DNA of 36,311 nucleotides, taken from contig JAJZCG010000019.1 in NCBI GenBank assembly GCA_021846225.1, forward strand, positions 1 through 36,311, read 5' to 3'. The translations under genes and the position numbers were made by a program. The notes below the pieces were generated by a model. The model had not been told where the DNA came from and made no database searches. It saw only the letters and a list, made by a program, of their open reading frames with translations. Of the stretch, positions 1-36,311 are shown in pieces (position 1 is the stretch's first letter; every line of letters starts with the position of its first letter). Source of the DNA: Pseudomonadota bacterium. GTDB lineage: Bacteria; Pseudomonadota; Alphaproteobacteria; Acetobacterales; Acetobacteraceae.

Positions 1-92
1 GCGAATTCGATGATTTCGGCCTCGCTGACCGTGAGCGGCTCGCTCTCGAACACCTGGCCGGGGTGGAAATCCTCAAGGTATTGGTAGTCCAT
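1..92 (-). CDS. MaoC-family dehydratase, N-terminal 30 residues only (runs off left edge)
   Basis: Reading leftward from an ATG at 92, an open frame continues to the window edge. It begins MDYQYLEDFHPGQVF and continues through LTVSEAEIIEFA. This is the usual start of MaoC-type (R)-enoyl-CoA hydratases or dehydratases: a short acidic lead, a F-x-x-G-Q-x-F strand, then a V-S/T-E-A-E-I-I-x-F-A helix. The catalytic Asp/His part of the hot-dog fold would lie outside the window, so activity cannot be judged. It is divergent from rmuC with a 44-bp gap that must hold both starts. The call rests on N-terminal pattern only; substrate is unknown. Confidence 0.7.
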   Translation of the reverse strand, partial: MDYQYLEDFHPGQVFESEPLTVSEAEIIEF

Positions 93-136
93 GCTGGCGG
101 CTCCCGCGAATCGTTTAAGCTTGCTAAGCTGGTAGC

Positions 137-1381
137 ATGAACATGCAGATTCTGCTCCTGATTTTGGTTGGGCTTACCGGCGTGGCGGCCATGGTTTTTG
201 GCTGGGCGGGGTGGCGGGCGGCGCTCGCGGCGCCGGAGCGGCTGCAACTGGGGTTGGAGAAGGTGCTGGCGGCCAGCCGGGCGGAGGCGGAGTTTTTGCG
301 CGCCAGCCTGGCCGCGATGGAGGGGCGGCTGGCCGGGGCGATCCAGACCGGGACGACGGAGGCGCTCTCGAAAGCCTTCGCGCAGATAAGCGGGGCGACG
401 CAGAACATGGCCAACGCCGTGGAGGGGCTGCGCCGGACGGCGGCGGAGGATTCGCAGCGCACCATCGCGCTGCTGGAGACGCGGTTGGGGGCGATCCAGA
501 CTTCGGTGAACGAAAAGCTGCACGAGGCGGTGGAACAGCAGATGACCAACAGCTTCGCCCGCGTGCTGGAGCAGTTTGCCCAGGTGCAGCAGGCGATGGG
601 GGAGGTGCAGTCCGCCGCCGCGCAGATAGGCGATTTGAAGCGGATATTCTCCAATGTGAAGACGCGCGGCGGCTGGGGCGAGGCGCAGCTGGGCGCGATG
701 CTCGAACAGGTGCTGCCGCCCGGCGCGTTCGAGCGCAATTTCGCGCTGCGGGAGGGGCAGCGTGAACGGGTGGATTTCGCGCTGCGGATGCCCTCGCGCA
801 GCACGTTGTGGCTGCCGGTGGATTCCAAATTCCCGACCGAGGATTATGAGCGGCTGCTGAACGCGGCGGAAAAGGCGGATGTGGAGGGCGAGCGGGCGGC
901 GCGTGAGGGGATTGCGGCACGGGTGCGGCTGGAGGCCAAGAAGATCCGCGAGAAATACATCTGCCCGCCGGAGACGGTGGAGTTTGGCGTGATGTATCTG
1001 CCAAGCGACGGGCTGTTTGCCGAGGTGGCGCGCATTCCCAACCTCATCGACGAGATACGGGTGCGCGAGAAGGTGATTATTCTGGGGCCGACGCTGCTGC
1101 CCGCGATGTTGCAGACCATCCACCTTGGGCATATCACGCTCGACCTGGAGAAGCGGGCCGGGGAGATCGGCAAGCTGTTGAGCGCCACGCGGACGGAGAT
1201 GACCAAGATGGACGATGTGCTGGGCAAGCTTGCCAATAACGCCGCGGCGATGTCGAGTAATATCGAAAAGGCGCGGGTGCGTACGCGCGCCGTGGGCCGG
1301 GTGCTGCGCACGGTGGAGATGGTGGATGCCGGGGCGGCGCAGAACCTGCTCGGGCTGGAAGCCGATGAAGAGGAAGCATGA
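137..1381 (+). CDS. rmuC: DNA recombination protein RmuC
   Basis: A 414-residue protein of the RmuC family, implicated in limiting recombination between inverted repeats; the fold is nuclease-like but the biochemical role is poorly defined. Residues 3-25 form a hydrophobic N-terminal anchor. Residues 35-165 are Ala/Glu/Gln-rich with heptad character, fitting the family's coiled coil. The conserved core follows, with RGGWGE at 177-182 and PVDSKFP at 227-233, both hallmark RmuC motifs. It is somewhat shorter than E. coli RmuC. The ATG at 137 places the membrane anchor at the N-terminus. The TGA stop overlaps the ATG of the next gene (ATGATGA at 1378), so it is probably translationally coupled to the Sco1 gene. 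Confidence 0.93.
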   Translation: MNMQILLLILVGLTGVAAMVFGWAGWRAALAAPERLQLGLEKVLAASRAEAEFLRASLAAMEGRLAGAIQTGTTEALSKAFAQISGATQNMANAVEGLRRTAAEDSQRTIALLETRLGAIQTSVNEKLHEAVEQQMTNSFARVLEQFAQVQQAMGEVQSAAAQIGDLKRIFSNVKTRGGWGEAQLGAMLEQVLPPGAFERNFALREGQRERVDFALRMPSRSTLWLPVDSKFPTEDYERLLNAAEKADVEGERAAREGIAARVRLEAKKIREKYICPPETVEFGVMYLPSDGLFAEVARIPNLIDEIRVREKVIILGPTLLPAMLQTIHLGHITLDLEKRAGEIGKLLSATRTEMTKMDDVLGKLANNAAAMSSNIEKARVRTRAVGRVLRTVEMVDAGAAQNLLGLEADEEEA

Positions 1382-1962
1382 TGATACGCCGCGCTTTTAT
1401 GTTGTTGGCCTGCCTGGCGCTGAGCGCCTGCCATCATAAGCTCTCGCCGCAGGATGTGAACGTCGCCGGGCTGGTGCCGGACCTCGCCTTCAATATGACC
1501 GATGTGAATACCGGCAAGGCCGTGAGCGCGGGGGATTTTAAGGGCGAGGTCACGCTGCTGTTCTTTGGCTATACCAACTGCCCGGATGAATGCCCGGCAA
1601 CCATGTATAACGCCGCGCGGGTGCTCAAGCAGATGGGCGACGGCGCCGCCAAGGTGCGGGTGCTGTTCGTCACCGTGGACCCGGACCGCGATACGCCCGC
1701 CGTGCTGGCGAAATATACCAGCCAGTTCGGCCCCGATTTCATCGGCCTGCGCGGCACCGCCGACCAGCTCTACGCCCTGGCGCGGCGCTACCGCGTGGTG
1801 TTCTCGGTCAGCAAAACGCCGGTCTATACCGTGACGCATTCCGCCGCTGTGTATGTGTTCAATGCCCGGGGCAAGCCGCAGTTCATCATTGCCGGGCTGG
1901 ATACCAAAACGCCCGATATCCAAGGCATTGCCGCTGATATCGCCGCTGTGGTGAAGCAGTAG
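1378..1962 (+). CDS. SCO1/SenC family copper chaperone, lipoprotein type
   Basis: A 194-residue Sco protein. The first 18 residues form a lipoprotein signal ending in LSAC, so Cys18 should be lipidated and the thioredoxin-like domain exposed in the periplasm. The copper ligands of the family are present: Cys68 and Cys72 in CPDEC and His154 in VTHSAAVYVF. The family motif DPDRDTP lies at 101-107. Sco proteins deliver copper to, or reduce, the CuA site of cytochrome c oxidase, but no oxidase gene is nearby. The start overlaps the rmuC stop by 4 nt. A second Sco gene at 23400-23951 carries a different export signal. Confidence 0.92.
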   Translation: MMIRRAFMLLACLALSACHHKLSPQDVNVAGLVPDLAFNMTDVNTGKAVSAGDFKGEVTLLFFGYTNCPDECPATMYNAARVLKQMGDGAAKVRVLFVTVDPDRDTPAVLAKYTSQFGPDFIGLRGTADQLYALARRYRVVFSVSKTPVYTVTHSAAVYVFNARGKPQFIIAGLDTKTPDIQGIAADIAAVVKQ

Positions 1963-1980
1963 CCCCCGCGGCGCGGGGGC
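1962..1980 (+). terminator. GC-rich hairpin directly at the sco1 stop codon
   Basis: GCCCCCGC (1962-1969) pairs perfectly with GCGGGGGC (1973-1980) across a 3-nt loop. The left arm begins at the last base of the TAG stop. There is no T tract, so this is a hairpin of terminator strength rather than a canonical intrinsic terminator. Confidence 0.45.
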
Positions 1981-2148
1981 TGGCGCGCGGCAGCCTCAAA
2001 CGATCAGACTCTTTGATAAGAGGCTGATTCACGCTTTCGTTTGTCCCGCTGGCGCGCGCCAACCTCAAACGATCAGGCTCTTTGATAAGAGGTTGATTCA
2101 CGCTTTCGTTTGTCCCGCTCACGCGGGCCAACCTCAAACGATCAGGCT

Positions 2149-2150
<2 letters not shown>
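1981..2150. repeat. Palindromic repeat locus 1: one half and two full B modules
   Basis: This fills the convergent gap between sco1 and the aminotransferase gene. A right half of module B (1981-2011) is followed by two complete B modules (2009-2080 and 2078-2150) that share the trinucleotide CTC. Each full copy has the small hairpin CTCTT-TGAT-AAGAG, then an outer stem GAGxCTGAT / ATCAGxCTC enclosing GATTCACGCTTTCG, a variable inner hairpin, and CTCAAACG. In the second copy the inner hairpin changes to CCCGC-TCAC-GCGGG. The last CTCTAG contains the TAG stop (minus strand) of the aminotransferase gene. The even open reading through the repeat is a by-product and not a gene. Confidence 0.9.
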
Positions 2151-3351
<1,201 letters not shown>

Positions 3352-3478
3352 GGCGCGGACATAGCCATGGGCCGCCGGGGGAGGCAAGCCAGGGGTGCGC
3401 GCGCTGAATTGCTTGAGGCGGGCCGCGGGGCTATGAGGCCAGCGCATCTTCCTGCAACCAGCAAAGCGGAGTGGAAAA

Positions 3479-4870
<1,392 letters not shown>

Positions 4871-4873
4871 GGG

Positions 4874-5596
4874 ATGAGCGGATATATCAGGCTCGGCGTT
4901 AACGTCGACCATGTGGCCACGCTGCGCAATGCGCGCGGCGGCGGCCACCCGGACCCGCTGAGCGTGGCGAAGGTCTGCGTCGCGGCGGGGGCGGATGGGA
5001 TTACGATTCATCTGCGCGAGGACCGCCGCCATATCCGCGATGCCGACGCGGAGGCGATTTGCGGCTGGGCCGCGGTGCCGGTGAATTTCGAGATGGCGGC
5101 GACGGCGGAGATGACCGCGATTGCGTGCAGGCTGCGCCCGCATGGGGTTTGCATCGTGCCCGAGCGCCGCGCCGAGATCACCACCGAGGGCGGGCTGGAT
5201 GTGGTTGGCCAGAGCGAGGCGCTGCGGCCGATCATCGCGCGGCTGACGGCGGCGGGGATTGTGGTGTCGCTGTTCGTGGACCCCGATCCGGCACAGGTGC
5301 GCGCGGCGGCCGGGGTTGGCGCCGCCGTGGTGGAGTTGCACACCGGCGCCTATGCCAATGGCCATCCCGGCGAGCTGGAGCGGCTGCGCGCCGCCGCCGT
5401 GCTGACCACGCAGCTGGGGCTGGAATGCCACGCCGGGCACGGGCTGACGTTTGCCAATGTCATGCCCATCGCCGAGCTGCCGGAAATCCGCGAGCTTAAC
5501 ATCGGGCATTTCCTGATGGGCGAGGCGCTGCTGACCGGCCTGCCCGTGGCGATTAAGGAAATGAAGCGGCTGATGGACGCGGCGCGGCCGGCTTAG
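4874..5596 (+). CDS. pdxJ: Pyridoxine 5'-phosphate synthase PdxJ
   Basis: PdxJ condenses 3-amino-2-oxopropyl phosphate with deoxyxylulose 5-phosphate to form pyridoxine 5'-phosphate, the last ring-closing step of DXP-dependent vitamin B6 synthesis. The 240-residue protein has the family start LGVNVDHVATLRNARGG, His46 in ITIHLREDRRHIRD, Glu73 in NFEMA and His189 in CHAGHGL. These match the catalytic His/Glu/His set of the TIM-barrel family. It lies 3 nt after lpd. Its TAG stop (5594-5596) coincides with the first bases of the adjacent palindromic module A. PLP made by this pathway is the cofactor of the aminotransferase and of GcvP in this window, though that is only a biochemical link. Confidence 0.95.
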   Translation: MSGYIRLGVNVDHVATLRNARGGGHPDPLSVAKVCVAAGADGITIHLREDRRHIRDADAEAICGWAAVPVNFEMAATAEMTAIACRLRPHGVCIVPERRAEITTEGGLDVVGQSEALRPIIARLTAAGIVVSLFVDPDPAQVRAAAGVGAAVVELHTGAYANGHPGELERLRAAAVLTTQLGLECHAGHGLTFANVMPIAELPEIRELNIGHFLMGEALLTGLPVAIKEMKRLMDAARPA

Positions 5597-5843
5597 AGCG
5601 CGATAGGTTTAGGTTGACGCAAGAGCGCACCCCGCCCGCGCTCTAACTCTTTGATAAGAGGCTGATTCACGCTTTCGGTTGCCACGTTGGCGCGCGTCAA
5701 CCTCAAACGATCAGACTCTAGATCGCGATAGGTTTGGGTTGACGCAAGAGCGTCTCCCGAACGCGATCTAACTCTTTGATAAGAGGCTGATTCACGCTTT
5801 CGGTTGCCACGCTGGCGCGCGTCAGCCTCAAACGATCAGACTC
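5595..5843. repeat. Palindromic repeat locus 2: two tandem A-B units (125-bp period)
   Basis: Two copies of the full composite lie between the convergent pdxJ and J-protein genes. Module A1 is 5595-5644, B1 5647-5718, A2 5720-5769 and B2 5772-5843. Module A is closed by AGAGCGCG/CGCGCTCT in A1 but AGATCGCG/CGCGATCT in A2, a paired change that keeps the stem. Both carry the internal segment GATAGGTTTRGGTTGACGC. Module B starts with the hairpin CTCTT-TGAT-AAGAG and has the GAGxCTGAT/ATCAGxCTC outer stem. The A1-to-A2 distance is 125 bp. Confidence 0.95.
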
Positions 5844-5858
5844 TAGCGCCGGATGACT

Positions 5859-6731
5859 TCAGATTGATCCGCCGCGCGGCTCGAAGTCCGGCTGGTCCCA
5901 GGATTGAAGGAAAGCTTCCAGTTTTTCATCGGCGGGGCCGATGACCACATGCAGTTTCACCAGCAGGTCGCCGGCGTGGTGGTGGCTGTGGGCGGGTACG
6001 CCACGGCCGCGCAGCCGCATTTCGGTGCCCGAGTCGCTATGGGGTTTTATGCTCAGCGCCACCGGGCCGGTGGGGGTCGGCAGGGTGATTTTGCCGCCCA
6101 GCACGGCCTCACGCAGGGAGATTGGCAGGTCCATGCGGATGTTCTGCCCCTCGCGGCGGAAGAATTTATGCGGGGCGACGGTGATTTCGATGAGTGCGTC
6201 GCCGGCCGGGCCGCCGTTGCGCCCTGGCTGGCCGCGCCCGCGCAGGCGCAGCACGTCGCCGCCGGTGGTGCCGTGGGGAATTTTCACATCCAGGGTTTGG
6301 CCGTCAGGCAAAGTGAGGCGCTTGGTGGCGCCGTTCACGGCCTCGAGGAAGTCGGCGGTGAGGGCGTAGCGGGCATCCTGGCCGCGGGCGGGGCCGGCGG
6401 GGCGGCCGCGCTGCTCGAACATGCTGGCGAAGATGTCCTCGAAATTGCCGCCGCCGAAGCCAGCGCCGCCGCCGGGGCCTTGGCGGAAGCCTGGGGGGGC
6501 GCGTTCGGCGCCGCTGGCGTCGATTTCGCCACGGTCATAACGGGCGCGTTTTTCGGGGTCGGAGAGCAGCTCGTTGGCCGCAGAGGCGCTTTTGAATGCC
6601 TCCTCCGCCGCCTTGTTGCCGGGGTTGAGGTCCGGGTGGTGTTTTTTCGCGAGTTTGCGGTAGGCCGCGCGAATTTGCTCGGGGGCCGCGTCCCGCGCGA
6701 CGCCGAGGATTTTATAGGGATCGTCTGACAT
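5859..6731 (-). CDS. CbpA-type (class B) J-domain co-chaperone
   Basis: A 290-residue Hsp40 protein. The N-terminal J domain (residues 5-70) has YRKLAKKHHPD with the essential HPD at 32-34. A Gly/Phe-rich linker follows (about 84-106), then two C-terminal beta domains (about 120-280) containing GGDVLRLRGRGQPG and GTEMRLRGRGVP. The four CxxCxGxG zinc repeats of DnaJ are absent, so this is a CbpA-like or DjlA-independent class B protein that would stimulate DnaK ATPase. Start 6731 gives MSDDPYKILGV; an in-frame ATG at 6740 is possible. A short hairpin CGGAT...ATCCG (5851-5872) spans the stop codon. No dnaK is in view. Confidence 0.9.
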   Translation of the reverse strand: MSDDPYKILGVARDAAPEQIRAAYRKLAKKHHPDLNPGNKAAEEAFKSASAANELLSDPEKRARYDRGEIDASGAERAPPGFRQGPGGGAGFGGGNFEDIFASMFEQRGRPAGPARGQDARYALTADFLEAVNGATKRLTLPDGQTLDVKIPHGTTGGDVLRLRGRGQPGRNGGPAGDALIEITVAPHKFFRREGQNIRMDLPISLREAVLGGKITLPTPTGPVALSIKPHSDSGTEMRLRGRGVPAHSHHHAGDLLVKLHVVIGPADEKLEAFLQSWDQPDFEPRGGSI

Positions 6732-6780
6732 GCGGATCATTTAGGGGCATTGCGCGGATTATAACAGGGTGCGCGCGCTT

Positions 6781-6842
6781 AGAGACGGATGACATTAGCG
6801 GGAATCGCAGAGCGATTACATCGAATGTCTGAATCCGCCTCT
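6781..6842. repeat. Nested palindrome, diverged module A of repeat locus 3
   Basis: A nearly complete dyad lies upstream of the J-protein start. AGAG-A-CGGAT (6781-6790) pairs with ATCCG-C-CTCT (6833-6842) with one mismatch; GACATT (6791-6796) pairs with AATGTC (6824-6829); AATCGC (6803-6808) pairs with GCGATT (6812-6817). Like the A modules elsewhere it starts TAGAG and ends CTCTAAC just before B modules, yet its stem sequence is different. Because it lies 5' of the J-protein gene it could also affect that gene's leader. Confidence 0.75.
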
Positions 6843-6856
6843 AACTTATAAGGGGA

Positions 6857-7051
6857 GAGGGCGATTCACGCTTTCGGCTCGCTCTGCTGAGCGAGCCTCA
6901 AACGATCGCGCTCAATATAAGGGTAGAGGGCGATTCACGCTTTCGGCTCGCTCTGCTGAGCGAGCCTCAAACGATCGCGCTCAATATAAGGGTAGAGGGC
7001 GATTCACGCTTTCGGCTCGCTCTGCTGAGCGAACCTCAAACGATCGCGCTC
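6857..7051. repeat. Three tandem B-type palindromes with 69-bp period (repeat locus 3)
   Basis: Copies occupy 6857-6913, 6926-6982 and 6995-7051, separated by an AT-rich 12-nt linker. Each keeps GATTCACGCTTTCG and CTCAAACGATC, but the outer stem is GAGxGCGAT/ATCGCxCTC and the inner hairpin is GGCTCGCT-CTGCTG-AGCGAGCC (8 bp). Both stems differ from loci 1, 2, 4 and 5 with paired changes. The third copy has one base change in the inner stem (GCGAACC). Its last CTC overlaps the TGA stop of the ABC ATPase gene. With the diverged A module this fills the 309-bp gap 6741-7049. Confidence 0.92.
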
Positions 7052-7847
7052 AATGGCGCAGTGTGCTGGAGAGGAACTGTTTGAAGCGCGGGGATTGCGG
7101 GTTGGTGAACATATCCTCGGGTTTGCCCTCCTCCTCGGTGAGGCCCTGGTGCAGGAACATCACGCGGCTGGCGACCTCGCGGGCGAAACCCATCTCATGC
7201 GTGACCACCAGCATGGTGCGGCCTTCCTTGGCCAGGTCGCGCATCACTTTCAGCACTTCGCCGACCAATTCGGGGTCAAGCGCGGAGGTTGGTTCGTCAA
7301 ACAGCAGCACATCGGGCTCCATGGCCAGGGCGCGGGCGATGGCGACGCGCTGCTGCTGCCCGCCGGAGAGCTGCGCCGGGTAGGCGTGGTGCTTGGCGGC
7401 GAGGCCGACCTTCTCGAGCATGGCCTCGGCCCGGGCGGCGGCGGCTTTTTTGTCCAGCTTCAGCACATGGATCGGCGCCTCCATGACGTTTTGCAGCACG
7501 GTCATATGCGCCCAGAGGTTGAATTGCTGGAACACCATGGCGAGGCGCGCGCGCAGGCGCTCCACCTGTTTGGGGTTGGCGGCGCTGCGGGCGTTTTTGC
7601 CCTCGCGCATCTCGATCAGCTCGCCTTTGATGCGCACGCGGCCCCGGTCGGGCGTTTCCAGCAGGTTGATGCAGCGCAAAAACGTGCTCTTGCCCGAGCC
7701 GGAGGCGCCGAGAATCGCGATTACATCCTGGTCATGGGCGGTGAGCGAGACGCCTTTCAGCACTTCGAGGGTGCCAAAGCGCTTGTGGATGTCCTCGACG
7801 GCGAGGGCGGGGGTGGGCGGAGCCGGCTCGGACATACTGAAAAACAC
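7050..7847 (-). CDS. Polar amino acid ABC transporter ATP-binding protein (HisP/GlnQ type)
   Basis: A 265-residue ATPase of the PAAT family (Arg/His/Gln-type importers). It has Walker [10 protein letters not shown] (47-55), Q-loop VFQQFNLW (105-112), signature LSGGQQQ (160-166), Walker [12 protein letters not shown] (181-191) and the switch His217 in VVTHEMGFA. The insertion around residues 76-96 (KGELIEM...NPKQ) resembles HisP. No permease or binding-protein gene is adjacent on either side, so it must act with subunits encoded elsewhere. Start at 7847 or at an in-frame Met at 7835. It is divergent from the glycine riboswitch and gcv operon, with 107 bp between this start and the aptamer. Confidence 0.92.
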
Positions 7848-7911
7848 CTTATATCTGAACGATTCATGACTGGGCTGCGGAATAACTTTGCAATAACGCC
7901 GGAATGCAGCT

Positions 7912-7942
7912 TTGCAAAACCCGTGCCCTGCGTCACTATGTA
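7912..7942 (+). promoter_or_regulatory. Possible sigma-70-type promoter for the gcv operon
   Basis: TTGCAA (7912-7917) and TATGTA (7937-7942) have a 19-nt spacer and lie just before the riboswitch, the expected place for the gcv promoter. The spacer is longer than ideal and the call rests on position and weak consensus only. Confidence 0.3.
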
Positions 7943-7954
7943 ATCGTCCTTATT

Positions 7955-8160
7955 CGGACGCAGGAGAGTGCGGGGGCCTTTGGGCTAGTTTCCCGCCGCC
8001 GAAGGCGCAACCGGCCCCCGGAAACGCTCAGGCAAAAGGGCTGCGTGGTTGAGCGGGACGCTCTGGAGAGCCGGTGGGTTTTGATGCCCGCCGCACCGAC
8101 GGGGTCAAGGGTTGAGGGTTGGCCCTTTGCCCGAATCTCTCAGGTTCCCAAACAGAGGGG
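7955..8160 (+). promoter_or_regulatory. Tandem glycine riboswitch
   Basis: Two aptamers of the glycine riboswitch class precede gcvT. Aptamer 1 is closed by ACGCAG (7958-7963) and CTGCGT (8041-8046), with the family's GGAGAGTG start and AACGCTCAGGCAAAAGG end. Aptamer 2 is closed by CTCTG (8061-8065) and CAGAG (8153-8157), with CTGGAGAGC and the ATCTCTCAGGT-CCCAAA end. A short linker joins them, as in the cooperative tandem form. In this class glycine binding usually turns on cleavage-system genes. A further perfect hairpin GCCCGGC/GCCGGGC (8170-8188) lies between aptamer 2 and the gcvT ribosome site and may be part of the expression platform; no T tract follows it, so control at translation start is more likely than termination. 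Confidence 0.93.
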
Positions 8161-8213
8161 GGTCAGTTTGCCCGGCACTTGGCCGGGCGCTGATTGGTTC
8201 TGGGGGAATTGCG

Positions 8214-9278
8214 TTGGAAACAGCATTGCTGAAAACACCATTGGATGCGCTGCACCGCCGCCTGGGCGCGCGCATGGTGGAATTTGCCGGGTATGAGATG
8301 CCCTTGCAGTATACGGGCATCATGGCCGAGCATCAGGCGTGCCGCGAAGGGGCGGCGCTGTTCGACGTCTCGCATATGGGCCAGGCGCATGTTGCCAATG
8401 CCAAGGCGTTCGAGGCGCTGGTGCCGGGCGATATTCTGGGGCTGCGGCCGGGACGCCAGCGCTATACGCTGCTGCTCAATGAGGCAGGCGGCATTATTGA
8501 TGACCTGATGGTGGCTAATTTTGGCGCGCATTTGCAACTGGTGCTCAACGCCGGGCGCAAGCATGTGGATCTGGCGCATATCCGGGCGCATGGCGTGGCG
8601 ATCACCCCGCATTTCGAGCGGGCGCTGCTGGCGTTGCAGGGGCCGAAGGCGGCGGCGATGCTGCCCGAGGGGGCGGCGCTGAGGTTCATGGATGCGGCGG
8701 CGCTGCACGTTGCGGGCATTGCCTGTGTTGTCACCCGCTCGGGCTATACCGGGGAGGATGGTTTCGAGATCGGCTGCGCGGCGGAGGATGCGCAGGCGCT
8801 GGCCGGTTTGTTGCTGGAGCGCGGCGCCACGCCTGCCGGGCTGGGGGCGCGTGACTCCCTGCGGCTGGAGGCGGGGCTTTGCTTGTATGGCAATGACATC
8901 GACGAGGGGCGCAACCCGGTTGAGGCGAATCTGGCGTGGGCGATTGCCAGGTGCCGCAGGAGTGATTGGGACTTTCTGGGCGCCGCCCCGGTGCGCGCGG
9001 CGCTGGAGGCCGGTCCGGCGGAGAAGCTCGTTGGTATCAAGGTGACCGGGCGCGCCCCGGCCCGCGCGGGGGCGGAGATCCGCAATGCGCGGGGCGAGCG
9101 CGTGGGCGCGGTCACCTCCGGTTGCTTCGCGCCGAGCCTGAACGCGCCGGTGGCGCTGGGCTATGTGCGGGCCGATTGCGCCGCTGAGGGCACCGCGCTT
9201 GACCTGATCGTCCGCGACAAGCCAATTCCCGGCGTTGTTGCGCCGCTTCCTTTTGTTCCTCATCGTTACGCCCGCTGA
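8214..9278 (+). CDS. gcvT: Glycine cleavage system T protein (aminomethyltransferase)
   Basis: GcvT takes the aminomethyl group from lipoylated GcvH and transfers its carbon to tetrahydrofolate, releasing ammonia. The protein has the family start LKTPLDALHRRLGARMVEFAG, then DVSHMGQ (51-57), the folate-site segment GGIIDDLMV (92-100) with its conserved Asp, LVLNAGRK, GYTGEDGFEI, and the C-terminal GxVTSGCFAPSL segment. No ATG fits: the frame is open upstream through the riboswitch, so a TTG start at 8214 was chosen (354 residues). A GGGGG ribosome site at 8202-8206 lies 7 nt before it. gcvH follows after 12 nt. Confidence 0.92.
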   Translation: METALLKTPLDALHRRLGARMVEFAGYEMPLQYTGIMAEHQACREGAALFDVSHMGQAHVANAKAFEALVPGDILGLRPGRQRYTLLLNEAGGIIDDLMVANFGAHLQLVLNAGRKHVDLAHIRAHGVAITPHFERALLALQGPKAAAMLPEGAALRFMDAAALHVAGIACVVTRSGYTGEDGFEIGCAAEDAQALAGLLLERGATPAGLGARDSLRLEAGLCLYGNDIDEGRNPVEANLAWAIARCRRSDWDFLGAAPVRAALEAGPAEKLVGIKVTGRAPARAGAEIRNARGERVGAVTSGCFAPSLNAPVALGYVRADCAAEGTALDLIVRDKPIPGVVAPLPFVPHRYAR

Positions 9279-9290
9279 AAGGTATTTTTC

Positions 9291-9667
9291 ATGACCCAGA
9301 TTTTTTATTCCAAGGACCACGAGTGGGTGCAGATTGGCGAGGACGGCCTTGCCACCATTGGTATTACGGACCATGCGCAGCAGGCGCTGGGCGATATCGT
9401 GTTCGTTGAGCTGCCCGAGCCGGGGCGCAATGTTGTGGCGCATGAAGCCTGCGCCGTGGTGGAGAGCGTGAAGGCCGCCTCCGATGTTTACGCGCCGCTG
9501 ACCGGCACCGTGAGCGAGACCAACCAGGCCATCGTGGACGAGCCGGCGCTGATCAACACCGCGGCCGAGACCACGGCCTGGTTTTTCCGCATGCGCCTGG
9601 AGGACCCCACCGCGGTGAACGCGCTGATGAGCAAGGCCGCCTACGATGAATTTTTAGGGAGCCTGTA

Positions 9668-9668
<1 letters not shown>
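9291..9668 (+). CDS. gcvH: Glycine cleavage system H protein (lipoyl carrier)
   Basis: A 125-residue carrier that shuttles the aminomethyl intermediate between GcvP, GcvT and dihydrolipoyl dehydrogenase on a lipoyl arm. The lipoylated lysine is Lys61 in [14 protein letters not shown]. The upstream strand [21 protein letters not shown] and the downstream C-terminal [10 protein letters not shown] are typical. Length is normal. Its TAA stop overlaps the gcvP ATG (TAATG at 9666-9670), indicating tight coupling of H and P synthesis. It lies 12 nt after gcvT, under the glycine riboswitch. Confidence 0.97.
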
Positions 9669-12538
<2,870 letters not shown>

Positions 12539-12671
12539 AAATTCATCAACGTGACCTAAAAAACCACTTGCGCCCGGGGGGGTATGGCCTCATAAGCCGC
12601 CCCTCTTGGCCCAGGGGGGCGCGGCGTGGTGCTGCGTTCTACAGGCTGTCTACTAGTTGAGGGGGTTCGAA

Positions 12672-13124
12672 ATGAACGCACTTGCCCGACTGGGGATGGT
12701 CTCGGAGTCTCCGAGCGAAAACCAGACGACAACGGTCTCCGTGGAGCCGGCTAAAGACTATTTCGTGGAACGCGCCGGCATCAAATATGCCGGGATGCAT
12801 TTGTTGATCGACCTTTGGGGCGCGTCGAATCTCGACAGCCCGGAGCTGATTGACAAAACCCTGTGCGCCGGGGCGATTGAAGCTGGCGCCACCATATTGC
12901 ACCACCATTTCCACCACTTCACCCCCAATGGTGGCGTGAGCGGCGTGGTTGTGCTCGCGGAGAGCCATATCTCCATCCATACCTGGCCGGAACGCAACTT
13001 CGCGGCGCTGGATGTGTTCATGTGCGGCGTCTGCGACCCGTACAAGGTGATCCCGTTCCTGCGCGAGGCTTTCAAGCCGACGCATGTGCAGGTTAACGAA
13101 CAGAAACGCGGCCTGATCGCGTAA
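12672..13124 (+). CDS. speD: S-adenosylmethionine decarboxylase proenzyme, class 1B
   Basis: SpeD decarboxylates SAM to give the aminopropyl donor for spermidine synthesis. The proenzyme cleaves itself to make its pyruvoyl cofactor: the site is Glu97-Ser98 in LAESHISIHTWPE, and His103 and Cys118 match the family's processing and proton-donor residues. At 150 residues it is slightly longer than the compact bacterial/archaeal class 1B enzymes because of about 25 extra N-terminal residues. The ATG at 12672 has a GAGGGGG ribosome site 6 nt upstream. The 133-bp leader after gcvP has no recognised riboswitch. speE follows, but a terminator separates the two. Confidence 0.94.
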   Translation: MNALARLGMVSESPSENQTTTVSVEPAKDYFVERAGIKYAGMHLLIDLWGASNLDSPELIDKTLCAGAIEAGATILHHHFHHFTPNGGVSGVVVLAESHISIHTWPERNFAALDVFMCGVCDPYKVIPFLREAFKPTHVQVNEQKRGLIA

Positions 13125-13133
13125 ATGGGTGGG

Positions 13134-13152
13134 CGAGGGGCTGCGCCCCTCG
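13134..13152 (+). other. Perfect 8-bp hairpin after speD
   Basis: CGAGGGGC (13134-13141) pairs with GCCCCTCG (13145-13152) across a TGC loop, 10 nt after the speD stop. No T tract follows. It lies just upstream of the stronger terminator and may protect the 3' end of the speD message. Confidence 0.5.
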
Positions 13153-13176
13153 TGACCTGCGTGAGGTTTTGAACCC

Positions 13177-13203
13177 CGGGGAGCGCAAGCTCCCCGATTT
13201 TTC
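13177..13203 (+). terminator. Intrinsic terminator between speD and speE
   Basis: CGGGGAGC (13177-13184) and GCTCCCCG (13189-13196) form a perfect 8-bp stem with a GCAA tetraloop, followed by ATTTTT (13197-13202). This is the clearest rho-independent terminator in the window. It lies 32 nt before the speE ATG, inside the region that an upstream-extended speE start would translate, which argues for the ATG at 13235. Confidence 0.85.
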
Positions 13204-13234
13204 TGCTGACCGATGCGATGAGGAATATTTCCAG

Positions 13235-14098
13235 ATGACCGATACCTGGTTGAATGAGACCCTTTACCCGGACTGGGGCCAGCGCTTCCGCTTCGTGCGC
13301 CAGCTGGCGCGCGTGCAGAGCGCGTTTCAGGACATTGCGGTGTTCGAGACCGAGAGCCACGGCCGCGTGCTGACGCTCGACGGCGTGATCCAGATCACCG
13401 AGCGCGATGAGTTCGTGTATCAGGAGATGCTGACGCATGTGCCGCTGCTGGCGCATGGCAATGCGAAGAACGTGCTGATCATCGGCGCGGGCGATGGCGG
13501 CGTGCTGAAACACGTACTGATGCACAAGGGCGTTGAGCGCGCTGTGATGGCCGAGATCGACGGCGAGGTGATCCGCCTCTCCAAGGAGTTTCTGCCCGGT
13601 ATTGGCGGGGATGCCTGGAATGATCCGCGCGCCGAGGTGATTGTGGGCGATGGCATCGACTATGTGAAGCGCGCGCCGGATGCGGCGTTTGATGTGATCA
13701 TCGTCGACTCCACCGACCCGATCGGCGTGGGCGAGGTGCTGTTCACCGACGAATTCTACCAGAACGCGGCGCGGATTCTGAGCGCGAGCGGGTTGATCGT
13801 GAACCAGTGCGGCGTGCCGTTCATGCAGGCCGACGAGCTGCGCGAGACCTCCGCCCGCCGGGCGCAGTTTTTCCCGCATGTGACCGCTTATGTCGCCGCG
13901 GTGCCGACCTATGTGGGCGGCTATATGACGCTGGGCTGGGCGGGGAAGGATGCGGCGCTGACGCAGATTTCCCCCGAGGTGATCGCCCAGCGGGCCGAGG
14001 CCGCGGGCATTGCGGGCAAGAGCGAGTACTGGACGCCGCATGTGCATGTGGCGGCATTCTGGCTGCCGCCGTATATCGCGCGGCATCTGCCGGCCTGA
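13235..14098 (+). CDS. speE: Polyamine aminopropyltransferase (spermidine synthase)
   Basis: SpeE transfers the aminopropyl group of decarboxylated SAM to putrescine. The 287-residue protein has the family N-terminal beta domain with LTLDGVIQITERDEFVYQEML, the nucleotide-binding IIGAGDGGVLKHVL (GAGDGG at 84-89), the acidic AEID strand end, GDGIDYV, and the catalytic DSTDP with Asp158. C-terminal VPTYVGG is also typical. The ATG at 13235 was chosen over an in-frame TTG at 13169 because the latter would translate through a terminator hairpin and has no family similarity. Together with speD this gives the SAM-dependent route to spermidine; a putrescine source is not encoded in the window. Confidence 0.95.
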   Translation: MTDTWLNETLYPDWGQRFRFVRQLARVQSAFQDIAVFETESHGRVLTLDGVIQITERDEFVYQEMLTHVPLLAHGNAKNVLIIGAGDGGVLKHVLMHKGVERAVMAEIDGEVIRLSKEFLPGIGGDAWNDPRAEVIVGDGIDYVKRAPDAAFDVIIVDSTDPIGVGEVLFTDEFYQNAARILSASGLIVNQCGVPFMQADELRETSARRAQFFPHVTAYVAAVPTYVGGYMTLGWAGKDAALTQISPEVIAQRAEAAGIAGKSEYWTPHVHVAAFWLPPYIARHLPA

Positions 14099-14116
14099 GG
14101 TAAGAAGCCAGCAAGG

Positions 14117-14152
14117 CGGCCCGGTATGTCATGATGATGTGCCGGGCCGTTT
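14117..14152 (+). terminator. Probable speE terminator
   Basis: CGGCCCGG (14117-14124) pairs with CCGGGCCG (14142-14149) with a 17-nt loop, followed by a short TTT run, starting 19 nt after the speE stop. The large loop and short T tract make it a moderate candidate. Confidence 0.5.
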
Positions 14153-14167
14153 GCGGTTCGGGGGGGT

Positions 14168-14291
14168 AGATCGCGATAGGTTTGGTTTGACGCACGAGCG
14201 CCCCCCGAACGCGATCTAACTCTTTGATAAGAGGCTGATTCACGCTTTCGGTTGCCCCGCTGGCGCGCGGCAGCCTCAAACGATCAGGCTC
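14168..14291. repeat. Palindromic repeat locus 4: single A-B unit
   Basis: Module A (14168-14217) is closed by AGATCGCG/CGCGATCT. Module B (14220-14291) starts with CTCTT-TGAT-AAGAG, has the CTGAT/ATCAG outer stem, and an inner hairpin built on GGTTGCCCCGC and GCGCGGCAGCC. It fills the gap between convergent speE and the flavodoxin-type reductase gene. The terminal CTCTAG includes the TAG stop (minus strand, 14291-14293) of that reductase. Confidence 0.93.
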
Positions 14292-14782
14292 TAGAAAATT
14301 CCCATCGCGAGCCCCGCGCCCAGCGAGGCGCCAAGCTCCCGGCAGCGCGCCAGCTCCGTGGCGGCGATGGTTTTGGGCGCCAGTATGGCCTCGGGCGTTT
14401 GCGCATGGGTGCAGATGATCAACGGGTTTGCGACCGCTTTCAGCCGCCAGCCGGTGGCGATGCGCTCAATCTGGCGCGCGGCGTTCTGGCCGTCACTGCC
14501 GGCACAGATCAGCGTGGCGTAAGGGCGGGCGTTGATGCGCTCCAGCGCCGGGTAATAGCAGCGGTCAAAGAAATCTTTCATGATGCCGGACATGGCGGCG
14601 AGGTTCTCGGGTGTGGCGAAGATGTAGCCGTCCGCCGCCAGGACGTCTTGCGGCATGGTTTGCGCCGCTGTTTGCAGCCGCACGTGCAAATGCGCCCCGG
14701 CCTGCGCCCCGGCGGCGGCGGCCTGCGCCATCTGCCGGGTGCCGCCGGTGAGGGAGTGGAAGACGATCAGCAGGGTTTTCAT
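14291..14782 (-). CDS. Flavodoxin-family NAD(P)H-dependent oxidoreductase
   Basis: A 163-residue protein with the flavodoxin-like fold. The N-terminal strand and phosphate-binding loop read LLIVFHSLTGGTRQMA (residues 4-19), where HSLTGGT corresponds to the FMN phosphate loop. GYIFATPENLAAMSGIMKDFFDR (split here as ATPENLAAMSG and KDFFDR) is the typical isoalloxazine-contact loop of NADPH-dependent FMN reductases. ICAGSDGQ marks the next strand end. It starts 3 nt after the stop of the HlyD-like gene and is probably the last gene of the efflux operon. The context suggests a quinone or aromatic-compound reductase role, but that is inference only. Confidence 0.8.
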   Translation of the reverse strand: MKTLLIVFHSLTGGTRQMAQAAAAGAQAGAHLHVRLQTAAQTMPQDVLAADGYIFATPENLAAMSGIMKDFFDRCYYPALERINARPYATLICAGSDGQNAARQIERIATGWRLKAVANPLIICTHAQTPEAILAPKTIAATELARCRELGASLGAGLAMGIF

Positions 14783-14785
14783 GGT

Positions 14786-15652
14786 CTATGGCTGGTCGAT
14801 TGCCACGGTGCAGGTTAGCCCGGCCACCAGCGGGGTGCCTGCCGGCACATGGTCGAGCGCGATGCGTACCGGCACGCGCTGCGCCAGGCGTACCCAGGTG
14901 AAGGTGGGGTTCACACTGGCCAGCAGGGTGGGGCTGGGGCTGCGTTCGGCATCGCTGATGCCAGCCGCCAGCCCGGTGACATGGCCCGAGATGGCCGGGC
15001 CGCCGCCCAGCAGTGTGATGGTGGCTTTGTCGCCCACCGCGATGTGGCGCAGCTTGGTCTCCTCGAAATAGCCATCGACATAGAGGGAGTCGGTATCGAC
15101 GATTGCCACGTCAGGCTTGCCGGCGATCACGAAATCGCCAGGCTGCATCGAGAAATTGGTAACCACGCCGTTGACGGTGGCGAGCACGGTGCTGCGCCGC
15201 AGGTTGAGCTGGGCCACGGCCTCGTCGGCCTGGGCCTGCTGGTAGCCGGCGGCGGCTTCCAGCGCGGCGGTGCCGGCGGTGTCGCGCGTGAGGCTGGAGA
15301 CGGCGTTGTTGGAGACGGCGGCGTAGCGGCTGGCGGTGCGCTGGGCGTCCTCCATTGCCGCCTTGGCCTTGAGCACCTGCGCCTGCGCCTGCGCCAGGGC
15401 CAGGGTGAAGCGGGTGGGGTCGATCTGGAACAGTTTATCCCCGGCTTTGACCGTCTGGTTATCCTTCACGAATACCTGCACCACCGGGCCGGAGACATCG
15501 GGGGCCAGCTCCACGGTGTCGGCGCGCACGCGGCCGTCGCGGGTCCAGGGGTCTTGCATGTAATAGACCCAGAGCTGCCAGCCGATCGCGGCGGCGATCA
15601 GCACGATCACCAGGGTGACAAGGAAGCGGAGCGGAAACGATGCGGTGTTCAT
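14786..15652 (-). CDS. HlyD-family periplasmic adaptor (AaeA/EmrA-like)
   Basis: A 288-residue membrane fusion protein. Residues 8-28 form the single N-terminal membrane anchor. DGRVRADTVELAPDVSG (39-55) and VKDNQTVKAGDKLFQID (61-77) form the first half of the lipoyl-like domain. A short Ala/Gln-rich hairpin covers about 83-150, and NGVVTNFSMQPGDFV starts the second half, with a beta-barrel domain after it. Proteins of this type connect an inner-membrane pump to an outer-membrane channel. It lies 12 nt after the DUF1656 gene and downstream of the FUSC pump, the AaeB-AaeX-AaeA set known for p-hydroxybenzoate efflux in enterobacteria. No outer-membrane factor gene is nearby. Confidence 0.9.
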   Translation of the reverse strand: MNTASFPLRFLVTLVIVLIAAAIGWQLWVYYMQDPWTRDGRVRADTVELAPDVSGPVVQVFVKDNQTVKAGDKLFQIDPTRFTLALAQAQAQVLKAKAAMEDAQRTASRYAAVSNNAVSSLTRDTAGTAALEAAAGYQQAQADEAVAQLNLRRSTVLATVNGVVTNFSMQPGDFVIAGKPDVAIVDTDSLYVDGYFEETKLRHIAVGDKATITLLGGGPAISGHVTGLAAGISDAERSPSPTLLASVNPTFTWVRLAQRVPVRIALDHVPAGTPLVAGLTCTVAIDQP

Positions 15653-15664
15653 GGGGATCCGTTT

Positions 15665-15883
15665 CTAGAAAAAGCGGTTCATCGCCAGGCTGACGCAGCC
15701 CAGCAGGATAACCAGCAGCGCCAGGTCGAACAGCGGGCGGTGCCAGACGAAGCGGTAGAGGCCGAGGCGCTTGAGCCCCGAGCGCAGCAGGGTGGAGAGC
15801 AGCAAGGCGATGCCGAGCCACACCAGCAAGGGCGGGAGCAATACGCCGTAAAGGTCGATCTCGCCGATCATGGGCTGGTCCAT
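15665..15883 (-). CDS. DUF1656 small membrane protein (AaeX-like)
   Basis: A 72-residue protein with two hydrophobic segments (about 10-30 and 50-68) and the typical start IGEIDLYGVLLPP. DUF1656 proteins are nearly always encoded between a FUSC pump and a HlyD adaptor, as here, and E. coli AaeX is the known example. Their exact role is not established. The start overlaps the end of the FUSC gene by 16 nt; an in-frame Met at 15871 would cut the overlap to 4 nt and is equally plausible. Stop-to-start distance to the HlyD gene is 12 nt. Confidence 0.9.
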   Translation of the reverse strand: MDQPMIGEIDLYGVLLPPLLVWLGIALLLSTLLRSGLKRLGLYRFVWHRPLFDLALLVILLGCVSLAMNRFF

Positions 15884-17871
15884 CCCGCCAGCGCGGGCGG
15901 CGGCGCGGGGGCGAAGAGTACGCTGCGCAGTCCCGATAGCATCATCAGCGCCTCCTTGTGCACATGGGTATCAAAAGCCGCCGCGTAAGTCGCCTCATCA
16001 ATGGCTGTGAGCAGGCCGGGCGGCGGCGGGGCGAGGGGGTTGGCGCGGTAGTGGGCGGCGACACCCTCCAGCACGGCGGCGCATTGCGCCTGCGCCTGCG
16101 GGGAGAGGGTGGACATGCAGCGTTGCAGGCCGATCACGTTCAGCCCCACGCGCAGGTCTTGCAGCACGTCGGCGGCGGCGATGTCCGTTCCGGCGGGGAT
16201 GGAAGCCAGCCTTGGCACCAGCAGGCCGAAGCGGTCCAGCATGCGCCCGCTGAGCACCGCGGGGTCGCCCGGCTCTTTGGCTCCGGCGGCGGCGGCGATG
16301 TCGCGCCAGCCGGCCTTGATGACCCGCCGCGCGCTCCAGGCCGCGCCCACGGAGCGGATGAGCCGGGTGACCACCAGAGCGGAGGTGATGCCGATGAGCA
16401 AGGCGGCGGTGTTGTTGAGGTAGGTGGCGAAATTGCCGGAATAGGTGTTGTCCAGCGCCAGATTGGTAGAGCCGATGGCGCCCAGCAGCATGCCGGTGCC
16501 AAAGGTGGCCGGGCGGGAGACGAGGATGCCGATGATGAGCCCGGCGGGCAGCAGCACCAGCGCCAGCTCGGCGAAGGTTTCCATGCGCGGCAGCACCAGG
16601 AAGGTGTAGAAGCCTGAGCCGAGTGTCGCGATGACCGCGTTGCGGCTCATCAGGGCGATGGCGGGGGCGGGGTCGTCCTGTGCGGCGAAGAACGAGCCGG
16701 CGACGGCGACCATCACGGCGGCGCCGGCACCGGCGGGCCAGGCGGTGACGATCCAGACCGCGCAGACCAGCAAAATCGCCAATGCGGTGGAGAGGGCGGA
16801 GAAGAGCGCCAGCCCGTGGTCGCGCAGCTGCGCCGCCACGGCGATGAATTCCGCCTTTATCACGGCGCTTTGCGGCGCCACGTCGCCATCGAAGACATGG
16901 CGGCGGATGGCGCGCTCGTGATGGATGATGCTCACCAGCTCGCTCAGCCGCATGGCGAGGCTGGCGCGCAGCAGCCCGGTCCAGGAGAGATCGCTATCCT
17001 CCAGGGCGCGGATCTGGCCGTGCAGGGCGCCGGCATCTTCCGGCCCGCCGATCTGCATCCAGACGGCCGTGGCGTCGAGCGTTTTTTGCAGTGCCGGGGT
17101 GATGCCGCCGTGGCGGCGCAGCTGGGCCACGCGGTCGCCGATGGAGCTGAGCACCGGCATCATGCTCAGCATGTAGATCCGCAGCTGGGTGATGTAGGGC
17201 ACGGCGGATTGCAGGTTTGAGGTATCGTAGGCGAGCTGTGTCGTCATCATCGCCACGTCGGTTGCTTCCATGGCGAGCTTGCGCCGCGCGGCGTGCACCT
17301 CCGGGGCGTCGCAACGGCCCTCCAGTGCAGCCGTTGCCCACTCGATGCCCGGACGCACCCAGCCGGCGACGCGCCGGGCCAGCACAGGCCCCAGCCCGCG
17401 CGGAAAGAAGACAGTGCCGGCCACCGTGGTGCAGGCGATGCCGATGTAGATTTCCTCGACGCGGGTGAGGGCGGTCTGGAAGATGAGCCCGGGGGCGGCG
17501 ACGCTGGGAAAGCCGATGATCCCGGCCGTGTAGCCCGCCAGCATGAACATATAGGCGCGCGGGGTGCGGTCCAGCAGGGAGAGGTAGAGGCAGAAGCCGA
17601 CCCAGAGCGCCATCGCCAGGCTGGCCAGCAGCGGCGCGTTGACCAGATTGGGGATGATGGCCACGGCGGCGGTGGCGCCGACCAGCGTGCCGATGAAACG
17701 GTAGACGGCCTTGGAGCGCATGGCCCCGGTGAGCGGCTGCGCCACGATGAAGGCGGTCGCCATCGCCCAATAGGGATTCTCCAGCCCCAGCCACAGCGAA
17801 ATCCACAGCGCCGTCATCGCGCCGGCGAAGGTTTTCAGCGCAAAGAGTAATTCGTCAGTCTTGGGCATCAT
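15868..17871 (-). CDS. FUSC-family aromatic acid efflux pump (AaeB-like)
   Basis: A 667-residue inner-membrane protein of the FUSC family. It has two sets of hydrophobic helices, an N-terminal set (about 12-165) containing FAGAMTALWISLWLGLENPY and a middle set (about 350-500), each followed by a soluble region; this doubled layout is normal for AaeB. The N-terminal region also has GTLVGATAAVAIIPNL and AGYTAGIIGFPS. It heads the operon FUSC-DUF1656-HlyD-flavodoxin reductase, which would export aromatic carboxylic acids or related amphiphiles. A degraded copy of part of this gene lies at 31296-31449. Start at 17871 or the next Met at 17868. Confidence 0.92.
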   Translation of the reverse strand: MMPKTDELLFALKTFAGAMTALWISLWLGLENPYWAMATAFIVAQPLTGAMRSKAVYRFIGTLVGATAAVAIIPNLVNAPLLASLAMALWVGFCLYLSLLDRTPRAYMFMLAGYTAGIIGFPSVAAPGLIFQTALTRVEEIYIGIACTTVAGTVFFPRGLGPVLARRVAGWVRPGIEWATAALEGRCDAPEVHAARRKLAMEATDVAMMTTQLAYDTSNLQSAVPYITQLRIYMLSMMPVLSSIGDRVAQLRRHGGITPALQKTLDATAVWMQIGGPEDAGALHGQIRALEDSDLSWTGLLRASLAMRLSELVSIIHHERAIRRHVFDGDVAPQSAVIKAEFIAVAAQLRDHGLALFSALSTALAILLVCAVWIVTAWPAGAGAAVMVAVAGSFFAAQDDPAPAIALMSRNAVIATLGSGFYTFLVLPRMETFAELALVLLPAGLIIGILVSRPATFGTGMLLGAIGSTNLALDNTYSGNFATYLNNTAALLIGITSALVVTRLIRSVGAAWSARRVIKAGWRDIAAAAGAKEPGDPAVLSGRMLDRFGLLVPRLASIPAGTDIAAADVLQDLRVGLNVIGLQRCMSTLSPQAQAQCAAVLEGVAAHYRANPLAPPPPGLLTAIDEATYAAAFDTHVHKEALMMLSGLRSVLFAPAPPPALAGWTSP

Positions 17872-17910
17872 CGGGAAGAAGCATGAAATTATGCGCCAGA
17901 GATAGGCACA

Positions 17911-17936
17911 ATCCGCATTCCCGCAATGCGGAGGCC
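17911..17936 (-). terminator. Hairpin downstream of cysQ, copy 1 of a two-copy sequence
   Basis: CCGCATT (17913-17919) pairs with AATGCGG (17925-17931) across a 5-nt loop, 10 bp past the cysQ stop and 40 bp before the FUSC start. There is no T run, so termination is uncertain. The same sequence recurs at 31645-31670, with about 36 of 43 bases identical over 17902-17944 versus 31636-31678. Confidence 0.45.
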
Positions 17937-17940
17937 CATT

Positions 17941-18660
17941 TTATAGCAGCGCAAGAATTCGCCCCGCGTCTTCCTTGCGGCAGATCAGCAGGTCCGGCAG
18001 GTATGGATCGGCGTTGTTGTAGGTGAGGGCGGTGCCATCGATGCGCGAGGCATGCAGCCCGGCGGCGAGCGCCACGGCGGCGGGGGCGCAGTTGTCCCAC
18101 TCATACTGCCCGCCCGAATGCAGATAGATATCCGCCTCGCCGCGCAAAACGGCCATGGCCTTGGCGCCGGCCGAGCCCATGGGCACCAGCTCGGCGCCCA
18201 GAGCCTGCGCCACCGCCAGAGCCTCGGCGGCGGGGCGGGTGCGGCTGACCAGCATGCGCGGCCGGGCGGCGGCGGGGGGGATGATGTGCCCGGGCGCGGA
18301 GGTCAGGGTCAGCCCCAGGGCGGGCAGCGCCACCGCGCCGGTTGCAGGGGCGCCATCCACCGCCAGGGCGACATGCACCGCCCAATCCGAGCGGGCTTCG
18401 CCATATTCGCGGGTGCCGTCCAGCGGGTCGATGATCCAGACCCGGCTGGCCGAGAGGCGGGCGGCGTTGTCCTTCTCTTCCTCGCAGAGCACAGCGTCTT
18501 CGGGCCGTTGCGCCGCCAGCGCCTCCATGAGGAAGGCGTTGGCCACGCGGTCCCCCGCCTTGCCCAGCGCCTTGGCGGAGAACAGGCCGGACTGTTGCAG
18601 GGTGAGTAGCAATTTGCCCGCCGTAGCGGCCAGATGCGCCGCCAGCTCCGTATCGTTCAT
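17941..18660 (-). CDS. cysQ: 3'(2'),5'-bisphosphate nucleotidase CysQ
   Basis: CysQ removes the 3'-phosphate of PAP (and PAPS), preventing build-up of the by-product of sulfate reduction and sulfotransfer. The 239-residue protein has the metal-binding motifs of the inositol-monophosphatase family: the Glu pair around 60-62 in [20 protein letters not shown] (75-86) with Asp78 and Asp81, and a late Asp189 in EWDNCAPAA. The start overlaps the stop of cysNC by 4 nt (ATGA type), so it is the last gene of cysD-cysNC-cysQ. This placement directly supports the PAP/PAPS role over an inositol phosphatase role. Confidence 0.93.
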
Positions 18661-20573
18661 GGGATCAGCCTTTCGATGATGAGATCCGCCGCCTCTTCAG
18701 GCGTCAGCTTCGTCGTATCAATGCGTATCTCCGGCGTCTGCGGCGGCTCATAGGGGCTGTCGATGCCGGTGAAATTCTTCAACGCCCCGCTGCGGGCTTT
18801 TTTGTAGAGCCCCTTCACGTCGCGCGCCTCGGCATCGGCCAAGGGCGTGTCGATATGGATCTCGATGAACTCGCCCCCCGCCATCATCTCGCGCACCATC
18901 TGCCGCTCGGCGCGGAAGGGGCTGATGAAGGCGGTGATCACGATCAGCCCGGCATCGGTCATCAGCTTCGCCACCTCGCCCACGCGGCGGATGTTCTCGA
19001 TGCGGTCAGCTTCGGTAAAGCCCAGGTCCTTGTTGAGGCCGTGGCGCACGTTGTCGCCGTCGAGCAGGAAGGTATGGCGGTTCATGCGCACCAGTTTCTT
19101 CTCGACCAGATTGGCAATGGTCGATTTGCCAGCACCCGAGAGGCCGGTGAACCACAGCACCGCCGGTTTCTGGTTCTTCAGCCCCGCATGCGTCTCGCGG
19201 GAGATATCGAGCGCCTGCCAGTGGACATTCTGCGAGCGGCGCAGCGCGAAATGCAGCATGCCGGCCGCCACCGTGGCGTTGGTGATTTTGTCGATGAGGA
19301 TGAAGCCGCCCAGCGTGTGGCTGGTTGCATAGGGCTCGAAGGGGATCGGCCGGTCGGTGGCGAGATTGGCCACGCCGATGGCGTTCAGCTCCAGCGTCTT
19401 CGCCGCCATATGCTCCATGGTGTTGACATTCACCTGGTATTTCGGCGCCTGCACCGTGGCGGTTACCGTCTGCGTGCCGAGCTTCAGCCAGTAGGGGCGG
19501 CCAGGGATCAGCGCCTCGTCGGCCATCCAGACAATCACGGCCTCGAACTGGTCCGCCACCTCCGCCGGGGCATCGGCGATGCAGATGACATCGCCGCGCG
19601 AGCAGTCGATCTCATCGGCGAAGCACAACGTCACCGACTGCCCGGCCACCGCCTGTTCCAGATCGCCGCCGATGGTGACGATGCGGGTGATGGTGGAGGT
19701 TTTGCCCGAGGGCAGCACGCGGATGGTATCGCCAGGGCGCACCGTGCCGCTGGAAATCAGCCCGGAAAATCCACGGAAGTCCAGATTCGGGCGGTTGACC
19801 CATTGCACCGGCATGCGGAACGGTTTTTGCTGGTCGGCGGTTACGTCCAGCTCGACCGTCTCCAACTGCGCGATCAAGGGCACGCCATCATACCACGGCG
19901 TGTTCTCCGACTTGGTGGTGATGTTATCGCCCATGAAGCCGGAGATCGGCATCGGGGTGAAGGAGTTGATGCCGATGGAGGCGGCGAATTTGGTATAATC
20001 GGCGACGATGGCGTTGTATTTTTCCTGGTCGTAGCCGATCAGGTCCATTTTGTTCACGGCCAGAACGATGTGGCGGATGCCGATGAGATGCGCGAGGTAG
20101 GAGTGGCGGCGCGTTTGCGTCAGCACGCCTTTGCGCGCGTCGATCAAGATCACCGCGAGGTCGGCCGTGGAGGCGCCGGTGACCATGTTGCGGGTGTATT
20201 GTTCGTGGCCGGGTGTGTCAGCCACGATGAACTTGCGTTTTTCAGTGGCGAAGAAGCGGTAGGCGACATCGATGGTGATGCCTTGCTCGCGCTCGGCGGC
20301 GAGGCCGTCGACCAGCAAAGCGAAGTCGATATTCTGCCCCTGTGTGCCGGCACGTTTGGAATCCGCCTCGAGCGCCGCCAGCTGATCCTCGAAGATCATC
20401 TTCGAATCATACAGCAGCCGCCCGATCAGCGTTGATTTGCCGTCATCCACCGAGCCGCAGGTGATGAAGCGCAGCAGTGATTTGTGCTGATGTTGCAACA
20501 GATAAGCGTCGATATCGGCGGCGATCAGCGCATCGGCCTGGTAGGAGGACTCTTGTGTGGTGGTAACGGACAT
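18657..20573 (-). CDS. cysN: Bifunctional sulfate adenylyltransferase subunit 1 / adenylylsulfate kinase (CysN-CysC fusion)
   Basis: A 638-residue fusion. The N-terminal CysN part is a GTPase that drives ATP sulfurylase: GSVDDGKST (40-48), DTPGHEQY (119-126) and NKMD (174-177), followed by the two EF-Tu-like beta domains to about 450. The C-terminal CysC part is APS kinase: [12 protein letters not shown] with the P-loop at 477-485, [15 protein letters not shown], and [11 protein letters not shown]. Together they convert sulfate to APS and then to PAPS. Such fusions are common in alphaproteobacteria and rhizobia (NodQ). The ATG overlaps the cysD stop by one base (TGATG), showing coupling with its partner subunit. 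Confidence 0.96.
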
Positions 20574-21496
20574 CAGAAATACCCCTCCTGCTTTTTCTTC
20601 TCCATGCTGGCGGCCTGGTCGTGGTCGATGGCCCGGCCCTGGCGTTCGGATGTCGTGGTCAGCAGCATCTCCTGGATCACCTGCGGCAGCGTGGCCGCCT
20701 CGGATTCCACAGCACCGGTGAGCGGGTAGCAGCCCAGCGTGCGGAAGCGCACGGATTTCATCTCCGGCACCTCGCCGGGGCGCAGGCGGAAGCGCTCGTC
20801 ATCGACCATGATGGTCAAGCCGTCACGCTGCACCACCGGGCGTTTGGCCGCGAAATACAGCGGTACGATCGGGATGTTCTCCAGATGGATGTATTGCCAG
20901 ATGTCCAGCTCGGTCCAGTTGGAGATGGGGAACACGCGGATGCTCTCGCCCTTGGCCTTGCGGGCGTTGTACAAATTCCACAGCTCGGGGCGCTGGTTTT
21001 TCGGGTCCCACCGGTGGTTGGCGGAACGGAACGAGAAGATGCGCTCCTTCGCGCGTGATTTCTCCTCATCGCGCCGCGCGCCGCCGAAGGCCGCGTCAAA
21101 GCCGTATTTATCCAGCGCCTGCTTCAGCCCTTCGGTTTTCCACATGTCGGTGTGCAGGCCGCCATGGTCAAACGGGTTGATGCCGCGCGCGGTGGCCTCG
21201 GGGTTTTGATACACCAGCAGCTCCATGCCGCTCTCGCGCGCCATGCGGTCGCGCAGCTCGTACATCGCCTTGAACTTCCAGGTCGTATCCACATGCAGCA
21301 GGGGAAAGGGCGGCGGGCTCGGGTAGAACGCCTTGCGGGCCAGGTGCAGCATCACCGCGGAGTCCTTGCCGACAGAGTAGAGCATCACCGGCTTTTCGGC
21401 CTCGGCCACCACCTCGCGCATGATGTGGATCGATTCAGCTTCCAGCCGTTGCAGATGCGTGAGCTGGCTGGTGGGCGAGGCGGTTGGCGTGGTCAT
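20573..21496 (-). CDS. cysD: Sulfate adenylyltransferase subunit 2 (CysD)
   Basis: CysD is the ATP pyrophosphatase subunit that forms APS from sulfate and ATP together with CysN. The 307-residue protein has the PP-loop motif [18 protein letters not shown] (SVGKDS at 41-46), [31 protein letters not shown] and [16 protein letters not shown], all typical of CysD. The frame is open 57 nt upstream of the chosen ATG (21496), but that extension is unlike the family. It is the first gene of the operon. The stretch upstream, 21497-21669, contains a terminator for fhs and an AT-rich inverted repeat that may be an operator. Confidence 0.96.
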
Positions 21497-21562
21497 TGCG
21501 GCGGCGGCTCCGGTTGGGCGGGATAATGCACAGGGCCGCAGTTTAGTCCGCACGCCGCGATA

Positions 21563-21597
21563 GGTAAAACCTTGTTGGAAAAAAAGAAGTTTTTACC
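21563..21597. promoter_or_regulatory. AT-rich inverted repeat upstream of cysD, candidate operator/promoter
   Basis: GGTAAAAC (21563-21570) and GTTTTTACC (21589-21597) are inverted copies with a one-base slip, 66 bp upstream of the cysD start. In a region that is otherwise very GC-rich, the whole 35-bp block is AT-rich. Position fits control of the sulfate-activation operon. No known regulator consensus is matched with confidence. Confidence 0.4.
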
Positions 21598-21617
21598 AAA
21601 AGCCGCGCGGTTGGAGG

Positions 21618-21635
21618 AAAAAACCCGGCGGCGGG
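21618..21635 (-). terminator. Probable fhs terminator
   Basis: On the minus strand CCCG-CCGC-CGGG (21635-21624) is followed by TTTTTT (21623-21618), 35 nt past the fhs stop. A second hairpin, CGGCGGCC/GGCCGCCG (21659-21666 with 21678-21685), spans the fhs stop codon itself and is followed by TTTAATC. Together they should end the fhs transcript before cysD. Confidence 0.6.
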
Positions 21636-21669
21636 ATGCGCGCGGGCGGAAGATTAAACGGCGGCCGGT

Positions 21670-23355
21670 TCAGGACAGGCCGCCGATTTCGCCGTTGGCG
21701 TCGAGGAAGATATGTTCGGCCGCCGGGTGGCGGGGCAGGCCCGGCATGGTGAGGATGTTGCCGCAGAGGGCGACGATGAACCCGGCGCCGGCGGCGAGGC
21801 GGACCTCGCGGATGTTGAGGCTGAAGTGATCCGGGGCGCCGCGCAGGGTTGGATCAGCCGAGAAGCTGTATTGGGTTTTGGCCATGCAGACGGGCAGGGC
21901 GGCGAACCCGGCGCTGGTGAATTCGCGGAGTTGCTTGGCGGCGGCGGGCTCGAAGGTGACATCCGTGGCGCCGTAAATTTGTGTGGCGACGGTGCGGATT
22001 TTTTCCGCCAGCGGCAGATCGTCAGGGTAGAGGAGTTGGAAGCTGGAGGGGGTATCGCTAAGCGCGCGCACCACGCTGGCCAGCTCCAGGGCGCCGGCGC
22101 CGCCCGCGGCCCAATGGTTGCAGGCAACCACCCTGATGCCGGCCCCGGCGCAGGCGGCTTCCACCGCCGCGAGTTCGGCCGGGGTGTCGGCGGTGAAGCG
22201 GTTGATGGCCACCACCACCGGCAGGCCGTATTGGCGCATGTTGCCGGCGTGGCGGAGCAGATTGGCGCAGCCGGCGCGCACCGCCTCCACATGTTCCGTG
22301 CCGAGCTCGTGCAGGGGCACGCCGCCGTGCATCTTCAGCGCGCGCACGGTGGCCACCACCACGCAGGCGGCGGGGGTGAGCCCGGCCTTGCGGCATTTGA
22401 TGTCGAGGAATTTCTCACCCCCCAGATCGGCGCCGAAACCGGCTTCGGTGATGACGAAATCAGCCAGGCCGAGGGCGGTTTTGGTGGCGATGACCGAGTT
22501 GCAGCCCTGCGCGATGTTGGCGAAGGGGCCGCCGTGGATGAAGGCCGGGGTGCCTTCGAGCGTTTGCGCCAGGTTGGGGGCCAGCGCGTCGCGCAGCAGA
22601 GCCGCCATCGCGCCGGTGGCGTTGAGTTCGCGCGCGCGCACCAGACGCTTGTTCATGTCGCGGCCGATCACGATATCGCCCAGGCGCTGCTCCAGATCCG
22701 CCAGCGATTCCGCGAGGCAGAGGATGGCCATTACCTCGCTGGCGGCTGTGATGTCATAGCCGGTTTGGCGGGGCGCGCCGTTGCCGGGGCCGCCAAGCCC
22801 GCTCACGATATCGCGCAGGGCGCGGTCGTTAAGGTCTACCGTGCGCGGCCAGGTGATGCGCCTTGTATCCAGGTTGAGCGCATTGCCCCAGTAGATGTGG
22901 TTGTCGATCATCGCCGCCAGCAGGTTGTGCGCGGCGGAGATGGCGTGCAGGTCGCCGGTGAAATGCAGGTTGATCTCGCTCATCGGCCCAACTTGCGCCT
23001 GCCCGCCGCCGGTGGCCCCGCCTTTGGCGCCAAAGCATGGCCCCAGGCTTGGTTCGCGCAGGCAGATGGCCACTTTGACGCCCTGGCGGCGCAGCGCGTC
23101 GCCCAGCCCGATACTGGTCGTGGTTTTGCCCTCGCCGGCGGGGGTGGGGCTGATGGCGGTGACAAGCACGAGCTTGCCGCGCGGCGCGGCCATGGCGCTG
23201 GTTGCGAAATCCAGCGGCACCTTGGCCTTGTGGGGGCCGTAGCGGTAGAGCGTCTCGGGCGGGATGTTCAACGCCGCGGCGACGGCCTCGATGGGTTGCA
23301 GGGGGGTGGCGCGGGCAATGGCGAGGTCGCTGGCGGGATCAATGGTTCTGAACAT
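21670..23355 (-). CDS. fhs: Formate-tetrahydrofolate ligase
   Basis: Fhs makes 10-formyl-THF from formate, THF and ATP. The 561-residue protein has the ATP-binding [18 protein letters not shown] (71-88), [19 protein letters not shown] near 100-118, the [11 protein letters not shown] segment, [23 protein letters not shown] region, and the C-terminal [13 protein letters not shown] stretch, all diagnostic. Length is normal. With the glycine cleavage operon in the same window it offers a second entry of one-carbon units onto THF, though they are separate transcription units. It ends in a hairpin covering the stop codon. It lies 44 bp after the start side of the second Sco gene in the same orientation. 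Confidence 0.97.
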
Positions 23356-23399
23356 GAAAAGGGCCTAGCACGGGGCGGCGCCGGGCATAAAGAGTGTGC

Positions 23400-23951
23400 T
23401 CATGGGCTGCTTATCGCCGAGGTTATTCGTGCGGCCAGCGTGCCAGCGGCGAGGTTGCCGGGGAAGGCGCTGATGAAGCTGCCATCGGGCGCCATGAGGT
23501 AGATGAAGTCGCTATGCGTGATGTTGCCGCCTTGCGGGCCAGCGGGGGCGGCATACACGTGATACGCCTGCATGGCCTGGGTCACCTGCGCCGCTGTGCC
23601 GGAGAGGCCGATGATATCGGGCGAGAACAGGCGGGCGTAGCGGCTGGCGGCCGCCGGGGTGTCACGCGCGGGGTCTATGGTGATGAACAGGCATTGCAGG
23701 CGTTGCGCCGCCACGCCCATTTTGGCCAGCGCCAGGGCGATATGGTACATCGCCGCGGGGCATTCATCCGGGCAATGCGTGTAACCGAAGAATATTAACA
23801 GGAATTTGCCGGGAAAATCCTGGTTGGTGACGCTCTGGCCCGCGCCGCTGGTGAGGCTGAAAGGGCCGCCGATGGCGCTTTGCGCGTGCGCCGGGGAGAC
23901 GGCCAGAGCCAGCATGGCCCCGCCCAGCGCGCTGCGCCTTGTCAGCCGCAT
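23400..23951 (-). CDS. SCO1/SenC family protein with twin-arginine-like signal
   Basis: A 183-residue Sco-family protein. The N-terminus MRLTRRSALGGAMLALA ends in an AHA-Q cleavage site (about residue 23) and has a TRRSALGG box, which resembles a Tat signal; a Sec signal is also possible. Copper/redox residues are complete: Cys60 and Cys64 in CPDEC and His146 in NITHSDFIYLM. DPARDTP (93-99) is the family loop. Unlike the Sco1 gene at 1378 it has no lipobox, so it should be soluble in the periplasm. It starts 7 nt after the stop of the chemotaxis receptor gene, suggesting a shared transcript. No cytochrome oxidase genes are nearby. Confidence 0.9.
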   Translation of the reverse strand: MRLTRRSALGGAMLALAVSPAHAQSAIGGPFSLTSGAGQSVTNQDFPGKFLLIFFGYTHCPDECPAAMYHIALALAKMGVAAQRLQCLFITIDPARDTPAAASRYARLFSPDIIGLSGTAAQVTQAMQAYHVYAAPAGPQGGNITHSDFIYLMAPDGSFISAFPGNLAAGTLAARITSAISSP

Positions 23952-23958
23952 GGCGGGA

Positions 23959-25572
23959 TCATGATTCCACGAATTGCCGCGCGCGCGGGGTGCGCGCGGA
24001 GGGGGCTTGGATGTCGCCTACATCGAACTGGGCGGCCTGTTCCGCCAGTTGGCGCACCGCCTGCCCCAGGCTGTGCGCCGCGGCGTTGGTCTCCTCGACC
24101 ATTGCGGCGGTGCGCTGGGTGCCATGGTCCATGCTGTTTACCGCGTCGTTCACCTGCGCCAATGCCGCCGCCTGCTCTCCGGCCGAGGCGCTGATCGTGT
24201 TCACGGCAAGGTCGATCTCCCCGACCTGCACGGCCAGACGCACCAGCACCTCGCCGGTTTTCGCCACACGGTCCACGCCTTCGCGCACCTGGGCCTCGGA
24301 AGCCTGGATCAGCGCTTTGATCTCCTTGGCGGCATCGGCCGAGCGTTGCGCCAGCGCCCGGACCTCGGTGGCAACCACCGCGAACCCGCGCCCGGCATCG
24401 CCCGCGCGGGCGGCCTCCACCCCGGCGTTGAGCGCCAGCAGGTTGGTCTGGAAGGCGATTTCATCGATCACGCCGATGATGTTGCCGATCTGGCGGGAGG
24501 AGGTGTCAATCCCGCTCATGGCTTCCACCGCCTGCGCCACCACCGTGCCGGAGAGCGTTGTTTCGTTTCGCGCGGCTCCGGCGGCATCGCGCGCCTGCCC
24601 TGCGCCGGCCGCGGTGGCGCGCACCGCGCTGGTTACCTCGTCGAGCGCGGCGGCGGCTTCCTCCAGCGCGGCGGCCTGTTGCTCGGTCCGGTGGGCCAGA
24701 TCGTCAGAGGCGGAAATGATCTCGGCGGTGCCGGCGTTGATGGTGCCGGTGGAGCGCAGGATGGCGGTCACGATCTCGCGCAGTTGTGTCAGGGCGGCGT
24801 TGTAGTCGGCGCGCAGCTTCTCGTAATGGGCGGGAAATGGCAGATCCAGCTGGTGGCGCAGTTCGCCGCGCGCCAGCCGGGCCAGCCCTTGCGCCAGCTC
24901 GTTGACCACCTGGCTCAGCTCACGCGCTGTTTCGGCGCGCAAGGCCTCGGCGCGCTGGCGTTCTGCCTCCACCACCAGGCGCTGCGCCGCGGCTTCCGCC
25001 TCCGCCGCCTGGATTTCGGCCGTGGCGGCCTGGGCATCGGCGAGGTGGCGGGCGGAACTCTCAAACAAGGCGACGATGCGCTGAGTCACCCAGACCAGCG
25101 CCCCGGCCTCCGCCACCACCACCGCCGCATGCAGCAACACGCGCGGCAGGCTCGCCCCATCGGGGAAGAGTAGCGCGGGCGCCAGGTAATTCAGGCTCAG
25201 ATGCTGCAGCGCGGTCACCGCCGCGCCGGCCAGGATTACATCCCGGTCGCAATAGACGGCCAGGATGGCCAGCGCCGCGAAGTAATACATGTGGACGTCG
25301 ATCTGCAGGGGAGCGCCGCGGCAGGCGGCCAGGATGATGGAGACCATGGCGATGTAGGCGACGGCGACGGTCAACCGTGTTGCCTTTGCCTCCGGCGCCA
25401 GGGACCAGGCGGCGCTCGCCACCCCCGCCACCAGCACCGCCGCGATGCACGGCCCCCACACGCCGTTGCCCGCCGCCCAGGCGCTTAAGCCCGCCAGAGG
25501 CACATGCAGCCACAGCCATAGCACCATCCAGCGGCTGGCTGTGTCGCGGAGTTTGTCCATATCGGTTTTCAT
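23959..25572 (-). CDS. Methyl-accepting chemotaxis protein with multi-helix membrane sensor
   Basis: A 537-residue receptor. The N-terminal 165 residues contain about six hydrophobic segments (near 18-35, 40-58, 66-84, 95-112, 113-131, 145-165) and the segment [20 protein letters not shown], instead of a periplasmic ligand domain. A coiled stretch (170-215) leads to a HAMP-like region (about 215-270). The signalling domain follows, with the hairpin tip [19 protein letters not shown] (371-389) and [19 protein letters not shown] after it. No NWETF-type CheR tether is at the C-terminus. There are no che genes in the window. It begins 1 nt after the stop of the small upstream gene, so both are coupled. 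Start at 25572, or Met at 25560. Confidence 0.93.
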
Positions 25573-25573
25573 G

Positions 25574-25933
25574 TCAGTTCCCTGTTGCCTGCGATGCTTT
25601 GTTTCCGGTTCGCCCGCCGCACGCGCCCGCCGCCTGGGGGTTGAGCAACAGCCACGCCCCCTGGCGGCGCAATTGCTTGCGGCCGCCGCCCTTGGCCGGG
25701 AGCGCCACCACGATGAACGGCAGGCCGCCCAGGCGCACCACCTGCCCGGCGGAGGCAGCCGCCAGCATGGCGCGCGAGGCGCTCCACCAGGGCGGGAACA
25801 CCGCCGCCACCGGACCCCCGGCGGCGGGTTGCAGGCTGATGGCGGCCGCGGCCGCCAGCGAGAAAAGTGCCAGCGCGGCGGGCAGCAGCCAGGGGGAGGG
25901 CCGGGAACCGTTCATGCCGGCAGGCTTAGGCAT
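25574..25933 (-). CDS. Small membrane-anchored protein of unknown function upstream of the chemotaxis receptor
   Basis: A 119-residue protein (113 if the Met at 25915 is used) that I cannot assign to a named family. One hydrophobic segment (about 18-36) suggests an N-terminal anchor or signal. The remainder has [19 protein letters not shown] (45-63), [14 protein letters not shown] (65-78) and [14 protein letters not shown] (92-105), and ends in a polar tail. The pattern, a Trp-Trp element followed by hydrophobic strands, suggests a small periplasmic or membrane-edge domain. The stop is separated from the chemotaxis receptor ATG by a single base, so translation is likely coupled and a functional link to that receptor is plausible. 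Confidence 0.65.
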
Positions 25934-26067
25934 GGAATTCTTAAGAAATAGCTCTCTGGCCGGTATTGCGTTTTGTTAATGTTGATTCAGGTCAATCAGC
26001 CGGGGGGGATTCCGTGCGAGAAGGGGGAGCGGCCTCCGTTGTGAGGTGTAGCCCGAGGAGAGCGAGC

Positions 26068-26334
26068 ATGCCCGAAAAATCCACGAACCCTTTTGAAGCC
26101 TTTCTGCTGCCGCAGAATCTGTTTGACGGGTCGCAGAAATTCGCACCCAATGCCAAGGCCTTCGAGCAAATGAGCGAGGTGGCGCGCAACCTGGCGGAGG
26201 CGCAGATGGTCTATGGCCAGGCCGTGATGCGTGCCAATGCGGCGCTGCTCAGCGTTATGTTCAACCAGGCGGCTCCGGCGGAAAACGAACGCCCCAGCGA
26301 GGCGGCGTTGAAATCGGGCAATACCGGTGTATGA
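26068..26334 (+). CDS. Small phasin-like helical protein
   Basis: An 88-residue protein from ATG 26068, preceded by GGAG with good spacing. It begins with a short Pro/Phe-rich stretch (NPFEAFLLPQNLF) followed by one long amphipathic helix rich in Ala, Gln, Met and Asn (residues about 28-70). This resembles the short phasin-like proteins that coat polyhydroxyalkanoate granules, but no diagnostic motif is present. It lies 70 bp upstream of the MaoC-Pta fusion in the same orientation, and a PhaJ-like hydratase domain in that neighbour fits a link to acyl-CoA or polyester metabolism. An in-frame non-ATG extension to 25966 is not supported. Confidence 0.6.
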   Translation: MPEKSTNPFEAFLLPQNLFDGSQKFAPNAKAFEQMSEVARNLAEAQMVYGQAVMRANAALLSVMFNQAAPAENERPSEAALKSGNTGV

Positions 26335-26404
26335 GGCCGTTTCTCAACGGATAGCCGGCGTGCCGCGTTGAATTTGTTAAAGCCCTGAAGATCTGAGAGG
26401 CGCC

Positions 26405-27820
26405 ATGGATATCACCACCGAATTGCTGGAAAACCGCATTTTCGACGACATTGCGGTTGGCGACAGCGCCAGCATGACGCGGCAGATCACGCTGGATGAC
26501 ATCGCGCTGTTCTCGGTGATCTCGGGGGATATCAACCCGGCGCATCTCGATGCCGAATACGCCGCGACGGATCTGTTCCACCATATCATCGCGCAGGGGG
26601 TGCTGACCGCCGGGCTGATCTCGGCCGTGCTCGGCACCAAACTGCCGGGGCCGGGCACCATCTACCTCAGCCAGGATCTGCGTTTCCTCGCGCCGGTGAG
26701 CCCTGGCGACACGATTACCGCGGCGGTGACCGTGTCGGAGAAGATTCCGCAGAACCACCGCGTGATTTTAGACTGCGCCTGCCGCAACCAGCATGGCGCC
26801 CTGGTGCTGCAGGGCACCGCAACGGTGAAGGCGCCGGAGCAGAAGGTGAGCCGCCACGCCATGGCGCTGCCCGAGGTGCGGTTGCTGCGCCATGAGCATC
26901 TGCGCAATCTGCTGAGCCGCGCCGGCGCGGGCGAGCCGCTGCCCACCGCGATTGCGCATCCGTGCGACGAGACCTCGCTGCTGGCCGCGCTGGAGGCCGC
27001 GCGGGCCGGGCTGATCACGCCCATTCTCGTGGGGCCCGTGGACAAGATACGCGCCGTTGCCGCGGCCCATGGGCTGGATATAACCGCCCTGCGCATAGAG
27101 CCGGCGCCGCATAGCCACGCCGCCGCCGCCCGCGCGGTGGAGCTGGTGCGCACCGGGCGCGCGCGGCTGCTGATGAAGGGCTCGCTGCATACCGATGAGC
27201 TGCTGCATGAGGTGACCGCGGCACAGACCGGCCTGCGGACCGGCAAGCGGCTGAGCCATGTTTATGTCATGGATGTGCCCTCCTACCCCAAGCCGCTGCT
27301 GGTGACGGATGCCGCCATCAACATCATGCCTGATCTGGAGGACAAGGCGCACATCATTCAGAACGCCATCGACCTGGCGCATGTTCTGGGCATTGCCGCG
27401 CCGCGGGTGGCGATTCTGGCGGCGGTGGAAACCGTGAACCCGGCGATGCAGGCGACGCTGGACGCCGCCGCGCTGTGCAAGATGGCCGAGCGCGGGCAGA
27501 TTACCGGCGCGGTGCTGGATGGCCCGCTGGCGTTTGACAACGCGATCAGCGCCACGGCGGCGGCGCAAAAGAGCATTGCCTCGCCCGTGGCCGGGCTTGC
27601 GGATATTCTGGTGGTCCCCAACATCGAATCGGGCAATATCCTGGCCAAGCAGCTGACTTTTCTGGCCAATGCGGATGCCGCCGGCATTGTGCTCGGCGCC
27701 AGCGTGCCCATTATTCTCACCAGCCGCGCCGATGATGCGCGCGCGCGCATGGCCTCCTGCGCGCTGGCGGTGATTCTTGCCGGAGCGGATGCGGTGAACA
27801 GTCCGGAGCGGATGCGGTGA
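26405..27820 (+). CDS. Bifunctional (R)-enoyl-CoA hydratase / phosphate acyltransferase (MaoC-Pta fusion)
   Basis: A 471-residue fusion. Residues 10-140 form a MaoC/PhaJ hot-dog domain with the hydratase motif SGDINPAHLDA, catalytic Asp42 and His47, and the later GPGTIYLSQDLRFLAPV strand. Residues about 155-465 form a phosphate acetyl/butyryltransferase domain (PIRL...): AHPCDETSLLAALEAA, LLMKGSLHTDELLHEV, VLDGPLAFDNAIS and LVVPNIESGNILAKQL. The enzyme would exchange CoA and phosphate on acyl groups, feeding AckA, which follows after 21 bp. The last codons lie in a 23-bp tandem duplication that changes the frame and sets the C-terminus. Confidence 0.92.
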   Translation: MDITTELLENRIFDDIAVGDSASMTRQITLDDIALFSVISGDINPAHLDAEYAATDLFHHIIAQGVLTAGLISAVLGTKLPGPGTIYLSQDLRFLAPVSPGDTITAAVTVSEKIPQNHRVILDCACRNQHGALVLQGTATVKAPEQKVSRHAMALPEVRLLRHEHLRNLLSRAGAGEPLPTAIAHPCDETSLLAALEAARAGLITPILVGPVDKIRAVAAAHGLDITALRIEPAPHSHAAAARAVELVRTGRARLLMKGSLHTDELLHEVTAAQTGLRTGKRLSHVYVMDVPSYPKPLLVTDAAINIMPDLEDKAHIIQNAIDLAHVLGIAAPRVAILAAVETVNPAMQATLDAAALCKMAERGQITGAVLDGPLAFDNAISATAAAQKSIASPVAGLADILVVPNIESGNILAKQLTFLANADAAGIVLGASVPIILTSRADDARARMASCALAVILAGADAVNSPERMR

Positions 27821-27841
27821 ACATGTCCGGAGCGGCCAAAG

Positions 27842-29065
27842 GTGCCTGATGCGGTCCTGACGCTCAACGCCGGGTCGTCGAGCCTTAAATTCGCGCTGTA
27901 TGAAACCGGCCAGGCGCTCGCGTGCATCGCCACGGGCGAGGTGGAGAACATCGGCGCCGCGCCGCATCTGCGTATTCATGCCGGGGAGGCGGTGGCGCTG
28001 GAGCATCGCTGGCCTGATCATGCGCCGCTCACGCATGAGGATCTGCTCGGCACCGTGCTGGAATGGGTGGAGGCTCATCTGGGCGCGGACAGGCTGATTG
28101 CCTGCGGGCACCGCATCGTCCATGGCGGCGCCCGGTTCAGCGCCCCCACGCGGCTCACCGCCGCCGTGCTGGCCGGGCTGGAGGCTTTGATTCCGCTGGC
28201 CCCGCTGCACCAGCCCCATAATCTCGCCGCCGTGCGCGCGGTGATGGCGCTGCGCCCGGCGCTGCCGCAGATCGCCAGTTTTGACACCGCCTTCCACCAT
28301 ACCATGCCCGTGGCGGCCCAGCGCCTGCCGCTGCCCCGGCATTTTCATGATGAAGGCGTGCGCCGCTATGGTTTCCATGGGCTTTCCTATGAGTATATCG
28401 CCTCGCGTCTGCCGGAGGTGGCGCCGCATCTGGCGGGGGGGCGGGTCATCGTCGCGCATCTGGGCAACGGCGCCAGCCTGTGCGCCATGGCGGCGGGGAG
28501 ATCGGTTGATACCTCGATGGGGTTCACCGCGCTCGAAGGGCTGATGATGGGCACGCGCACCGGCGCCATGGACCCCGGGGTGCTGCTGTATCTGCTGCAA
28601 TCATGCGGGTTCACGCCGGAGACGCTGAGCGGCCTGCTGTATACGCAATCGGGCCTGCTGGGCGTCTCGGGCATCTCCGCCGACGTGCGCGCGCTCCTCG
28701 CCGACCCGCGCCCGCAGGCGGGCGAAGCGCTGGCGCTATTCAGCAACACGGCCGCCCGCCACATTGCCGGGCTGACGGCCTCGCTGGGCGGGCTGGACGG
28801 GCTGGTGTTCACCGCGGGCATCGGCGAGAACGCGCCGGCGATCCGCGCCGCCATCTGCGCCCGGCTGGGCTGGATCGGCATCGGACTCTCCCCCGAGGCG
28901 AATGCGGCGAACGCGCCGCGCATCAGCACGCCGCAAAGCCGGGTTGAGGTTCGGGTCATCCCCACCAGCGAGGAGGCGATGATCGCGGCGCATTGCCTCT
29001 CGGTTCTCGGGGAGGGCGGCAATGCGAACGGGATTGAAACGCGCCGCCCCATGGCGCATGATTGA
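27842..29065 (+). CDS. ackA: Acetate (acyl) kinase
   Basis: AckA interconverts acetyl phosphate + ADP with acetate + ATP. The 407-residue protein starts LTLNAGSSSLKFALYE (adenylate/phosphate motif NAGSSSLKF at 9-17) and has ACGHRIVHGG with His90 and His94, FDTAFHHTMP with the catalytic Asp, HLGNGASLCAM, and GLVFTAGIGENAP near the C-terminus. The start is a GTG at 27842 with GGAG 9 nt upstream; there is no suitable in-frame ATG nearby. It follows the phosphate acyltransferase fusion by 21 bp, forming the usual Pta-AckA pair. A propionate or butyrate preference cannot be excluded. Confidence 0.95.
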   Translation: MPDAVLTLNAGSSSLKFALYETGQALACIATGEVENIGAAPHLRIHAGEAVALEHRWPDHAPLTHEDLLGTVLEWVEAHLGADRLIACGHRIVHGGARFSAPTRLTAAVLAGLEALIPLAPLHQPHNLAAVRAVMALRPALPQIASFDTAFHHTMPVAAQRLPLPRHFHDEGVRRYGFHGLSYEYIASRLPEVAPHLAGGRVIVAHLGNGASLCAMAAGRSVDTSMGFTALEGLMMGTRTGAMDPGVLLYLLQSCGFTPETLSGLLYTQSGLLGVSGISADVRALLADPRPQAGEALALFSNTAARHIAGLTASLGGLDGLVFTAGIGENAPAIRAAICARLGWIGIGLSPEANAANAPRISTPQSRVEVRVIPTSEEAMIAAHCLSVLGEGGNANGIETRRPMAHD

Positions 29066-29110
29066 CGGGCTGGCGCTACAACTGGCGATAAGCGGCAAAG
29101 GAGGGGCGGT

Positions 29111-29320
29111 ATGTGTCCACATTGCGCTGACGGTTCCGGGCATGTCCATGCGCATCGCGCGCGGATTTTGCAGCTTCTGGCCCTGATCGAACATCCTGAC
29201 GCGCTCCCGGCGCGTGATGCGTTGCGGATTGCCGGGGAGCTTTTGGCCTGGGCCGGGCAACAGGAGACGGGGTTGCGTTGCGAGCCGGTGGCGGCCGGCG
29301 GCCTTGGCGCGGCCGCCTGA
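29111..29320 (+). CDS. Small Cys/His-rich N-terminus protein, unknown function
   Basis: A 69-residue protein I do not recognise. A strong ribosome site AAGGAGGGG ends 5 nt before its ATG, which is the main support for it being real. The N-terminus MCPHCADGSGHVHAH packs one CxxC and three His within 15 residues, a likely metal-binding set. A helical stretch rich in Leu/Ala follows (about 17-50) and the last 14 residues are Ala/Gly-rich. It lies 45 bp after ackA and 13 bp before the M20 amidohydrolase gene, so it probably shares their transcript. Confidence 0.5.
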   Translation: MCPHCADGSGHVHAHRARILQLLALIEHPDALPARDALRIAGELLAWAGQQETGLRCEPVAAGGLGAAA

Positions 29321-29333
29321 AGGGGGCGCGGTG

Positions 29334-30599
29334 ATGGAACCACAAACAGGCTTGCTGCCGGGGCCCGCCGCTGAGCTGCTGACGCGGCTTGAGCTTGTCT
29401 ACCGGGATTTGCATGCCAATCCCGAGCTTTCCATGCAGGAGCGGCGCACCGCCGGGATCGCCGCGGCGTGGTTGCGCGAGAACGGGTTTGAGGTGAGCGA
29501 AGGCGTTGGCGGCACAGGGGTTGTTGGGCTGCTGCGCAATGGCGAGGGGCCGGTTGTTATGCTGCGCGCGGATATGGACGCGCTCCCGATCCAGGAAAGT
29601 ACCGGCCTGGCTTATGCGAGCGATAAAACCGGAACCGACCGTTTTGGCCAGGCCACGCGGATTGCTCATTCCTGCGGGCATGACATGCATGTGGCCTGGC
29701 TGATGGGGGCGGCTTGCATCCTGGCTGAAAACCGGGCGGCCTGGCGCGGCACGGTGATGGCCGTTTTCCAGCCTGGGGAAGAAACCGGGCAGGGGGCGCG
29801 CGCCATGATCGAGGATGGCATGGTCAAGCGCTTTCCCCGGCCGGATGTGACCCTGGGGCAGCATGTGATGCCGCTTTCAGCCGGGCAGATCGGCTGGCGC
29901 ACGGGTACCATGCTATCCGCCGGGGATAGCTGGGAGGTCACCATGTTCGGGCGCGGCGCGCATGGCTCGATGCCGCAAAAGAGCATCGATCCGGTGGTGA
30001 TGGCGGCCTCGGCGGTGATGCGCCTGCAAACGGTGGTTTCACGCGAGGTGGCGATGACGGACGCCGCCGTTGTGACGGTAGGCACGCTGCAGGCGGGGAT
30101 GAATGAGAATGTCATCCCGGACCGGGCTTTGCTGCGCCTGAATGTCCGCACCTTCAAGACGGAGGTGCGCACGCGCGTGCTCGCGGCCATCAGGCGGATT
30201 CTGGAAGCGGAGGCTCAGGCTTCCGGCGCGCCGCGGCCGCCTGAATTCTCGGTGCTGAGCGAGTTTCCGCTCACCCGCAATGACGAAACGGCGACGCGCA
30301 AGGTTGTGGCGGCGCTGGCGCAACGCTTTGGTGACGCGCGCCTGAGCGAGATTTCGCCCGCCACGGCCAGCGAGGATTTTGGCTTGTTTGGCACCGCCTG
30401 GAATACGCCTGCGGTTTTCTGGGTGATCGGCGGTATAGACCCGGCCAAATATGAAGCGGCGCGCGCGGCGGGCCGGCTGGATGAGTTGCCGGCCAACCAT
30501 GCGCCCGATTTCGCGCCCGTGATCGACCCGGTGCTGCGCACGGGCATTGAAGCCATGCTGGCCGCCGCCGGCGCGTGGCTTTGCCGTGGCGATGCATAG
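29334..30599 (+). CDS. M20 family amidohydrolase (hippurate hydrolase-like)
   Basis: A 421-residue zinc hydrolase of the M20D/amidohydrolase subfamily. Metal ligands and catalytic residues are visible: VVMLRADMDALPIQE (75-88) with the first Asp and Glu, HSCGHDMH (112-119) with Cys114 and His116, and FQPGEETGQGA (145-155) with the catalytic Glu pair. The dimerisation domain starts near DSWEVTMFGRGAHGSMP. The late SPATASEDFG gives the final His/Glu-type ligand region. These enzymes hydrolyse N-acyl amino acids or peptide-like amides; the substrate is not deducible. ATG 29334 has AGGGGG 8 nt upstream. The stop overlaps the start of the next gene by 8 nt. Confidence 0.9.
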   Translation: MEPQTGLLPGPAAELLTRLELVYRDLHANPELSMQERRTAGIAAAWLRENGFEVSEGVGGTGVVGLLRNGEGPVVMLRADMDALPIQESTGLAYASDKTGTDRFGQATRIAHSCGHDMHVAWLMGAACILAENRAAWRGTVMAVFQPGEETGQGARAMIEDGMVKRFPRPDVTLGQHVMPLSAGQIGWRTGTMLSAGDSWEVTMFGRGAHGSMPQKSIDPVVMAASAVMRLQTVVSREVAMTDAAVVTVGTLQAGMNENVIPDRALLRLNVRTFKTEVRTRVLAAIRRILEAEAQASGAPRPPEFSVLSEFPLTRNDETATRKVVAALAQRFGDARLSEISPATASEDFGLFGTAWNTPAVFWVIGGIDPAKYEAARAAGRLDELPANHAPDFAPVIDPVLRTGIEAMLAAAGAWLCRGDA

Positions 30600-31233
30600 C
30601 ACGCTGCTGAAAAATCTGATCGAGGTGCTGGACTGGGTGGGAACCTTGGCGTTCGCGCTGAGTGGTGGTTTGCTTGGCGTGCGCAAGCAGTTCGACCTTT
30701 TCGGTGTCTTGTTTCTGTCCTTCGTGGTGGCGGTGGCCGGCGGCATGATGCGCGATATCCTGATCGGCGCGCTGCCCCCGGCCGCGGTTACCGATACACA
30801 CTACTTCATGATCTCAATTGGCGCGGGGCTGCTGACCTTCTATTGGTATCCGCGGGTGGCTTCATTGCAGCGCCAGATATTGTTGTTCGACATGGTCGGC
30901 CTTGCCTTGTTTGCCGTGATCGGCGCGCAGAAGGCGCTGGACTATGGGATTAACCCGGTGATGGCCGCGATTATGGGCATGTTGACGGGCATTGGCGGCG
31001 GCATGGTCCGCGATGTTCTGGCGGGCGAGGTGCCTTTTGTGCTGCGCGCCGACCTTTACGCAATTGCCGCGCTGGCGGCCGGGGCGGCGGTATCGGCCGG
31101 ACATGTTGCCGGGCTGGCGCCGCTGATCGCAATGCTGCTTGGCGCCGGGCTTTGTATTTTTTTGAGGTTGATGGCAATTTATCGCGGCTGGCGCGCGCCG
31201 GTGGCCCCTTGGAAAGATGAAAATAAAAATTGA
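30592..31233 (+). CDS. Trimeric intracellular cation (TRIC) channel family protein (YadS/UPF0126 type)
   Basis: A 213-residue membrane protein with seven hydrophobic helices in two inverted halves. Each half carries the family glycine-rich motif ending in Arg-Asp: AGGMMRDIL (49-57) and GGGMVRDVL (135-143). LAFALSGGLLGVRKQFDLFGV at the start (here LSGGLLGVRK and DLFGV) is also typical. Structures of prokaryotic TRIC proteins show homotrimeric cation channels; older annotation is UPF0126. The ATG at 30592 overlaps the M20 gene stop (30597-30599), indicating coupling. The C-terminus is short and basic. Confidence 0.92.
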   Translation: MHSTLLKNLIEVLDWVGTLAFALSGGLLGVRKQFDLFGVLFLSFVVAVAGGMMRDILIGALPPAAVTDTHYFMISIGAGLLTFYWYPRVASLQRQILLFDMVGLALFAVIGAQKALDYGINPVMAAIMGMLTGIGGGMVRDVLAGEVPFVLRADLYAIAALAAGAAVSAGHVAGLAPLIAMLLGAGLCIFLRLMAIYRGWRAPVAPWKDENKN

Positions 31234-31295
31234 GCCATTGTGCTCTGGCCTGTCTGCTTGATGTCCATGAAAATGGATTCGAAATGACTTTTTCG

Positions 31296-31449
31296 TGGCG
31301 AGCTTGCGCCGCGCGGCGTGTACCACAGGGGCGTCGCAACGGCCCTCCAGCGCCGCCGTTGCTCACGCAATGCAGACGCACCTAGCCGGCGGCGGCGCTG
31401 GGAAAGCCGATGATCCCGGCCGTGTAGCCCGTCAGCGTGAACGTGTAGA
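31296..31449 (-). pseudogene. Decayed fragment of a FUSC efflux pump gene
   Basis: This stretch matches the FUSC gene at 17271-17554 in two blocks. Bases 31296 to about 31393 align with 17271 to about 17370, and about 31390-31449 align with about 17493-17554; roughly 120 bp between the blocks is missing. The minus strand still reads GYTAGIIGFPSAAAG, matching GYTAGIIGFPSVAAPG of the pump, then a stop; further on a different frame reads ATAALEGRCDAP and VHAARRKLA. With the internal deletion, stop codon and frame change it cannot be functional. It is probably derived from this pump gene or a close paralogue. A matching piece of the pump gene's upstream region lies at 31636-31678, beyond a repeat insertion. 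Confidence 0.85.
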
Positions 31450-31637
31450 GTCTGATCGTTTGAGGTTGACGCGCGCCAGCGTGGCAACCGAAAGCGTGAA
31501 TCAGCCTCTTATCAAAGCGTCTGATCGTTTGAGGTTGACGCGCGCCAGCGTGGCAACCGAAAGCGTGAATCAGCCTCTTATCAAAGAGTTGGAGCGCGGG
31601 CGGGGGCGCTCTTGCGTCAACCCAAACCTATCGCGCT
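31448..31637. repeat. Palindromic repeat locus 5: A-B-B in reverse orientation
   Basis: Read on the minus strand the order is A (31637-31593), B (31588-31518), B (31517-31448). Module A has AGCGCG/CGCGCT arms and GATAGGTTTGGGTTGACGC inside. Each B has TCTGATCG-TTTGAGG, the inner hairpin GGTTGACGCGC-GCCA-GCGTGGCAACC (10 of 11 pairs) written here as two arms, and AGCGTGAATCAG. The block lies between the FUSC fragment and a copy of the FUSC upstream hairpin, with TAG at both outer edges. It sits in the convergent gap between the TRIC channel and PAAR genes. Confidence 0.93.
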
Positions 31638-31644
31638 AGGCGCT

Positions 31645-31670
31645 ATCCGCATTCCCGTAATGCGGAGGCC
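31645..31670 (-). terminator. Hairpin downstream of the PAAR gene, copy 2 of a two-copy sequence
   Basis: CCGCATT (31647-31653) pairs with AATGCGG (31659-31665), 5 bp past the PAAR stop. It is the counterpart of the hairpin at 17911-17936 downstream of cysQ. Similarity extends beyond the stem on both sides, so it looks like a duplicated segment and not just a similar structure. Confidence 0.45.
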
Positions 31671-31674
31671 GGTT

Positions 31675-31968
31675 TCATCCGCCGATCAGTACTGTGAAAC
31701 AACCTAATACGATCGAGCCGCCATGGGCGCAGGAATCCCCCATGCGCGCGGCGGGGCGGCCGCCGATGAGGACGGTCGCGGAGCCTTTGATGATGGAATC
31801 CGGCGGGCCGGCGCAGGTGACGACATCGCCGAGGCAGGCGGCGGGCAGGCCGCCGATGAGGACGGTGGGGGCGCCTGGCGCGGTGATGGGACCGCCGACA
31901 TGCGGCACCAGCACAGTCACCATCGGGCAGACGTGCATGTCAGTGAGGCGGGCTGCGGGAAAGGCCAT
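31675..31968 (-). CDS. PAAR-domain protein (type VI secretion spike tip type)
   Basis: A 97-residue protein that is a PAAR domain without extension. It starts MAFPAARLTDMHVCP with HVCP and a later VPHVGGPI giving zinc ligands. The PAAR repeats PTVLIGGLPAACLGD, ATVLIGGRPAARMGDSCAHGG and CFTVLIGG follow in regular spacing. PAAR proteins sharpen the VgrG spike and can carry effectors; this one has no fused effector and there are no vgrG, hcp or tss genes in the window. It is divergent from tpsB. A perfect 15-bp palindrome overlaps its start codon. The stop lies within a duplicated stretch related to the cysQ-FUSC spacer. Confidence 0.9.
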   Translation of the reverse strand: MAFPAARLTDMHVCPMVTVLVPHVGGPITAPGAPTVLIGGLPAACLGDVVTCAGPPDSIIKGSATVLIGGRPAARMGDSCAHGGSIVLGCFTVLIGG

Positions 31969-31981
31969 ATTGTAACAATAT
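31967..31981. promoter_or_regulatory. Perfect 15-bp palindrome overlapping the PAAR start codon
   Basis: ATATTGT-A-ACAATAT at 31967-31981 is a perfect inverted repeat with a one-base centre. Its first two bases belong to the PAAR ATG (minus strand 31968-31966), so a protein bound here would cover that gene's start. It lies about 116 bp upstream of the tpsB start. It is AT-only in its outer arms in a GC-rich genome. Confidence 0.45.
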
Positions 31982-32097
31982 CATTTTCAATCAGGGGCGT
32001 CACCTGATATACAGGAGAACATGTAGGGCGTGTTAAAAATCAGACGTGTGTAGGGCCGAAGTGGTTTTGGGCTGAATTTACATGACGGGTGGGGTGG

Positions 32098-33852
32098 ATG
32101 CGAGAAACGGACGGTTTTCCTTTGCGCGCTCCTGAAGCCGTCAGGCTGGTCGCCGGTGCTCTGCTGCTGGCGCTGGCAGGAGCGCAGGGGGCCGCTGCAC
32201 AGAGCGCCGTGCCGAGTTTTCCGCAGGCATCGCCGTTGCCGCACATCGTGCCGCAGAGCCCGCCCAAGCTGGGGGCGGGGTTGCCGGGTTTTCAGGCGCC
32301 TGCGGCGGAAGGGGCGTTGCCCAGCGCGGTGATTCAGGTTCGTTCGGTTACGGTGATCGGGGCGACGGCGTTTGCGCAGGCGCGGCTTGCGGGGTTCACC
32401 AGCGGACTGGCCGGGCAGGCCGTCCCGCTGCAAAAAATTGAGGCGGCGCGGCGCGCTTTGCTGGATTTGTACCGCAGCCATGGGTTTATCCTGACGACTG
32501 TTTCGCTGGATATAGATGCGGCGGGCAATGTGCGATTCATCGTCATCGAGGGGCGGATCGTCGAGGTGAAGCTCTCGCAGGACATCGGCCCGGCCGGGAG
32601 CATGGTGTTGCGCTTCCTGAACCATCTGACAACGGAACGGCCGCTGCGCGAGGCGTCGCTGGAGCGCTGGTTGCTGCTGGCGCAACAGGTGCCCGGGGTT
32701 TCGGTGCATGCGGTGTTGCAATCGGACAATGACGATCCAGGCGCGCTTACCTTGGTGGCGGAGGTGAGCAAGCAGAGTGTCTCCGCAGTGGTGACGGCCG
32801 ATAACCGCGGCTTCCAGGCGGCGGGGCCGGTGGAGGGGTTGGCGGTGGCCGATCTGAACAGCATGACCGCGCAGGGCGAGCAGACCGAAATCTCGATGTT
32901 CCATACCGATGCCGGCACCGATAATTTCGGCCAGATCGCGGAGAGCTTTTTCGTCGGGAATGATGGCCTGCGCCTGAAATTTTATGGCGGTGCGGGGCGC
33001 GCGAACCCTGATGGCGTGCTGGGCACGGTGCATTACCAGAGTTCCATCACCGTGTTCGGCGCGCTGGCGAGCTATCCGCTGATCCTGCGGCGCAATCAGG
33101 CGCTGAATTTAATGCTGCATTTTGATGGTGTCGAGGATGCGATCAGCATCGCCGGGATTCCGACCAGCTATGACAGCCTGCGTGTAGCGCGGCTGGGCGG
33201 GCAGTATGCCTGGCAGGATTTATGGGCGGGCAATACGCGCGATGCGTTGAGCGTGCTGAACCTGCAGGCGTCAAAGGGCATTCCGTATTTTGGCGCCTCG
33301 CCGGATGGCCGGACGGCGCCCCCCGCCGGGCGCAGCGAGGAGAAGTTCGATTTCTGGAAGGTGGCTGGCTCGATCAGCCGGACGCAGACCCTGTTCTCGC
33401 CCTTTACCGGCGCCACCGTGGCGCTGCGCACCGAGGCGGGCGGGCAGTACACCACCGAAATCCTGCCCTCGGAGGAGCAGTTCTATCTCGGCGGCAACCG
33501 ATTCACCCGCGGGTTTTATTCCGGCCAGGTGGTGGGCGACAAAGCCCTGTACGCCACGGCGGAACTGCAGCTCAATCTTGGATATAGTTTCCCGGTGTTC
33601 AGCCATGACATTGACCTGGGTACGCAATTTTACGGGTTTTATGATTGGGGTGAGACCTGGTCAAACCTGCATACCGATCTTGATCATCGGATCAGATCGG
33701 TGGGCGGCGGGGTGCGGATGGGGTTGACCCGCTATCTGGAGATGGACGGCGAGGTGACGGAACGCTTGACGACACGGCTGGAACCGGCGGCGACCAAGCT
33801 GAGGCCGTTGGCGGAGACCGTGGTCTACTGGGGCGTTACGGCCCGCTATTGA
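32098..33852 (+). CDS. Two-partner secretion transporter TpsB (FhaC/ShlB/HecB family)
   Basis: A 584-residue outer-membrane Omp85-superfamily protein. The signal peptide covers about residues 1-35 (hydrophobic LVAGALLLALAGAQGAAA, cleaved near AAAQ-SAV). A proline-rich linker follows, then two POTRA domains: VIQVRSVTVIGA (about 78-150, POTRA_2 type) and about 155-220 with LREASLERWLLLAQQVPGV. The 16-strand barrel runs from about 225 to the end. The conserved L6 loop motif is TRGF (470-473, Arg471) within NRFTRGFYSGQVVGD. It ends in an aromatic residue (TARY), as outer-membrane barrels do. ATG 32098 was chosen; a GTG at 32089 is also in frame. The exoprotein gene follows after 63 bp. Confidence 0.93.
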   Translation: MRETDGFPLRAPEAVRLVAGALLLALAGAQGAAAQSAVPSFPQASPLPHIVPQSPPKLGAGLPGFQAPAAEGALPSAVIQVRSVTVIGATAFAQARLAGFTSGLAGQAVPLQKIEAARRALLDLYRSHGFILTTVSLDIDAAGNVRFIVIEGRIVEVKLSQDIGPAGSMVLRFLNHLTTERPLREASLERWLLLAQQVPGVSVHAVLQSDNDDPGALTLVAEVSKQSVSAVVTADNRGFQAAGPVEGLAVADLNSMTAQGEQTEISMFHTDAGTDNFGQIAESFFVGNDGLRLKFYGGAGRANPDGVLGTVHYQSSITVFGALASYPLILRRNQALNLMLHFDGVEDAISIAGIPTSYDSLRVARLGGQYAWQDLWAGNTRDALSVLNLQASKGIPYFGASPDGRTAPPAGRSEEKFDFWKVAGSISRTQTLFSPFTGATVALRTEAGGQYTTEILPSEEQFYLGGNRFTRGFYSGQVVGDKALYATAELQLNLGYSFPVFSHDIDLGTQFYGFYDWGETWSNLHTDLDHRIRSVGGGVRMGLTRYLEMDGEVTERLTTRLEPAATKLRPLAETVVYWGVTARY

Positions 33853-33915
33853 ACGTTGCCGGCGCCGCGAGGCCGGATATGCGCGCGAACTGATGGCGCG
33901 AGGTGAGAGGGTGTG

Positions 33916-36311
33916 ATGGAACGCAAAACATGGCGGCTGGCAGGGGCTGGGGCGAACGGGCGCATTGCCCGCGCGGCGTGGCTGGCGACAACGGCGCTAA
34001 CGGCGATCTTGATGAGCCCGGGCGCGTTGCGGGCGCAATCCGCACTGCCACCCACCACCACCCCGCAAGGCGGCGTGGTGGTGGGCGGCAGCGCCACCAT
34101 CACGCAGGGCGCCGCCAGCACCACGATCAATCAGAGCAGCCAGCTCACCGCGATCAACTGGCGGAGCTTCAACGTGGGCAGCGCGGCGTCGGTGCAGTTC
34201 AACCAGCCCTCCTCCAGCGCGATTGCGCTGAACCGGGTGGTAACGCCCGAACCTTCGGTGATCGCGGGGAAGATCAATGCCAACGGGCAGATCGTGCTGG
34301 TCAATCAGTCCGGGGTGGTGTTCACCAAAGGCGCGCAGGTGAATGCGGAGAGCATCGTCGTCTCGACCTCCAATGTCGCGACCAAGGATTTCATGGCTGG
34401 AAAACTGGTGTTTTCCGGGGCGCCGAATCCTGGGGCCAAAATCATCAATAACGGGGCGTTGACCGCGCGCCAGGCCGGGCTTGTGGGGTTGGTGGCGCCG
34501 CAGGTCGCCAATAACGGGGTGATCACGGCGCAGCTTGGGCGGGTGGTGCTGGCCGGGGCGAGCGCGTTCACGCTCGATTTGTACGGTGACCGGCTGGTCT
34601 CGCTGGATGTGACCCAGGCGGTGCGCGCGGTGGATGTGGGCGGTAAGCTGGTGCCGGCGCTGGTGACCAACAGCGGGCTGATTCTGGCCGATGGCGGCAA
34701 GGTTACGCTTACGGCGCGGGATGCCGATGCGCTGGTGACGCAGCTGATCAACGCGGGCGGCACCATCCGCGCGAATACCGTGGGGGCGAACACGGGGACG
34801 ATTTCCATCCAGGGCGTGGGCGGAGATATTCAGATCGCCGGAAATCTGCTGGCGCAAGGGACGCAGGCCGGAAGCAAGGGCGGCGCGGTGGAGGCGTTGA
34901 CAACGGGCACGGTGAGCGTGGCGCCGGGGGCGGTGATCAACGCCGCGGGCGATGCGGGCGGCGGCGTGGTGGCGTTGGGCACGAATTTGCAGCGCGCCGC
35001 GGCCGGGGCGGCTGATACAGCGGCGCCGCGCGCGGCGGCGGTGGTGGTCGCGGCCGGCGCGGTGGTGAAGGCCGATGCCACGGGCAGCGGCAATGGCGGC
35101 AGGGTGACGCTGCTGAGTTCGCGGGCGACGAATTTTGCCGGGGCGATTTCCGCGCAAGGCGGCCCGCAAGGCGGCAATGGCGGGATGGTCGAGATCTCCA
35201 GCGACGGGGTGATTTCCTTGGGCGGCACGGTGGTTGATACCGCGCTCAATGGCCAGCCGGGGGAGATATTGCTCGACCCGCAGACGCTGATCGTGAGCAG
35301 TTCGGGAACCAGCAGCGGGCAGACGAGCTATATCGATCCGGCTTCGCTGGTCAGCCTGACCGGGTCCGTCACGTTAAGCGCGGCCAAGCTGGTGGATGTG
35401 GTCAGCGCGGTCAACCTGACTGGAGCCTCGGTTCTGACGTTGAGTTCCGGCGGTGACGTGACCATCGGCGCATCGATCGACACTGTTGGCTCCCTGGAGA
35501 TTGATGCGGGTGGGACGCTGTTGGTAGGGGCTGGGCTGACGGCCGGGAGCATCGCGCTGTTGGACACCGGCGCCAAGACCTTGATTGACATCGGCGCGCC
35601 GGTTGTGGGGACAACGCTGGTGGCATTGGAGAGCGGCGGCGGCATCAGCGAAATCGCGGGCGGCGTTATCTCGACGGCTTCGCTGGTGAGCGGCGCGGCG
35701 AATAGCGGCAACGACATGCTGGGCGGAGCAAACAGCGTAACAACGCTGGGCGCGTTCACCCTGGGTGGTGCCGGGACGCTGACCTTTGCCGATGCCGGAG
35801 CGCTGAATGTGGCGGGTACGGTGAGCGCGGCGGATGTGATTCTGGAGAGCAGCGGCGCGGTGAGCGAGGTGAGTGGCGGCGCGCTGAACGTGGGGACGCT
35901 GAGCAGCGGCGGCACCACGATTGGTGGTGCGGTGTCGCTGGGGAATGGCAACAATATCGGCACGCTGGAGGCGTTCGCGGCGGCGGGGACTATTCTGCTG
36001 GACGACAGTGGCGCGCTGAATATCGCCGGTGTGGTGCAGACGCCGGGGTTGTTGACGTTGCAGGATGGCGGCGGCATCAGCGAGGTGAGTGGCGGCGCGC
36101 TGAATGTGGGGACGCTGAGCAGCGGCGGCGCCACGATCAGTGGTGCGGTGTCGCTGGGGAATGGCAACAATATCGGCACGCTGGGGGCGTTCGCGGCGGC
36201 GGGAAATATTCTGCTGGATGACAGTGGCGCGCTGAATATCGCCGGTGTGGTGCAGACGCCGGGGCAATTCACGCTGCGGGATGGCGGGACGGTGAGCGAG
36301 GTGAGTGGTGG
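33916..36311 (+). CDS. Two-partner secretion exoprotein TpsA (filamentous haemagglutinin N-terminal domain), runs off right edge
   Basis: An open frame runs from ATG 33916 (GAGAGG 5 nt upstream) to the window edge, at least 798 residues. Residues 1-41 form a long signal (Trp-anchored, hydrophobic LATTALTAILM, cleaved near LRA-Q). Residues about 42-230 match the TPS secretion domain: STTINQSSQLTAINWRSFNV, PSVIAGKINANGQIVLVNQ, NQSGVVFTKGAQVNAESIVV. After a linker with beta-helix-like repeats, 72-residue repeats begin at residue 579 and continue through the edge. The partner TpsB gene is 63 bp upstream, so TpsB should export this protein as an adhesin or related surface fibre. The C-terminal functional part is not in the window. 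Confidence 0.93.
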   Translation, partial: MERKTWRLAGAGANGRIARAAWLATTALTAILMSPGALRAQSALPPTTTPQGGVVVGGSATITQGAASTTINQSSQLTAINWRSFNVGSAASVQFNQPSSSAIALNRVVTPEPSVIAGKINANGQIVLVNQSGVVFTKGAQVNAESIVVSTSNVATKDFMAGKLVFSGAPNPGAKIINNGALTARQAGLVGLVAPQVANNGVITAQLGRVVLAGASAFTLDLYGDRLVSLDVTQAVRAVDVGGKLVPALVTNSGLILADGGKVTLTARDADALVTQLINAGGTIRANTVGANTGTISIQGVGGDIQIAGNLLAQGTQAGSKGGAVEALTTGTVSVAPGAVINAAGDAGGGVVALGTNLQRAAAGAADTAAPRAAAVVVAAGAVVKADATGSGNGGRVTLLSSRATNFAGAISAQGGPQGGNGGMVEISSDGVISLGGTVVDTALNGQPGEILLDPQTLIVSSSGTSSGQTSYIDPASLVSLTGSVTLSAAKLVDVVSAVNLTGASVLTLSSGGDVTIGASIDTVGSLEIDAGGTLLVGAGLTAGSIALLDTGAKTLIDIGAPVVGTTLVALESGGGISEIAGGVISTASLVSGAANSGNDMLGGANSVTTLGAFTLGGAGTLTFADAGALNVAGTVSAADVILESSGAVSEVSGGALNVGTLSSGGTTIGGAVSLGNGNNIGTLEAFAAAGTILLDDSGALNIAGVVQTPGLLTLQDGGGISEVSGGALNVGTLSSGGATISGAVSLGNGNNIGTLGAFAAAGNILLDDSGALNIAGVVQTPGQFTLRDGGTVSEVSG
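35650..36311 (+). repeat. 216-bp in-frame tandem repeats in the TpsA gene
   Basis: Units start at 35650, 35866, 36082 and 36298, exactly 216 bp (72 codons) apart. The first unit is diverged but has the same length. Units two and three are near-identical (about nine bases in ten) and encode SGGALNVGTLSSGG, SLGNGNNIGTL and LDDSGALNIAGVVQTPG. The fourth begins 14 bases before the window edge, so the array continues. Confidence 0.95.

Follow-up and report, generated by a model that had tools for sequence, protein, structure and literature searches.

The palindromic repeats analysed here are, judged from their sequences and insertion sites, small non-autonomous mobile elements spread through the genome of a bacterium that we take to be an Acidocella species, and very probably they are MITEs that a transposase of the IS630 family (Tc1/mariner type) mobilises in trans. 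Their membership of the IS630-type MITEs is well supported because three observations converge: TA is duplicated at the insertion site, the element ends match those of an IS630 subgroup in register, and a member of that subgroup is present in the same genome. The match of ends suggests how a repeat family that has been puzzling for about 20 years may move, and why it would carry a methylation site.

The window (the whole stretch of DNA that was analysed, 36,311 nucleotides) belongs to an assembly of 2.69 Mb in 123 contigs. All five loci for which an earlier note on this DNA had reported repeats and pairing do contain them (Table 1). The same note took all five to be one two-part element of modules A and B, which holds for three of them, whereas 1979-2149 has no A and the locus at 6782 has another left arm. 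Its borders were right within a few bases, the element that it placed at 5595-5843 being 5596-5843 between two TA dinucleotides, and the A stem swap from AGAGCGCG/CGCGCTCT to AGATCGCG/CGCGATCT is as it described. In our reading, the left arm has diverged in the A module of the window and exists as a second subtype at 6782, where it resembles the right IS end of genome G572 (TAGAGCGGGATGAATTTAGG).

Table 1. Palindromic elements of the window and their parts (positions in the window; R1, covariance model of B)
Feature	Position	Strand	Details
Truncated B and two B, no A module	1979..2149	+	R1
TA target-site copy, left	5594..5595		First two bases of the pdxJ TAG stop (5594-5596); PdxJ by Pfam
A arm (left arm)	5596..5643	+	Outer end GAGCGCGATAGGTTTAGGTTGACGC
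B arm 1	5657..5718	+	Outer end GAGTCTGATCGTTTGAGGTTGACGC (inward from the 3' side); R1 match 5655-5721, 73.1 bits
Second A arm	5721..5768	+	
B arm 2	5782..5843	+	R1 match 5780-5846, 73.5 bits
TA target-site copy, right	5844..5845		
Left arm, GGATGACAT subtype	6782..6841	+	TA 6780-6781
Three tandem B arms, 69-nt period	6854..7054	+	R1 matches 6854-6916, 6923-6985, 6992-7054
A-B element	14169..14291	+	Between TA 14167-14168 and TA 14292-14293
A-B-B element	31448..31636	-	Between TA 31446-31447 and TA 31637-31638

As is usual for MITEs, the elements are short, dispersed and free of any internal transposase gene: an A-B element is about 123 nt long, and tandem copies make longer ones. Exact matches to the B core, GATTCACGCTTTCG...CTCAAACGATC, number 97 in the genome, far more than chance would give, and the reversed-pattern control has 0. 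The genome-wide covariance-model search that the earlier note had called for gave 147 B matches in 2.69 Mb (150 candidates scored). At relaxed stringency, 141 B cores fall into 70 clusters in the stretches of the host genome taken out for study; 41 of these clusters contain two or more cores, which in one of them run in opposite orientation. One B core (G000:C20:19288-19351, locus L027) has a 15-nt internal duplication and measures 64 nt, compared with 49.

Comparison with related genomes shows how the elements sit in their target sites. Both flanks were present in a relative for 18 of the 70 clusters, and in 12 of those 18 they lie at most 40 nt apart, leaving the site near-empty. The target-site duplication typical of MITEs is seen cleanly at five of the 12 near-empty sites (L209, L238, L241, L246 and window 5595), with one TA in the relative and a TA at both ends of the element; for example, CCT-TA-AACG in the relative corresponds to CCT-TA-[125 nt]-TA-AACG in the host genome. 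A sixth site (L258) is clean except for one base, TA having become CA at one end, and at the remaining six the ends are eroded, truncated or ambiguous. Within the window, the site of 5595-5843 is empty in G680 (GGGTT-TA-GAGACGG) and holds another arm in G687, and the element at 1979-2149 is missing from the same site in G687 and G692. The site of 6781-7051 is filled in G680, G687 and G685, with differing linkers or copy numbers, and is without an element in G692. Tandem copies of linker and B would arise later and locally, perhaps by slippage between ACTCT repeats.

The host genome also contains a candidate autonomous partner, the transposase gene with matching ends that the earlier note had proposed to look for. 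The only full-length IS630 element seen there, on contig C47 at 24-1075 (G000, locus L345), reads in two frames and has ends that begin TAGAGTCT; a fragment lies on C109. The IS630 identity is supported by NF033545 (149.6 bits) and DDE_3 (117 bits). Using the protein of its second frame as query, we found relatives in 53 of 385 genomes of the class: 8 of the 18 with R1 matches, and 45 of the 367 others, some of which may hold elements, as 13 candidates were scored per genome (p = 0.0011, genome size and relatedness uncontrolled). With the host genome excluded, the former count is 7 of 17 (p = 0.0037). The other 10 R1-positive genomes gave no subgroup match at E <= 1e-20; there, the IS630 subgroup may have been lost, have diverged or be unassembled.

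The palindromes and this IS630 subgroup of Alphaproteobacteria share TA-GAG at positions 1-5 and a G-A-x-T/G-C block near 23-27. Since TAGAG was the search key for the IS ends (23 left and 25 right ends from 29 loci, the others being cut by a contig end or not found), the score test was restricted to positions 6-28. The position profile was made from IS630 ends (n = 44) in genomes that lack an R1 match. On it, 41 palindrome ends from 18 genomes score +8.06 in register (mean of genome means) and at most -2.6 when shifted by any other amount between -8 and +8. The score is -15.2 for the inner ends of these arms and -15.7 (sd 7.3) for 344 unrelated TAGAG sites, and the best end in each of the 18 genomes outscores at least 98.8% of these sites; the IS ends, which were not left out of their own profile, score 15.9. 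The TAGAG control omitted 37 of 381 sites that contain element-like words. When these are restored its mean is -15.1 and 14 of the 381 score 0 or more, and the highest of the omitted ones look like elements. By this in-register score, the terminal repeats are like IS630 ends.

Pairing the palindromes with IS ends from the same genome is better than shuffled pairing across seven genomes (fraction 0.012); across the rows of the seven-genome matrix, a genome's own IS comes first only twice (G706, and G543 as a tie), and most rows are fitted better by the IS of G706. Full-length alignments of arms to IS ends are mostly at chance level (p < 0.02 in 2 of 36, one of them out of register), so the claim of parentage rests on the terminal 28 nt. 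In G543 (L360, 207-208), the right end of an IS630 element abuts another TAGAG element, with the same TA common to both.

B forms a 66-nt hairpin made of an outer stem, a 3-nt insertion (TCA), CG/CG, a 1-nt bulge and TTT/AAA, followed by a small internal loop and an inner stem of variable sequence. Compensatory changes over genomes of many families, assessed with controls, strongly support the conserved folding that the earlier note had inferred. In a first set of 47 copies across genera, hand-picked from 136 distinct copies and with a core invariant since the search pattern fixed it, 16 of 27 pairs changed on both sides; the covariation score was 0.321, compared with 0.129 (sd 0.008) after shuffling and 0.075 or less in slid versions. 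A second set of 63 distinct matches from the class-wide search loci, host genome included, was fitted to the model and is 91.2% paired, with both-sided change in 23 of 27 pairs and a score of 0.485 against 0.130. It includes 13 second matches that fall on the other strand of arms already represented; the 50 distinct rows left without them are 91.1% paired, again with 23 of 27 pairs changed on both sides.

Inverted pairs of R1 arms, with a linker of about 8-12 nt, occur in 10 of the 18 R1-positive genomes, and the loci examined in the remaining ones hold single arms only. Their scheme is TAGAGxxxGATC...GTGAATCxxxCTCTA, linker, TAGAGxxxGATTCAC...GATCxxxCTCTA. The outer side of an arm carries GATC, replaced in a few arms by GGTC or GACC, and the inner side carries GTGAATC/GATTCAC. 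Fifteen such pairs, of 117-141 nt, were collected from the 10 genomes; both arms were found by R1, several genomes contribute two related copies, and of the near-identical tandem pairs at L150 the first alone was taken. The full-form element consists of two IS-like ends, each followed by its near-complement, and can form two hairpin arms with a short linker. The fixed 3-nt insertion in the inner strand (GTGAATC opposite GATC) would shift the register, so that the inner ends would no longer resemble transposon ends and the whole element alone would move, the transposase binding the outer strand of each arm. The lowest-energy RNA folds predicted for two inverted pairs are cloverleaves with outer-outer and inner-inner pairing, in which the 3-nt insertion is fully paired; the A-B element of the window is predicted to fold as two separate arms.

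Pairing may be kept since the conserved outer strand is a transposon end, or it may be kept by repair of the palindrome, that is, by template switching or gene conversion and not by selection. Such repair yields both-sided changes without any selection and is compatible with the MITE reading; as the source of the pairing, we consider it somewhat unlikely. Repair should erase imperfection, yet TCA is kept in 53 of 66 aligned matches, the other 13 being opposite-strand matches to these arms, of which 11 show TGA on the facing side. The full pairing of the insertion in the predicted cloverleaves weakens this argument from imperfection.

Elements of this kind extend well beyond the host genome. 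R1 matches occur in at least 18 of the 385 genomes of the class (13 candidates scored per genome) and in 6 of 60 genomes of a family sample around a Brevundimonas subvibrioides genome. Among the matches listed, the exact core is found in Acidocella, Sphingomonas, Allosphingosinicella, Brevundimonas and Filomicrobium, as well as in a Caulobacteraceae and a Hyphomicrobiaceae bacterium. An exact-core search of a 299-genome family sample, which included six other genomes of the same genus and missed the element-rich ones, found it in the host genome alone (1 of 299). For a distant arm from G305, the sole matches were four replicons of Azospirillum oryzae. Carriage on plasmids or phages was rejected, as window 5595-5843 had no match among 72,556 plasmid and 50,697 phage records.

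The neighbourhood of the elements is strongly biased. Using gene calls from our own codon model, 62 element-bearing gaps with genes on both sides comprise 45 convergent, 16 codirectional and 1 divergent, compared with 9, 80 and 60 for the remaining gaps in these stretches that measure 60 nt or more (n = 149; odds ratio for convergent gaps 41, p = 7e-23). The outer end of B points toward the upstream stop in 13 of the 16 codirectional gaps, and in 26 of the 70 clusters a neighbour's stop codon coincides with the B end (distance 6), formed by TA and the first G of the element (TAG). The elements provide the stop codon of many adjoining genes. In the window, the 3' end of the 1979-2149 element is the TAG stop (CTA 2149-2151) of an aminotransferase gene at 2149-3447 (-), and the 14169-14291 element gives the stop of a gene at 14291-14782 (-).

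Such positions, together with the strong covariation and stable predicted folds (z of -14.8, -10.3 and -3.3 for three example elements), could also be expected of a host-selected 3'-UTR RNA element that acts as a bidirectional terminator or stabilises mRNA ends and was spread or retained for its folded RNA. We regard this as improbable. Sister species differ in presence or absence at the same site, and the IS630-like ends account for the conserved outer strand. A scan for hairpins with a T-run in window 1801-14500 found nine sites, none inside the four elements there, and a terminator pattern was rejected on this basis. The elements of the window have no Rfam match; a known RNA family was likewise rejected, the sole match at gathering score in the window being a glycine riboswitch elsewhere. 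Convergent bias is known for pneumococcal RUP, BOX, SPRITE and IS elements, for which the available part of PMC3049150 reads it as a parasitic mark. For MITEs of the IS630 type, a survival filter on TA-targeted insertion explains the gap bias without a host function: elements would survive mainly behind stop codons or between convergent genes, where such insertion would be least harmful.

Scarcely credible, by comparison, are REP/BIME or REPIN elements moved by a REP-associated tyrosine (Y1 HUH) transposase, the 'REP-type' option of the earlier note: modular palindromes, inverted pairs, extragenic location and high copy number would all agree, but Y1_Tnp has no match in the host genome (97.8% complete) and no association across the class (3 of 18 R1-positive versus 69 of 367 other genomes, p = 1), TA is duplicated at the insertion sites, and the arms, of about 48-66 nt with TAGAG ends, have no GTAG or CGTC tag. 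REP transposition is not known to involve target duplication. In the accessible portion of PMC3733652, a REP is a palindrome of 20-40 bp tagged by GTAG or CGTC, and CGTC-tagged REPs are missing in Acetobacteraceae. With neither a linked Y1 transposase nor a tagged palindrome of REP size, we rejected this origin; the note's 'MITE-type' option is borne out by the TA duplication at empty sites and the IS630-like ends.

The IS630-type elements carry a further feature at their ends, the CcrM site GANTC. It stands at positions 23-27 in 30 of 30 left IS ends and in 0 of 33 right ends, with N being A in 23, G in 4, T in 2 and C in 1, and the other four bases invariant. Thirteen of the 15 inverted pairs have GANTC at 23-27 in exactly one arm, two in neither and none in both (binomial 0.003 if the arms are independent, uncorrected for shared ancestry), so that most pairs combine one left-type and one right-type end. 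The A-B form of the window has GATTC at the inner 3-nt insertion, and GAATC at 23-27 is found in the 6782 arm only. CcrM is described as conserved in most Alphaproteobacteria (available part of PMC3973325). In other bacteria, the methylation state of Dam sites gates the transposition of IS10 and IS50. It is a tentative but real possibility that GANTC is built into the left end of the IS630 subgroup and into one MITE arm, gating transposition by replication-linked methylation. Against such gating, 23 of the 30 left ends share GAATC, so that part of the conservation may come from transposase binding alone, and the A-B form of the window lacks GANTC at 23-27.

The architecture fits that of the Caulobacter CcrM-associated intergenic repeats (CIR; Chen and Shapiro 2003, via PMC2229807), which are compared here through their description in the accessible part of that review. 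Like the present elements, they are alphaproteobacterial and intergenic, measure about 110 bp, consist of two inverted-repeat arms and a linker, and have TA termini; our 15 pairs of 117-141 nt and the A-B element are of comparable size and build. In CIR, one arm exposes GANTC in its loop or close to it. In the present elements, one arm has GANTC at 23-27 in 13 of the 15 inverted pairs, and the A-B form of the window has GATTC at the inner insertion. In the portion of that 2007 review available, the target-site duplication of CIR is given as unknown and their mobility mechanism as needing more information, whereas TA duplication and IS630-like ends were found in the present elements, and the Acidocella A-B form differs by its diverged left arm and tandem B copies.

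RUP of Streptococcus pneumoniae, associated with IS630-Spn1, is likewise a TA-targeting MITE with IS630-like ends of the same genome; it is 107 bp long and, as here, enriched between convergent genes (PMC2229807 and PMC3049150, each available in part). The ends of RUP pair with each other, whereas here each end is also matched by a mirror half of its own, so that two arms form. The Correia/NEMIS elements of Neisseria are also MITEs with TA termini, a target-site duplication and folded transcripts (accessible part of PMC2229807), but their stem is an end-to-end pairing, and sequence and hosts differ. RIME and ABC mosaic elements of rhizobia and Bru-RS of Brucella, palindromic intergenic repeats of Alphaproteobacteria, are likened here by mention only, from sources available in part.

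CIR-type repeats have been described since 2003, and the literature searched, which leaves most subscription papers outside, gives neither a mover for them nor a reason for the methylation site, and contains no link between CIR and IS630; the word IS630 is absent from the available part of a 2024 MITE review (PMC10969869). As far as this search goes, four points are new: the derivation from IS630, the duplication of TA, the asymmetry of GANTC between left and right ends, and the inner insertion that breaks the register. The tie to IS630 offers a mover, exact ends and a target rule for this class of palindromes, and allows methylation control to be tested directly in bacteria with a CcrM cell cycle; GANTC gating, if true, would explain the GANTC of CIR elements. 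TA-GAG ends and two arms with a 3-nt insertion give annotators a search key.

Several other features were observed alongside the elements. A small PAAR-motif protein (PF05488; window 31675-31923, -) adjoins the element at 31448-31636. Window 17266-17554 and 31291-31448 share two pairs of stretches, 88% and 92% alike, the second copy of which ends at the 31448 element and may be a decayed gene fragment. A protein with a two-partner-secretion domain (PF05860) is encoded at window 33916-36309 (+), with 216-nt tandem repeats that reach the contig end, and a glycine riboswitch aptamer (RF00504, 59.7 bits) lies at 7951-8053 (+), ahead of a gene at 8241-9278. Another long palindromic repeat, of the CAAGGCCAAGGGGC...GCCCCTTGGCCTTGC type (L267, about 1700-1990; L270, about 3640-3870), sits at the same intergenic sites in other Acidocella genomes, and a third, short palindrome, ATACCAGTCAGCCTTAAGGCTGACTGGTAT, was seen at two orthologous sites (L265, 1-120; L266, about 2050-2100).
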